Assembly (NCBI GenBank): GCA_024636315.1
Contig: JAGXHJ010000065.1
Span: 24,689-88,688 of the forward strand
From: Methylophaga sp.
GTDB taxonomy: Bacteria > Pseudomonadota > Gammaproteobacteria > Nitrosococcales > Methylophagaceae
DNA length: 64,000 nt
Direction of reading: 5' to 3'
Part shown: in pieces, positions 1-64,000 of the stretch
How the letters are laid out: every line of letters begins with the position of its first letter
Position numbering within the stretch: position 1 is the stretch's first letter
Program-made: the position numbers and the translations under genes
Notes under the pieces: model-generated
The model's input: the letters and a program-made list of their open reading frames with translations, nothing else
What the model was told of the DNA's origin: nothing
The model's database searches: none

Positions 1-1
1 T

Positions 2-826
2 AATGAAGTATTAACAGGCACAGATGGCACTAATCAGGTGTTTGTATTAGCTAACTTCCCTGTTGTTCGTCCGCGTGCGATTTTTGACTTGCAAGGTAAT
101 GCTATTGGCAACGTGGCCAACGCGGTTAAAGTTGAATTTGATGTCAGTGGTTACACAACCTTGCAAGCGTTTGACGGTTCAGGCTCGCAAACTGCTGGCA
201 ATTATTACGTGTTGGACTACAACTTGGGTGAAGTCTATATCGTTAACCAAGCAGGTGCGATTCAAAAACCTGCAGCCATTGATAATGTGCGTGTGAGCTA
301 CAGCTACTCAACGAATGGTTATGCCTACAGCACTGACTTTACGGGTGATGCTGATATTGCATGGGATAACTTCCTGTACCGCTATGGCAAACGTAAAAAC
401 GTGATTGAAGACGACCGTTATCACATGGCTAACTTCGGCTTAATGTCGGGCGCGGTGATGACTGAAATTGAACGTGCTAAACAGTTTGGTGCTAATAACG
501 CACGTAATGGCACAAGCTTATCGACTGACGGTAATCTAGGTCGCGTTAAAGATGTACCTAACTTCAAAACATCAACACCTGGTCTAAACATGGGTGATCA
601 ACGCGTCGTTATCGGTGAACGTGGGCAAACACGTCTTCGCATGATGAAACCTTGGTCCATGGGTGAAATGCAAGATCAGAAAGATGCAAATGGTCGTTTC
701 ACAGGTAAGAAAGAAGCCTACGGCGATCAGTTCCTTGTTTTACACACACCAACGCAACTTAAAGCGGCCTACACATCAATTGTGTTGTATAGCGCTGCGG
801 GTCGAGTTGCTCGGGTTAATCCGTAG
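2..826 (+). CDS. Phage major capsid/coat protein (partial, 5' end outside window)
   Basis: Frame open to the left edge (NEVLTGTDGTNQVFVLANFP...); position before connector/tail genes; C-terminal part typical of a coat protein. Confidence 0.7.
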   Translation, partial: NEVLTGTDGTNQVFVLANFPVVRPRAIFDLQGNAIGNVANAVKVEFDVSGYTTLQAFDGSGSQTAGNYYVLDYNLGEVYIVNQAGAIQKPAAIDNVRVSYSYSTNGYAYSTDFTGDADIAWDNFLYRYGKRKNVIEDDRYHMANFGLMSGAVMTEIERAKQFGANNARNGTSLSTDGNLGRVKDVPNFKTSTPGLNMGDQRVVIGERGQTRLRMMKPWSMGEMQDQKDANGRFTGKKEAYGDQFLVLHTPTQLKAAYTSIVLYSAAGRVARVNP

Positions 827-843
827 TTAACGGGTTAAACATC

Positions 844-868
844 GCCTCGGCTGCACGTTAGCCGAGGC
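844..868 (+). terminator. Hairpin GCCTCGGCT-N7-AGCCGAGGC after capsid gene
   Basis: Perfect 9-bp inverted repeat followed by T-rich sequence. Confidence 0.6.
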
Positions 869-896
869 ATTGTTTGTAATGAATGAGGAACCAACC

Positions 897-1295
897 ATGT
901 CAGACATAATTGCAATAAAAAATGATGAAAAGATACCGCGTTATATCGGCAGCACGATGATAGCGCCTGGTGAAACAAAACACTTTCATAAAAGCACCTT
1001 GCCAGCCTATTTGCGTGAGCCTACCGAACAGGTAGAGCAAGCAGTGATTGAAAACCCATTGTTAGTGATTCTTGCTCATAGCATCAAGGACATTGCTGAG
1101 ATATTTCCAACGCTAAGTGCTGAACAGTTAACAGAACTTGAAGCACTAGAGCTTGAAGGTGCTAATCGCTCAGGCCTTGCCAAGGCGATTCAAGAAGAAC
1201 GTTTAAAACGTGCTGATTTGTCATTGAGTGATTCTGATGAAGGCGGTGAAGGACTCATCACTGGTGTTGAAGCCTATATTCGTGAGCATGAATAA
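897..1295 (+). CDS. Phage hypothetical protein (structural module)
   Basis: ORF MSDIIAIKNDEKIPRYIGST... with SD GAGGAACC upstream; overlaps next gene by ATGAATAA. Confidence 0.6.
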   Translation: MSDIIAIKNDEKIPRYIGSTMIAPGETKHFHKSTLPAYLREPTEQVEQAVIENPLLVILAHSIKDIAEIFPTLSAEQLTELEALELEGANRSGLAKAIQEERLKRADLSLSDSDEGGEGLITGVEAYIREHE

Positions 1296-1893
1296 GATGT
1301 CGCTCATTAACCAACTGACATCGAAGATCGTTATTGAAGCGCTACTTAGAAACGGTTATCCCGTTTTTGAGGGTGACTTCAATTTGACTTTGGTCGGTAT
1401 TCGGTCGAATAACAATGATGCTAACGAATTTAACGATGTGTTGGTTGTCCTGTTTTCGGTCGGTATTTGCCAGAATATTCTTATCTTTCCGATAACAACG
1501 GACCCGGGTGTGTACTACCGAGAAAACCCGATTAATCCAGATGGTACGGCAATTGTTGTTCCTGGTCATTTTTCACGTTGTTGGAAATTAGGCTTACATC
1601 GAGGTCAATATCCTGCGTTAGTGCAGGTTGGGCCGATGGATGTTTATCGTGATGGCGACAGAGATAACAAGCTTGATTTCGACCCTAAATCCATTCAAAA
1701 CGGCTTGTTCGGTATCAATCTTCACCGTTCAGCTAAAGACTACATTTCCAGCATCGTCGATCGTTGGTCTGCTGGGTGTCAGGTTATGGCTGATCCTGCT
1801 GACTTTGATGTGCTGATGGCGTTAATTGAAAAGTCGACAACACGCTACGGTGACCGATTCAGTTACACATTGTTAACTGAGGAGCAGCTTTAG
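1288..1893 (+). CDS. Candidate phage peptidoglycan hydrolase / L,D-transpeptidase-like protein
   Basis: Motif FGINLHRSAKDYISSIVDRWSAGCQV (His ... SAGCQ) resembles YkuD-type H...S-x-G-C arrangement; sits directly before holin-like gene. Confidence 0.5.
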   Translation: MNKMSLINQLTSKIVIEALLRNGYPVFEGDFNLTLVGIRSNNNDANEFNDVLVVLFSVGICQNILIFPITTDPGVYYRENPINPDGTAIVVPGHFSRCWKLGLHRGQYPALVQVGPMDVYRDGDRDNKLDFDPKSIQNGLFGINLHRSAKDYISSIVDRWSAGCQVMADPADFDVLMALIEKSTTRYGDRFSYTLLTEEQL

Positions 1894-1895
1894 CT

Positions 1896-2063
1896 ATGAA
1901 TAGTTGGCGTTATTGGCTTATTGCTTTTGGTTCAATTTGTCTATTAGCGGGTTATTACCTGCGAGACAGACAAGATAATTATGAACCAGCAATAGAGGTT
2001 GAGATGACAGTACAGCTTCAGGCCAAAAATAATTGTATTTCACTTTATGAGGCACAGGTTTAG
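1896..2063 (+). CDS. Small single-TM phage protein (possible spanin/lysis accessory)
   Basis: MNSWRYWLIAFGSICLLAGYYLRDRQDNYEPAIEVEMTVQLQAKNNCISLYEAQV; 55 aa, tightly packed between two lysis candidates; too short for the ORF track. Confidence 0.5.
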   Translation: MNSWRYWLIAFGSICLLAGYYLRDRQDNYEPAIEVEMTVQLQAKNNCISLYEAQV

Positions 2064-2065
2064 TT

Positions 2066-2488
2066 ATGAATTTAAATCCTTTAGCACCTATTTTCAGTAT
2101 TGGCGAAAAGCTGATTGATAAATTAATACCTGATCCAGAAGCTAAAGCAAAAGCGACGCAAGAACTACTAGTTTTGCAACAGCAAGGTGAATTGAAGGCG
2201 TTAGAAATAAGCATGAGTGCCATTTTGGCAGAAGCACAATCACCTGATCCATGGACTAGTCGTGCACGTCCTTCTTTCATGTATGTGTTTTATTTTGTGT
2301 TGATCTTATTAGTCATTGTTGCTCCATTCGTCGGTATTTTTTTCCCTGAGCAAATGGCACAGTTCTATATCAATGTTAATGCTGGATTTAAGGCTATCCC
2401 TGAAACATTGTGGTGGACATTTACTAGTGGCTTTTTAGGTTATGCCGGCGCAAGGACTTACGAAAAAACAAAAGGAGTGACTAAGTGA
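2066..2488 (+). CDS. Phage holin, 3-TM GTA-type family
   Basis: MNLNPLAPIFSIGEKLIDKLIPDPEAKAKATQELL... followed by hydrophobic segments; typical of GTA_holin_3TM family. Confidence 0.75.
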   Translation: MNLNPLAPIFSIGEKLIDKLIPDPEAKAKATQELLVLQQQGELKALEISMSAILAEAQSPDPWTSRARPSFMYVFYFVLILLVIVAPFVGIFFPEQMAQFYINVNAGFKAIPETLWWTFTSGFLGYAGARTYEKTKGVTK

Positions 2489-2784
2489 GCGATGATATCG
2501 AGCGACTTAGATCGGACATTAATAACCAAATGAGTGCATTACGTGGCGATATAAAAGACATCTCAAAAGCATTATTGGAATTGGTTAGATTAGATAGCGT
2601 TATAAAAAATCAGGACATGTTAACCAAAAGGATTGGCACCCAAGTCGATGATCATGAAAATAGAATTCGAATTGGTGAGGTGAAAAACAGCGAACAGCAA
2701 TCGCGCATCAGCAGCTCAGAACGTATCGTGTGGCTTATCGTCACCTCTGTTTTTGCATTAGCTTTTTTCTTTATTCGAGGCTAA
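2485..2784 (+). CDS. Coiled-coil protein with C-terminal TM (holin-associated/XhlA-like)
   Basis: Heptad-like N-terminus and C-terminal IVWLIVTSVFALAFFFIRG. Confidence 0.5.
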   Translation: MSDDIERLRSDINNQMSALRGDIKDISKALLELVRLDSVIKNQDMLTKRIGTQVDDHENRIRIGEVKNSEQQSRISSSERIVWLIVTSVFALAFFFIRG

Positions 2785-2786
2785 CC

Positions 2787-3401
2787 ATGCCAGGCACATT
2801 AAGCTTTTCTGATTTACAAGCCGATCACAAAGCCGCGTTAGGTAGTGCTGATAGTAAATTTAAGTCAGCTAATAATGCCGATTATGAGCGACATTTGAAT
2901 AATGCCGCCTTGGCTTTGTCACGTATTCGCCGGCGAACCTTGGTTGATACATTAACATTGGTGGCTGGTAAAAGTGATTATCCAGCCCCTAATGATTTAG
3001 TCTCGCCTAAAGTTTCAAGTTGGGGTCAGGGAAAACTTCAACCGTGGGAACCGGGTTACTGTAAGTTGCCACGAATGACAATGTTTGAAGGTGAATCAGG
3101 CTTAATGATTAATCTTAATCCTGCACCAACTGGCTCACAAATAAGCATGTTTGGCTCTGGTTATACTTATTTTTATTTAGCCGCACATCATATTGATGCA
3201 GATCCAACTAAAACGACATTCAAAGCCGCCGATCGTGATGTGTTTTTATTGTTTGCATTGATAGCGGCCATGACTGAACTAGCGGCTATGGGTGTCACTG
3301 AACCTTTGCAACTGCATCGCGGTATGGGCTCTATGCCTGCCAGTGGCACACCACAAGCATTAGTCGAACTATTAAGTAAACAAGTGGACTTGCGGCGATG
3401 A
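2787..3401 (+). CDS. Phage head-tail connector/adaptor protein
   Basis: MPGTLSFSDLQADHKAALGSAD...; position upstream of gp10-like gene. Confidence 0.5.
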   Translation: MPGTLSFSDLQADHKAALGSADSKFKSANNADYERHLNNAALALSRIRRRTLVDTLTLVAGKSDYPAPNDLVSPKVSSWGQGKLQPWEPGYCKLPRMTMFEGESGLMINLNPAPTGSQISMFGSGYTYFYLAAHHIDADPTKTTFKAADRDVFLLFALIAAMTELAAMGVTEPLQLHRGMGSMPASGTPQALVELLSKQVDLRR

Positions 3402-3895
3402 GTAGTTTTGTTGTTGAGGTGAATAATCGCGTTGTGGTCAATGCGTTGCAAAAGGCGACTAAATCGATGCCTTCAGATATTGATCATGCTGTACAACGAG
3501 CGGCGATTGAAGTTGGTCGCATGCTTAAACAAAATTCACCCAAGGCATTTTCAACGTTGACCAACAGCATTAAAGAAGATCAAGTCGCGTTAATGGAATG
3601 GCGTGTTGGACCACATGTTGATTATGCTCAATATGTTGAAGAGGGCACGAGCGGTGGCGGTAATGTGCCTTTCCCAGCTTTATTGTCCTGGATAAAAGTA
3701 AAAGGCATTCAGCCTCGTAATCCCGAATGGAATTTAGATGATCTTGCATGGGTTATCCAAAAATCAATACTGGCCAAAGGTACGCGTAAACAACCTTTTG
3801 TACAGCCCGTTATTGATAGTGGTTTTGCACAACAAAGGCTCAATCAACTTGTTGCTCAAGCAGCTGCAAGATCAATTGCTGAGGCTGGCTTGTAA
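3398..3895 (+). CDS. HK97 gp10-like head-tail joining protein
   Basis: RVGPHVDYAQYVEEGTSGGG pattern typical of gp10-like proteins; synteny. Confidence 0.65.
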   Translation: MSSFVVEVNNRVVVNALQKATKSMPSDIDHAVQRAAIEVGRMLKQNSPKAFSTLTNSIKEDQVALMEWRVGPHVDYAQYVEEGTSGGGNVPFPALLSWIKVKGIQPRNPEWNLDDLAWVIQKSILAKGTRKQPFVQPVIDSGFAQQRLNQLVAQAAARSIAEAGL

Positions 3896-4302
3896 TGTGG
3901 TTCGATATATTAATGGCTTTAAATAACCACTTGATAGCCACGTCCGAATTAAACGGCGTGGCCATTGTTGTGGGTTCTGATACTAAGATCCCGCAAGGTG
4001 CAACGGTAGTGCTTATTCGCGGTACGTTTGACCCAAAAACTACCGAGCCTAAATCGCGAGATAGTCAGCAACTCTATGTTGAATGTTGGCAATGGGACGA
4101 AAGCGAATCACCCACAAAAGGCTATGAGAAATTAGCAGAGCTCGAAGGTATTGTTATGAAAGCATTGAATGACTTTGGTGCTGGAAGTAACCGCGTTAAT
4201 AACAAACAAGTTCGAGTGATACTCGGACAAACAGAACCTGATGGCGATGCATTTCGTCCCAGCGTAGGCAGCCGAACTGCCGTTACCGTTCAATGGCAAT
4301 AG
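3895..4302 (+). CDS. Tail terminator / tail completion-like protein
   Basis: Position between gp10-like and tail tube genes; size 135 aa. Confidence 0.55.
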   Translation: MWFDILMALNNHLIATSELNGVAIVVGSDTKIPQGATVVLIRGTFDPKTTEPKSRDSQQLYVECWQWDESESPTKGYEKLAELEGIVMKALNDFGAGSNRVNNKQVRVILGQTEPDGDAFRPSVGSRTAVTVQWQ

Positions 4303-4313
4303 GAGACAATACC

Positions 4314-4466
4314 ATGCCTGAAAAAAAAGTAATAAAAGTAAAAGTGAAGCTTGTTGCACCTCACACCCATGCTGGTGAAAAGTGCAAAAAAGGCGACACT
4401 ATTGACGTCACCACAACACAAAAAACGTGGATGGCAAAACGTGGCTTAATTGAAGGAGAAGGCTAA
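4314..4466 (+). CDS. Small conserved phage protein (50 aa)
   Basis: MPEKKVIKVKVKLVAPHTHAGEKCKKGDTIDVTTTQKTWMAKRGLIEGEG; SD AGGAGA; stop overlaps next ATG. Confidence 0.6.
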   Translation: MPEKKVIKVKVKLVAPHTHAGEKCKKGDTIDVTTTQKTWMAKRGLIEGEG

Positions 4467-5218
4467 TGGCCGGTGTATTAGCGTCAGGTACGCTCTACCT
4501 AAATCGTATTATTAATGGTACTAAACAAGGCCGCGTAAAAGTGCCAGGTGTGGCCACCTTTAGTATCTCCCCTAAATCAGATAAAAAAGAAGCAACATCA
4601 AAAGACAAAAATAAATATGGCCAAGTGGTTGCCTCTGTTTTATTGCCACAACCTACAGAGTTTAAAGTCACCATTACCGATGTCGATGGCCCTGCATTAG
4701 CGATGGCCTTGATGGGTGACTTATCAGTGTTAACAGTAGGTGGCGGCACGGTTACTGGTGAAGCCGTGACAGCAAAACTTGATACCTTTGTTGATTTGGC
4801 TAACAAAAATCTCACTGCTTTGAGTGTTATTGTTAAAGATGCAGCCGATATCATTACGTATGTTGAAGGTACCGATTATGAATTGAACTATGCGTTAGGC
4901 TGGGTTAAGCCTATTTCTGGCGGTAGTATTGCTGCAGATGCTGTACTGCATATTGATTATGCGCATGGTGCGATTACAGGCCAAACTATCAACGGTTCAA
5001 CATTAGCCGAAGTACGTGGCGAATTTGTCTTGGACGGACAGAACTTAGCCGATGGCAAAGATTTAACCGTGTATGTGGATGAAGGTGTTGTCGCTACGGA
5101 TGGCGAAGTTGATTTTATGTCTGATGATTTCGTTGAACTATCTTTAGCGGGAACGATGGTTACACAAACAGGCAAAAACCAACCGTATGTGGTTGAACTT
5201 GGTAAAACATTGAGTTAA
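4466..5218 (+). CDS. Major tail (tube) protein
   Basis: Size, composition and position upstream of tape measure; MAGVLASGTLYLNRIINGTKQGRVKVPG... Confidence 0.65.
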   Translation: MAGVLASGTLYLNRIINGTKQGRVKVPGVATFSISPKSDKKEATSKDKNKYGQVVASVLLPQPTEFKVTITDVDGPALAMALMGDLSVLTVGGGTVTGEAVTAKLDTFVDLANKNLTALSVIVKDAADIITYVEGTDYELNYALGWVKPISGGSIAADAVLHIDYAHGAITGQTINGSTLAEVRGEFVLDGQNLADGKDLTVYVDEGVVATDGEVDFMSDDFVELSLAGTMVTQTGKNQPYVVELGKTLS

Positions 5219-5229
5219 CCAGCACTAGT

Positions 5230-5252
5230 GGTTGGTCGGGTTTTCCGACCAA
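5230..5252. terminator. Hairpin TTGGTCGG-GTTTTC-CGACCAA between convergent genes
   Basis: Inverted repeat directly after tail tube stop codon. Confidence 0.6.
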
Positions 5253-5296
5253 CTGAAATGTTAAACGATTTAGCCTGTTAGGGATGATGGGCTATT

Positions 5297-5869
5297 TTAC
5301 TGTGTTAATGCACCATTATAAGTGCCATCTAATGTATAGAAGCCAATCACTTCATCGAGGATAGTGGCGCCGAAAGCATTTTTCCCACGGTATGTCATTA
5401 CAACCATAATGTGATTTTCTTTATTAACGTAGCGTGTTGAAACGTGTTCAAAACTGCTGGGATCATTCATGACTGCTTTAGTTCTCTTCACAAAGTCTCG
5501 GTGAGAGCCATCCCACGCACTAAATTGGCTTTCTATCCTTTCTGTTGGTGTTATGAATTTTTCAACATAGACTGGCGCTGCCACTTCCTTGTCCGTAGTT
5601 TCTGAACCGCCAAACAATAAAATAAAAACCCAAACAACAACGGCGCTAGAGATTAGAATTATATTTCTTTTTGCTATCCCCATCTCTTTTGCGCTAAGGG
5701 TTTTTGAAGCTCCAATTGGTTTTCTAGTTTGGCTTTTTTGTGTTGATTTAGATTTCCCTAAAACACGTAATTCTTCTTCAGTAAATAAGACATTGCCACT
5801 GTCTTTTTCTTCTTTCATTTTGGCAACAGCCTCGGTGTAACTGAGGTTTGTTTCTTTCTTTTTAAACAT
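5297..5869 (-). CDS. Membrane-anchored moron protein; C-terminal domain shared with 19178..19708
   Basis: Single TM (IILISSAVVVWVFILLF); C-terminal MNDPSSFEHV...VVMTYRGKNAFGA; opposite strand to tail operon. Confidence 0.6.
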   Translation of the reverse strand: MFKKKETNLSYTEAVAKMKEEKDSGNVLFTEEELRVLGKSKSTQKSQTRKPIGASKTLSAKEMGIAKRNIILISSAVVVWVFILLFGGSETTDKEVAAPVYVEKFITPTERIESQFSAWDGSHRDFVKRTKAVMNDPSSFEHVSTRYVNKENHIMVVMTYRGKNAFGATILDEVIGFYTLDGTYNGALTQ

Positions 5870-5920
5870 ACGATATTCCTTTATATTTGCACTGATGCAC
5901 TATAAATCAACAATGACTTG

Positions 5921-5950
5921 TTGACAACAAAAGCGCAGTTCAGATATGAT
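5921..5950 (+). promoter_or_regulatory. Sigma70-like promoter TTGACA-18-TATGAT for C4-like/ant transcript
   Basis: Near-consensus -35 and -10 hexamers. Confidence 0.65.
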
Positions 5951-6017
5951 TCATTTGCACTGGCAAAATCCAGTGTCGGAGTTTGGAAGCTTCGGAATAT
6001 TACAGGACGCCCAATCA

Positions 6018-6037
6018 GCCGCGTCACGCGGTTTTTT
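6018..6037 (+). terminator. Intrinsic terminator CCGCG-TCA-CGCGG-T7 in ant leader
   Basis: GC stem plus seven Ts, between the promoter and the C4-like region. Confidence 0.65.
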
Positions 6038-6059
6038 TGTGCCATAATATTATGGTGGT

Positions 6060-6167
6060 TGTGCGTGGGGGAGCCTTCGGGTTCGCCGGTGCCTGTATCC
6101 GGTCTTCCAACTCTGCGTACAATCATCACCCTGTTTGGAAGTAGGGTGATGGTTTAATCCATACAGG
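6060..6167 (+). ncRNA. C4-antisense-RNA-like leader element controlling ant
   Basis: CCTGTAT (6092-6098) is exactly complementary to ATACAGG (6161-6167) at the ant RBS; CTTCCAA (6104-6110) is exactly complementary to TTGGAAG (6135-6141); pairs nest. Hairpin CATCACCCT/AGGGTGATG at 6124-6151. Confidence 0.6.
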
Positions 6168-6176
6168 AGATTAACC

Positions 6177-6701
6177 ATGAACTATCATCTCAACCCGCTT
6201 TCTGTGGGGCAATTTTCCATTTCTGAATGCGCCATGGTCGATAATGTGCCGCATGTCACCCGTAAAGCGATGGGTGAATTTCTCGAATATGCCGATCCCC
6301 AAAATGCAATCGATAAAATTTTAGAGCGAAATCCATTCATTAATTCCTATTCAGTACCTGTCAATATGTCAGGTGGTGATGGAAAAAATTACGATATTCG
6401 CGTTTATCATCCGGTCGGTTTTATGTCAGTCGTATTATCTAGCAATCAACCCAAAGCTAAATTAGTGAAAGAAGCTGTTGCCAATTTGGTTTATGACTAT
6501 TCACGGCGCGATAAAATTTCAGCAGGGTTGGAGGTTCAGATCCGCTATCAGAAAATTTCGATCATCAACAAACTTGACCAAGTAAAAACACAGTTTGCCC
6601 GTGAAGGATTGATAGCGAGCCTTAGACAAGTGTGCCAGCAATTAGGTGAGCCAGTGCCCGATATTGGCCTATTAGGTCTGGGGGTGAGCCATGAACGCTG
6701 A
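6177..6701 (+). CDS. Phage antirepressor-like protein (P22 Ant N-terminal type)
   Basis: HVTRKAMGEFLEYADPQNAIDKILERNPFI and VYHPVGFMSVVLSSNQPKAKLVKEAVANLV resemble antirepressor N-terminal families; strong SD CAGGAGA. Confidence 0.65.
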   Translation: MNYHLNPLSVGQFSISECAMVDNVPHVTRKAMGEFLEYADPQNAIDKILERNPFINSYSVPVNMSGGDGKNYDIRVYHPVGFMSVVLSSNQPKAKLVKEAVANLVYDYSRRDKISAGLEVQIRYQKISIINKLDQVKTQFAREGLIASLRQVCQQLGEPVPDIGLLGLGVSHER

Positions 6702-6876
6702 TCAGTTACGAGACTGCGGTAAATTCTGCACCGTTTCACAAGGGCTAGCAGTGTTAAGTTATATGATGTTTGAGTTTCGTGACAACACGGATTCACAGAT
6801 TAATTTTGAATATCTTGTTGCACAAGTGCAGCTTATTAATATTTGTCTTAACGAGGCGATGGAGGTGTTTGACTAA
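6691..6876 (+). CDS. Small phage protein (61 aa)
   Basis: ORF overlapping ant stop (ATGAACGCTGA). Confidence 0.45.
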   Translation: MNADQLRDCGKFCTVSQGLAVLSYMMFEFRDNTDSQINFEYLVAQVQLINICLNEAMEVFD

Positions 6877-6950
6877 GCCAATTTCCCCCCTGTTTTGCTT
6901 GACCAAAGCGTTGATAATGCCTAGCACTAACTAAAGGTAAAGCAATCGCG

Positions 6951-6989
6951 AAAAGCCACGGTTTCCATTATGGAACCGTGGCTTTTTTT
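6951..6989. terminator. Strong bidirectional intrinsic terminator
   Basis: AAAAGCCACGGTTTCCATTATGGAACCGTGGCTTTTTTT; near-perfect stem flanked by A/T tracts. Confidence 0.85.
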
Positions 6990-6999
6990 GGGAGAAAGT

Positions 7000-9900
7000 A
7001 TGGCAGGCAAAGCGGTTGAGATTCTACTCAAAGCAAAAGACTTCGCTTCTGCACAAATTGCAAAAGTAAATGAACGTGTCCGAGCAATCGGCCCTGCTAG
7101 TGATAGCTCGGTGGCTGGCAATGAGCGTTTATCTTCATCCTTTTCAACGCTAACATCACGCATTGGTGCTTTTATTGGTGCGACAGCAGGCTTTATTGCT
7201 GTTAAAGGTTTTTTTGAAGGTGTAATTAATACTGGTAGCAAGTTTGAAACATTACAAACTCAGATCGACGCGGTAACTGGAAGTGCTAAAGCTGGTGAGG
7301 AAGCATTTTCATGGATAAAACAATTTGCTAAAGACACCCCGTTCCAGCTTGATGAGGTTGCTACTTCATTTATAAAACTCAAAGCGTTTGGTCTTGACCC
7401 ACTCGATGGCACCTTTCAAAAGTTAGTCGATCAATCATCCAAATTGGGTGGTGGCCAAGAAAAATTAAATGGCATTATTATCGCGGTAGGCCAAGCATGG
7501 GCTAAGCAAAAATTGCAGGCTGAAGAAACGCTGCAGTTAGTCGAGCGTGGTGTACCTGTTTATGATCTGCTTAGTAAAGCTTTAAGCAAGACAACGGCCG
7601 AAATACAGCAAATGAGTTTTGATGGTGAGTTGGGCCGAGATGCAATTAAGGCGCTCATTGATGAAATGGGTAGTAGCTCATTAGGTGCCGCCGCGGCACA
7701 GATGGAAAATGCTTCCAGTGTCGTTTCAAATTTAAAAGATCAAATTACTGAGTTTTTCGCTGAAATTTCTGATCAGGGCGCATTGGAATACTTCAAAAGC
7801 CAACTAAAAGAACTCTCAAGCACTATTAAGCAGATGGTTGCCGATGGCAGTTTGAAAGAGTTTGCCAAAGATATAGCTGACGGCATGATATCAATGGCCA
7901 AAGCAATCAAAACGACTGTTAGCACCGTCGTTTCTTTTACCTCAGAAATAAAAAGCATGGTCGCCGCTTTTATCACGGTTAAATTTGTTCAATATACCGC
8001 GGCTTTTTTTCAAATAGCTAAGGCTATAACAGCGGCCAAATTTGCACAGATAGGCTTAAACATTGCAATGCGTGCCAACCCGATTGGGCTTTTAGTTACT
8101 GCTATTGGTGCGTTGTACATTGGGATTGAAGCCTTAGTTAATAAATATTTTGACTGGTCGACAAGTGCTGAACGAGCAGCAAGAGATCAGCAATTAGTCG
8201 CCGATCAAGCTGAGGCCGCTGCTGAAAAATACCGAGCATTAACTGAGCAACTTGGCTTGCAGATCACTAGTGAAGAAGATTTGAAGGCGGCTGTTGATGC
8301 TGGTTTAATTTCACTCAATCAAAAAACACAGGAATATGAGCGCGTAAAAACAGCGGCTGAATTAGCCACACTTGCCCAGAATAACTATGTATCAGCCTTA
8401 ACCGGTGTTACGGCTGAAATTAACTTGCAAGCGAATCAGATGGTAGCGGGTGCATTTGCTGGCCAACAGTTCAAAGCCAAGCTAGATGAGATGACAGCAA
8501 GTAGTCAAGGGCTTGCTGGTTCATTATCGTCTATGTCGTCGGGCGTTTTTGCTGAATTTATGGCGGCATCTGAAGAAATGTTAGCTGGCAACTTTTTAAC
8601 AGATCTTGAAACGGCTGATCTAAAACTCGTATTAATGTCAGAGTCATTTAAACGGCTTGGCGTTGATACTGAATTACTACAATCTGGTTTAACTTCTGCT
8701 GGGTTGGCTGCGGTCAAGACTTTTGCATTTATTGCCAATCAAGCCGAAGCAACAGGTGACGTATTATTACTTTCAATTGATGCTGCATTAACTAAAATTA
8801 AAAATAATAGAGGTATTGATGCGATTACTGCCGAAGTAGTTAAGTTGGCAAATACAGGTCGTTACACAAGCGATCAAATCCTTGCAATGATGAGTAAGAT
8901 CGATGCCGCCGCTGAAAAACTCATAAAGCCAATTAAAGAAATAAATAACCTCCTATCAAACTTGGGAAAGGACATTGGTGCAGCGGATACCGTAGAAGCA
9001 CTTGAAGACTTAAGCATAGCTGCGACAGATGCTTTTTCACAGGGAAAGATTACAGCCGAAGAATATAATGATCTTATCGAAGCTATTCAAAATAGGTTGG
9101 CTGATGTTAATGCGTTATTAGAGAGGCAAATACAATTACAGCAACAATTGAACGGCGAAAATGCTGACGGTGACGAACAGCAAGACGATGCTGAACGAAA
9201 CCATCATCGCGAAAGAGAAAAATCAATACAAATAACGGGTCGATTGGGTGAAGCCACGGCGAAAGCACTCGACATATCAAACAAAGCCCGAGTTGGAACA
9301 ATTCTAGGTGTTCAAGCAATACGCCAATACTTTGCCGGCGTAAATACGTTGGCAGCTCGACTACTTGAAGCAAGTGAGAACGCTGATAAATTTGCAGATA
9401 GCGTACTTAATACAGTGGATAGTGGTAACGCATCAGAACAGCAAATGGCCGGCTATGTTAAGCGATTGGAGCAAATGATCGCCGGCGGAAAGAACCTAGA
9501 TAATCAATCACTCAGCAAACTACAAAATGCATTGTCAGCAGCCAAGAGCAAGATGGCAGCTCTTAAAGATGAAACAAAATCAGCTCAAGATGTGATAGCT
9601 GGGCTTGCAGGTGAGCTTGCCGGACTAGAAGGCGATCAATTGAAAGTTCAAGCGATAGAGGCTCAGCAACGGCGACTTGATCTGGAAGGAAAGATAGCTC
9701 AGGCACAGGCGGAAGGTAATGCAGAGGCGGTGGCTAGCTACAATAAAGCGCTGTCGTTGTTAGACAAGATAAACGCCAAAAAGAAACAGCAAATAATCGT
9801 GCAACAACAGGCTGACGCACAGCAAAACAATCAGCAGCAACAAAGCAGCACTAAGCAGAACGGCTCATCACCTATCTCTTCATCGACCAGCAATGGTGCT

Positions 9901-10038
9901 CAGGCAATACCCTCAGGCCGAACTGTGTCGATCAGTTTTGTTGATCCAAAAGGTGAGACTGTGACAGGCGTATTCCCTGAACGAGACGAAAACAAGATGA
10001 TCGATATTTTCCGTAAATCGGGGGCGGTAACACGATGA
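7000..10038 (+). CDS. Tail tape measure protein
   Basis: ~1010 aa; TMP-type GSKFETLQTQIDAVTGSAKAGEEAFSWIKQFAKDTPFQLDEVATSFIKLKAFG; hydrophobic central region; SD GGGAGAAAG before ATG at 7000. Confidence 0.93.
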   Translation: MAGKAVEILLKAKDFASAQIAKVNERVRAIGPASDSSVAGNERLSSSFSTLTSRIGAFIGATAGFIAVKGFFEGVINTGSKFETLQTQIDAVTGSAKAGEEAFSWIKQFAKDTPFQLDEVATSFIKLKAFGLDPLDGTFQKLVDQSSKLGGGQEKLNGIIIAVGQAWAKQKLQAEETLQLVERGVPVYDLLSKALSKTTAEIQQMSFDGELGRDAIKALIDEMGSSSLGAAAAQMENASSVVSNLKDQITEFFAEISDQGALEYFKSQLKELSSTIKQMVADGSLKEFAKDIADGMISMAKAIKTTVSTVVSFTSEIKSMVAAFITVKFVQYTAAFFQIAKAITAAKFAQIGLNIAMRANPIGLLVTAIGALYIGIEALVNKYFDWSTSAERAARDQQLVADQAEAAAEKYRALTEQLGLQITSEEDLKAAVDAGLISLNQKTQEYERVKTAAELATLAQNNYVSALTGVTAEINLQANQMVAGAFAGQQFKAKLDEMTASSQGLAGSLSSMSSGVFAEFMAASEEMLAGNFLTDLETADLKLVLMSESFKRLGVDTELLQSGLTSAGLAAVKTFAFIANQAEATGDVLLLSIDAALTKIKNNRGIDAITAEVVKLANTGRYTSDQILAMMSKIDAAAEKLIKPIKEINNLLSNLGKDIGAADTVEALEDLSIAATDAFSQGKITAEEYNDLIEAIQNRLADVNALLERQIQLQQQLNGENADGDEQQDDAERNHHREREKSIQITGRLGEATAKALDISNKARVGTILGVQAIRQYFAGVNTLAARLLEASENADKFADSVLNTVDSGNASEQQMAGYVKRLEQMIAGGKNLDNQSLSKLQNALSAAKSKMAALKDETKSAQDVIAGLAGELAGLEGDQLKVQAIEAQQRRLDLEGKIAQAQAEGNAEAVASYNKALSLLDKINAKKKQQIIVQQQADAQQNNQQQQSSTKQNGSSPISSSTSNGAQAIPSGRTVSISFVDPKGETVTGVFPERDENKMIDIFRKSGAVTR

Positions 10039-10415
10039 CAATAACACTTGATGGCATCACGTTACCGGCGGATCTTGATTGGCCTGATCGTTACAGTTGG
10101 TCGCCCGTTGTTCAGTCACTTGATTATTCATTGACAGGTGCGCCCGTTATTCAAGAAGCGGCAAAAACGGCAGGTCGTGAAATTACCTTAGTCGGTGATA
10201 ACGAGTCGGCGTGGGTACTGAAATCGGTACTCGATCAGCTGTTAGCCAAAGCCAATACCGCCAATCTTGTGATGACATTAACGTACTACGGAACCTCGTT
10301 TAATGTGATGTTCCGTCGTAACACCAGCCCTATTGATGCTCAGCAAATCGTACCGTTTGCGAATCCACAAGATGATGATTATTACAGCCTGACACTCAGG
10401 TTTATTGAAGTTTAG
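10035..10415 (+). CDS. Phage tail protein (distal to tape measure)
   Basis: ATGA overlap with TMP; 126 aa. Confidence 0.5.
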   Translation: MTITLDGITLPADLDWPDRYSWSPVVQSLDYSLTGAPVIQEAAKTAGREITLVGDNESAWVLKSVLDQLLAKANTANLVMTLTYYGTSFNVMFRRNTSPIDAQQIVPFANPQDDDYYSLTLRFIEV

Positions 10416-10424
10416 GAACTACTG

Positions 10425-13400
10425 ATGCCCATTCAAACGCAAGATATAAGAATATTAAAATCGGACACCATGAGTGACGTTCCCGAGGGCGGTGGCGGCA
10501 TGACAGGGAACGTAATTGTTGACGGCCAGAGTAATAATATATTTGAAGACATCAGCACGCTAGACAGAGTTTATGGCGCCGTTCACATGCGGAAGGTATT
10601 CCCAAGCGTCAACACGCAAACCCAGGACAAATACTTCGGTTCGCACGTTATCATCAGCAAGCTACCAGGCGACGGGAAGATCGGTGTCAATTTATTTAAT
10701 ACTGGCGATTGGTTCGACAGACGACCAGAAGCACAAAGCCGCGTCGAAAACTACCGGGCGAAAGGCGCAACATACAGTGGGTTTTTATGGGCAACGCAAT
10801 GGAAAGATAGCCGGATTATTTCAATCTTTCAATCAGAAACAGCACCAGTACCAGGTATCGGCGATGTTCTTTATTTAACGAATAAAGCGGCAACAACGAC
10901 GCAGTTTATAAAGATCACTAAGCTAGAGGAAAGCGTTCAAACATTTACCGATAATAGCGGAACATTCAGTCGTCGGATTTTATCGATTGAGATATCACAA
11001 ACGCTAAACTATGACTTTGTTGGTAGTGAAATAAGCCGATTTGACACGTTATCACCAGACGCATCGGTCAAGACGACAGTTGTGGCAAATGCCGCCAAAT
11101 ATTACTCAGCCAGACCGCTGGCCGTTCAAGCAAACGACACCGACCTATCCGTAAAAGTAGATACGGTTTATAGCCAAGTGATCCCAAGTTCACAGCAAGA
11201 ACTAGCCATCCTAGATGCAGACGCAAGCGGTGCAAGTGCTCAGTTAATTGACGCAGGGAATGGAAACGTAGCATTCTCAATAAGCACCAGTTTCGTGCCA
11301 GGGTTTAACCTTTACATGGGGAACCCGTGCCTGCCAGGAACACTATCGATCACCGTTCCAGGCGGCACGTTAACCGACAGCGGTGGCCAGGTGAAAAGCG
11401 GCGCCATATCAGTGGGAACCATTAACTACGCGGCAGGAACGATCAGCTTCGGAGCAACATCGCCAACATATTCAGGATCCAAAACGGTCACATTCAGACC
11501 GGCGGCGGCTCCTGTAAAAATAGCCGACACATCGATGCTTGCAGTTACTGCGGCAAATCGTGGCTTTGTTTGGGTGACCAATATTAACCCACCACCAGAG
11601 CCGGGATCGGTCGAGATCTCATTCATGGCGCTAGGGGAATGGTACTCACTATACGACAATGCAAGCGGCGGGTTATCCGGCCAGGAAGCAGGAATAGGCA
11701 CGGGAACAATTAACTACGTCACCGGATCGATTTCATTATCATTATCAGCAATGCCAGATGCAGATAGCGCGATCATGCTTTCATGGGGAATGCGGTCGAA
11801 TTACTTCAACCGTTCAAACTTCGCAGTGGAATCACCTAAATACAAATACACACTGGCAAACCAGGGTATCGCACGCGGAACGCTGACTATTGCATGGAAT
11901 GACGGAATAGCACGACTAGCAACGGCAGACAATAGCGGCAACTTAACGGGTGACGCAACAGGAAAGGTTAACCACGCAAAAGGAACAGTGGAATTTACAC
12001 CAACGACAATGCCACTAGGCGGTTCAAGTTTTACGATTGACTATCAGTACGGAACACCATTTGAGCAGACATTCCCATACCCAGCGAGAGACGGAAGTGG
12101 AAACCTTGCAATCGATTTATTGACGGCAGACGTATTGCCAAACAGCGTCGAGATTGAATGGAATACGTTTACTGATTTCACTGCACTAACAACAAGTGAA
12201 GAATTGATACCAGATCCAAGGGATCCGATAGAGTTAAGGGTTGATGACGGAGCGGGAGGATTTGTTAACGCGAGCAATGAGGTGCTAACGAAGACGGGCG
12301 GAACAGGGCTGGCCACGATCGATTACGTTAATTCGATAATCACATGGCAACCAGACGTGACAATCAGCATACCTAAGCCGGTTTATAATAAAGTGCTAGT
12401 CGGAACAAAGCCAGTAGATGGAACAGGGATGGGTGGCGGAATAGCGACTACGCCAGCACAGGTGCTGGGAACATTTAAGTACGTGCTGAGTAGTATCAGT
12501 TACGTGGAAGCACCATCGCTATACCCGAATGATACCAGCGGGTACGTTAAAATAAGATACCGAACGACTGACTCACCGGCGGCAGTTCAGGAAGTATTCA
12601 CAGCAAATAGTGTCGAGATTGACCTAACAAACCAATTCGCAGAAGACATCGTGCCAGGCTCGGTAAGTTTTGAATTCTCAGGCAAGCGATACTATGACGT
12701 TTTAGGCCAGGTGTTCTTTGATATAAATCGATTAAACGGATCAGGCATTTACGCCGGATCAATTGATTACACCACCGGCAATATAACCATTACAAACTGG
12801 AACCAGGGCGGAACAACAGCCGTGGCATTAAAATCACTAGTCACATCAATAGCGACACAGCCCGTGGATGAGGTGACATTCAGAATACCTGGATCACCGA
12901 TCAAAGTTCAGTCGTTCCAATTCCGGGTAAGCCCGCTCGATGGTGGCGGACAGCTTAACGGCGTTTCAGATGCTACTGGCCACATCACCGGAACCGATAT
13001 CCTGGGCTTTATTGTTTACGCAACAGGCGTGGTCACTATTCGGTTCGGGATCTGGGTTACAGCGGCAGGAAACGAGGCGGAAGATTGGTATAACGTAGAC
13101 GAGATAACTGCCGCCGGCGAGATATTCAAGCCGCGACTAGTTCACGCAGACACGATGCTTTATAACGCAGTAAGTCAGACGTTCCTGCCACTTGATAGCG
13201 CCATACTTGGACTTGATCCAGTTCGACTACCACAAGACGGCCGGATACCGGTATACGCACCAGGCGACGTAGTCGTCATTCTTCACGACCAGGCAACAAC
13301 GGGAACTTATGTAAACGCAACCCAGACCGACCTGGGACGAGGCCGGATCTCAAAACTGACTGTAAGGGATAGTGCAGACCAAGAAATACTGGCCACAAGA

Positions 13401-14054
13401 TACACGGCAGATCTCGATACTGGACTGATCGATTGGGTGGATCTCAGCGGGGTAGCACAACCACTAACCATCACCGATAGAATCGAAGACATGGCTATTT
13501 TGACAGACGTGCAGATAACCGGAACCTTGTCACTTTCTCAACCATTAACGCACGTTTTCCCTGTTGGCGAAACGCTGGTATCAAATGCGGTTATTTATGG
13601 GGATTTATTCGCCCATACATCGATACCATTTGACCAACAGACCTGGACAGGGGTATGGAGTAACACGCTCATCGGAAGCCAGGTATCGGCACAGTACAAC
13701 AACTCAGGGTTTCCAATTGAAGTTGATAACGCAAGTGCAATCCAGGAGCGCTGGCAGGTCATATTCACAGGAGCAACCACGGTCAATATCATCGGAGAAA
13801 GCGTGGGCCAAATCCTGACGGGGGTTAGCATAGGTACCGGAATCGCACCGATAAACCCAAACACTGGCCAGGCTTACTTCACTATACCAATAAGCGGCTG
13901 GGGCGCCGGCTGGTCATCAGGCAACGTACTCCGATTTAATACCATAGCGGCCAACGCACCGACATGGATAATTCAGAGCATAGCCCAGGGCGAAGCAACC
14001 GATACCGACTATACATTTTGCCTAGAAGTTCGTGGCGACATTGACACACCATAG
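10425..14054 (+). CDS. Large phage tail/baseplate protein with divergent beta-repeats
   Basis: 1209 aa; recurrent G-x-I-[DN]-Y-x-x-G-x-I motifs. Confidence 0.6.
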   Translation: MPIQTQDIRILKSDTMSDVPEGGGGMTGNVIVDGQSNNIFEDISTLDRVYGAVHMRKVFPSVNTQTQDKYFGSHVIISKLPGDGKIGVNLFNTGDWFDRRPEAQSRVENYRAKGATYSGFLWATQWKDSRIISIFQSETAPVPGIGDVLYLTNKAATTTQFIKITKLEESVQTFTDNSGTFSRRILSIEISQTLNYDFVGSEISRFDTLSPDASVKTTVVANAAKYYSARPLAVQANDTDLSVKVDTVYSQVIPSSQQELAILDADASGASAQLIDAGNGNVAFSISTSFVPGFNLYMGNPCLPGTLSITVPGGTLTDSGGQVKSGAISVGTINYAAGTISFGATSPTYSGSKTVTFRPAAAPVKIADTSMLAVTAANRGFVWVTNINPPPEPGSVEISFMALGEWYSLYDNASGGLSGQEAGIGTGTINYVTGSISLSLSAMPDADSAIMLSWGMRSNYFNRSNFAVESPKYKYTLANQGIARGTLTIAWNDGIARLATADNSGNLTGDATGKVNHAKGTVEFTPTTMPLGGSSFTIDYQYGTPFEQTFPYPARDGSGNLAIDLLTADVLPNSVEIEWNTFTDFTALTTSEELIPDPRDPIELRVDDGAGGFVNASNEVLTKTGGTGLATIDYVNSIITWQPDVTISIPKPVYNKVLVGTKPVDGTGMGGGIATTPAQVLGTFKYVLSSISYVEAPSLYPNDTSGYVKIRYRTTDSPAAVQEVFTANSVEIDLTNQFAEDIVPGSVSFEFSGKRYYDVLGQVFFDINRLNGSGIYAGSIDYTTGNITITNWNQGGTTAVALKSLVTSIATQPVDEVTFRIPGSPIKVQSFQFRVSPLDGGGQLNGVSDATGHITGTDILGFIVYATGVVTIRFGIWVTAAGNEAEDWYNVDEITAAGEIFKPRLVHADTMLYNAVSQTFLPLDSAILGLDPVRLPQDGRIPVYAPGDVVVILHDQATTGTYVNATQTDLGRGRISKLTVRDSADQEILATRYTADLDTGLIDWVDLSGVAQPLTITDRIEDMAILTDVQITGTLSLSQPLTHVFPVGETLVSNAVIYGDLFAHTSIPFDQQTWTGVWSNTLIGSQVSAQYNNSGFPIEVDNASAIQERWQVIFTGATTVNIIGESVGQILTGVSIGTGIAPINPNTGQAYFTIPISGWGAGWSSGNVLRFNTIAANAPTWIIQSIAQGEATDTDYTFCLEVRGDIDTP

Positions 14055-14065
14055 GAAATACAAAC

Positions 14066-14485
14066 ATGGGTATAGGATTTTCAATAGCATTACGAACTGC
14101 ACGATCACAGGCAATCATTGATGCTTTAGATGGTGGAGTAGGCGCGAACGCAACCGTTCAGCTATACGGAGCAGGGGCAGGAAGACCAGCAACCGGAGTA
14201 GCGGTGACCGACCAGACGCTAATCGGCACGCTGACGCTTTCCAACCCAAGCGGAACGGCGACGGCTGGCGTTTTGACTTTTGATGTTATCGCAGATGACA
14301 GTAGCGGTGATGCAGACGAAGATATCGAATGGGCTAGGTTTTTTGATACAGACGGAGTGTTCGTAACCGATATGGGATGCGGGATAGCGGCAAGTGGTGA
14401 AGCAATCATATTCAACACGCTGACCGCCAGAATAGGTGGCGTTATTCAGATATTAAGCGGCTCACTGACAGAAGGTAATCCTTAA
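14066..14485 (+). CDS. Phage tail hypothetical protein
   Basis: ORF 139 aa translationally coupled to next gene (TAATG). Confidence 0.55.
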   Translation: MGIGFSIALRTARSQAIIDALDGGVGANATVQLYGAGAGRPATGVAVTDQTLIGTLTLSNPSGTATAGVLTFDVIADDSSGDADEDIEWARFFDTDGVFVTDMGCGIAASGEAIIFNTLTARIGGVIQILSGSLTEGNP

Positions 14486-16782
14486 TGCCTATACCTTTAG
14501 ATCATGTTGCATTCTATACGATGGATAGCGTCACAGGCGCTGTTTTGAATGACGAGGCAAATTATTCAGATGGCACAATAAACGGTGATGTGACCCAAGT
14601 TGATGGCGCTATAAGAAAAGCATTGAGTTTTGGTGGACTAGACGCTGATTACGTTGACATTGGGAATTTGTGGGACTTTATAACCAACACCGGTATTTTT
14701 CACATATCGTTCAAACTGAGTCTCGATGCAATACCGCTTCCTAATAACGTAGTTATGGCCAATACACCCGCCGCGTCAGCAGAAAAGGGTTTTATGATTG
14801 CTGTCAATTCGGGTGGCGATATTAGGTTCGATATGGATAGGGGTGTCGGCACATCACCTATCATAACGACGACAACATCAGGGTTAGGTTTGATCTTGGA
14901 TATTTACTACGACATACAAATATCCGGCGATGGGGTTGACCTGCGAATTTATCTTGACGGAGTGTTACGTCACACAGCGTCTTACGCGCAAGCGTTCTCA
15001 ACAGGGGCAAATACACGATCACTACATCTAGGTAGAGCGAATCATACATCTTTATATCATGCAACAGCCTGCAAAATTGATCAGCTTAGATTTTTCGATA
15101 GAACATTATCAGTCGATGAAATAACATCACTGCTAAATGAGACTTATTATCTACCAACCGACTTCATCGCTCACTACACGATGGACAATATCATTGGCGA
15201 CCAACTCAAAGATGAATCCGGATCATTCGATGGGACTATAGTCGGTGCGCTACCAGTTGCGGGTTTGATTGGGAACGCTTTGAATTTTAATGCTGTAGGT
15301 GAATATGCTACGTTAGGTACTTCTAGTGATTTTGATTTCAGCACAGCAAGTTTCTCAATATCATTATGGTTATTTCAATCCACAGTACAAGATGCGGGCA
15401 TAATCTCAAAACGTATTGGTGGCTCTAGTGGATGGGTTTTAACGACAATGGCGACAGGTGCAGTGTGCTTTAGATCTGCAATTGGCGGCGCATGGGTTGA
15501 CACAAGGATGCCAACTGCATCTGGACTACTTACACCCAACACATGGCATCATTTAGTGCTAACTAGAAATGGAGCAAACTGGACTATATACGTCGATTCA
15601 GCAATAGGCTCGACGCTTACTATTGCTGGAGCATTGAGTAATGTTGGAACAGCAATTGAGCTTGCAAGATCGGATTCGGTCAACGAGTTACCTTATAATG
15701 GTTTATTAGACCAACTCCGCATTTATGACCGCATAGTAAGTCAAGCAGAAGTAGACTCGCTATACACAGAAGGATCACTTGTAAATGGCTTACTTTCCCA
15801 CTACACAATGGATAACATAAGCGGCACGACACTGTTCGACGAAACGGGAAATTACGACGGCACGTTAGTGGGAACGGAAGCAACGCAGGTTGATGGTTAT
15901 TTAGGAAAGGCTTTATCATTTGGTGGCGCTGGTTCCGTGACAACTACGCTTTTAGGATTAGCAGATATGTCACTATCATTCTGGCTAAATGTTCCTACGC
16001 TAGGGACGTTATTCTTATATTCATTTGGGGAAGAAGGGTACGAGGTACACATAAATTCAGCAGGATCCATTAGGATCTTAAACTACAATTCCACAACCCT
16101 ATGGGATGCACCCAATGCCACACTAACTACGGGTCTTTATTATCATGTCGTAATTATACATACAGCAACTCCCGCACTATTTGTTAATGGAGCGCCTGTT
16201 TCATTAACAATAAGCACTCTAACTACAAGCCCCCTCACTGCGACATTAGTGCTGGCAAGACGAAATGGTGTGACACCATTCTATTTAATTGCTGATATGG
16301 ATCAATTTAGAGTTTACAACCGACCATTAGCCCAAGTCGAAATAGACGCGCTATATTACGAGGAAATACTAACCAAAATTTTAGCCGGCACCATCACCGA
16401 AACACTCGGCGTAACAAACTGGCACGTCAGATGCTATCGAATTGATAACGGAATTTTGACAGGCACAATAGACACAACAAATGGAACGTTTAGCATTGAT
16501 GTAGGCTTTGCGAATGGCGTGCCACACATGATCACAGTCGTTGCAGACCAGGGTACGCCGTGGAAACAAAGCATGTCAGTGATTATAAATCAGCTTCGAT
16601 ACCCAACAGATCCGAATTCAACACCATATTATTACAAATCAACAGTGGGCGGGACAACAGGGGCAACGGAGCCAGCATGGGTGACAACGCCAGGACAGAC
16701 CGTCGTGGATGGGGAGGTTACATGGGAGTGCGTCGAACGAATGGTGCAACCGATAACACATAGCCCGCTTAATCCAGTTTAG
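14485..16782 (+). CDS. Tail fibre/receptor-binding candidate with three LamG/ConA-like domains
   Basis: Three copies of [HF]YTMD...D...DGT..G...G..G.AL.F..., each followed by LamG-like W/LRIY/FD motifs. Confidence 0.75.
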   Translation: MPIPLDHVAFYTMDSVTGAVLNDEANYSDGTINGDVTQVDGAIRKALSFGGLDADYVDIGNLWDFITNTGIFHISFKLSLDAIPLPNNVVMANTPAASAEKGFMIAVNSGGDIRFDMDRGVGTSPIITTTTSGLGLILDIYYDIQISGDGVDLRIYLDGVLRHTASYAQAFSTGANTRSLHLGRANHTSLYHATACKIDQLRFFDRTLSVDEITSLLNETYYLPTDFIAHYTMDNIIGDQLKDESGSFDGTIVGALPVAGLIGNALNFNAVGEYATLGTSSDFDFSTASFSISLWLFQSTVQDAGIISKRIGGSSGWVLTTMATGAVCFRSAIGGAWVDTRMPTASGLLTPNTWHHLVLTRNGANWTIYVDSAIGSTLTIAGALSNVGTAIELARSDSVNELPYNGLLDQLRIYDRIVSQAEVDSLYTEGSLVNGLLSHYTMDNISGTTLFDETGNYDGTLVGTEATQVDGYLGKALSFGGAGSVTTTLLGLADMSLSFWLNVPTLGTLFLYSFGEEGYEVHINSAGSIRILNYNSTTLWDAPNATLTTGLYYHVVIIHTATPALFVNGAPVSLTISTLTTSPLTATLVLARRNGVTPFYLIADMDQFRVYNRPLAQVEIDALYYEEILTKILAGTITETLGVTNWHVRCYRIDNGILTGTIDTTNGTFSIDVGFANGVPHMITVVADQGTPWKQSMSVIINQLRYPTDPNSTPYYYKSTVGGTTGATEPAWVTTPGQTVVDGEVTWECVERMVQPITHSPLNPV

Positions 16783-16791
16783 GCCGATATT

Positions 16792-19185
16792 GTGGCCGAT
16801 TACACGCCAATAACATCGTTTAGCTTTAATGGGACAACGTACACACCAAGTACAGCGTTTGATTTCACTGCTGGAGTCACGATTGATCCGACAGGAAATA
16901 TAGCAACAAACCTAGATAATGCAACGGCATCGTTCACAGCCTATAACGCGGCCCAGGCAACGATAAGCAGTACGCTGGATAACACAACAGCATCACTTTA
17001 TGGTTACGTCGCTGTGCAAGGCGATATAGAAGCAACGCTCGATGGTATAACGGCCGTTTTCGATGCTTACATTCCCAATATTGCCGACATAACCGCAACG
17101 CTTGAAGGACCGACAGCCAGCATTATCGGCAAGCTGATCCAGAACCGGGGTATCATTCAGAGCCTCACGCTAGACAATACCGTCGGCGGGATTATTGGCA
17201 ATTACGATCCAAACGTTACCCGGTGGATCACGGCAAACAAGAACGTGCTCTGGCAAGATACGGCGAAGATGCCACCCGTTAAAATAGCCATGCCGAGAAA
17301 CCAGGGCGAGAGAATCGATCACCAGGCACGGGATCAGCAATCAGATGGAACACTGCAGACAACAAAAACCGGGATAGATATCGAGCAGGGAACCCGGATC
17401 GACATTGCCGATATTGCATCGCAGGACCAAGGGTCTGAACTCACGACTAAAACAGCAATCGCCAGGGACCAGGGAACCAGAACTGACATGGGGATAATTC
17501 ATGCCAGCATTGACGACGGGGCGATATTCAATACAGCGACCGAAGTAATAGCACAGCAAATGACGAAGGTCTACCCTAGCGATTGGCACGCTCGCATTCA
17601 AGATAGCGGAGCAAATCAGCATGACTTCCTGCACTCGACACATGCCGAGCCACCGCTAGAGTTCCAGTACACCCCTGATCGATGGGATACGATATCCTTT
17701 GATTATTCACCAGGCGAATACGCAGTCACAAACGCGTTCGACTTTAGCTTTGGTGTCCAGGTGAACATGGCGACCGGCCATAGCTTCGGGGTAGCGAGAT
17801 CAGAGTTTTACTCACCAAGCCAACAAGTAACAAAATCACGCGAAAATAAAGAATGCGTAATAGTAGAAGAATCAAGACGGCCGCCACGCGGAAAATCAGT
17901 CTGGATTGATTATCCAAGACCAGACCCAGATCCGTTACCGCCAACAGGAACGACGATCACAATCCCATCAAAAGGGGCCTACATTATGGAAAACACGACA
18001 AGCGTCACGCTGGAAGATTTAACCGACATCGAGATGGACAGCATATCGCTCAAATTCGATGCGGACAGTTTTGCGTGGCAGTTCAGCGGGACGTTGCTAG
18101 ATCCTGCCCAATTGCCATTAGTGAAAAAGTTACCAGATGGCAGCACCATTAAATTGATTATTACCATTAATGGTAAAGTCTTTCATGTATTTGTTGAAGA
18201 AAAAGCGAAAAAACGCCGTTTTGGTAAGACAGAAATTACCATTTCAGGTCGATCACTCAGTGCCAAACTAGCATGGCCATACTTTCAACCATCAACCGGT
18301 ACCCAAGGTTCGTTATTAACGGTTCAGCAATTGGCGGATCTGCATTTGCCTGCAGGTTGGACTATTAACTGGTCGGCGGTTACATGGAATGTCACTGCCG
18401 GTGCCTATAGTTACCAAAACAGAACACCCATTCAAGCTATTGCAGATATTGCACTGACCATGGGCGCAATGATTGTGCCGTCGACCGAAAGCCAAGAGCT
18501 AAATATCATGCCGCGTTATCCGGTTTTGCCGTGGAATTTTGCCGCCACGACGGTTGATGTAGCCATTCCTGAAGCCGCTATTTTAGAACTCACCGAGCGT
18601 GATACCAGCAGGCAATATGCCAACGGTATTTATATTCATGGTGCTGAAATTGGTGGTGTACTTGGGTTTTGTCGTTTGAACGGCACGGCGGGCGATGTGT
18701 TATTGCAAACCGTCAGCAATCCGATCATGACGGATGTGATCGGGCTTCGTGCTGCTGGCGAACGTTATCTTGCCGGTGAATATACTCAACCTGAAATTAG
18801 TGCGGTGAAAACCGCGATGGATGGCACAACCATACCGTTTATTGATGTTGGTACTTTTGTGGGTGTGACCGTTGATGGTGTGGAAACAAAAGCGATTGTC
18901 AGTGGCGTGACCATCGAGACTAAATTTCCTGATGTGTTCCAAGAAATAAAACTAGGTGAAGACACTCAAAACAGCTGGCTGGCGTTTCAATCATTATTGC
19001 CCAAAGACCCACTATTAGTGGGAACGCTCACCAGTACTGATGGCACAACTTCGATCATTCAACTCATCGATGGGGGTATTGTCAGAGTGCGTGGCACCGG
19101 CACCGTGAACAATAAATACTATATTCGTTCAGGCCAGATCCAAGGTGATGCACCGAATATGGTGCAGAATGATATTGTTATTTAA
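16792..19185 (+). CDS. Baseplate hub/tail assembly-like protein; N-terminal 21-aa repeats
   Basis: 797 aa (GTG start); four 21-aa repeats then gp27/hub-like C-terminal half. Confidence 0.55.
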   Translation: MADYTPITSFSFNGTTYTPSTAFDFTAGVTIDPTGNIATNLDNATASFTAYNAAQATISSTLDNTTASLYGYVAVQGDIEATLDGITAVFDAYIPNIADITATLEGPTASIIGKLIQNRGIIQSLTLDNTVGGIIGNYDPNVTRWITANKNVLWQDTAKMPPVKIAMPRNQGERIDHQARDQQSDGTLQTTKTGIDIEQGTRIDIADIASQDQGSELTTKTAIARDQGTRTDMGIIHASIDDGAIFNTATEVIAQQMTKVYPSDWHARIQDSGANQHDFLHSTHAEPPLEFQYTPDRWDTISFDYSPGEYAVTNAFDFSFGVQVNMATGHSFGVARSEFYSPSQQVTKSRENKECVIVEESRRPPRGKSVWIDYPRPDPDPLPPTGTTITIPSKGAYIMENTTSVTLEDLTDIEMDSISLKFDADSFAWQFSGTLLDPAQLPLVKKLPDGSTIKLIITINGKVFHVFVEEKAKKRRFGKTEITISGRSLSAKLAWPYFQPSTGTQGSLLTVQQLADLHLPAGWTINWSAVTWNVTAGAYSYQNRTPIQAIADIALTMGAMIVPSTESQELNIMPRYPVLPWNFAATTVDVAIPEAAILELTERDTSRQYANGIYIHGAEIGGVLGFCRLNGTAGDVLLQTVSNPIMTDVIGLRAAGERYLAGEYTQPEISAVKTAMDGTTIPFIDVGTFVGVTVDGVETKAIVSGVTIETKFPDVFQEIKLGEDTQNSWLAFQSLLPKDPLLVGTLTSTDGTTSIIQLIDGGIVRVRGTGTVNNKYYIRSGQIQGDAPNMVQNDIVI
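16897..17148 (+). repeat. Four tandem 21-aa (63-nt) coding repeats
   Basis: NIATNLDNATASFTAYNAAQA/TISSTLDNTTASLYGYVAVQG/DIEATLDGITAVFDAYIPNIA/DITATLEGPTASIIGKLIQNR. Confidence 0.8.
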
Positions 19186-19708
19186 TTCTGTACCAATTTA
19201 CTTTATCTGAATCTTTATTCCAGAGAACTTTGCCATCAAGGTTCGTTCTATATGTTTGGTCAGATAAGCCGCCATATGCCCCATAACCATTCTTTGCACG
19301 ATAACTCAATCTAACTCGATAGCCATCGCCATTTGTACGCGCAGCTAACCAGGTTAAATCTTTAAGTGAATCAGGATCTTTTAAGGCTAAATCTAAGTAA
19401 GAAAGAATACTGGTTTTTATGTGTTCGGGAATATCTGTATCTTGCCAAGCTCTTTCTGCTTCTTGCTCAGCCATAAATTGATCAGAGGCACGTTGAGCAG
19501 ATAAAAGGCGTTCTTCCTCTAAACGTTGCTGTTTCTTCTCTTGCTCGGTTACCTTTGACCATTCAGTGATTTGTTCAGATGAGCAGGGATTTTGCTGAAA
19601 GCTGATGCTGCCATCTTGAGTTTTGCATTTGAACATTGTTGCCGACGCATTAGCGCTAATAGCCAGAGCAAAAAACAGCATGACCAAAGATAATGTGTGC
19701 CTCATCAT
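19178..19708 (-). CDS. Secreted DUF4124-like protein with C-terminal domain shared with 5297..5869
   Basis: Signal peptide; FKCKTQDGSISFQQNPC (DUF4124-like); LKDPDSLKDLTW...VRLSYRAKNGYGA. Confidence 0.65.
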   Translation of the reverse strand: MMRHTLSLVMLFFALAISANASATMFKCKTQDGSISFQQNPCSSEQITEWSKVTEQEKKQQRLEEERLLSAQRASDQFMAEQEAERAWQDTDIPEHIKTSILSYLDLALKDPDSLKDLTWLAARTNGDGYRVRLSYRAKNGYGAYGGLSDQTYRTNLDGKVLWNKDSDKVNWYRIK

Positions 19709-19710
19709 GG

Positions 19711-20877
19711 TTATTTCACGCGTTTAAAATTATCGTCATTCTCACAATAGGCTAGGGCATCGAAACAAAGCCCTGTTAGTCTCATGATGTCGGATGGTTC
19801 AGGTAAGTTTATGTGGTCATTAGGCTCAATGGTTAGGCCTGAACGCTCAACTTCTTGTCGATGTTTGGCTGTTAATTCAATGCCAAAGTGGACTGTGGGG
19901 CTCTTTTTATCGCCATGATAATGCAATAACCAGCGATTGTTTTTGCCTTGAAATACAATACCAAAATAGCTCGCCGTATCTTTTGCTTCGATATTTTCAA
20001 CCGCTGTTTTTGTTTTCAAAATAGTCTGGGTATGTGCCAATAATTCGCGTTCTTGATGGGTGGAAACAATATTTGAATTATTGGGGTCAACGACTGCGGC
20101 AAGTGGGTCAAATGGTATTTCTTCTATCTCTTGAGCTGGTTCGGTGGATGATAAGCTATCAACAACCAATGAGCTTAGGACGTCTTTAACGGCTTTTTTA
20201 ACGATTGGCGTCATGTTATCGAGAGTTTTTTGTGTCATTCGTAATGTGGGATCGGCTTGATTGGCCACAAATTTAACGAAGTCAGGATCGAGATTTTTTA
20301 GGCTATTTCGAATGACCGCCTTAAAGCTGGTTAGATAGGTTAAATCTTCAGCTAGTGTTCGCATGTTTTCTGTCTTCAGATAACCATAACGGAATTTAGC
20401 CAATTCAGATGAATCCAAAATACCCAAGTTTTTGAAGTCAATTTCAAGGAAAGGTTTTTCATCCATGATGTTGTTGTTAGAGAGATCAGTGTAAAAGGCC
20501 CATTGATGGCCATTGGTTACCGCACCAATGCAGACACTGGGGGTTGCATTGAAATAGCGAGACAGTTGTGGCATGTGTTTGGGCAGTTTTTGATCAAAAG
20601 GTTTAGCCTCAATGAACATGACTAATTCACCTTCGGAGTAAAGTGCATAATCAACACGCTCACTATTTTTGGCGCCGGTGAAATCAGCACAGTATTCAGC
20701 TCTGACCATAAGCGGATTAAACGGGCTATAACCTAAGATGTCTAGCAACGGCAGAATAAGTGCCTGTTTCGTTGTTTCTTCGGTTTTGCAGTGAGGCCCA
20801 GCTTCTGCAATATGCTCGCTATGTTCTTTTATTCGTTGTGTAAAATTATCCATCACCACTTCCTTATTATTAATCAC
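19711..20877 (-). CDS. Orphan type I restriction HsdR N-terminal-like nuclease domain protein
   Basis: KTEETTKQALILPLLDILGYSPFNP...ERVDYALYSEGELVMFIEAKP: PD-(D/E)xK pattern of the HSDR_N family; no helicase, HsdM or HsdS nearby. Confidence 0.75.
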   Translation of the reverse strand: MINNKEVVMDNFTQRIKEHSEHIAEAGPHCKTEETTKQALILPLLDILGYSPFNPLMVRAEYCADFTGAKNSERVDYALYSEGELVMFIEAKPFDQKLPKHMPQLSRYFNATPSVCIGAVTNGHQWAFYTDLSNNNIMDEKPFLEIDFKNLGILDSSELAKFRYGYLKTENMRTLAEDLTYLTSFKAVIRNSLKNLDPDFVKFVANQADPTLRMTQKTLDNMTPIVKKAVKDVLSSLVVDSLSSTEPAQEIEEIPFDPLAAVVDPNNSNIVSTHQERELLAHTQTILKTKTAVENIEAKDTASYFGIVFQGKNNRWLLHYHGDKKSPTVHFGIELTAKHRQEVERSGLTIEPNDHINLPEPSDIMRLTGLCFDALAYCENDDNFKRVK

Positions 20878-21328
20878 TCAAATCCCGAATTAAATTCATT
20901 ACTGCTTTTTTGTGTTTAGGCGAGAGCTTCTTAAACATGATCGTTAAAGCAGCGTCTTCAAAGTCGTTGACCTTGCTTTCTTGTATGCCATGGTGCTTGG
21001 TTGGGCTAGATTCCCATCGTTGAGCAAAAAACAATCGCATGACGATTTCTTGATTTAGGCTATTTCTATGCACAGTGCCGTGCATGCGTAACGATTCCTT
21101 TAGTTTTTCATCTAAGCGGAACTGGAACACCTCAGTATTAAGTTTTGTCGGGCTTGATTGTTTAAACAGCGCAACATCCTGTTCTGAAAACTCCTTATCT
21201 AAGACTGAATTAAGCTTAAATATAACTTCACTATTATTACTTCGTCGGCTTTCTTTAGCCGACAAAATCAACCAGTCCAATGTCTGGACAGGTAAACGCA
21301 GACTGTAGGAAACCGTTTTATTTTTCAT
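20870..21328 (-). CDS. Tandem Arc-like ribbon-helix-helix repressor
   Basis: Two RHH-like segments: VSYSLRLPVQTLDWLILSAKESRRSNNSEVIFKL and EVFQFRLDEKLKESLRMHGTVHRNSLNQEIVMRL. Confidence 0.7.
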   Translation of the reverse strand: MKNKTVSYSLRLPVQTLDWLILSAKESRRSNNSEVIFKLNSVLDKEFSEQDVALFKQSSPTKLNTEVFQFRLDEKLKESLRMHGTVHRNSLNQEIVMRLFFAQRWESSPTKHHGIQESKVNDFEDAALTIMFKKLSPKHKKAVMNLIRDLSD

Positions 21329-21398
21329 TAGATGCAAAGTGTAGCTATTTTATGTTGACGTAAATAGATGCAATCTGTATTGTGAATCCATATTGCAT
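21329..21398. promoter_or_regulatory. Divergent promoter/operator region with TAGATGCAA repeats
   Basis: TAGATGCAA at 21329-21337 and 21365-21373, inverted TTGCAT at 21393-21398; TTGACG(21355)-17-TATTGT(21378) promoter with repeat in spacer. Confidence 0.6.
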
Positions 21399-21416
21399 TT
21401 ATAAGGAAGTCGGGAC

Positions 21417-21581
21417 ATGACTACATCAACAGAGAATAAAGTGAAATCTTCATCTATTAGGTTCCCTATAGAATTACTGGATGAGCTTACTGTCGCTGCT
21501 AAGAAAAACTTACGGTCAACAAACAGCGAGATAGTGCTTAGATTGAAACGAAGCTTAGTCGCTGGCCGCGATAAAAATTAA
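21417..21581 (+). CDS. Small Arc/Mnt-like RHH DNA-binding protein
   Basis: MTTSTENKVKSSSIRFPIELLDELTVAAKKNLRSTNSEIVLRLKRSLVAGRDKN; SD AAGGAAGT. Confidence 0.75.
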   Translation: MTTSTENKVKSSSIRFPIELLDELTVAAKKNLRSTNSEIVLRLKRSLVAGRDKN

Positions 21582-21594
21582 AAGAAGTGTAGTT

Positions 21595-21624
21595 GTCTGA
21601 TCAGGGTTGCACCCCTGATCAGAC
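21595..21624. repeat. Perfect 12-bp inverted repeat GTCTGATCAGGG-N6-CCCTGATCAGAC
   Basis: Read directly; between the RHH gene and the CII-like gene. Confidence 0.85.
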
Positions 21625-21722
21625 GGTTTGAGGCTCTGGCTTTTCGGTCACCTTTTGCACTCGTTGCAAAGCATACCCCAGATGCCTCTTTAGTTGATAG
21701 TCGATTAAAGCAGGTAAACAAC

Positions 21723-22181
21723 ATGAGTAACATGTACGACCCAATTGAAACAGCCATGTATGACATGGTGCATGATTTCCCCGGCGGCGCTGTCAAGCTG
21801 GCTGCCCGTGTCAATATGAATGCTGGCACGCTCAATAACAAAATTAACCCCTCCATGGAATCTCATCATTTGACGCTGAAAGAAGCCGTCAACCTGATGC
21901 TCGCGACCAATGACCTTCGTTTACTACACGCAATAGGCACCGAACTCGGTTTTGTATGTGTGCCTGTTGGGCATTTGGCTGGCGTTTCTGATATTGAATT
22001 TTTGTCTGTTTTTAGCAGAGCAATGTCAGAAGTCGGCGATATGAGTCAAGCCGTTTACGAGGCTTTCAGCGATGGGAAAATCACGCGAAAGGAAGTGGAG
22101 TTAGTGCGTAAAGAAACGGTTGAAGCTATGGCTGCACTGGCTGAACTGCCGTCTCGACTTGAATCAATGTGTGATGAGTAA
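21723..22181 (+). CDS. Phage regulatory protein CII (CP76 family)
   Basis: FPGGAVKLAARVNMNAGTLNNKINP...HHLTLKEAVNLMLATND typical of Phage_CP76. Confidence 0.8.
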   Translation: MSNMYDPIETAMYDMVHDFPGGAVKLAARVNMNAGTLNNKINPSMESHHLTLKEAVNLMLATNDLRLLHAIGTELGFVCVPVGHLAGVSDIEFLSVFSRAMSEVGDMSQAVYEAFSDGKITRKEVELVRKETVEAMAALAELPSRLESMCDE

Positions 22182-22250
22182 GTGTTGCCCAGCCTAAATT
22201 CAGCTAGTTAGGTTGGGCTTTTTTTTGAGATTTATTTTCTGGGGTGCGTT

Positions 22251-22844
22251 ATGGAAATGAAAAGATATTTAACGGTTAGTGAAGAAAAAACATTGTTTAA
22301 AACGGTCGATGGCGTGGCGGGTGTATTGGCTCAGCGCGATGGTGCTTGGATGTTATTGCTTCGTCAAACTGGCATGCGTATTGGTTCATTAGCCGGATTA
22401 ACGGTTGCTGATGCGAGACATGGCCTTGCGACTAATTATTTAGAACTAAAAGATGAACATGCCAAAGGTGGGAATGGTTACCAGATATTTTTAAACAAAA
22501 CATCAAAGGCCTGTTTACGAGTTTTGTTAAGCAACCGTATCGAAATGGGTTACACCGCCGAACCTGATATGCCGTTAGTGATGGGCCGTAATAATCAAGG
22601 TTTGAGCATTCGTAGTTTTCAAAGTCGTATGCGAATTTGGGTTGATAAATCATGCATTGCCATGCCTGCTTCGCCACACTGGTTTCGGCATACGTTGGCA
22701 ATGCGAATTATGAGCCAATCCACTGCCACTAATAAATTGGGCGTTGTGCAAGCAGCATTGGGCCATTCAACCGCTGATGCAACGATGATTTATACCCGTC
22801 CAAATCGTGAAGATGTTGCTTTAGCAATGGAGGAAGCGTCATGA
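22251..22844 (+). CDS. Short tyrosine recombinase
   Basis: Catalytic residues apparent: RQTGMRIGSL, HWFRHTLA, LGHSTADATMIYTR; lacks long N-terminal domain (197 aa). Confidence 0.85.
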   Translation: MEMKRYLTVSEEKTLFKTVDGVAGVLAQRDGAWMLLLRQTGMRIGSLAGLTVADARHGLATNYLELKDEHAKGGNGYQIFLNKTSKACLRVLLSNRIEMGYTAEPDMPLVMGRNNQGLSIRSFQSRMRIWVDKSCIAMPASPHWFRHTLAMRIMSQSTATNKLGVVQAALGHSTADATMIYTRPNREDVALAMEEAS

Positions 22845-23086
22845 CTTGCACCTTCATCAGCATCGATACGGATGGGAAGGCAATCACTTCAGCTTTTGGC
22901 AACTTGCACCGTCACCCTAGAAATTACTGTGAAATGGCGAATATTGACCTAAAAGTGGGTGATGCGCGTATCGGAATTAGGTTTAAAACATGGCAAGAAA
23001 TGATCTCTTTTTGTGACGAGCATAATTTTACTTATAAAGATGATCGAACCGGTGTTGATAAGTACATCAGCCGCATGAGTATCTAA
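22841..23086 (+). CDS. Phage hypothetical protein
   Basis: ATGA-coupled ORF. Confidence 0.5.
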   Translation: MTCTFISIDTDGKAITSAFGNLHRHPRNYCEMANIDLKVGDARIGIRFKTWQEMISFCDEHNFTYKDDRTGVDKYISRMSI

Positions 23087-23088
23087 CC

Positions 23089-23277
23089 ATGATTGCCATT
23101 TCGATCATCATCTACATCGTGCTGGGCGTGATTGCGATTTTATCCGATTCGCTCACCGTACAAACCGAGGCTAAAGCTGTTTTCACTAATAATTTTACCT
23201 TTATGTTGGCGACATTGCTGTGGCCGCTGGTAGTGATATGGGCGAAATACAAATGGTATCAACGACTAAAAGGGTAA
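23089..23277 (+). CDS. Small membrane protein
   Basis: Two hydrophobic segments; packed operon. Confidence 0.5.
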   Translation: MIAISIIIYIVLGVIAILSDSLTVQTEAKAVFTNNFTFMLATLLWPLVVIWAKYKWYQRLKG

Positions 23278-23444
23278 ACCTAAGCCGTTTACCGCCTGAC
23301 CGTAAACGATCGGCGTGGGCTTGGGTTCAAAAAAATAGACCGGAACAGGCTGGGCTTATTCAATCAGCTTCGTTTCAGCAACTACTAACAACGTTCAATG
23401 GTGAGGTCATTATTGAAATGGAGATTAACAATGAGAAAAATTGA
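23238..23444 (+). CDS. Phage hypothetical protein
   Basis: ORF overlapping neighbours; start uncertain. Confidence 0.4.
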   Translation: MGEIQMVSTTKRVNLSRLPPDRKRSAWAWVQKNRPEQAGLIQSASFQQLLTTFNGEVIIEMEINNEKN

Positions 23445-23652
23445 ACAACTACAAGAAACAGCTTTGTTTATTTTGGAATCAGAAGGCGATATGCAAACCC
23501 ATCAAATCGCCTCGATGTGTCAGCCCGCTTGTTCGGTTGCAGCTATGACCATTGCTCTCAATCAGTTGCGTGAAGAAGGCGAAATCAAAAAACGAGGTTT
23601 GAATTGGACCTTAGTTGCAGACGAGGAGGCTGCAAATGCAGACGCGGCTTGA
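23431..23652 (+). CDS. Small winged-helix-like protein
   Basis: MRKIEQLQETALFILESEGDMQTHQIASMCQPACSVAAMTIALNQLREEGEIKKRGLNWTL. Confidence 0.5.
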   Translation: MRKIEQLQETALFILESEGDMQTHQIASMCQPACSVAAMTIALNQLREEGEIKKRGLNWTLVADEEAANADAA

Positions 23653-23872
23653 ATCGGTGTTGGAGTCAACCGCGAACATCGCCACCGGCATGATGGTGTC
23701 ATTCCTCATGGGCATGTTGGTGTACCCATTATTTGGTTTTGATGTGTCACCTTCCCAAAATTTTTGGATTGTGATCATTTTTACGATTGTTTCTTTTGCA
23801 CGTTCATATGCATGGCGTCGTTGGTTTAACGGCCGTTTAGTGCGGAGGCTCAATCGTGGCATCAATAGCTGA
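23636..23872 (+). CDS. Conserved phage membrane protein (DUF7220-like)
   Basis: ESTANIATGMMVSFLMGMLVYPLFG...NFWIVIIFTIVSFARSYAWRRWFN pattern. Confidence 0.6.
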   Translation: MQTRLESVLESTANIATGMMVSFLMGMLVYPLFGFDVSPSQNFWIVIIFTIVSFARSYAWRRWFNGRLVRRLNRGINS

Positions 23873-26576
23873 ACTTAAATCACGGATTGATCTGCATGAC
23901 TTAGCAGACAAATTAGGCATGAGCCGCCCAGGTGGCCGTGGTAATTATCGTAGCCCTCATCATGATGATAAATCACCCAGCCTGTCTATTTTTGAAAAAG
24001 AAGGTAGTCAAGGCTGGAAGGATCACTCTAATGGTGATGGTGGCAGTTGCGTCGATTTAGTCATGTACACACATGCGCTTGATGTTGCTGAAGCCGTGGT
24101 TTTTTTGCATGAACTGTATGGCCTTCCACTGGATAAACCTAATTCAGATCAACCCAGACAGGAGACAACGCGTGCAGAATACATCGCTGACAAATGTTTT
24201 GAACAAACTGAAGAAACGGTTCGTTACCTCACCGGTCGTGGCATTAATGAAGACGTGGTTCGTGGCGCCATCAAGCGTCGATCAGTGGGATGGAATAGTT
24301 GGATCTCAACCCAAGTTGGACCTGGCAATTTTGGTCATGGTGGCCCTGCTTGTGCTTTTATCGTAAAAACGCTTAATCCTGGTCGCGTAGTGGCCGTTGA
24401 TTTGCGATATGAAAATAAAGACTTAAACGGCGGCACTAAAACACAATGCCAAGGCGAAAAATCGGGTCATGTTTGGTATGACGATTTAAAAGCGATTAAG
24501 GCCGCACATACTATATATATAGTGGAATCACCGATTAACGCCTTGTCCGTTGCATCGGCAAAAATACCCGGTGCACAGGCTGTGGCGGTGCGTGGTTTAA
24601 ATGTGCGTGCTATCGATTGGTCATTTTTAATCGGCAAGCGTGTTTTGATTTGCCTTGATGCTGATTTACCTAATGACAAAAACGAACGCCCGGGGCCAGA
24701 AGCAGGCTGGACATTACACGAAATATTACTTGGCTTAAATATATCGGCGATGATGGTCGACCAGATGGATTGGGCTGAAAATAAGTGGAATGATGTAAAT
24801 GATATTTTGATGAATGATTCTGCTTCAGCCTGTCATTCAGCTTTACGCAAGATTGAGCCTTGGATTATTTCAGGTTTACCAGGTAAAGATAGCGTAGGTC
24901 GTTCTCGACTCTATTTGCCACCACATGATTTTGGTCAATATTGGCGTTATCGTGCAAAAGAAGACTTCACTACCTACGTAAAATCGTTTGAAAAAAGCGA
25001 AGAGGGTATGGATGAAGAACAATTTAGCGATGTAGCAGGCTTTAGAGTGGCCGGTATTTCCCGTGTGACCATTGCCAGTGCAACAGCCACTATGACCGGC
25101 GAAAAAGACACACAACCTAACACCACCTTTGCCGTTTCTGTACAAACCCCTCGACATGGCGCCAAGTTAATTCGGCGTGTGTTTGAAGATGAAAAACTGC
25201 ACAACCTTGACCAGTGGCGTAAGTTTGGTCCAGTATTCAATCAAGCCGTATTTTCAAGGATGATAAATGTGCTGGAACGGAGTTCACATCTTGGTTCGCG
25301 TAATGCCGCCAATTTTGTCGGCCTATGCTGGCGCGATGGTCAGTTGATTATCAATGAAGGACCGGATACCTATTTCACCGATCCCGATAAACAATGCCCG
25401 TATCACAATCTGATTTTTCCCACGGGCAGTTTGTTCGATGCCAGAAAAGTCGTGGCAGCCTATCAAGAAACATTCAGGCACAACGCCGCATCAATGATGT
25501 TGGTGTGGAGCTTAGGCGCTCATCTTAAAAACTTGCTTGGTTTTTGGCCTCACATGACCTTGCAGGCCGATAAAGGCGCGGGTAAATCAACTTTGATCAA
25601 ACGCCTTGAACGTACCATCGGTTTTACGATGTTTTCAGGCCAATCGCTGCAGACTGAGTTTCGTTTATTAACCTCAATTTCGCACACCTCGCACCCCGTT
25701 GGATGGGAAGAACTGTCGGCACGTCGGCAAGATGTTATCGATAAAGCAGTGGCCATGTTACAAGAAAATTACCAATATACCGTCAGTCGTCGTGGATCAG
25801 ATATGACGGAATACGTGTTATCAGCACCCGTATTATTAGCCGGTGAAGATGTACCGGTTCGGTCATTGTTAGGTAAATTGATTCGCTCTGAGCTCACTGG
25901 CAAACGCGGCCCGTTAATGGCTGATGATTTACCTCGTTTCCCCGTTAAACAATGGTTGCAGTTTTTAACCACAAAATCACGCCAAGAAGTCAACGCTATT
26001 TATGGCAAAGCACGGCAATTTTGTTTTGATAATTCACGTGCCAAAGGTGAAGACGATGGCGCGGTGCGTATGGCTGGTAATTATGCCGCGATCATGACGG
26101 CATGGCGTTTGTTGTGTGACTTTATGGATATCCCCAAAGAATCCGGCAATTTTATTGGTGATTGTTTGGCTGAAATGAATAGCCATGTCAGTGAAACCAG
26201 TTCAGATCGTGAACCGTGGGTGTGGATTTTAGAAACAATCCTTTCTGAAATGGATAGTGGCCAATATCGCCACCCATTCAAGTTTGATCGCGTGACCTTA
26301 GTACCAGGTGAAGATGATGTCGAATGCCTACTCATTAGAACTGGCCACGTTATGGATCACATCAGCCATTCCCCTGCATTACGTGAAAAGTGGAATGCCT
26401 TGCCGGTGAAATCTGATCGTGTATTCAAAAAACAATGCAAGCAAGCAGGCGTGATCTTAAAAGATGACGTTGAAAAAATTATTAATGGAAAACGGGTGTG
26501 TCACATGGTGGCATTTAGTTTAGAAAATTTGGCGAAGTATGGACTGTATACATCAGCGCCGGAGCATATTGTATGA
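23856..26576 (+). CDS. Phage DNA primase/helicase (CHC2-like + Toprim + P-loop domain)
   Basis: RGNYRSPHHDDKSPSLSIF...WKDHS; YIVESPINALS; VLICLDADLP; LQADKGAGKSTLIKRLERTI (Walker A). Confidence 0.8.
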   Translation: MASIAELKSRIDLHDLADKLGMSRPGGRGNYRSPHHDDKSPSLSIFEKEGSQGWKDHSNGDGGSCVDLVMYTHALDVAEAVVFLHELYGLPLDKPNSDQPRQETTRAEYIADKCFEQTEETVRYLTGRGINEDVVRGAIKRRSVGWNSWISTQVGPGNFGHGGPACAFIVKTLNPGRVVAVDLRYENKDLNGGTKTQCQGEKSGHVWYDDLKAIKAAHTIYIVESPINALSVASAKIPGAQAVAVRGLNVRAIDWSFLIGKRVLICLDADLPNDKNERPGPEAGWTLHEILLGLNISAMMVDQMDWAENKWNDVNDILMNDSASACHSALRKIEPWIISGLPGKDSVGRSRLYLPPHDFGQYWRYRAKEDFTTYVKSFEKSEEGMDEEQFSDVAGFRVAGISRVTIASATATMTGEKDTQPNTTFAVSVQTPRHGAKLIRRVFEDEKLHNLDQWRKFGPVFNQAVFSRMINVLERSSHLGSRNAANFVGLCWRDGQLIINEGPDTYFTDPDKQCPYHNLIFPTGSLFDARKVVAAYQETFRHNAASMMLVWSLGAHLKNLLGFWPHMTLQADKGAGKSTLIKRLERTIGFTMFSGQSLQTEFRLLTSISHTSHPVGWEELSARRQDVIDKAVAMLQENYQYTVSRRGSDMTEYVLSAPVLLAGEDVPVRSLLGKLIRSELTGKRGPLMADDLPRFPVKQWLQFLTTKSRQEVNAIYGKARQFCFDNSRAKGEDDGAVRMAGNYAAIMTAWRLLCDFMDIPKESGNFIGDCLAEMNSHVSETSSDREPWVWILETILSEMDSGQYRHPFKFDRVTLVPGEDDVECLLIRTGHVMDHISHSPALREKWNALPVKSDRVFKKQCKQAGVILKDDVEKIINGKRVCHMVAFSLENLAKYGLYTSAPEHIV

Positions 26577-27310
26577 GTGTTCAGTTATTCCATGGCGATT
26601 GCTTAGATATCATGAATGAAATACCTAGTAACTCAATTGATATGGTACTGGCAGACCCACCATACGGCACAACTCATTGCGATTGGGATTCGTGTTTGGA
26701 TTTGGAAATCATGTGGGGTCATTTAAAGCGAGTCATTAAACCAAATGGTGCCATCGTTTTAACAGCACAAACACCGTTCGATAAGGTATTGGGCGCATCT
26801 AATCTAAAAATGCTCAGGTATGAATGGATTTTAGAAAAGCCTGCAGCGACGGGGTTCTTTAACGCTAAAAAGATGCCGTTGAAAGCGCATGAGAACATCT
26901 TGGTTTTTTATAAGAAGTTACCTACCTATAACCCTCAGATAACACATGGCCACCCACGAAAAACATCGGGTCGACTGGATATCGGTTCTGAGATATATGG
27001 CAAACCTGTGAAAAAAACAAATTATGACTCTACTAGTCGGTACCCAAGAAGTATTCAAAAATTCAAAAGTGATAAGCAAAAAAAGAAGCTGCACCCAACA
27101 CAAAAGCCGGAAGCATTAATGGAGTATTTAATTAATACATATACCAATAGTGGTGAGTGCGTGCTTGATTTCGTAATGGGTAGCGGCACAACAGGCGTGG
27201 CAGCTAAAAGACTAAACCGAAAATTCATCGGTATTGAGTTGAAAAAGATTCATTTTGATGCTGCCACAAGAAGAATCGAAAGTACTACCGCTGCGGATCG
27301 CTCGGGCTAA
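26573..27310 (+). CDS. Site-specific DNA methyltransferase (N6-adenine/N4-cytosine type)
   Basis: VLADPPYGTTHCDWD (DPPY) and LDFVMGSGTTGVAAKRLNRKFIGIEL (SAM-binding FxGxG-like). Confidence 0.88.
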   Translation: MSVQLFHGDCLDIMNEIPSNSIDMVLADPPYGTTHCDWDSCLDLEIMWGHLKRVIKPNGAIVLTAQTPFDKVLGASNLKMLRYEWILEKPAATGFFNAKKMPLKAHENILVFYKKLPTYNPQITHGHPRKTSGRLDIGSEIYGKPVKKTNYDSTSRYPRSIQKFKSDKQKKKLHPTQKPEALMEYLINTYTNSGECVLDFVMGSGTTGVAAKRLNRKFIGIELKKIHFDAATRRIESTTAADRSG

Positions 27311-27321
27311 TAAGCACCGCG

Positions 27322-27361
27322 TTAGGAAGATGGGCCTTAGGACTCCACCATCATAGCCTAA
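27322..27361 (+). promoter_or_regulatory. Structured csrA leader with GGA motifs
   Basis: TTAGG/CCTAA outer and GATGG/CCATC inner stem; GGA at 27340-27342 in loop; additional GGA at 27325 and at the SD (27411). Confidence 0.5.
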
Positions 27362-27421
27362 CCGACTCGCCGGCGTAAGCGGCCCAACAAATAACTTAAA
27401 GCAATGTAAAGGATGATGAAA

Positions 27422-27625
27422 ATGTTGATATTAACCAGAAGAGTTGGTGAAAAATTAATGATTGGTGATGATGTCGAGATACATGTACTCGGCGTTAAAG
27501 GTAATCAAGTGAGAATCGGTGTTAATGCACCTAAAGAAGTAGCTGTTCACCGTGAGGAAATTTACGATCAAATTCAGTTAGAAAAAGAAGCTGAAGAGCA
27601 ATCAGATAAGGATGGTGAATCATGA
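27422..27625 (+). CDS. csrA: Carbon storage regulator CsrA/RsmA homologue (phage-borne)
   Basis: [51 protein letters not shown]. Confidence 0.95.
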
Positions 27626-27768
27626 TTGCAGAGCCTGAAAAATGCTGCCAAAGCTGCAGACAATATAAACCTGTATCACTGATGAGCAAACGAAAAGTAA
27701 CGGGGTATGACGGCGTTAAACGTTCGATTCTTCGTTGTAACCAGTGTTGGGAAATAAGGGGTAAATGA
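27622..27768 (+). CDS. Small zinc-ribbon-like protein
   Basis: [48 protein letters not shown]; two Cys pairs. Confidence 0.55.
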
Positions 27769-27959
27769 TGACTATTGATATCGGTCGCTGTACTTCTTGC
27801 CAACGTGATGAATGCATTAAGCCTAAAGCGCGTGATTTATATCCTGAACTTGGCTGTGCTGATTGGGAAACGAAAGAAGTTTGCAATATCGATGCATCAT
27901 GGCCTGAGACGTTATCAAAAGAAGTTGATCAGGCGATGGCTGGTAATGCTAATGGCTGA
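27765..27959 (+). CDS. Small Cys-rich phage protein
   Basis: [31 protein letters not shown]...; ATGATG-coupled. Confidence 0.45.
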   Translation: MMTIDIGRCTSCQRDECIKPKARDLYPELGCADWETKEVCNIDASWPETLSKEVDQAMAGNANG

Positions 27960-28104
27960 CGTTGTTGTCGAAACTAGGGGCGAGATCGACATAGATGCAG
28001 TATCTGACTTCTTGTTACCGTTGCTCTTTAAGCATCTAACTGATAATAAAATTAATGAAAAACCAAGCCGCCCTTTATCTGAGATCCAGCAAAGACCGCA
28101 GTGA
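27952..28104 (+). CDS. Small phage protein upstream of integrase
   Basis: MADVVVETRGEIDIDAVSDFLLPLLFKHLTDNKINEKPSRPLSEIQQRPQ; overlaps both neighbours. Confidence 0.45.
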   Translation: MADVVVETRGEIDIDAVSDFLLPLLFKHLTDNKINEKPSRPLSEIQQRPQ

Positions 28105-29572
28105 TGTAAGCATTTCTGCACAACGACGAGAGTTATATTCGCTGGCTAAACAGCGAAATTTAGTTATCGTTGATGAGTATGTCGATGCGGTTGAGTCTGG
28201 TTCAACAGAAAACCGCCCAGGCTTTCAAGAAATGTTTAATGCGATTAAGTCTCGTGATCGTGCATGGGATACTATTTTACTGCTTGATACGAGTCGATTA
28301 TCGCGCCGGCAATACATTTCCCATTTCTTTGAATATGAGTGCGAAAAAAAGAACATTACGCTTATATATAAGAGTCTACCTGTTGAAGATCCTATCAGTG
28401 CCATGATGCTGAAGGCTGTATTGCAAGCAATGGACCAATGGCATTCAATGATCAGCAAGCAAAAAGGGCTTGCTGGCATGTCTGAGAATGTTAAACAGGG
28501 TTTTCGTGCCGGTGGCAGTGCACCTCGAGGTTATTCTCTTGAGAAAGTCACCACTAAAACGATTCGTGATGGTGTCGCTGTGACTAAATCACGATTGGTC
28601 CCTAATGATGATGCTGAATTAGTGGGCGAGTTATTGTCATATCGAGCAAAAGGTCTACCTCGTCAACGTGTTCATGACAGCCTTGATATTAAGTGGCCAA
28701 CAAATTCAACGTTGTCGATGGAATGGAATGCATTAACGTATGCTGGCCATACGGTATGGAATGTTCATGCTGAGCGACGTGAAGGTAAAAGCATTACAGG
28801 AATGAAGCGCCGGCCACGAAGTGAATGGCATATAAAAGAAAATACACACCAGGCATTAATCTCTCACCAACAAGCTGAAATGATACTGTCTCAATTAGAG
28901 TCTAAACAGCGTAAATCTAAGCCAACCAAGGCTATTTACTTACTCTCAGGTCTGCTTTATTCAGCTGAGACAGGTGAGAAGTATCACGGTGATCGCGCTA
29001 AATATTATCGGCTTGGTAAATCAAAACGCATCCCGTGTGACACGATAGACGATGCAATAATGAAACAGATCCTTTCGGATTTGCAATCAAATTACTTTAT
29101 CAAGGCCATTACCAACAAAGCACGCGAAAAACTAAATCCACAAACTCGTAATGTGAAACGTGGCGCCATCACTCGAAAAGTTGACGATATCTCGAAAAAG
29201 ATAATAAAACTGATGGATTTGATTACAGAAGTCGATGATACCGCGCCCTATATGGCCAGAATTAAAGATCTGAACACGCAGCGTGATGAACTTGAACTGA
29301 AGGTATATGAGATGAACCGGCTGGAAATGGACTCTAAAGACATCAATGAGTTTGATATTAAGCGTGCTTTAGCGTCATTGGCTACTGAATTACAAACATT
29401 GGATAGGGATCAGCTGAAGGATATGCTTTCCGTAATAATTAGCAAAATCAACGTTTTAGAGTCAACCCCCCAAAAGAGGGAACCCCCTAGAGCTGAAATT
29501 CACTATAGAATCAACTCTAGGGGGGTTGTAATGGCGTCCCCAAGGGGGTTCGAACCCCTGTTACCGCCGTGA
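28055..29572 (+). CDS. Large serine recombinase/integrase
   Basis: Resolvase N-terminus YLRSSKDRSDVSISAQRRELYSLAKQ...LDTSRLSRR; recombinase domain; C-terminus encoded inside tRNA-Glu. Confidence 0.92.
   Translation: MKNQAALYLRSSKDRSDVSISAQRRELYSLAKQRNLVIVDEYVDAVESGSTENRPGFQEMFNAIKSRDRAWDTILLLDTSRLSRRQYISHFFEYECEKKNITLIYKSLPVEDPISAMMLKAVLQAMDQWHSMISKQKGLAGMSENVKQGFRAGGSAPRGYSLEKVTTKTIRDGVAVTKSRLVPNDDAELVGELLSYRAKGLPRQRVHDSLDIKWPTNSTLSMEWNALTYAGHTVWNVHAERREGKSITGMKRRPRSEWHIKENTHQALISHQQAEMILSQLESKQRKSKPTKAIYLLSGLLYSAETGEKYHGDRAKYYRLGKSKRIPCDTIDDAIMKQILSDLQSNYFIKAITNKAREKLNPQTRNVKRGAITRKVDDISKKIIKLMDLITEVDDTAPYMARIKDLNTQRDELELKVYEMNRLEMDSKDINEFDIKRALASLATELQTLDRDQLKDMLSVIISKINVLESTPQKREPPRAEIHYRINSRGVVMASPRGFEPLLPP
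29481..29527. repeat. Inverted repeat AACCCCCTAGAG ... CTCTAGGGGGGTT near prophage end
   Basis: 12-bp arms with one extra G, adjacent to tRNA-Glu. Confidence 0.75.
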
Positions 29573-29607
29573 AAGGGCAGTGTCCTAGGCCTCTAGACGA
29601 TGGGGAC
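29532..29607 (-). tRNA. tRNA-Glu (TTC), copy 1 (probable prophage att site)
   Basis: GTCCCCATCGTCTAGAGGCCTAGGACACTGCCCTTTCACGGCGGTAACAGGGGTTCGAACCCCCTTGGGGACGCCA. Confidence 0.96.
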
Positions 29608-29681
29608 CTAAACTGTTTTTTCTTACTACATTGTCGAACTAAAATAAAAAGGCTTAGAACTTACTTCTAAGCCTTCATATA

Positions 29682-29757
29682 TGGCGTCCCCAAGGGGGTT
29701 CGAACCCCTGTTACCGCCGTGAAAGGGCAGTGTCCTAGGCCTCTAGACGATGGGGAC
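29682..29757 (-). tRNA. tRNA-Glu (TTC), copy 2
   Basis: Identical to copy 1. Confidence 0.96.
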
Positions 29758-29782
29758 CTAAAACTGTTTTCTTTCGGTTAAC

Positions 29783-29858
29783 TGGTGGAGCTAGACGGGA
29801 TCGAACCGTCGACCTCTTCACTGCCAGCGAAGCGCTCTCCCAGCTGAGCTATAGCCCC
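29783..29858 (-). tRNA. tRNA-Ala (GGC)
   Basis: Cloverleaf with GGC anticodon and encoded CCA. Confidence 0.95.
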
Positions 29859-30143
29859 CCGAAAGGAAGCGCATACTATAGGGACTTGAGCTTTAAGTGT
29901 CAACTAACTTTCAAAAATAAAGTTAGTTGCATTGTTCACTGCGACGGGATTTGTCATTGTATCGAGTAATTACGATATCACAATGTTATCGCTAACTTAT
30001 TGATGTTACTTGCTCTATGATCGATAAGCCTTATTAATTGGGTATACTATTTGATGAAAAGTGCTTTCTATGCGATAAATTAGCGGTTATTAAATGCTTT
30101 ACCGAATTTATTTTCTGACTTCGGTAGCACCTTGAGGATAGTC

Positions 30144-32372
30144 ATGCGCAAACTGATTATATTTTCCACTGTCACACTGACATGTTTTAGTTCCTTGGTT
30201 CGTGCTGAGGTTAGTTGGCCGCTGTGTGATATAAGCAACGATGCCGATTTCCTCCCCTTTGTGGAAAGCACTGAAGAAACGGCAGTGGATGTTAAGGCCG
30301 ATGATGCACAGCTGACAGAAGGGGGGCTCTCTGTCTTTACCGGTAATGTAATTGTTAATCGGGCTGGTCAAGAATTAACAGCAAGCCGTGCAACGTATGA
30401 TCAAAACACTGGCGACGTCACGGCGCAGGGTGATGTTAATTTGCGTGATAGTGAAATGATTGTAAAGTCACAACAAGCTGAATGGTCGATGTCTAAAGAT
30501 GAAGGTACTTTAGAACATGCTCAGTATCGTATTCGTGAAATGCATGCTCGCGGCGAAGCCAGTCATGTTCATCGTCAAGGACAAATTAAAACTGAGTTAA
30601 CAGATGCCACCTATACAACGTGTGCACCAGGTGATGATGCGTGGTTATTACAAGCTTCAAAAGTAAATTTAGATCATGAAGAAGCCGTAGGTTCGGCACG
30701 TAATGTAGTCGTGCGTTTAGGCGGGATTCCCGTTTTTTATACACCCTACATAAGTTTCCCATTAAATGATGAACGTAAATCTGGGTTTTTAATACCATCA
30801 CTTGGCAGTAGTGATAAAACAGGGTTTGATGTCAGTACACCCTATTACTGGAATATCTCACCTAATACTGATGCAACATTAACGCCGCGTTATATGGCAG
30901 ATCGGGGGCTAATGTTAAATGGTGAATTTCGCTATTTGGATGAGCTTGGACAAGGCGTGGTAGATGCAGGCTTTCTTTCCAGTGATAATTTGAAGACTGA
31001 TGGTTCAAACGTTAATCCAAATTACCAAGAAGATCGTAAGCATTTTTCATGGCAAAATACTAGCCAGCTATCTTCACGCTGGAATTCCACTATAGATTAC
31101 AACTATGTGTCAGATTCTGCCTATCTTGAAGATTTTGGCACTAGTCTAAGTTTATCGAGTACAACCCACTTAAATCGTGAATTAACTGCAGCTTATAATG
31201 CTGATAATTGGAATTTTACAGGACGCCTAAAAGGCTATCAAACGTTAACTGACGATGTGAAACCCTATCAACAATTGCCACAATTACTATTTAACGGTGT
31301 ATTACCTGATCAGGCGATGGGCTTAAGTTATGGTATGACTGCTGAATATGTTGATTTCCAGCATGATGAATTGATTGCGGGGCAGCGTTTCGATATTGAA
31401 CCTTCAGTGAGTTTACCTTGGCGAAATGCTGCAGGATTTATTACGCCACGTTTAGCATTACGACATACGCAATATAATTTGACTGAGAACGGAACTACAG
31501 TAACCAATAAAACACCGAGTCGTACGCTGCCGATTACAAGCATAGATAGTGGCCTGTTTTTTGACCGTGATATGACGATAGCAGGTAATAGTTACACTCA
31601 TACCCTAGAGCCTCGCGTATTTTATTTGTATATTCCTGAGCGGAATCAAGCTGATATACCTGTTTTTGATAGCGGATTACGCACCTTTAATATGGGGCAG
31701 ATGTTTGCTTATGACCGTTTTTCAGGTGCTGATCGTGTGGGTGATGCCAACCAAGTCACCACGGGCTTAACGTCACGGATTATTGAACAACAATCGGGAC
31801 GTGAGCTATTACGCGTTAGCCTTGGTCAGATCCATTATTTTCAAGATCGTAAAGTATCCATTACCAATAATACTGTTGAGACGCGATCGGATTCAGACAT
31901 GGTTGCTGAGATAGTGGCATCGATTGCAAAAGAGTGGACCGCTCGTGGTGAGATCCAATGGGACCCTAATGGCAATACGAATAATATGTCAGCATTAAGC
32001 CTGCGCTACCGTGGCGATAGCGGCCAATTGTTTAATATATCCCATCGCTATCGTCGTGATGCCATCAATACTACAGATGGTTTAGAGCAACTGGATATTT
32101 CTGCACGTATTCCCTTTAATCAGCAATGGAGCATGATCGGTCGCTGGTATCACTCATTACAAGATAATCGTACACTTGAGGGATTAGCGGGTATTGAATA
32201 TGGTAGTTGCTGTTGGGCTACTCGATTGGTGCTAAGAGATTATGTTAATAGTGCCACTGATATGGACCGAACTGTCGCTATATTCTTCCAGATAGAGCTG
32301 AAGGGATTAGGTAATTTTGGTCAAAATTCAGATTCGTTATTAGAAAAAAGTGTTTTGGGTTATGGCTCATAA
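30144..32372 (+). CDS. lptD: LPS-assembly protein LptD
   Basis: LptA-like N-terminal domain, ...SFPLNDERKSGFLIPS, SCCWATRLVLRDYV; upstream of surA. Confidence 0.95.
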   Translation: MRKLIIFSTVTLTCFSSLVRAEVSWPLCDISNDADFLPFVESTEETAVDVKADDAQLTEGGLSVFTGNVIVNRAGQELTASRATYDQNTGDVTAQGDVNLRDSEMIVKSQQAEWSMSKDEGTLEHAQYRIREMHARGEASHVHRQGQIKTELTDATYTTCAPGDDAWLLQASKVNLDHEEAVGSARNVVVRLGGIPVFYTPYISFPLNDERKSGFLIPSLGSSDKTGFDVSTPYYWNISPNTDATLTPRYMADRGLMLNGEFRYLDELGQGVVDAGFLSSDNLKTDGSNVNPNYQEDRKHFSWQNTSQLSSRWNSTIDYNYVSDSAYLEDFGTSLSLSSTTHLNRELTAAYNADNWNFTGRLKGYQTLTDDVKPYQQLPQLLFNGVLPDQAMGLSYGMTAEYVDFQHDELIAGQRFDIEPSVSLPWRNAAGFITPRLALRHTQYNLTENGTTVTNKTPSRTLPITSIDSGLFFDRDMTIAGNSYTHTLEPRVFYLYIPERNQADIPVFDSGLRTFNMGQMFAYDRFSGADRVGDANQVTTGLTSRIIEQQSGRELLRVSLGQIHYFQDRKVSITNNTVETRSDSDMVAEIVASIAKEWTARGEIQWDPNGNTNNMSALSLRYRGDSGQLFNISHRYRRDAINTTDGLEQLDISARIPFNQQWSMIGRWYHSLQDNRTLEGLAGIEYGSCCWATRLVLRDYVNSATDMDRTVAIFFQIELKGLGNFGQNSDSLLEKSVLGYGS

Positions 32373-32520
32373 ACCATAATTGAACCATTCGTATTGTTTA
32401 TTGTCATTGGATAAAGTGTGATTTTTATCCACATCGCTTAAATAATGTTTATCAAGCCATGTTTATGGCTGCTGTTGTTTATATAATAGAACAATCATTT
32501 GTTTTTTTGTTGGGATTTTC

Positions 32521-33801
32521 ATGATTAGAATTTTACTGCTTACCTTTTTAATGGTTAATACCTTAATGGTTAATGCCGCATGGGCTGAACCTATGGATCG
32601 AATTGTGGCGGTGGTTAACAATGAGGTGTTGCTTGAAAGTGAATTAGTGGATATGGAACAAACTGTTCGCCAACAATTACGGCAGCGTAATGCTGCTATG
32701 CCACCTTCAGATGTGCTACGTAAACAAGTTATGGAACGACTGATATTGCAACGAGTGCAATTACAAAAAGCAGATAGTATTGGTATACGTGTTGGTGATG
32801 ATGCCTTGAACGCAGCATTAAAGCAGATTGCAGAAAACAATAAAATTACCTTACGTGAATTTCGAGATGTGTTAGCAAAAGATGGTTATGATTTTGCTGA
32901 TTTTCGTGACTCAATTCGTGAAGAAATGATTATCAGTCGATTACGTAAGAGTCAGGTAGAAGACCGAGTAGTAGTATCGGATAGAGAAATTGATACTTAT
33001 TTAACCACCCAAGCAGTCCAAGGCGGCAGTGAAACCAGTTATCACTTACTGCATATGTTAATTAATGTACCAGAAGCCGCTTCCCCAGAGCAGGTACAAA
33101 CTGCCCAAGCTAAACTCGACAAGATTCAAGTATTACTGAATGCCGGTGGCGATTTTTCAGAAGTCGCGGCTGGTTATTCTGACGGTCAAAATGCATTGGA
33201 AGGCGGCGATTTAGGCTGGCGTAAAAAAGGCGAATTACCTTCATTATTTTCTGATGTTGTACCTAGTTTAAAAGTGGGTGAAGTAAGCAAGCCTTTACGC
33301 AGTGGCAGTGGATATCATTTAGTGATGGTGAAAGATAAAAAAAGTGAAGAAACGCACTTGGTTAAGCAAACTTTAGCCAGTCATATATTGATTAAGACCA
33401 ATGAATTAACGACAGACAACGATGCACAAAAACGTTTAGAACAGTTACGTGAACGAATTCTAAATGGTGATGATTTTGCAGAGTTAGCACGTGCTCATTC
33501 TGATGATACTGGCTCTGCTATCGCAGGCGGTAGTTTAGGCTGGACTAGTCCTGGCGCAATGGTGCCAGAGTTTGAAGAGAAAATGAATGCATTACCGATT
33601 GGTGGCATTAGTGAAGTTTTCAAAAGTCGCTTTGGTTGGCATTTGATTAAGATCGATGACCGTCGTGAGCAAAATATGGCGGAAGAATTTAAACGTAACA
33701 AAGCAAGAGCGGCAATTCGTCAACGTAAAATTGAAGAAGATCTCGAAAGTTGGTTGCGCGAACTTCGTGATGAATCCTATGTAGAGTACCGTGACTCTTG
33801 A
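32521..33801 (+). CDS. surA: Peptidyl-prolyl isomerase/chaperone SurA
   Basis: [17 protein letters not shown]; two parvulin domains; synteny. Confidence 0.96.
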
Positions 33802-34769
33802 ATGCATGCCATAGAATAGCGCTCACTTCTGGTGAGCCAGCAGGCATTGGCCCTGATCTCTGTGTACAGCTAGCGCAACAACAGCTAACGTGTGAATTAG
33901 TAGTCATCGCCGACCCTCAATTGTTAGAGCAACGTGCTCAGCAATTGGGACTGCCAATTAAGCTAGAATTAACCGATCTTTCTAAACCAGCACGCGCGCC
34001 AGAAAAAGGTACATTACGCTATCTGCCTATAGCTTTAGCGGAATCGGTGACCGCTGGTGTATTAAATAGCCGCAATTCGACCTATGTCTTAAATACCCTT
34101 CAGCTAGCTTTGGATGGCTGTCTGGAAGGAACCTTTGATGCCGTAGTCACTGCACCCGTCCATAAAGGTATTATTAACGATGCCGGATTTGCGTTTAGTG
34201 GTCACACAGAATTTTTTGCTGATGGCGCAGGTGTTGAGCAAGTAGTGATGATGCTGGCGACGCCGACATTGCGTGTCGCATTAGCAACCACGCATTTACC
34301 GTTAAAAATGGTGAGCCAAGCAATTACGCAAGTCTCATTAACACGCGTTATAGAAATTATTCATCATGGACTGTCTTCACCTCGGATTGCCGTTTGTGGC
34401 TTAAACCCACATGCTGGAGAAGGCGGACACCTAGGTACGGAAGAAATAGAGGTTATTTCACCTGTGATAGAGCGGTTAACTAAACTGGGCATCAATTTAT
34501 CTGGCCCATGGCCAGCCGATACCATATTCGTACAGGAAAAATTACACGATTTTGATGTCGTGCTAGCGATGTATCATGATCAAGGATTGCCAGTGCTTAA
34601 GCATCAAGGCTTTGGGCGGGCAGTTAATGTCACGCTAGGCTTACCCTTCATTCGAACTTCAGTAGACCATGGTACGGCGCTAGATATCGCTGGAACGGGT
34701 AAGGCAACTATAAGTAGCTTACAGGCCGCGATTGATATGGCTATTACAATGATAAAGAGTAAACAATAA
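33798..34769 (+). CDS. pdxA: 4-hydroxythreonine-4-phosphate dehydrogenase PdxA (TTG start)
   Basis: [23 protein letters not shown]; synteny. Confidence 0.95.
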
Positions 34770-34771
34770 TA

Positions 34772-35575
34772 ATGAGCGAAAAACGTTATCCGAAAGCACG
34801 AAAACGATTTGGTCAGAATTTTTTACAAGACCAAAGTGTCATTGATGATATTGTCGCCGCATTTGATCCACAGCCAGGGCAACACTTAATTGAAATTGGC
34901 CCTGGACGAGCAGCATTGACAATTCCGTTATTACAACAAGGTGACCAGCTAGATGTTATCGAATTGGATCGGGATCTAGTACCGTTATTAGAAGCTCGCT
35001 TAGCGATTTACCCACATTTGACCATTCATCAAGCGGATGCGTTGACATTTAATTTCCGAACTTTACAACATCAGCAGGAAAAATTGCGGATCATTGGCAA
35101 CTTACCCTATAACATTACTACACCGTTATTGTTTCATTTACTTGACCAATCTGACTGCATTCAAGATATGTTCTTCATGCTTCAACGTGAAGTTGTAGAA
35201 CGTATCTGTGCGCAACCAGGCACTAAGCGATATGGACGTTTGAGTATTATGGTGCAATATCGATGTCAGGCAGAATTATTATTTATAGTGCCACCTGAAG
35301 CTTTTGACCCTATTCCTAAAGTTGAATCGGCTATAATTTACCTACATCCCTTAGCTGAACGTATTGGTGGAAATGTCGATATACAAGCATTAGGACAAGT
35401 AGTCACTCAGGCGTTTTCTCAGCGACGTAAAACTATTGCTAACACCTTGAAAAACCTAGTCGGACTCGATATTTTGTTAGCATCAGGAATCGATCTAGAA
35501 CAGCGACCAGAAACCATAACTGTCGTGCAGTATGTAGAAATAACCCGTACATGGCTGGAATCAACAAAAGATTAA
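34772..35575 (+). CDS. rsmA: 16S rRNA A1518/A1519 dimethyltransferase RsmA (KsgA)
   Basis: RKRFGQNFLQDQSVIDDIV; IIGNLPYNITTPLLFHLL. Confidence 0.96.
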   Translation: MSEKRYPKARKRFGQNFLQDQSVIDDIVAAFDPQPGQHLIEIGPGRAALTIPLLQQGDQLDVIELDRDLVPLLEARLAIYPHLTIHQADALTFNFRTLQHQQEKLRIIGNLPYNITTPLLFHLLDQSDCIQDMFFMLQREVVERICAQPGTKRYGRLSIMVQYRCQAELLFIVPPEAFDPIPKVESAIIYLHPLAERIGGNVDIQALGQVVTQAFSQRRKTIANTLKNLVGLDILLASGIDLEQRPETITVVQYVEITRTWLESTKD

Positions 35576-35765
35576 GTATTTGCTGATAATATCGTGGGTA
35601 GAATACTCCCACACAAATAGGGAGTTTATCTAATACAGTAAGTAATATGAGCAAAGACTTGACACTCTGATTTTGCTGTAGTTAGATAGCCATTCCCTAT
35701 TAGGCCATTCGGCTTGGGTCGACACAATAATATAATTAAGTATTAACGAGATGAGGAATTGAATT

Positions 35766-36038
35766 TTGAATAAATCTGAATTGATTGATGCTATTGCAAC
35801 TGCTGCTGATATTTCAAAAGCGAAAGCGGCTCTAGCTGTAGATGGTATGACTGGTGCAGTAACAAAAGCACTTAGTTCTGGTGATCAAGTAACATTGGTT
35901 GGCTTTGGAACATTCTCTGTACGTGACCGTGCTGCACGCACTGGTCGTAACCCGCGTACAGGTGAAGAGATTCAAATTGCAGCTGCAAAAATTCCAGCAT
36001 TTAAAGCTGGCAAAGCGTTAAAGGATGCTGTAAACTAG
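35766..36038 (+). CDS. DNA-binding protein HU
   Basis: [21 protein letters not shown]...[27 protein letters not shown] start. Confidence 0.95.
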
Positions 36039-36050
36039 TTTTTTTTCTTG

Positions 36051-36126
36051 GGGTGCTTAGCTCAGCTGGGAGAGCATCGCCCTTACAAGGCGAGGGTCGG
36101 GGGTTCGAACCCCTCAGCACCCACCA
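36051..36126 (+). tRNA. tRNA-Val (TAC)
   Basis: GGGTGCTTAGCTCAGCTGGGAGAGCATCGCCCTTACAAGGCGAGGGTCGGGGGTTCGAACCCCTCAGCACCCACCA. Confidence 0.97.
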
Positions 36127-36134
36127 AGAAAAAT

Positions 36135-36211
36135 GGAGCGGTAGTTCAGCTGGTTAGAATGCTGGCCTGTCACGCCGGAGGTCGCGGGTTCGAGTCCCGT
36201 CCGCTCCGCCA
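36135..36211 (+). tRNA. tRNA-Asp (GTC)
   Basis: GGAGCGGTAGTTCAGCTGGTTAGAATGCTGGCCTGTCACGCCGGAGGTCGCGGGTTCGAGTCCCGTCCGCTCCGCCA. Confidence 0.97.
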
Positions 36212-36218
36212 TACATCG

Positions 36219-36248
36219 AAAAGGCGCATTTTATGCGCCTTTTTTTTT
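36219..36248 (+). terminator. Intrinsic terminator after tRNA-Asp
   Basis: AAAAGGCGCATTTTATGCGCCTTTTTTTT. Confidence 0.9.
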
Positions 36249-36301
36249 GCATCTTTTTTGGGTGTAAATTTACAACACTTTTTTACTGAAGGTCCTATTC
36301 T

Positions 36302-38188
36302 ATGTTGCATTTTATTCGTGAACGAGCCCAAGGTTGGGTTGCATGGTTTATTGTAGGCTTAATTAGTATTCCATTTGCTTTATGGGGAGTTAACTCCTAT
36401 TTGACAGGTCCATCTGATGTCATTGTGGCCAAAGTTAACGGCCAACCAATCCAGCAAGTCGAGTATCAAAAAGCGTTACAGCAATATCGTGATCGTATGA
36501 GAAATATGATGGGAGAAAATTTTGACCCGGCGATGTTTGATGGTATTGCAGTAAAACAGAACGTCCTTGAAGGTCTTATAGAACAAAAACTGCTCATATT
36601 GGCTGGACATGATTTAGGACAGCGAGTTACTGATCAGGCACTATTTGAGATTATTAAATCAACCGCCGCATTTCAAAAGAATGGTCAATTTGATAATGAC
36701 GTTTATTCAATGACACTTGCCCGTGTTGGTATGAATCCGGCGCAATACGAATCGCAATTACGTTTCGATGTATTAACACAAGAATTAGCTGAAAATACAC
36801 AGCGCTCGGTAATTGTTACTGATTATGATTTGAATACAATTTTGCGATTAGAAAATCAAACACGTGAGATTGCTTATGGTGTTGTGGCAGCCCAAGACCA
36901 ATTAGACCAGGTTGTCGTTACGGATGAGGCCGTGCGTAGTTATTATGATGAGCATTTAGCTGACTATATGGCACCTGAACAGATGGTGGTGGACTATGTT
37001 GAATTATCCGTTGATGAGTTAACTAAAAATATTACAGTTGATGACGAATCACTCAAAGCCTTTTATGAAAAAGATAAAGACCAGTTCGTAGGTCCAGAGC
37101 AACGCCGAGCGAGTCATATCTTAATTGAAGGTGATGAGGCTGAAGCAAAAGCAACATTAGAATCGATAACAAAACGGCTTGAGCAAGGCGAAGATTTTGC
37201 CGCTCTAGCTACTGAATTATCTCAAGATACAGGTTCTGCTTCAGAAGGCGGTGACTTAGGCTTATTTCAGCGGGGTGTAATGGATCCTATATTTGAAGAA
37301 GCTGTATTTTCGATGACAAAGATCGGTGAAGTGAGTGAGCCTGTTAAAACTGACTTCGGATATCACCTAATCAAATTGACCGCGATTCAAGAATCTGAAG
37401 GTAAGTCTTTTGAAGAAGCACGTGATCAGGTTGAAGCACTTTATCGTCGTCAAAAAGCAGAAGATTTATTTTTTGAACAAGCAGAAAAATTTGCTAATTT
37501 AAGTTATGAAAATCCTGATAACCTAGACGTGGTGGCTGAAGAGTTATCCTTAACAGTCAAAACAAGCCAAGCATTCATGCGTGATGGCAATACCACAGGA
37601 ATTGCAACGAATAAAAAAGTTGCCAGTGTGGCCTTTAGTGAAGATGTATTAGTAAATAATTTAAATAGTGCAGTGATTGAACTGAGTAAATCTGATTTTG
37701 TCGTATTGCATAAAAACAAACACATCATTGCAAGCCAACTACCATACGAGTCTGTTGCACCGACTATAACTGAACAATTACGTTATGCAGGCGCTAGAGA
37801 CAAAGCACGTGAAATTGGTGAAGTTATCTTAGCTAAATTAAAAGCAGGTACGCCAGCTGAGGGCTTGTTCGCCGAAAATCAGTGGCATACAGGTCAATCA
37901 TATACTCGCATGAGTAAAGAACTTAGCTCTCAAATACTAGAGCGTGCTTTTGCTGTAGCTAGACCTCGTTCAGAAACGTCATTTATTGGGTTCACAGCAA
38001 GTAATGCGAATTATATTGTGGCTAATATTATCTCTGCAAAAGATGGCGTGGCTACTGATGCGTCACTAGAAGAGCGTGATGGCCTAAAGTCTCATTTGGC
38101 TCGAACTTATGGTACCAGTGAGTTACAAGCATTGATTGATAGCTTAAAAGAAGAAGCAGATATTAAATTGTTTAAAGAAAATCTATAA
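36302..38188 (+). CDS. ppiD: Periplasmic folding chaperone PpiD
   Basis: N-terminal TM, SurA_N and parvulin domains; downstream of HU. Confidence 0.93.
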   Translation: MLHFIRERAQGWVAWFIVGLISIPFALWGVNSYLTGPSDVIVAKVNGQPIQQVEYQKALQQYRDRMRNMMGENFDPAMFDGIAVKQNVLEGLIEQKLLILAGHDLGQRVTDQALFEIIKSTAAFQKNGQFDNDVYSMTLARVGMNPAQYESQLRFDVLTQELAENTQRSVIVTDYDLNTILRLENQTREIAYGVVAAQDQLDQVVVTDEAVRSYYDEHLADYMAPEQMVVDYVELSVDELTKNITVDDESLKAFYEKDKDQFVGPEQRRASHILIEGDEAEAKATLESITKRLEQGEDFAALATELSQDTGSASEGGDLGLFQRGVMDPIFEEAVFSMTKIGEVSEPVKTDFGYHLIKLTAIQESEGKSFEEARDQVEALYRRQKAEDLFFEQAEKFANLSYENPDNLDVVAEELSLTVKTSQAFMRDGNTTGIATNKKVASVAFSEDVLVNNLNSAVIELSKSDFVVLHKNKHIIASQLPYESVAPTITEQLRYAGARDKAREIGEVILAKLKAGTPAEGLFAENQWHTGQSYTRMSKELSSQILERAFAVARPRSETSFIGFTASNANYIVANIISAKDGVATDASLEERDGLKSHLARTYGTSELQALIDSLKEEADIKLFKENL

Positions 38189-38206
38189 CGACTCGTTTAA
38201 TCTGTT

Positions 38207-38241
38207 CGAAAAAAAGGCGCTTCTAGCGCCTTTTTTGTTTG
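38207..38241 (+). terminator. Intrinsic terminator after ppiD
   Basis: AAAAAAAGGCGCTTCTAGCGCCTTTTTTG. Confidence 0.9.
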
Positions 38242-38295
38242 TTCATCCTGAGTAGTAAATTTGAAACTAGTCAGTATGAAGATCCCTGCCGTTAT

Positions 38296-39081
38296 TTAAC
38301 CTGAAATACCCACAATGTTGTAACCACTGTCGACATAGGTAATTTCACCAGTAATACCTGAGGCTAAATCTGAACACATAAATGCTGCAACATTACCCAC
38401 TTCTTCTATAGTAACATTACGACGAAGTGGTGACACTTGCTCACCCATGGCCATTTTTTTACTAAAGTCTGCAATACCGGCAGAAGCAAGCGTTTTAATT
38501 GGTCCAGCAGATACGGCATTAACGCGTGTGCCATCAGGACCCAATGAATAGGCCATGTAGCGTACGTTAGCTTCTAAACTCGCCTTAGCCACGCCCATAA
38601 CATTGTAGTTATCAATTGCCCGTTCTGCGCCCAAGTAGCTCAAGGTTAATAATGAACCTTTACGTCCAGCCATCATGTCTTTTCCTGCTTTGGCTAAAGC
38701 TACAAAGCTGTAAGAACTGATGTCATGTGCTGTCGCAAAGCCTTCACGGGTTACACTGTCAACATAGCTACCTTGTAATTGATCACGGGGCGCAAACGCG
38801 ACAGAGTGAACAATGGTATCCAAGCCATCCCAATGTTGTGCTAATTGTTCAAACACGGTTGCGATTTCTGTATCACTAGCAACATCGCAAGGAAATAATA
38901 GCGCGGGATCAGAACCACATTCTGCAGCAATTTTTTCGACGCGAGATTTTAATTTATCGTTTTGATAAGTAAATGCTAGTTCGGCACCTTCACGTGCCAT
39001 TGCTAGGGCGATACCTGATGCAATTGACCGCGCACTCGCAACCCCGACAATCAAAACACGTTTGCCTTGTAAAAATCCCAT
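38296..39081 (-). CDS. fabI: Enoyl-[acyl-carrier-protein] reductase FabI
   Basis: [63 protein letters not shown]. Confidence 0.96.
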
Positions 39082-39177
39082 AGTTTATCCTTAAAGTAAT
39101 TTTATGTTCGAAAACGCTATAAAGTACCGTAAATTACTTATTTCTGAAAGAGGCAACATCACATATAACTAGATATA

Positions 39178-41352
39178 ATGAAGTACATTTGTAAATTGGC
39201 GGGTTATTCCATGCGATTTGTATCGTATTTTAGTATTATTTTATTTTTTTTGGTGGGCTGTGAATTGCCTGCCGTGAACTCGCCGTATCCACAACAAGCT
39301 GATGATGATGAGATTTTGTACACTTCATTTTCGTTACGACCAAAACATTTAGACCCCGCTAAATCATATAGTGCTAATGAAGCGAGTTTTACGGGTCAGA
39401 TTTATGAGCCACCATTCCAGTATCACTATCTAAAACGACCATACACATTAGTACCTCTGACAGCCACTAGTTTGCCCTCAATTCGTTATTTTAATAAACA
39501 AGGTATGGAACTTAGTGAGGAAGATACGTCTAGTGAGGTGGCCTATAGTGTTTATCAAATAACGATTAAACCGGGTATTCTTTATCAACCACATCCAGCT
39601 TTTGCAAAAGATGATAAAGGGATATTTTTATATCATCAACTGACTGACGATGAATTAGATGATATTGATAACCTTTCTGATTTTAGCCAACAAGATAGTA
39701 GGGAGTTAATTGCTGAAGATTATGTGTATCAAATTAAACGGCTAGCTCATCCGGATATTCATTCACCAATATTGGGGGTTATGAGTGAATACATCGAGGG
39801 CTTAGCTGATTATGCGGACCTATTACGAGATGAAAGTAAATCAGGACAGGCAATAGATTTGCGAACCTCTGCTATTTCAGGTGTATCGGCAATTGATCGC
39901 TATACTTATCAAATTAAGGTCATCGGAAAATATCCTCAGCTACGTTATTGGTTAGCCATGCCTTTTTTTGCACCTGTTCCGTGGGAAGCGGATGAGTTTT
40001 ATGCTCAAGCGGGATTGATTAAAAAGAATATTACACTGGACTGGTATCCCGTTGGAACGGGTCCTTATCAATTAACAGAGAACGACCCAAATAGACGTAT
40101 GGTGTTAGAAAAAAACTCAAATTATCATCCTGAATATTATCCCGATGAAGGTGAGTCAACCGATTTAGCATTAGGGCTATTAGAGGATAAAGGTAAAAAA
40201 CTACCATTTATTGATAAAGTTGTTTTTACTTTAGAAAAAGAAAATACCTCGTATTGGAACAAATTTCTTCAAGGTTATTATGATATTAGTGGTATTAGTT
40301 CGGACAGTTTCGATCAAGCGATTCAAGTCGCATCGCAGGGTGAATTTTCGTTGAGTGACGCGATGAAAGAAAAGGGGGTAGCCCTTAGAACGGCAATCGC
40401 CGCTTCAACTTCCTATATTGGATTTAATATGCAAGATCCTATAATAGGCGGATATAGTGATGCTTCAAAAAAATTACGTCAGGCAATTTCCATTACGGTA
40501 GATTACGAGGAATATATTTCAATATTTCTAAATGGGCGTGGTATCCCCGCTCAAGGACCTATCCCTCCTGGAATCTTTGGTTATATTGATGGGGAAGCGG
40601 GCCTTAATCATAATGTCTATGATTGGGCTGAAAATGTTGCGAAGCGTAAAACGTTAGATAAAGCTCGTGAATTATTAGTAGAAGCTGGTTATCCAGCAGG
40701 CAGGTCACAGGAAACAGGTGAGCCATTAACGTTGTATTTTGACGTGCCTGCAAGTGGACCTGACGCTAAGGCGCAGTTTGATTGGTTACGGAAACAATTC
40801 ACAAAATTAGGGCTACAACTGGTTATTCGCAGTACTGACTATAATCGTTTTCAGGATAAAATGCGCAATGGCCAAGCCCAGCTTTTTCAATGGGGCTGGA
40901 ATGCCGACTATCCTGATCCTGAGAACTTCCTGTTTCTACTATATGGTCCTAATAGTAAGGCCGTTACAGGAGGTGAAAATGCCGCTAATTATCAAAATGA
41001 CAAGTTTGATAAGTTATTCGAGCAGATGCGAGTGATGCCGGATAACAAGGATAGACAAGTCATAATCAAACAAATGTTAAACTTACTCACTGACGACTCG
41101 CCGTGGATATGGGGCTTTCATCCGAAACAATTTTCTTTGTACCACTCATGGAATAAAAATGTAAAACCTAATTTAATGGCAAATAACACCATCAAATATC
41201 GACGAGTAGATGCACAGCAACGACTAAGTTTACAACACCAGTGGAATCAGCCCACTCTATGGCCTTTGTTCGCGGTAGCCGTGTTATTTTTTTTACTGTT
41301 ATTGCCTGCATGGATACTATATCGCCAAAAATTAAAGAAAAAATACTATTAA
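39178..41352 (+). CDS. ABC transporter extracellular solute-binding protein family 5 (lipoprotein, C-terminal TM)
   Basis: Lipobox-like FFLVGCELP; FSLRPKHLDPAKSYS; VDYEEYISIFLNGRGIPAQGPIPPGIFG. Confidence 0.88.
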   Translation: MKYICKLAGYSMRFVSYFSIILFFLVGCELPAVNSPYPQQADDDEILYTSFSLRPKHLDPAKSYSANEASFTGQIYEPPFQYHYLKRPYTLVPLTATSLPSIRYFNKQGMELSEEDTSSEVAYSVYQITIKPGILYQPHPAFAKDDKGIFLYHQLTDDELDDIDNLSDFSQQDSRELIAEDYVYQIKRLAHPDIHSPILGVMSEYIEGLADYADLLRDESKSGQAIDLRTSAISGVSAIDRYTYQIKVIGKYPQLRYWLAMPFFAPVPWEADEFYAQAGLIKKNITLDWYPVGTGPYQLTENDPNRRMVLEKNSNYHPEYYPDEGESTDLALGLLEDKGKKLPFIDKVVFTLEKENTSYWNKFLQGYYDISGISSDSFDQAIQVASQGEFSLSDAMKEKGVALRTAIAASTSYIGFNMQDPIIGGYSDASKKLRQAISITVDYEEYISIFLNGRGIPAQGPIPPGIFGYIDGEAGLNHNVYDWAENVAKRKTLDKARELLVEAGYPAGRSQETGEPLTLYFDVPASGPDAKAQFDWLRKQFTKLGLQLVIRSTDYNRFQDKMRNGQAQLFQWGWNADYPDPENFLFLLYGPNSKAVTGGENAANYQNDKFDKLFEQMRVMPDNKDRQVIIKQMLNLLTDDSPWIWGFHPKQFSLYHSWNKNVKPNLMANNTIKYRRVDAQQRLSLQHQWNQPTLWPLFAVAVLFFLLLLPAWILYRQKLKKKYY

Positions 41353-41506
41353 GCTAATAGAAAAGATTTTTTGGTTGGTATTGGGTAGAATCACCCTTTA
41401 AAATTAAAGGATCAGGGAATGGTCACATGAAAGCTTTTATACTTTTATGTTCTGTTGCTGAGTCATATATTTCAACTACACGGCACTCATCTAAGGGGAT
41501 TGATTT

Positions 41507-42271
41507 GTGGATTTAGCTACGTTAATAGGGTTTTTAGTAGCCTGGACGCTCATTATTGCGACGATTGCCCTCGGATCGGGCGCATTGGTCTTTATCAATG
41601 CTCCCTCATTCATGATAGTAATAGGCGGCGTTATAGGCGTTGTTTTAATGCGATTCACCTTAGGACAGTTTATTGGCTCAATGAAAACGGCATTGAAAGC
41701 GTTTTTATATAAAGCTGAAAGCCCTGAAGTCTTAATTGCCAGCGTTGTTGAATTGGCGGGTATTGCACGAAAAGAAGGCCTGTTAGCTTTAGAAGGGCAG
41801 GATATTGCCAATCCAGTATTATCGAGAGGCATTAGTATGCTGGTTGATGGTCATGAAGCTTTTGTAGTAAAAAAAGCACTATCGACAGAAATGAATGAAA
41901 TGGTCTCGCGTCATAAAATGGGACAAGATATTTTCAAACAAATTGGTGATGCGGGTCCTGCTATGGGTATGATCGGTACGCTCGTCGGGTTGGTGCAAAT
42001 GCTATCCAATATGTCTGATCCTAAATCAATTGGTCCTGCAATGGCTGTCGCGTTATTGACGACGCTTTACGGTGCGATGATAGCCAACATGTTTGCATTA
42101 CCGATATCAGACAAACTGGCATTACGTAGCGCTGAAGAACAGATGAATAAAAATATCATTATACAAAGTGTGCTGGCTATTCAAGAAGGTCAAAACCCGA
42201 AAGTATTAGATGAGTTATTGAAAAACTTCTTACCTCCATCTAAACGTGAAAACGTTGAGGCCGCTGAATAA
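41507..42271 (+). CDS. Flagellar motor stator MotA/PomA
   Basis: MDLATLIGFLVAWTLIIATIALGSG; GMIGTLVGLVQMLSNM. Confidence 0.93.
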   Translation: MDLATLIGFLVAWTLIIATIALGSGALVFINAPSFMIVIGGVIGVVLMRFTLGQFIGSMKTALKAFLYKAESPEVLIASVVELAGIARKEGLLALEGQDIANPVLSRGISMLVDGHEAFVVKKALSTEMNEMVSRHKMGQDIFKQIGDAGPAMGMIGTLVGLVQMLSNMSDPKSIGPAMAVALLTTLYGAMIANMFALPISDKLALRSAEEQMNKNIIIQSVLAIQEGQNPKVLDELLKNFLPPSKRENVEAAE

Positions 42272-42296
42272 TTAGCCATGGAAGGAATGAATTCAA

Positions 42297-43205
42297 ATGA
42301 GTGAAGAGTTAGAAGATGATGCTGTAGAACAAGACTGTCCACCCGTCGGTCTACCTGCCTACATGGGTACTTTTGCTGATCTAATGTCACTATTAATGTG
42401 TTTTTTTGTTTTGCTACTCTCTTTTGCCGAAATGGATGCGTTAAAATACAAAATGGTGGTCAAATCCTTAGATAATGCATTTGGGGTACAACGTGAAGTA
42501 GCAGCCAATGAAATTCCAAAAGGTACGAGTATAATTGCCCAAGACTTCAGCCCCGGTGAACCACGGCCTACACCACTAAAAGAAGTACGACAAGATACTA
42601 TTGATGAGACCAGGGATGCTTTAGAAGTAAAAATGGATGCTAAAGCGGTGGTGGCGGCCAAAAAACAAGAAGAACAAATTGCGGAAGAATCATTGAAGTT
42701 TCAAGAAGCGTTAAAAGAAGAGATTAAAGAGGGCTTAATTGATGTTGAAACGCAATTCGATAGAATTGTAATTAGAATACGGGAAAAAGGATCTTTCCAA
42801 TCTGGGGATGCTAACTTGAATAAAGCATTTTTGCCTATTCTTGATAAAATACGATTTGTATTAAGTAAAACTGATGGAATGATAGTCGTCGCTGGCCACA
42901 CCGATGATATACCCATTCATACACCTAGGTACCGCTCTAATTGGGAGCTATCAACTTCTCGGGCAACATCCGTGGTGCATCAATTATTGGCTGATGGTGA
43001 AATGCCTCCAGAACGTTTCGTGCTTGAAGGACATGCAGAAACACAGCCGCTCATGACCAATGATACGGCTGAGAATAGGGCCCGGAATAGACGTGTGGAA
43101 ATTATCGTGCTTAAATCTACATCTCAGCAAGATGTAACGGATTCCATTGAGCGCCTTAATAAAGACTATGAATCGGTTGATGGTGAAGTCACTACTGCCG
43201 AATAA
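42297..43205 (+). CDS. Flagellar motor stator MotB/PomB
   Basis: YMGTFADLMSLLMCFFVLLLSFAEMD; OmpA-like VAGHTDDIPIHTPRYRSNWELSTSRA. Confidence 0.94.
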   Translation: MSEELEDDAVEQDCPPVGLPAYMGTFADLMSLLMCFFVLLLSFAEMDALKYKMVVKSLDNAFGVQREVAANEIPKGTSIIAQDFSPGEPRPTPLKEVRQDTIDETRDALEVKMDAKAVVAAKKQEEQIAEESLKFQEALKEEIKEGLIDVETQFDRIVIRIREKGSFQSGDANLNKAFLPILDKIRFVLSKTDGMIVVAGHTDDIPIHTPRYRSNWELSTSRATSVVHQLLADGEMPPERFVLEGHAETQPLMTNDTAENRARNRRVEIIVLKSTSQQDVTDSIERLNKDYESVDGEVTTAE

Positions 43206-43220
43206 CTAAAGGAGATTCGA

Positions 43221-43817
43221 ATGAACATATTAAAATTAACAAAAATAGTAGTAGTAGGACTGGGTTTATCTATAAGCTCAATCTCGGCTTATGCTATTGA
43301 TTGGGTTATAGATGGTCATAATTCTCAGCTGAATTTCGTTTCAATCAAAAAAATTAATATTGCTGAAGTTCATGAATTCAAAAAACTACAAGGTAGTTAT
43401 GATTCTCAAGGTCAATTTATATTAGACATCGACTTGGCAAGTGTAGACACGCATATCCCTATTCGTGACGATCGACTCAAGAACGACTTCTTTGAGGTCA
43501 GTAAGTTTTCATCAGCAAAAATCACTGCAATGATCGACACGGATCTCGTTGATGCGATTGCTGAAGGTGCAAGCGAACGGTTTACAGTAGATGCAAACCT
43601 CGATTTACATGGTGTATCAAAACCATTAACGCTAGATGTTATAGTGACTCGTTTGGTTGGTGCCAAATTATCTGTGGTCAGTATGCAACCGGTTATTATT
43701 AATGCCGATAATTTTGGATTAGCCGCTGGCATTAGCAAATTAATGGAATTAGCCTCGCTTCCAAGTATTAGTCAGGCTGTGCCAGTCAGCTTTTATTTAA
43801 CATTAAAGCTAAAATAA
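43221..43817 (+). CDS. YceI-family periplasmic protein
   Basis: VIDGHNSQLNFVSIKK...LHGVSKPLTLDV. Confidence 0.85.
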   Translation: MNILKLTKIVVVGLGLSISSISAYAIDWVIDGHNSQLNFVSIKKINIAEVHEFKKLQGSYDSQGQFILDIDLASVDTHIPIRDDRLKNDFFEVSKFSSAKITAMIDTDLVDAIAEGASERFTVDANLDLHGVSKPLTLDVIVTRLVGAKLSVVSMQPVIINADNFGLAAGISKLMELASLPSISQAVPVSFYLTLKLK

Positions 43818-43843
43818 ACTCAGTCAAAGTGAAGAAATAAGCA

Positions 43844-44482
43844 ATGCAAGTATTTTCAGTAGAAAAAGGTATCGTAATCCCATTAGATAGACCTAATGTA
43901 GACACTGATGCCATTATTCCTAAGCAGTTTTTAAAATCCATTCAACGCAGTGGGTTTGGACCTAATCTATTTGATGAATGGCGTTATTTAGATCTCGGTG
44001 AGCCAGGTCAGGATTGCTCGCATCGACCGCTAAATGAAAAGTTTGAATTAAATCAACCACGCTATCAAGGTGGGACGATATTATTGGCGCGAGAAAATTT
44101 TGGTTGCGGCTCTAGTCGTGAGCATGCCGTTTGGGCATTAGATGATTTTGGTATCCGAGTTATTATTGCGCCGAGTTTTGCCGATATATTTTTTAATAAC
44201 ACAAGCAAAAATGGCATTTTAGCCATTAAGCTTGCTGAAAATATAGTAGAAAGCTTGTTTACTGAGGTTAAAGCCCAACCTGGATATCAGTTAACTGTCG
44301 ACTTACAGGCCGAGCTAATCACGATGCCTAATGGTGAGACTATCGAATTTGATATAGATCCTTTTAAAAAACATTGCTTACTGAACGGCTTAGACGATAT
44401 AGGCCTTACCTTGCAACATACCGATGAAATACAGAGCTACGAACAAAATAGGCAGAAACAATCGCCATGGTTGTTTTCGTAA
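43844..44482 (+). CDS. leuD: 3-isopropylmalate dehydratase small subunit
   Basis: [37 protein letters not shown]. Confidence 0.96.
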
Positions 44483-44533
44483 GTCAATTCTCGGCACACA
44501 TTAATTTTAAATTTTAGTTTAGTGAAATAAATA

Positions 44534-45604
44534 ATGACAAAAAAAATTGCAGTATTACCCGGTGATGGTATCGGTCCAGAAATTGTTGCTGAAGCGATAA
44601 AAGTCTTAAATGCACTTAAAAAAGATGGCTTAGATATCGAGTTTGAATATGGTTTGATTGGCGGAGCGGCCTATGATGAAACAGGAACTCCATTTCCTGA
44701 TGAAACATTAGCTTTATCAAAATCGGCAGATGCTATTTTATTAGGTGCGGTCGGTGGTTATAAATGGGAGTCACTGGATATCAGTGTGCGACCAGAAAAA
44801 GGCTTGTTAGCTATCCGTAGTGCGTTAAATTTATTCGCCAATTTACGTCCGGCAATTTTATATCCACAATTGGCAGATGCTTCGACTTTGAAACCTGAGG
44901 TTGTTGCGGGTTTAGATTTGATGATTGTTCGTGAATTAACGGGGGGCATTTATTTTGGCCAACCTCGCGGTATTCGCACACTCGACAATGGTGAGAAAGA
45001 AGGTTTTAATACACTTGTATATCGTGAAAGTGAAGTGCAACGAATTGGTAAAGTGGCTTTTGACATTGCTCAAAAAAGACAAGGTCGATTGTGTTCAGTA
45101 GATAAAGCGAATGTATTAGAAAGTACCGAATTGTGGCGTGAAACAATGATTGATCTTGCTAAAGACTATGCTGATGTTAAATTGAGCCACATGTATGTTG
45201 ATAATGCGGCAATGCAACTAGTACGGGCGCCAAAACAATTCGATGTTATGGTCACCACAAATATGTTTGGTGATATTTTGTCAGATTGTGCTTCAATGTT
45301 AACAGGATCAATTGGCATGCTACCATCAGCATCGTTAGATGAAAGCGGTAAAGGCATGTATGAACCGATTCATGGTTCAGCTCCAGATATAGCCGGAAAA
45401 AATATTGCTAATCCTTTAGCTACTATTCTATCTGTAGCGATGATGTTACGTTACACTTTAAATGAAGCTGAAATGGCTGAACGGATAGAGCTTGCCGTGG
45501 GTAAGGTACTGGATAAAGGCCTCCGTACCGCAGATATTTATTCTGATGGCATGACTAAAATAGGTACCTCGGAAATGGGCGATGCGGTAGTCGCAGCTCT
45601 TTGA
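44534..45604 (+). CDS. leuB: 3-isopropylmalate dehydrogenase
   Basis: [29 protein letters not shown]. Confidence 0.97.
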
Positions 45605-45640
45605 GAAACATTAATATAAATTTTATAGATTGGATTCCTT

Positions 45641-46663
45641 GTGAATAAGAAAGTAGATGTTGCAGTAGTAGGTGCTACCGGTGCGGTAGGCGAAACAATG
45701 TTAGATATTTTGCATAAACGGAAATTTCCGGTGGGCAAGGTCTACGCTTTAGCGAGTGAACGTTCGGCTGGTTCTACGGTTAGTTTTGGTAATAAAACAT
45801 TGATTGTTGAAGATTTAGCGACATTTGACTTTTCTAAAGTACAAATTGGCTTGTTTTCACCTGGTGCGAGTATTTCAAAAATATATGCACCTATTGCTGC
45901 GGCAGCTGGTTGCGTAGTTATAGATAATACGTCTGAATTTCGCTATGTAGACGATATTCCATTGGTCGTACCAGAAGTAAATCCTGAAGCGATTGCTAAT
46001 TATAAAACTCATGGCATTATCGCTAACCCGAATTGTTCAACCATTCAAATGATGGTGGCATTAAAACCTATTTATGATGCGGTAGGAATAACCCGTATTA
46101 ATGTTTGTACCTATCAGGCTGTATCTGGAACAGGTAAGCCAGCTATGGATGAATTAGCTAAACAAACCGCTGCTTTATTAAACGGACGTCCTGTTGAAGC
46201 TAGCGTTTATCCAAAACAGATTGCATTTAATGTGATCCCCCAAATTGATGTGTTTGAAGAGAATGGTTACACCAAAGAAGAAATGAAAATGGTGTGGGAA
46301 ACTAAAAAGATTATGGGTGACGAATCTATTCAAGTTAATCCTACGGCTGTTCGAGTCCCTGTATTTTATGGGCATTCTGAAGCAATTCATATCGAAACTC
46401 GCGATAAGATTACAGCAGAACAAGCAAAAAAATTACTGTCAGAAACTGATGGTATTGTAGTCATAGATGAACATATTGATGGTGGTTATCCTACTGCAGT
46501 ATCAGAAGCTTCTGGTACAGATCCTGTTTATGTCGGTCGTATTCGTGAAGACATTTCACATCCAACAGGTTTGAATATATGGGTAGTAGCCGATAACGTA
46601 CGTAAGGGTGCTGCATTAAATAGTATTCAAATTGCAGAAGTGTTGGTTGAAAAATATCTGTAA
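45641..46663 (+). CDS. asd: Aspartate-semialdehyde dehydrogenase (GTG start)
   Basis: VAVVGATGAVGETML; NPNCSTIQMMVALKP. Confidence 0.96.
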   Translation: MNKKVDVAVVGATGAVGETMLDILHKRKFPVGKVYALASERSAGSTVSFGNKTLIVEDLATFDFSKVQIGLFSPGASISKIYAPIAAAAGCVVIDNTSEFRYVDDIPLVVPEVNPEAIANYKTHGIIANPNCSTIQMMVALKPIYDAVGITRINVCTYQAVSGTGKPAMDELAKQTAALLNGRPVEASVYPKQIAFNVIPQIDVFEENGYTKEEMKMVWETKKIMGDESIQVNPTAVRVPVFYGHSEAIHIETRDKITAEQAKKLLSETDGIVVIDEHIDGGYPTAVSEASGTDPVYVGRIREDISHPTGLNIWVVADNVRKGAALNSIQIAEVLVEKYL

Positions 46664-46708
46664 ATGATCGAGCTTTATGGACATGAGCATTAAACAAGGG
46701 GTTTTGAG

Positions 46709-49168
46709 ATGATGACACGAACAATTGCCAGTGTTGCGGTAATGGCTACATTGGGGCTTTTAGCTCCTATGCAGGTTAATGCTTTTGGTTTGGGTAAACT
46801 TGAGTTGTCGTCAGCACTCAATGAGCCCTTCAAGGCGGAAATTGGTGTTACCGCCTTGAAGGGAGATGATGCTAATAATTTACAAGTACGTTTGGCATCA
46901 AGCAAGGAATTTGAGCAAGCCGGAATTGAACGAAATTTTTTACTGACACAACTCAAATTTGATGTGGTTGAAAAGGCAGGTAATGTAAAAATTATTATCA
47001 GTTCTCAACAGCCAATTCGAGAGCCCTTTATTGATTTCTTATTGACGGCAACAACAACCGGTTCAGGTCGCCTAATTCGTGAATACACAGTACTGCTTGA
47101 TCCTCCAAAAAGTATATTCAATAAGCCAGCCATGTCACAGGTTCAAAGCCCAGCGGAAACCTCGGTTAAAACCAGTACTACCACTAGCGCAACAACCACT
47201 AATTATAAGTCGGCATCATTTGCCGGTGATAGTTATGGCCCAGTAATCCGTAGAGATACCCTCTGGGACGTAGCATTAAAAACTAGGCCAGAAAGTAATA
47301 TCACCGTTCATCAAATGATGATGGCCTTGTTAAAGGCCAATCCAGGTGCATTTCAACATGACAATGTGAATGGATTAAAAGCGGGTTATACATTATCGAT
47401 TCCTAGCAAAAATGATATTTATAAGCTAACTAAACAACAAGCGATTAATGCCTTTACTGAGCAAAATGATTTATGGAAAAATCGAAATAAACGTCCAACA
47501 ATTCCGACAATTGAAGCCGATACCGCTGATAAAACTATTACACCAATAGCTGAAAAAACGCCTGCTATTGGTAAAACTGTTGCTACAGACACAACAGCGC
47601 CGACCACCGAAGTTAATGATACGGCTCGATTGAAATTAGTCGTTCCTAGTGATGAGCCGTCGTTAAACGATGAAGCTTTATCACCATTGGGTGCAGAAAA
47701 AATTAAAGTACTCAGTGAACAATTGACCTTAGCTCAAGAAACAATTGAAGGACAAACACAAGAGAATATCGATTTCAAAGCACGTATGGATGCGTTAGAA
47801 GTGCAAATGGAGACGATGCGTCGCTTGATCTCACTGAAAGATGCAGATCTAGCCCGATTACAAAGCATGTTGGAAAAAGACCAACAGCCGGATAAAAATA
47901 CACTCCCGGCAGATGCTACAAATGTCGACAGTGCTGAAATAGATACAAAAAATGAGCCTTTAGATTCAACCACTGACATCAACGCTATTGAAGATGAATT
48001 AGAATCGATGTTTGTTATGGCACAAAAAATTGTGACTAACAATAAACTCGAAATCGCTATAGCTGCTGGAGGTCTATTATTACTATTAGTTGTGCTCTTA
48101 ATCGTCAAACGTCGTAAGGAGTCAGATGAAGCAGAAGAGTGGGATGAATCTCAAAATCTAGTAAATAACGACGATGAAGATTTAGTCGTTTCTCGGCCTT
48201 CTAATCTTGCTGAAGTTCAACAAACAGTTGAGACGGAAGTAATTGATGAGAAAACAGTAGCAGAACTGATTGAACAAGCGGATATGTTAGTTGCTTATAG
48301 TGATTACGAAAACGCTATGGCATCGCTTGAACAGGCAAAACAACAAGAACCTGAAAATGAATTAGTATTAAGCAAATTGTTGTATGTGTTGTTCAAACAA
48401 CGGGCAAAAGAGCGCTTTATAACGTTAGCTGGTAGCCTTAATATTGATAAAGCGTCGCCTGAATGGTTGGAAATTGCATCGTGGGGTAGAGAACTTGCGC
48501 CATTAAATTCACTTTTCCAACTTGCTACAGATGATAATGAACCTGCAAGCGCCTTGACTCTCGATTCTTTTAGCGATGTTAAAGATGATGAGTTGTTATC
48601 TGAGCCTACTTTAGCTCAAGAAGTCGATGAGATTGAAGATGAGGTGTCTAACACCATTGAATTCAATCTGGATGATTATTCGTCAGATGAACGTGTAAGT
48701 AGTGCTGAGAGTTCAATCGCATCACTCGACGAAATAAATGATGATTCTGACTCTTTGAGCTTTGATACTTCATTTCCTCTTGATGATGAAGATAAAAAGC
48801 CAGCTTTTGATGTGCCATTAAACTTTGAAACTGACTTGGACAAAGATGAAGATGTTTTGTCATTAAATGATGAACCGGTATCATTAGATTTGACTGAGGA
48901 AGCTTATCCAGCTGAACTATTGTCGACGGAAGATAATCTCCAAGATTTTGATACCGAGCTAAATTTAGAATCTGAAAACAATGACATTGAATTTGACATC
49001 AGTGGTTATGATGAAATTGATGAAGCTGAAACTAAGTTAGATCTGGCTTCTGCCTATGCTGATATGGGCGATCCTGACGGCGCGAGAAATATTTTAGAAG
49101 AAGTGCTTAAAGAAGGTAATGCTGAGCAAAAGTCCAAAGCGCAAGCTTTATTAAAGGGCTTATCATAA
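46709..49168 (+). CDS. FimV-like polar scaffold protein
   Basis: FGLGKLELSSALNEPFKAEIGV; LysM-like region; TM; acidic C-terminus with FimV C-terminal AETKLDLASAYADMGDPDGARNILEEVLKEG. Confidence 0.92.
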   Translation: MMTRTIASVAVMATLGLLAPMQVNAFGLGKLELSSALNEPFKAEIGVTALKGDDANNLQVRLASSKEFEQAGIERNFLLTQLKFDVVEKAGNVKIIISSQQPIREPFIDFLLTATTTGSGRLIREYTVLLDPPKSIFNKPAMSQVQSPAETSVKTSTTTSATTTNYKSASFAGDSYGPVIRRDTLWDVALKTRPESNITVHQMMMALLKANPGAFQHDNVNGLKAGYTLSIPSKNDIYKLTKQQAINAFTEQNDLWKNRNKRPTIPTIEADTADKTITPIAEKTPAIGKTVATDTTAPTTEVNDTARLKLVVPSDEPSLNDEALSPLGAEKIKVLSEQLTLAQETIEGQTQENIDFKARMDALEVQMETMRRLISLKDADLARLQSMLEKDQQPDKNTLPADATNVDSAEIDTKNEPLDSTTDINAIEDELESMFVMAQKIVTNNKLEIAIAAGGLLLLLVVLLIVKRRKESDEAEEWDESQNLVNNDDEDLVVSRPSNLAEVQQTVETEVIDEKTVAELIEQADMLVAYSDYENAMASLEQAKQQEPENELVLSKLLYVLFKQRAKERFITLAGSLNIDKASPEWLEIASWGRELAPLNSLFQLATDDNEPASALTLDSFSDVKDDELLSEPTLAQEVDEIEDEVSNTIEFNLDDYSSDERVSSAESSIASLDEINDDSDSLSFDTSFPLDDEDKKPAFDVPLNFETDLDKDEDVLSLNDEPVSLDLTEEAYPAELLSTEDNLQDFDTELNLESENNDIEFDISGYDEIDEAETKLDLASAYADMGDPDGARNILEEVLKEGNAEQKSKAQALLKGLS

Positions 49169-49180
49169 CGTGGTGATTAG

Positions 49181-49960
49181 GTGAAAGTTGCCTTAGGCGT
49201 TGAATATGATGGAACTCGATTTTCAGGATGGCAGGTACAACCATCACAAATAACGGTTCAAGGCTGTCTAGAGCGAGCATTAAGTCTTGTTGCTAATCAC
49301 CCAGTAAAAACAGTTGCTGCAGGTCGTACTGATTCTGGGGTTCATGCCCTGCAACAAGTGGTACATTTTGAAACAACTGTACAACGTGGTGAGCGAAACT
49401 GGATTTTAGGACTTAATACTAATCTACCCTCCGATATAAATGTCACATGGGCTCGACCCGTGGATGATGATTTTAGTGCACGATTTTCAGCCCTAAATCG
49501 CAGTTATCGTTACGTTATTATGAATCGTGTCAGTCGTTCAGCTCTTCATGCCCACAAAATGTGGTGGATCTTTAGCCCCTTAGATGTAGAACTGATGCAA
49601 GCGGCAGCAGATCTATTAGTAGGACATCATGATTTTTCTGCATTTAGAGCAAAAGAGTGTCAAGCGCATAGTCCGTTTAAAACCGTCGAAAAAATAAAGG
49701 TGACACGTCAGGGAGATTGCATTGCTATTGATGTGAAAGCGCAATCTTTTTTGCATCACATGGTTAGAAACTTAGTGGGTGTATTAGTGCCAATTGGTGA
49801 AGGTAGAAAACCGGTTGAGTGGGCTAAGGAAGTCTTGGAGGGCCGAGTCCGCTGTCATGGCGGAATAACGTCACCACCAGATGGTTTATATTTCATAAAA
49901 GTTGAATACCCAGAGCAATATAAGTTACCAACAGTGTCAGCTTTTCCTGTGGTCTGGTAA
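49181..49960 (+). CDS. truA: tRNA pseudouridine(38-40) synthase TruA
   Basis: [34 protein letters not shown]. Confidence 0.96.
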
Positions 49961-49995
49961 AGTATCAAGTTAGATTTTTCCTGAAAAGCGATTTC

Positions 49996-50610
49996 ATGCG
50001 AACACGTGTAAAAATTTGTGGCATTACTCGTCGCCAAGATGCTGAATTTGCAGTTGAAATGGGCGCAGATGCCTTGGGGCTAGTATTTTATCCTCCGAGT
50101 CCTAGAGCGATTTCTATTGCGCAAGCAAAAGAGATTGTTAGCGGCTTACCGCCATTTGTCAGCATAGTTGCATTATTTGTTGATGCAGATCCAAATGAGG
50201 TCTATGCATGTATAAATGAATTGCCGATGGTGTTATTGCAATTCCATGGTGACGAGTCGGCCGAATATTGTGAACAGTTTGGCAGACCATATTTAAAAGC
50301 GGTTAGGGTGCAAGTTGATACGGACTTAGTTCGTATTGCTAATGAATACGATACTGCCTCTGCGATATTGCTAGATAGTTACCAGCCAGGTGTACCAGGG
50401 GGAACTGGTCAGGTGTTTGATTGGTCATTAATCGAGTCAATTAATAAACCTATAATTCTTGCCGGTGGCTTGAATGTGGCTAATGTGGCGAACGCGATAG
50501 AACAAGTGCAACCTTATGCGGTTGATGTCAGTGGTGGCGTTGAGCAAGCTAAAGGGATAAAAGATAAACAAAAAATAACTGCTTTTATGCAAGAGGTAGC
50601 AAATGGCTGA
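49996..50610 (+). CDS. trpF: Phosphoribosylanthranilate isomerase
   Basis: [33 protein letters not shown]. Confidence 0.96.
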
Positions 50611-51823
50611 ACAATTGGATAAAGATTATTACGACACATACCCTGATGATAAAGGTCATTTTGGACCTTATGGTGGACGTTTCGTAGGCGAAACCTTGAT
50701 GGAAGCCATTTATGCGCTTGAAGAGGCTTATAATCACTATAAAAACGATCCTGAATTTCAAGCTGAAATGGATAAAGACTTAGCTGATTTTGTTGGTCGT
50801 CCATCACCGATTTATTTAGCAGAAAATTGGACCCAAAAATTGGGCGGGGCACAAATTTACCTGAAGCGTGAAGATTTAAATCACACGGGTGCTCACAAGA
50901 TTAATAATACAATTGGTCAAGCGTTATTGGCTAAACGTATGGGGAAAAAACGAATTATTGCTGAAACAGGTGCTGGCCAACATGGTGTGGCGACTGCTAC
51001 GGTTGCTGCTCGTTTAGGTATGGAATGTGTTATTTATATGGGCGCTGAAGATGTTCAACGTCAAGCACAAAATGTCTATCGGATGAAATTATTGGGTGCA
51101 ACCGTGGTACCGGTTGAATCTGGTTCACGTACTCTAAAAGATGCACTGAATGAAGCTTTACGTGATTGGGTAACCAACGTCGATGAGACCTTTTACATCA
51201 TTGGTACCGTTGCGGGCCCACATCCTTATCCTGCGATGGTACGTGATTTTCAAACGATCATTGGTCGCGAAGCACGCAGTCAAATTCTAAAAGCGACGGG
51301 CCGTTTACCTGATGCATTAATTGCATGTATCGGGGGGGGGTCTAATGCCATAGGTTTATTCCATCCCTTTATTGCCGATACCGAAGTGGCGATGTATGGG
51401 GTTGAAGGTGCTGGGCATGGTATAGAAACAGGTAAACATTCAGCACCGCTATCTGCAGGTTCACCGGGCGTATTACACGGTAACCGTACCTATTTAATGC
51501 AAGATAAAAATGGTCAAATTATTGAAACCCATTCTATTTCTGCTGGTTTAGATTATCCGGGTGTTGGTCCTGAACATGCTTGGTTAAAAGATATCGGTCG
51601 TGCTCAGTATGTGTCAGTAACTGATGATGAAGCATTACAGGCATTTCATGATTTAACACGTACGGAAGGTATCATTCCCGCACTGGAATCGAGTCATGCT
51701 CTAGCGTATGCGACTAAATTAGCGCCAACCATGTCACCCGACCAAATTTTGATGATCAATCTCTCTGGTCGAGGTGATAAAGATATGCATACTGTAGCCG
51801 AAATGGCTGGTTTAAGTTTCTGA
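50603..51823 (+). CDS. trpB: Tryptophan synthase beta subunit
   Basis: [28 protein letters not shown]. Confidence 0.98.
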
Positions 51824-51833
51824 GGGATAACAG

Positions 51834-52652
51834 ATGAGTCGTATTAAACAATGTTTCGATAAGTTAAAGGCTGATGGTCAAACCGCGCTTATCCCTTATA
51901 TTACTGCCGGAGATCCTGAACCGTGGGTAACCGTACCGATGTTGCATGCTTTGGTTAGCGCTGGTGCAAACATCTTAGAATTAGGTATTCCTTTTTCTGA
52001 TCCAATGTCTGATGGTCCCGTTATTCAAAAAGCATGCGAGCGTGCGTTAGAAAATGGTGTCTCACTTCATCATGTATTAGATATGGTAAACCAGTTCAGA
52101 CAAAAAGATAAAGATACACCGATAGTGTTAATGGGTTACGCCAATCCATTGGAAGCAATGGGCTATCAGGCTTTTGCTGAAAGAGCGCAACAAGTGGGTG
52201 TAGATGGCATTTTGACCGTTGATATGCCGCCTGAAGAATCAGATGAGTTCTTGTCAATTATGGATGAGCATGAAATTGATACAATCTTCTTGGTAGCACC
52301 AACAACGTCTATAGAGCGTATGGCGAAAATTGCTAAGTATGCAAAAGGCTTCATTTATTATGTATCTATTAAAGGTGTGACAGGTACGGCTAATCTTGAT
52401 GTATCTGAAGTAACGGAAAAATTATCTATGTTGCGATCGCTAACGGATCTTCCACTAGGCGTTGGTTTTGGTATTCGTAATGGTGTCTCTGCTGCCGCAG
52501 TATCTGAAGTTGCAAATGCGGTCGTTGTAGGAAGTTCACTGGTAAATTGTATTGCAGACCATGCTGATAGACCAGAAGAGTTACCCGCAGCAGTTGCTAA
52601 TGTATTGGCAGAAATGCGACATGCCATTAATGCGCGTGATATGGCTAAATAA
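51834..52652 (+). CDS. trpA: Tryptophan synthase alpha subunit
   Basis: ILELGIPFSDPMSDGPVIQ. Confidence 0.97.
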   Translation: MSRIKQCFDKLKADGQTALIPYITAGDPEPWVTVPMLHALVSAGANILELGIPFSDPMSDGPVIQKACERALENGVSLHHVLDMVNQFRQKDKDTPIVLMGYANPLEAMGYQAFAERAQQVGVDGILTVDMPPEESDEFLSIMDEHEIDTIFLVAPTTSIERMAKIAKYAKGFIYYVSIKGVTGTANLDVSEVTEKLSMLRSLTDLPLGVGFGIRNGVSAAAVSEVANAVVVGSSLVNCIADHADRPEELPAAVANVLAEMRHAINARDMAK

Positions 52653-52684
52653 CTCGTCGAAAATAAAAACAATAGGTGACAAAT

Positions 52685-53542
52685 ATGAGTTGGTTTGAAA
52701 AATTAATTCCTTCGAAAATTCGCACAACAGTTCGCAATCGTTCAGTACCTGAAGGCGTCTGGTGTAAGTGCCCCGAATGCGACAGTGTTCTTTACCGTGC
52801 TGAATTAGTGCGCAATCTGCATGTTTGTCCTAAATGTGCTCATCATCAACGGATTAATGCGCGTACTCGACTCGCTAGCTTTTTAGATGAAGGTGAACGA
52901 AAAGAAATCGCCGCTGATGTTAAACCTGTCGACACGCTGAAATTTAGAGATAGTAAAAAATATAAAGACCGTATTCATCAAGCACAAAAAACAACGGGTG
53001 AAAATGATGCCTTATTGGCGATGCAGGGCACTGTTAATGACTTGCCTATTGTTGCTGTATCATTTGACTTCACCTTCATGGGCGGCTCTATGGGCTCAGT
53101 GGTTGGAGAAAAATTTGTTCGGGCAGCACAAGTAGCTCTAGAAAAGAAAATCCCATTGGTTTGTTTTTCTGCCAGTGGTGGTGCACGTATGCAAGAAGGC
53201 TTATTTTCGTTGATGCAGATGGCGAAAACGAGCGCCATTTTGGCTCAACTTAGTAAAGCTGGAATACCCTTTATTTCGGTATTAACCGATCCAACTATGG
53301 GCGGCGTTTCAGCAAGTTTGGCGATGTTAGGTGATCTTAATGTAGCAGAACCCAAAGCACTAATCGGTTTTGCCGGCCCTCGAGTTATTGAGCAAACGGT
53401 AAGAGAAACATTGCCAGAAGGCTTTCAACGCAGTGAGTTTTTAGTTGAGCATGGAGCTGTAGATATGATTATTGACCGCCGAGATATGCGAGATCGACTA
53501 TCAAGTATCTTGTCGGTGTTACAAAAGCGCCAAGCCGCTTAA
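52685..53542 (+). CDS. accD: Acetyl-CoA carboxylase carboxyltransferase beta subunit
   Basis: [29 protein letters not shown] zinc ribbon; [16 protein letters not shown]. Confidence 0.97.
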
Positions 53543-53556
53543 GACCGTCTGAATCG

Positions 53557-54822
53557 ATGCGTTTTCAAACTCTGCCACAATGGTTAAAGTGGCAGGAGTC
53601 ACTCCATTTCACCGAAGTTGATCCAGGCCTTGAACGAGTAGGTCAGGTATGGCAACAGCTCGGCGGTATTTCAAAGCTACCTTTTACCGTGGTCACAATT
53701 GCTGGTACGAATGGCAAGGGGTCCTCGGTGGCAATGCTGGAGTCGATTCTTCGTGCAGCAGGTTATCGTACTGGTACCTACACCTCACCGCATTTATTAC
53801 AGTATAACGAACGTATCTGTATGGATGGCAAGACATGTGATGATAAAACGATCTGCGAAGCTTTTGATCGTATAGATAAAGCGCGTGATGATATATCGCT
53901 GACTTATTTTGAATTTGCAACTTTAGCTGCTGTCGATATCTTTAGCCGTAATAAAATTGATATTGCCATTTTAGAAGTCGGCATGGGTGGGCGATTAGAC
54001 GCGGTTAATCTCTTTGATACTGATATTGCTCTAATTACCCCGATTAGCCTTGATCATACCGCCTGGTTAGGGACTACCCGCGAAGCTATAGGTTTTGAAA
54101 AAGCGGGCGTTATACGGCAGGATAAACCTGTTGTTTGCTCTGAAAAAATGCCGCCACAGAGTCTAATAAGTTATTCGACTTCACTTCAAGCACCTACTTA
54201 TATGGCAGGTAAAGAATTTAATATTGTCGTAAATAAAGACCAATGGCATTGGTCCAATAGCCATGTTCAATTTAAAAACCTACCTTTTCCTGCATTGATG
54301 GGAGCTTATCAGCTTCAGAATGCTGCCGCTGTACTTCAGGTTATAAGTTTATTAAATCATCAGCGTTATGCTATTTCTGAAGATGCTATCAAAAGCGGTT
54401 TAGCAACGGTGCAACTTGCAGGGCGATTCCAACAAATTCACGGTGATATCACAACTATTTTAGATGTCACACATAATCAACAAGGTGCAGAGAATTTAGC
54501 ACAATTATTAGTTGAAATACCTTGCCAAGGGCAAACGTTTGCTGTGTTATCGATGTTGAAAGACAAAGATGTAGTCAGCGTAGCCTCTATATTAAAACCC
54601 GTTATTGACGTTTGGTATGTTGCTGGTCTTGAAGGTAGTAGGGGAATGACCAGTGATACATTAGCGGCACAGCTCACTAATATCATTGATGAAGATAACA
54701 TCAGGCCCTTTTCAACAGTGATTGAGGCTTATGACCAAGCTATGAACTGTGCTAAGAAAGGTGACCGAGTGTTGGTGTTTGGCTCGTTTCATACTGTTGA
54801 AGCAGTGTTAACACGGCTTTAA
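53557..54822 (+). CDS. folC: Bifunctional folylpolyglutamate/dihydrofolate synthase
   Basis: VTIAGTNGKGSSVAMLESIL; downstream of accD. Confidence 0.95.
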   Translation: MRFQTLPQWLKWQESLHFTEVDPGLERVGQVWQQLGGISKLPFTVVTIAGTNGKGSSVAMLESILRAAGYRTGTYTSPHLLQYNERICMDGKTCDDKTICEAFDRIDKARDDISLTYFEFATLAAVDIFSRNKIDIAILEVGMGGRLDAVNLFDTDIALITPISLDHTAWLGTTREAIGFEKAGVIRQDKPVVCSEKMPPQSLISYSTSLQAPTYMAGKEFNIVVNKDQWHWSNSHVQFKNLPFPALMGAYQLQNAAAVLQVISLLNHQRYAISEDAIKSGLATVQLAGRFQQIHGDITTILDVTHNQQGAENLAQLLVEIPCQGQTFAVLSMLKDKDVVSVASILKPVIDVWYVAGLEGSRGMTSDTLAAQLTNIIDEDNIRPFSTVIEAYDQAMNCAKKGDRVLVFGSFHTVEAVLTRL

Positions 54823-54868
54823 ATACTGGCAGAACACTACATCATTTTCTACGATAAGCTATTCTAAA

Positions 54869-56728
54869 TTAGCGATACATTTCCTTGATTTCAGCCTGAT
54901 GAAACTCAAGTACTTTACTACGTTTAATTTTCATAGTTGGTGTCATTAAATCGTTTTCGATAGTCCAAGGTTCCAGCATTAGCGTGACGCGACGAATTTT
55001 TGCATAGGCAGGGAAGTCATGTAATAAACTTCTTAAGCGTTGGAGCACGTTAGCCTTTAAGGCTTTATTAGCGAGGCTGTTTCGATCAAACACATCTAAG
55101 CCATGTTCTTTGGCTAAACTAAACCAATGATCAGCATTGAGTACTAATAAGGCCGCTAGGTGTGATTCACCTTCGCCTACCACCAATGCTTGTTCAAAAA
55201 TTTCATCCATCAATATCGCCGCTTCAATGTCGCTAGGTGGTACTTTTTCACCATTATTTAAAATTAGAATATCTTTTATGCGTCCAGTTATGTAGACATG
55301 TCCATTTTTACCGATACGTGCTTGATCACCTGTGTGCAACCAGCCTTCAGTGTTAATGATTTGAGCCGTAGCTTTGTGATTATTCCAATAACCCAGCATA
55401 TTACCTGGGCCACGAGATAACAATTCATCATTCTCGCCGATCATAACGCTAACGCCTGGAATAGGTATTCCAACACTAGCAGGATCATTACTATCTGGCT
55501 TATTTACACTAATGACAGGACTGGTTTCAGTCATGCCATAGCCTTGCAATAAACAAAAGCCAAGACCAATAAATAATTTAGAGACGGGCAGAGGTAACGC
55601 GGCTCCTCCACTAACAATGAGGCGCATATTTCCGCCTAATCGTTCTTGTACTTTTGATGCTACAAGCTTTTCCAGCAGTGGCCACATCATAAAACTTGGT
55701 TGCCACTTACAATTACCTTGTTGGTGTTGAAAGCGAGCCCAGCCGGTGGTTACCGTAGTTTGAAATAAGGCTTTGGCGATAAATGATTTCGTTGATAATT
55801 GAGATTTTAAGCGGCAATAAATTCGCTCAAAAATACGTGGTACAGCGATCATGATGGTCGGTTTTACATATTGCATATCCTCTGCAAGCTGGGGAATACC
55901 ACGAGCATAGGCAACAGTAGCACCGGCCATCATCGGTAAATAATAGCCTGCTGTACGTTCTAAAGTATGAGACAACGGTAAAAAAGATAGAAATATGTCA
56001 CTAGGTAATACGTCAATATATTGTAATGAGCTAGCGGCCACAGATAACATATTGTAGTGACTAAGCATCACGCCTTTAGGACGGCCAGTTGTACCAGAAG
56101 TGTATATGATCGATGCTAATTGATCGGGCTTTGCATTGCTAGCATGTATCGCTCCACTATTGCTGGGCAACCAGTATTTCGCATAGATAGCGGGATCTGA
56201 TAACACCTCATCATCATAGTTATTAATAATGACGCGTTGAATATTATGCGCTTCCGTTAGCGATGGTTCTAGCCGTTTCCACTGAGCTGCATTTTGTAGA
56301 AAAAGCAGCTTAACATCGGCATCCTGCAAGATATAAGCAACGCTGTCCGGACGATCATCTGGATACAAAGGAACAACAACCAACCCCAAGCCCATTGCTG
56401 CTTGATCAAAAAACACCCATTCTTTACAGTTTTTTAAGTTAATTGCCACCCGATCGCCAGGCGCTAAATTTTGTTTGGCTAAGGCATCTTGCCAGCGTGC
56501 TACCTGAATTGCTACTTCCTGCCAAGAAATGTCATACCATTCTTTTCGTGAATTAGAATAGCTACGGTAGGCGGTATGTTGAGGGCTACGTTTTAGTCGC
56601 TCTTGGAATAAACCATAGAGTGTTCCAGCTTGTTCTGGTGGAATGGAATCATTATGCGTCGAAACGACCACTGTGTTTTCTGGTGGTATGAAATCAGTGT
56701 TCGTTGTGACAGTCATGGGATAAACCAT
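54869..56728 (-). CDS. AMP-dependent long-chain fatty acid-CoA ligase
   Basis: IIYTSGTTGRPKGVMLSH; GYGMTETSPVIS. Confidence 0.93.
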   Translation of the reverse strand: MVYPMTVTTNTDFIPPENTVVVSTHNDSIPPEQAGTLYGLFQERLKRSPQHTAYRSYSNSRKEWYDISWQEVAIQVARWQDALAKQNLAPGDRVAINLKNCKEWVFFDQAAMGLGLVVVPLYPDDRPDSVAYILQDADVKLLFLQNAAQWKRLEPSLTEAHNIQRVIINNYDDEVLSDPAIYAKYWLPSNSGAIHASNAKPDQLASIIYTSGTTGRPKGVMLSHYNMLSVAASSLQYIDVLPSDIFLSFLPLSHTLERTAGYYLPMMAGATVAYARGIPQLAEDMQYVKPTIMIAVPRIFERIYCRLKSQLSTKSFIAKALFQTTVTTGWARFQHQQGNCKWQPSFMMWPLLEKLVASKVQERLGGNMRLIVSGGAALPLPVSKLFIGLGFCLLQGYGMTETSPVISVNKPDSNDPASVGIPIPGVSVMIGENDELLSRGPGNMLGYWNNHKATAQIINTEGWLHTGDQARIGKNGHVYITGRIKDILILNNGEKVPPSDIEAAILMDEIFEQALVVGEGESHLAALLVLNADHWFSLAKEHGLDVFDRNSLANKALKANVLQRLRSLLHDFPAYAKIRRVTLMLEPWTIENDLMTPTMKIKRSKVLEFHQAEIKEMYR

Positions 56729-56732
56729 AACG

Positions 56733-58064
56733 TTACAGGAATAACCAGCGCATTTGCATGCCTAGAATATCAACACTGGCATTGTAGTCACCTTTTAACG
56801 TGTAACCGTTATTATCAGTATCATTAATCGTCGGATCGCTGACAAATATATGGGTATAGCCAGCATCGAGGGTAATATTATCTGAATATTTATAGCTAGC
56901 ACCTATTGCAAGCCATTTACGATCTTCATCGGGAATGCGTGGTGTTCGATATTGATCAGAAACAGGTGTTTGATCATAAGCGACCCCGCCACGGAAAGTC
57001 CAAGTATCATTATGAACGTAAGTAAGACCTAGACCATAGCGCATATTATTGTCCCAGTTTTCTTCTTTGCTACTATTGAGACGTACCGAATCGGTTGAGT
57101 TAATTGTTAAATCTTCGAAGCGACTCCATCGCGTCCAACTCGCATCACCCATGATGGCCCATTTATTATTAATTTGATGGTGGACGGCAAAAGAGGCTGT
57201 TTCGGGTAAGGTCACTTTGCCATCTAGATCACCGTTGGCAAACCCAGCGATGTTTGCCGCGTTTTGTACTGCGCCATTATTGGGTATATCAAAGGTTCCC
57301 TTTCCGTGTAGATGATGAGAGATCTTTGAGCGGTATGCTAAGGCAATTCGTGTTGCCTCAGTAGCTTGAAATATTAAACCAAGATTGTAACCCCAGCTCC
57401 AATCATCAGCCGTTATATTTGCTTTACCATCATGAGACTGAGGAGCGGCACAGCCTGCTTCGGATACTTTGGCACAAACGGCACCAAAATCAACAGCCTG
57501 AGTAAGCTCCAGATCAGCATATTGCAGATTGATACCAAAACCTAATGACAATTTTTCAGTTGTTTGAAATGCAAATGATGGATTGATATTAACGGTTTTT
57601 AAATCAGATTTAACTGCATGGTAACGACCCACCCAATTATCATCATATTCAGTTACTAGGCCAAAAGGTGCATTAACTCCGATCCCGGCAACCATGCGGT
57701 CATTAAGTCGGTGGGCATAATAGAAATTTGGAACAATAGCTAGTTTTCCGCCATTATCACCATCCCCACTAATTGCAGTACCACCGAGAGTTGATGGCAG
57801 AGTCGAACCTCCATTAGCAAAGTCACTTTCAGGCTTTATGAAGTTCAGACCTGTAGCAAATTCAGAATGCGATAAATAGGTTAAGCCCGCTGGATTAAAA
57901 AATATTGTGCTTGCATCTTCTGCAACTGCGGCACTACCTGCAAAAGCACGGCCTAGACCAGTAACACTTTGTTCGATAATCGCAAAACCAGAGGCATAGC
58001 TCATTGAGCTAAGTGTTGAGGCAATTAAAAAGCTGCCGAGTTTTAATTTATAGTGCTGTGCCAT
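56733..58064 (-). CDS. FadL/OmpP1/TodX-family outer-membrane transporter
   Basis: SGFAIIEQSVTGLGRAFAGSAAVAEDASTIFFNPAGL. Confidence 0.94.
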   Translation of the reverse strand: MAQHYKLKLGSFLIASTLSSMSYASGFAIIEQSVTGLGRAFAGSAAVAEDASTIFFNPAGLTYLSHSEFATGLNFIKPESDFANGGSTLPSTLGGTAISGDGDNGGKLAIVPNFYYAHRLNDRMVAGIGVNAPFGLVTEYDDNWVGRYHAVKSDLKTVNINPSFAFQTTEKLSLGFGINLQYADLELTQAVDFGAVCAKVSEAGCAAPQSHDGKANITADDWSWGYNLGLIFQATEATRIALAYRSKISHHLHGKGTFDIPNNGAVQNAANIAGFANGDLDGKVTLPETASFAVHHQINNKWAIMGDASWTRWSRFEDLTINSTDSVRLNSSKEENWDNNMRYGLGLTYVHNDTWTFRGGVAYDQTPVSDQYRTPRIPDEDRKWLAIGASYKYSDNITLDAGYTHIFVSDPTINDTDNNGYTLKGDYNASVDILGMQMRWLFL

Positions 58065-58147
58065 GCGCAGCTTTCCTCTTCATATAGTTGTTATAGATGT
58101 GAAAACTAGCCCAAGCATTTAAATGGTGCAAGTTTTAATTACGTTAC

Positions 58148-58834
58148 CTAACGGCGTTTAAATAATAGATCCCACACGCCATGGCCTAATTTATGGCCGC
58201 GTTGCTCGAATTTGGTGAGTGGACGATAATCTGGGCGAGGGATGTATCCTGAGCTATCAGCGCAATTTATAAATTCATCACTATTAGATAACTCTTCTAA
58301 CATCTGTTCAGCATAATGTTGCCAATCCGTCGCCATATGCAAATGACCACCCGGTTTTATTTTAGCGGCTAAAATATCGACAAATGTGGGTTGAATAATA
58401 CGACGTTTATGATGACGTTTTTTATGCCATGGATCAGGGAAATAGAGCTGCACGCGATCTAATGCATTATCAGCAAGACGGTTATTTAGTAATTCGACAG
58501 CATCGGTACAAGCAACACGTAAATTAGTTAAACCTTGTTGCTCAATAGCCTTTAGCAATTGGCCTACACCAGGCCGATGTACTTCAACACCTAAAAAGTC
58601 CTGTTCAGGTTGTTCAGCTGCCATTTGGGCAAGCGTAGCGCCATTGCCAAAACCTATTTCCAATACTTTCGGTGCATCACGACCAAAAAGTTGATTGAGA
58701 TCAATCATTGAATCAGCTTCATCAATGGCAAATTGCGGCCAAAGCTCATCAATAGCGCGTTGTTGTCCAGGGGTTAAGCGACCTTCACGGCGGACAAAGC
58801 TACGTACGGTACGTAGTGGTTTTCCTTCAATCAT
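58148..58834 (-). CDS. trmB: tRNA (guanine-N7-)-methyltransferase
   Basis: LEIGFGNGATLAQMA; QLYFPDPWHKKRHHKRR. Confidence 0.96.
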   Translation of the reverse strand: MIEGKPLRTVRSFVRREGRLTPGQQRAIDELWPQFAIDEADSMIDLNQLFGRDAPKVLEIGFGNGATLAQMAAEQPEQDFLGVEVHRPGVGQLLKAIEQQGLTNLRVACTDAVELLNNRLADNALDRVQLYFPDPWHKKRHHKRRIIQPTFVDILAAKIKPGGHLHMATDWQHYAEQMLEELSNSDEFINCADSSGYIPRPDYRPLTKFEQRGHKLGHGVWDLLFKRR

Positions 58835-59119
58835 TATAATGTTGCTACCTAAAATGTATGGTTTAACTATATATAGTTAATGTAAATATCGCGTACGATC
58901 ATACATTAAACTTTTGGATTGATGTGTCATCTACTGTGGCCACAGTTAGTGAACGACTAAGTTGTTGTGATGACGAATTCTCCCAAAAATATCATCATAA
59001 CCGTATAATTCATCGTTGACCTTAGTTTTAGTGAGTGGCACTCATGTTTTAGCTTTCGTTTGAGTTGAGGTGTTTTTTGCTCTCTTTATTAGAACGCTGA
59101 TATTGCCATTCGCAACTTA

Positions 59120-59341
59120 ATGAATAAAAGGTGAAACGACTTAGTTGTCGGAATTGTTTTTGTCGTTGTATTAGCAGGTAATGCAATTATATCAAGGCTG
59201 GTCAGCTTAGGTATAGCAACAGATTATTCTGATACCATGCCATTGTGTGAAACAGCAGAATCTTCAATAATGGCCTTGTTTCTACTAGTAGTCATCGTGT
59301 CACAAGTTGTCTTAATTACGATGAATGATGAATGTTACTAG
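59120..59341 (+). pseudogene. Possible interrupted small membrane protein gene (in-frame TGA at codon 5)
   Basis: MNKR*NDLVVGIVFVVVLAGNAIISRLVSLGIATDYSDTMPLCETAESSIMALFLLVVIVSQVVLITMNDECY*. Confidence 0.35.
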
Positions 59342-59508
59342 TAGAGGAAACTGATAAATTTGAATTGCTAGTCGTGCGAAAAAAGCCTATTCGAGTTAGA
59401 ATGTAAGGTGAATTTAAGAATTTATAGCGGGTTTGACTTTTGTTGAGCCTTACATAACGAGCATTTTGCTTGTTTAAATCAAGCAAAGCACAGAGAGAGA
59501 AAGTATAT

Positions 59509-61332
59509 ATGGTTCATCCAGTATTAGAAGCAGTTACTAACGACATAATTGAGCGAAGCCGTGTTAGCCGTGCGGCCTATTTAGCACGGATTGATGCCGC
59601 AGTTGAAACTGGGCCTCACCGGGCGCAATTAGAATGTGGTAATTTGGCACATGCTTTTGCTGCCAGTGCTGCTGGTGAAAAAACGGATTTAACTGCTAAT
59701 GTTAAAGCTAACATTGGCATCATCTCTTCTTATAATGATATGTTATCCGCACATCAACCGTATAAAACCTACCCTGATTTAATAAAAAGAGCGGCACTTT
59801 TAGCCGGCGGCGTTGCACAATTTGCTGGTGGTGTACCTGCTATGTGTGATGGTGTAACCCAAGGTCAGCCAGGCATGGAGTTATCATTGTTCAGCCGCGA
59901 TGTGATTGCGATGGCATCAGCCATTGGCTTAAGTCACAACATGTTTGATGGCGCTTTGTTTTTAGGTATTTGTGACAAAATCGTGCCGGGATTATTAATT
60001 TCAGCATTGAGTTTTGGTCACTTACCTGCGATCTTCGTACCTGGTGGACCAATGCCAAGTGGCTTACCAAACAAAGAAAAAGTCCGTATCCGTCAGCTTT
60101 ATGCCGAAGGTAAGGTGGATCGAAATGCTTTGTTAAAAGCTGAGTCTGAGTCTTATCATAGTCCTGGTACATGTACTTTTTATGGTACGGCCAATAGCAA
60201 TCAAATGATGGTTGAAATGATGGGGCTACATTTACCGGGTAGCTCATTTATTAACCCTAACACGCCATTACGTGATGCATTGACTGTGAGTGCTACCGAG
60301 CAAGTATTAAAATTTACCGCTATGGGCGATGATTTCCGGCCAATAGGCTATATGATTGATGAAAAAGCGATCGTGAATGCCATGATAGGTTTAATGGCAA
60401 CAGGTGGTTCAACTAACCATACCATGCATTTAGTGGCTATTGCCCGTGCCGCAGGGATCAGTATCAATTGGGACGATTTCGACAAGATTGGTAGGATCAT
60501 TCCATTACTTACGCGAATCTATCCAAATGGTGATGCAGATATCAATCATTTCCAAGCTGCAGGTGGCATGGGCGTATTGATTGGTGAGTTGTTATCAAAA
60601 GGCTTGTTGCACGAAGACATTATGACTGTTGCATCAACACGTGGCATGAGTACTTATACTCAAGAACCAAAATTAGTTGAAGGCAAATTGATTTGGGAAG
60701 AAGGTCCAGGAAAATCGTTAGACCTTAGTGTTATCGGTACATTTGATAAACCTTTCTCTGCCACAGGCGGCTTGCATTTGATTCACGGTAATTTAGGTCG
60801 AGGTGTGTCAAAGATCTCTGCGGTAGCTGAAGAGCATCAAATTGTAGAGGCACCCGCAATGGTGTTTGATGATCAAGATGACGTAGTAGCTGCATTCAAA
60901 CGTGGTGAAATGCAAAAAGATTTGATCGTGGTCCTACGTTTCCAAGGTCCGAAAGCAAACGGCATGCCTGAACTGCATAAATTGACACCAATATTAGGTA
61001 TCTTACAAGATAAAGGTTTCCACGTGGCACTTGTGACGGATGGTCGTATGTCCGGTGCATCAGGTAAGGTGCCTTCAGCCATTCATATGTGTCCAGAATG
61101 TGAAATTGGTGGCCCATTAACGCGTGTTCGTACCGGTGATATGCTACATTTAAATACACAGACAGGTGATTTAAACATTTTGATTGATGACGAGGTATTT
61201 AATAATCGCACACAATGCATCAAAGGCAGTATCGAACATCATTATGGTATGGGACGAGAATTATTTGATAGTTTCCGTCGCGGTGTTTCATCTGCAGAAA
61301 CCGGTGCCATCAATATGTTTAACGTTGAATAA
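59509..61332 (+). CDS. edd: Phosphogluconate dehydratase
   Basis: [39 protein letters not shown]; followed by eda. Confidence 0.96.
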
Positions 61333-61362
61333 ATAATTATTTAAAACTTTGGAAAAAATACA

Positions 61363-61995
61363 ATGAGCCTAACCATTAAAGAAATTATGACTATTTCACC
61401 AATTGTACCGGTGATGGTTATTAATAACGTTGAACATGCTGTGCCATTAGCCAAAGCTTTGGTTAAAGGTGGTTTGAAAGTATTAGAAATTACCTTACGG
61501 ACGCCTGCAGCTTTAGAATCTATTAGACGTATTAAAGCAGAAGTACCAGATGCCATCGTCGGCGCAGGTACTATCATTAATATCGAAACATTAAATCAAG
61601 CAATTGAAGCTGGCGCTCAATTTATTGTTAGCCCAGGCACAACTGATAAATTAATAGATGCTGCTTTAGCAACTGGCGTGCCTTTATTGCCGGGTATTGC
61701 TAATCCTAGTGATGCAATGCGTTTGCTAGAAAAAGGCATTACGGCAATGAAGTTTTTCCCTGCAGAAGCCGCAGGTGGCGTGCCAATGCTTAAATCAATT
61801 GGCGCACCGATTCCACAAATTACATTTTGCCCAACTGGTGGCGTAAGCCAAAAGAATGTTAAAGAATACTATAGCTTGCCAAATGTGGCGTGTGTAGGTG
61901 GTTCTTGGATGTGTGCGGCAAATTTAGTTGATGCTGAAGATTGGGATGAAATTACCCGTTTATCTGCTGAAGCGGTGCAATTAGCAACTAGCTAG
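61363..61995 (+). CDS. eda: 2-keto-3-deoxy-6-phosphogluconate aldolase
   Basis: LEITLRTPAALESIRRI; VGAGTIIN; FFPAEAAGG. Confidence 0.96.
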   Translation: MSLTIKEIMTISPIVPVMVINNVEHAVPLAKALVKGGLKVLEITLRTPAALESIRRIKAEVPDAIVGAGTIINIETLNQAIEAGAQFIVSPGTTDKLIDAALATGVPLLPGIANPSDAMRLLEKGITAMKFFPAEAAGGVPMLKSIGAPIPQITFCPTGGVSQKNVKEYYSLPNVACVGGSWMCAANLVDAEDWDEITRLSAEAVQLATS

Positions 61996-62012
61996 TTAAT
62001 TTTTCGCCAAAG

Positions 62013-62062
62013 AGGGGCTGGGAGCATCGAGTTAATATCTCGGGGTTCCCTGTCCCTTTTTT
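62013..62062 (+). terminator. Imperfect hairpin plus T-run after eda
   Basis: GGGGCTGGGAGCATCGAG-N7-CTCGGGGTTCCCTGTCCC-TTTTTT. Confidence 0.6.
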
Positions 62063-62106
62063 GTTGCTGAGTTCATTTATAAACATATTTCGTTTTATAT
62101 AAACTT

Positions 62107-62865
62107 CTAGTTTAAAATTAATATTTCACGTTGTAACCAGTCATCAATCAAGGCACGGGCACCATCGATTACAACTTGTGGGTTGGGATGTTTTAATTCA
62201 GTAGCAATTGTTTCTGCAGCCATTTGGCCTGCTAGTCCATCATTAAGTAAATTGATAAGACGTACGCTCACAGGGTTTAATTCCAAAAAGGTGATGCTGT
62301 CCTCTTTGTTGCGATAGACAAGTAAGTGAACGGGACTGTTGCTTGCTTCATTGGGTTGAAAGTCGGGACCAATCTGATGAACAGGATAGTTGTAAACTAA
62401 AGGCCATGCCAGCGGCGAAGTCTTAAAGCTAATGTCTAAAATGTCTTGGCTTGAATTGATCTTTGCAGGTTCTACCTCATCATCTAAAACACTTAATGCT
62501 AATTCTACCCATTCATAATGTGCGAGCTCTTGAATGAAAATGGGATCATTGGCATTGTCACGATCATTTTCAAGGTAAGCCATAAATTCGCGGCCAATCT
62601 GATGAAATAAGGGCGTTTTACAATGGTGTTTTATCATGAAATCACGAATCATGCTGTGCCAAGCTTCATCGGAGATGATTTGCCGTAAAACAGGAAAGCC
62701 ATTGGCGATAAAGCCTTCTATATTGTTGTAAAAAAGTTCACGATAAATCGCCATGCGCCGTGGTTCTATGTTGTCAGGCACAGGTTGGTTATCAGGATCG
62801 CGTAGGAAGGCCGCAAACTGGTATTGGGTATCGATAAAACTCGGCGGTTTAGGCTGTTGCGACAT
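62107..62865 (-). CDS. DUF2063 putative DNA-binding-domain family (HvfC/BufC-type partner of MNIO)
   Basis: QYQFAAFLRDPDNQPVPDNIEPRRMAIYRELFYNNIEGFIANGFPVLRQIISDEAW. Confidence 0.88.
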   Translation of the reverse strand: MSQQPKPPSFIDTQYQFAAFLRDPDNQPVPDNIEPRRMAIYRELFYNNIEGFIANGFPVLRQIISDEAWHSMIRDFMIKHHCKTPLFHQIGREFMAYLENDRDNANDPIFIQELAHYEWVELALSVLDDEVEPAKINSSQDILDISFKTSPLAWPLVYNYPVHQIGPDFQPNEASNSPVHLLVYRNKEDSITFLELNPVSVRLINLLNDGLAGQMAAETIATELKHPNPQVVIDGARALIDDWLQREILILN

Positions 62866-63697
62866 GGGCTTGTTCCTGAATCGACTGGTAATGACGAATT
62901 TTATCTACTTCAGTGATTAATGTATCAAGTGATGGGATATTAAAATCACGCTCTAACAGTGTTGGTAGGACACCGTGATGTCGATAGGTGAGTTCTAATA
63001 ATTCCCATACGGGATCGATGATATCAGCACCGTGAGTATCTACTTTTAGATCATCTGCTTCATCATAGTGTCCTGCGATATGTAGGTAGGCAATTCGATC
63101 ACTCGCTACGGATTTAATATAACTGGCGGCATCATAACCGTGGTTAATACTGTTGACGTAAATATTATTAACATCAAGTAATAAGTCACAATTTGCTTGT
63201 TCAAGTACACCGTTTAAAAAGTCAATTTCAGACATTTCCTGCCCTGGCGCAGCATAATACGAGACATTTTCAATGATTAAAGGTCGTTCTAAAATTTCTT
63301 GGACACGTCGGATACGTTTGGCAACATGACTGACGGCTTGTTCTGTGAAGGGTATAGGCATTAAGTCATACAGATGACCATCATCACTACAATAGCTTAG
63401 ATGTTCGCTATAAGATTGTATGTTGTGTTTATCAAAGAACTTTTTCAAGCGGATTAAAAAGTCTTCATCCAATGGCGCTGGGCTACCTATTGATAATGAT
63501 AGACCATGACAGATCATTGGATAACGTTCAGCAAAATGTGCAAATTTCTTACCTAAGAGGCCGCCCATTTCCATCCAGTTTTCAGGCGCAACTTCAAGGA
63601 AGTCAGCAGGGTTATGGTCAAGTGCATCGAGCTCATTCATGAAGCTTCTGCGGAGCCCTAAACCTGCACCAGATATTGGGCATGAGGCCGTATTCAT
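62849..63697 (-). CDS. DUF692 multinuclear non-heme iron oxygenase (MNIO; HvfB/BufB-type)
   Basis: GAGLGLRRSFMNEL; SEHLSYCSDDGHLYDLMPIPFT; IENVSYY; LLDVNNIYVNSINHG; HIAGH. Confidence 0.92.
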   Translation of the reverse strand: MNTASCPISGAGLGLRRSFMNELDALDHNPADFLEVAPENWMEMGGLLGKKFAHFAERYPMICHGLSLSIGSPAPLDEDFLIRLKKFFDKHNIQSYSEHLSYCSDDGHLYDLMPIPFTEQAVSHVAKRIRRVQEILERPLIIENVSYYAAPGQEMSEIDFLNGVLEQANCDLLLDVNNIYVNSINHGYDAASYIKSVASDRIAYLHIAGHYDEADDLKVDTHGADIIDPVWELLELTYRHHGVLPTLLERDFNIPSLDTLITEVDKIRHYQSIQEQAHVATA

Positions 63698-63859
63698 TAA
63701 TTATCTCCTGATTATCTTTCTGTCATTATGACTAATGATAATGGGAAATGTTACATATTGATTTATGTTTTAAGCGTTATTCCAAAATTAGCTAGACTGA
63801 TTAGGTGTGTATTTTTGTTTTAAACAGAATCGTCATTTTTTTGGTAGGAGACGTACTTA

Positions 63860-64000
63860 GAGACCTTTGCACGAACCACTTTTATTAGTGCCAGATTAGC
63901 TGAAAGCTACTTTTTTGAATAAATTTAGAAAAAAGTGACGTCACACGTTCATTTTTCTCCAATTTACGGGTTATTTACCCGCTATCTCCCTTTTTTAGGC
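63860..64000. mobile_element. Possible insertion-sequence terminus (element continues beyond window)
   Basis: Abrupt GAGACCTTTGCACGAA start, resembling IS5-type termini from memory; no transposase ORF inside window. Confidence 0.35.

Follow-up and report, generated by a model that had tools for sequence, protein, structure and literature searches.

Phage P1 and prophage Gifsy-1 are among the described systems closest to the locus reported here. The c4 RNA of P1, which is recognized by the same Rfam model as the RNA described below, is a proven trans-acting antisense RNA according to Citron and Schuster (1990), as cited in PMC2864571. In Gifsy-1, the short IsrK RNA supplied in trans increases anrP translation about 100-fold, and the substitutions G28A and G31A abolish this effect (PMC4825925). 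Compensatory mutations have been published for G28/C162 and G31/C159. Among isrK RNAs, Gifsy-1 IsrK is the only one for which the literature reports binding to Hfq and trans activation of the gene downstream. Mutations of the same IsrK site, called a1 below, raise the basal expression of anrP when they are in cis, and the orf45 segment gives rise to a stable processed RNA, STnc1160 (PMC4825925). The IsrK paper compares IsrK with P4 seqA and proposes riboswitch-like alternative structures for orf45-anrP, with native gels showing two conformers (PMC4825925). It does not mention C4, Citron, phage P1, the c4 repressor or the Rfam accession. A 2025 review has IsrK and c4 as unrelated entries (PMC12197685), and a table on Xylella gives isrK and C4 46 bp apart with no comment (PMC12189769). 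We found no paper joining IsrK with C4 in a literature search that covered mainly open-access journals.

Here "the window" means the whole 64-kb stretch of Methylophaga sp. DNA that was analysed. It very probably carries an operon of the C4 type, in which an antisense RNA controls an antirepressor; the operon forms a self-contained prophage insert between two tail genes. Systems of this kind are already known, and with the window cassette the C4 family gains one prophage. Of broader interest is the link between isrK and C4, more than the single cassette.

C4 and isrK RNAs of the window

An Rfam scan of the whole window gave a match to the C4 antisense RNA (E 2e-10), and the fold of this segment is 4.1 SD better than that of shuffled sequences (z -4.1). 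The cassette is a true C4-type antisense RNA operon upstream of an antirepressor-like gene (Table 1). The original prediction had proposed such control from the DNA letters alone; the C4 match, which is above the Rfam cut-off, and the covariation described below support it, the repression itself being predicted from the sequence. Just 5' of C4 lies an isrK-family segment, which includes the terminator and holds a second copy of both C4 targets; the original prediction had overlooked it. The c4-a1b1 model (RF03163) overlaps this segment at 20.4 bits, under its cut-off of 46.7. Judging by its a1/b1 pairing, the segment would work like c4-a1b1 while scoring outside that family.

The order of the elements from 5' to 3' is promoter, a1, b1, terminator, C4 (b', a'), a2, b2 and ant. 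Two segments of C4 are exactly complementary, over 7 + 7 nt, to two sites at the ant ribosome-binding region. The promoter, the intrinsic terminator with its T7 run, the complementarity of CCTGTAT to ATACAGG and of CTTCCAA to TTGGAAG, and the 9-bp hairpin before the Shine-Dalgarno sequence had all been predicted, and we found each of them at its place. The annotated P1 record labels the same succession a1, b1, c4, a2, b2. The names a and b had been exchanged, since in that record the TTG-type site is called a and the one at the ribosome-binding site b. The sequence TTGACA is also found at the promoter place in G017, from the same genus, and GACA in G041, from the same family; these are the two closest leaders, with which we compared the window. 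The cassette stretch holds 4 promoter-like sites versus 4.1 in shuffles, i.e., no excess.

The 5' arm of the 9-bp hairpin is also the 3' strand of the C4 stem. Because this arm is shared and a2 lies in the loop, the formation of C4 and the display of a2 may be mutually exclusive on one molecule. A stem of at least 7 bp is present at the hairpin position in 60 of the 86 C4 loci among the matches listed.

The ORF across the leader (5918-6157) had been taken for an Ash/Icd-like one. Searched against Pfam and NCBIfam, it gave no match with an E value of 1 or less, and no similar ORF was found in the relatives. An Ash/Icd-like protein in the leader was rejected as a candidate: the window ORFs and eight equivalents in relatives gave no Pfam/NCBIfam match and shared no consistent frame.

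Table 1. Features of the cassette and its borders (positions in the window)
Feature	Position	Strand	Basis
Major tail (tube) protein, bordering the slot on the left	4466-5218	+	phrog_807, E 2e-41
Flanking divergent gene, 190 aa, in the same insertion slot	5297-5869	-	phrog_3403, unknown function, E 7e-16
Sigma-70-like promoter TTGACA-18-TATGAT, putatively of the isrK-C4-ant transcript	5921-5950	+	11/12 consensus; consensus match only
isrK-family RNA, a leader or short terminated transcript, containing a1 and b1	5957-6038	+	Rfam RF01394, 59.4 bits, cut-off 50
a1 = TTGGAAG, upstream target of a'	5983-5989	+	Exact complement of 6104-6110; covaries in relatives
b1 = TACAGG, upstream target of b'	6001-6006	+	Complement of CCTGTA within 6092-6098
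Intrinsic terminator (hairpin and T7) between a1/b1 and C4	~6017-6038	+	Identical sequence in G017 and G041
C4 antisense RNA	6048-6133	+	Rfam RF01695, 65.2 bits, cut-off 45
b' = CCTGTAT, loop of the second C4 hairpin	6092-6098	+	Rfam alignment; complement of 6161-6167
a' = CTTCCAA, single-stranded part of C4	6104-6110	+	Rfam alignment; complement of 5983-5989 and 6135-6141
9-bp hairpin, CATCACCCT (6124-6132) / AGGGTGATG (6143-6151), a2 in the loop	6124-6151	+	Fold z -2.7
a2 = TTGGAAG	6135-6141	+	Exact complement of a'; covariation
b2 = ATACAGG, overlapping the ant Shine-Dalgarno AGGAG (6165-6169)	6161-6167	+	Complement of b'
ant, antirepressor-like, 174 aa, diverged Bro-N type	6177-6701	+	PHROG anti-repressor Ant, E 0.003; Bro-N E 0.0023, sub-threshold
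Small ORF of 61 aa; overlaps the end of ant	6691-6876	+	G017 C4 cassette encodes a homologue (40% over 45 aa, E 3e-9)
Cassette-closing terminator, GCCACGGTTTCC/GGAACCGTGGC then T7	6952-6989	+	Sequence; a similar hairpin closes the G017 cassette
Tape measure protein, bordering the slot on the right	7000-10038	+	Pfam TMP_3, E 5e-36

Covariation of the pairing sites and the isrK-C4 tandem

A pattern search for the C4 core found at least 120 viral contigs. The covariation set consisted of 86 non-redundant core loci among the matches listed, 82 of them with enough flanking sequence; it contains some chance matches to the core, which lower the covariation rates. In the 86 listed loci, a' and b' are more complementary to their own upstream and downstream regions than to those of other loci, and for each of the four pairings the own-locus complementarity reaches at least the 95th percentile of other loci in 76–82%. 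The exact complement of the a' 7-mer is present in the 26-nt a2 window of 73 of the 82 listed loci, upstream in 74 and at both places in 69; mismatched locus pairs reach 0.9% and 3.9%. The loci with both complements hold 24 different a' 7-mers. The original prediction had named covariation in homologous prophages as a check, and strong covariation was found.

The comparison of the three leaders gives the same picture at the level of single sites. Around the isrK terminator, the window, G017 and G041 do not differ in sequence. The a1/a'/a2 sites read TTTGGAAG/CTTCCAA/TTTGGAAG in the window, TTCGAAAG/CTTTCGA/TTCGAAAG in G017 and TTTAGCAG/CTGCTAA/TTTAGCAG in G041. That is, the a sites of both relatives are altered jointly at all three places on a frozen scaffold. 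The b sites likewise change jointly, fully in G041 and partly in G017. An isrK covariance model based on RNAalifold had 6 base pairs only and was replaced by the Rfam model and a terminator scan. An intrinsic terminator lies between b1 and C4 in 40 of 73 loci among the matches listed, versus 2.9 expected.

The tandem recurs elsewhere. In seven of nine further C4 loci in the genomes of relatives, isrK scores above its cut-off about 10–20 nt upstream of C4, and in an eighth (G070, L004) it is just under the cut-off (47.8 bits). The isrK-C4 tandem is also found in phiV10, in D6 and, in two copies, in PPyecE_EH1910. The two tandems of PPyecE_EH1910 (L168 742-930 and 1398-1586) are about 650 bp apart and differ in their pairing sites.

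In the isrK-orf45-anrP region of Gifsy-1 (NC_010392.1 33450-35300), isrK scores 79.3 bits, c4-a1b1 48.1 bits and C4, which lies inside orf45, 69.0 bits. By its sequence, this region is also a C4 operon. The published positions G28 and G31 fall in the Gifsy-1 a1 (TTGGCG), and C162 and C159 in a' (CGCCAA) of C4; the placement is exact, since the partners are 134 and 128 nt apart in the sequence, as published. IsrK, studied until now as a one-of-a-kind dual-function RNA, is thus placed in the C4 family, and the pairing of the published mutations is explained. A broader proposal, for and against which we see the case as evenly poised, is that the isrK RNAs of Rfam are in general terminated leaders of C4 operons. 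They would be transcribed from the promoter of C4, carry both targets, titrate C4 and so license translation of the antirepressor; IsrK and STnc1160 would be a decoy and its C4, and the specificity of each C4 system would drift apart through joint changes at its six sites, with the scaffold kept fixed. From the comparison of the loci we expect short isrK RNAs to control prophage induction by way of C4 in many phages.

The antirepressor-like gene and the proposed mechanism

The other C4 operons, in relatives and in Gifsy-1, encode Bro-N, AntA or ORF6N proteins downstream of C4. Over 91 aa, the window Ant is 27% identical (pairwise E 1e-9) to a confident Bro-N protein (79 bits) that is encoded downstream of the G052 C4. 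When Ant was compared by profile with the Bro-N proteins linked to C4, the probability was 28% (E 6e-4), which is suggestive only, and the single-sequence AlphaFold model of Ant, with a pLDDT of 37.5, is unusable. Using tblastn, we found no relatives of Ant in phage records and named genomes, one weak relative in 95 genomes, and one viral contig (IMG/VR) with an identical ant and the same C4 and isrK. The divergence of ant, together with a host genome that is a fragmented draft of 113 contigs, could point to a formerly active C4 operon that no longer works in a decaying prophage. This is very improbable: the six pairing sites all fit, the scaffold shows the conservation seen in the relatives, ant is open, and the viral contig keeps the same ant, C4 and isrK.

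Many C4 operons (viral contigs L017-L136) begin with short unannotated ORFs of 60–120 aa in place of a recognizable antirepressor. A protein of 61–65 aa that overlaps or follows the C4-controlled gene is common to the window (6691-6876) and the G017 cassette (L180 5062-5259). The window ORF has no family match in PHROG and Pfam profile searches. ORFs of similar size are present in many C4 operons, and the alignment with them is too weak for a family claim beyond G017.

We propose that a single transcript from one promoter would carry a1/b1 (isrK), C4 and ant. A part of the transcripts would end at the isrK terminator and yield a short RNA, and C4 would be processed from the read-through transcripts. 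By pairing with a2 and b2 at the ant ribosome-binding site, C4 would block translation of ant during lysogeny; once made, Ant would inactivate a phage repressor. Since the short isrK RNA has the same targets, it should bind C4, and its level should set the amount of free C4. The computed IsrK-C4 duplex of the window (-35.9 kcal/mol) is better than all 500 shuffles. The pairing energy of C4 with the leader alone is unexceptional, 35 of 500 shuffles being equally good.

The titration step is modelled on the Gifsy-1 experiments. There, the loss of trans activation on mutation of a1 fits the titration of C4. The increase in basal anrP expression caused by a1 mutations in cis indicates that a pure decoy role of a1 is insufficient, and by analogy with P4 seqA the a1/b1 sites are probably a cis target as well. 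The same cis mutations, and the comparison with seqA in the IsrK paper (PMC4825925), also agree with a different scheme, in which C4 acts mainly by transcription termination, as in P4 CI RNA with its seqA and seqC. Pairing with nascent a1/b1 and loss of ribosomes at a2/b2 would then stop transcription, and the short isrK RNA would be a product and no regulator. The preservation of both target pairs by covariation and the terminator between a1/b1 and C4 suit this scheme too. We consider it possible but rather unlikely, because the strong activation of anrP by short IsrK in trans, lost with a1 mutations (PMC4825925), means that the short RNA is active in Gifsy-1.

In the fold predicted for the complete transcript in the window, a1/b1 pair with a'/b' in cis and C4 stays unformed, which speaks against the model. 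The whole-transcript folds of G017 and G041 show the same pairing. Such folds, like the two conformers on the Gifsy-1 native gels, might indicate a riboswitch-like leader acting in cis with no antisense RNA, where alternative folds of isrK and C4 open or close the ribosome-binding site. It would have to account for a b' that is complementary to the ribosome-binding site and covaries with it, for the proven action of P1 c4 in trans, and for the stable STnc1160 from the equivalent Gifsy-1 segment, which makes such a leader very improbable. Repression of ant by an antisense C4, relieved by the short isrK RNA, is the reading that we prefer.

Insertion slot and comparison with known systems

The prophage of G017 has its structural module in common with the window (48–73% protein identity). 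Only 115 bp separate its tail tube and tape measure genes (L180 16829-16942), with no insert, and its own isrK-C4 cassette is found some 12 kb upstream of the gene for the tape measure protein. The first gene of that cassette is a different one, and it is accompanied by a homologue of the 61-aa ORF. The same slot holds Arc-like repressors and Rha/ANT antirepressors in L013 (3819-7529) and L014 (4395-7880), and unrelated genes in L015 and L016; neither C4 nor isrK was found in these four more distant relatives. Because the G017 slot is empty and other relatives fill it with other genes, the window cassette was inserted, together with a promoter and terminator of its own, into a variable slot (5219-6999 in the window) where antirepressor modules are taken up again and again. 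Thus, one tail-gene slot receives antirepressor modules under two unrelated controls, RNA in the window and ribbon-helix-helix repressors in the relatives. The cassette's late-region position had been called unusual. It is not, since the phiV10 cassette lies beside a tail fibre gene, that of the same-genus prophage lies upstream of the tail genes, and other antirepressor modules occupy the relatives' tail slot.

An Arc-like ribbon-helix-helix gene (20870-21337), the only Arc-like gene recognized in the window, is divergent from a CII-like (Phage_CP76) gene (21723-22181). This pair probably forms the lysogeny switch and is a candidate for the partner of Ant. A large serine recombinase gene (28055-29572), the end of which overlaps a tRNA-Glu gene (29532-29607), marks a probable attachment end of the prophage. 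A second integrase-like ORF, of the tyrosine type, lies at 22251-22844.

Among the named systems, P22 immI (Mnt/Arc/Ant) resembles the window in having an antirepressor module in the late structural region. It differs in being controlled by ribbon-helix-helix repressors, as are the modules in the tail slot of L013 and L014; the window neighbours 5297-5869 and 6691-6876 are not ribbon-helix-helix proteins, so that no adjacent Arc/Mnt of the P22 type is present. P4 CI RNA, likened here by description, is also an antisense RNA between upstream and downstream targets on its own transcript (PMC4825925), but it acts on replication genes by premature termination. The anti-immunity cassette of the phiV10/epsilon15 type has isrK (75.9 bits), C4 (77.7 bits) and a Bro-N protein; the phage type and the slot are different.

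Gifsy-1 shares with the window isrK with its terminator, C4, an antirepressor gene and the same a1 x a' pairing. However, its cassette adjoins antQ in the middle of the phage map and its antirepressor is of the ORF6N type; orf45 reaches the start of anrP, whereas the window ORF through C4 stops 32 nt before ant. P1/P7 immI (c4-icd-ant) has the same succession of promoter, a1/b1, C4, a2/b2 at the ribosome-binding site and antirepressor downstream. As a positive control, P1 gave C4 at 68.8 bits, c4-a1b1 at 51.0 bits and, over the same segment as the latter, a sub-threshold isrK at 35.1 bits. In contrast to P1/P7, the upstream RNA of the window scores as isrK and not as c4-a1b1, icd is absent, so that ant starts right after b2 (6167 to 6177), the antirepressor is of another type, and the cassette occupies a late-region slot of an integrated prophage.
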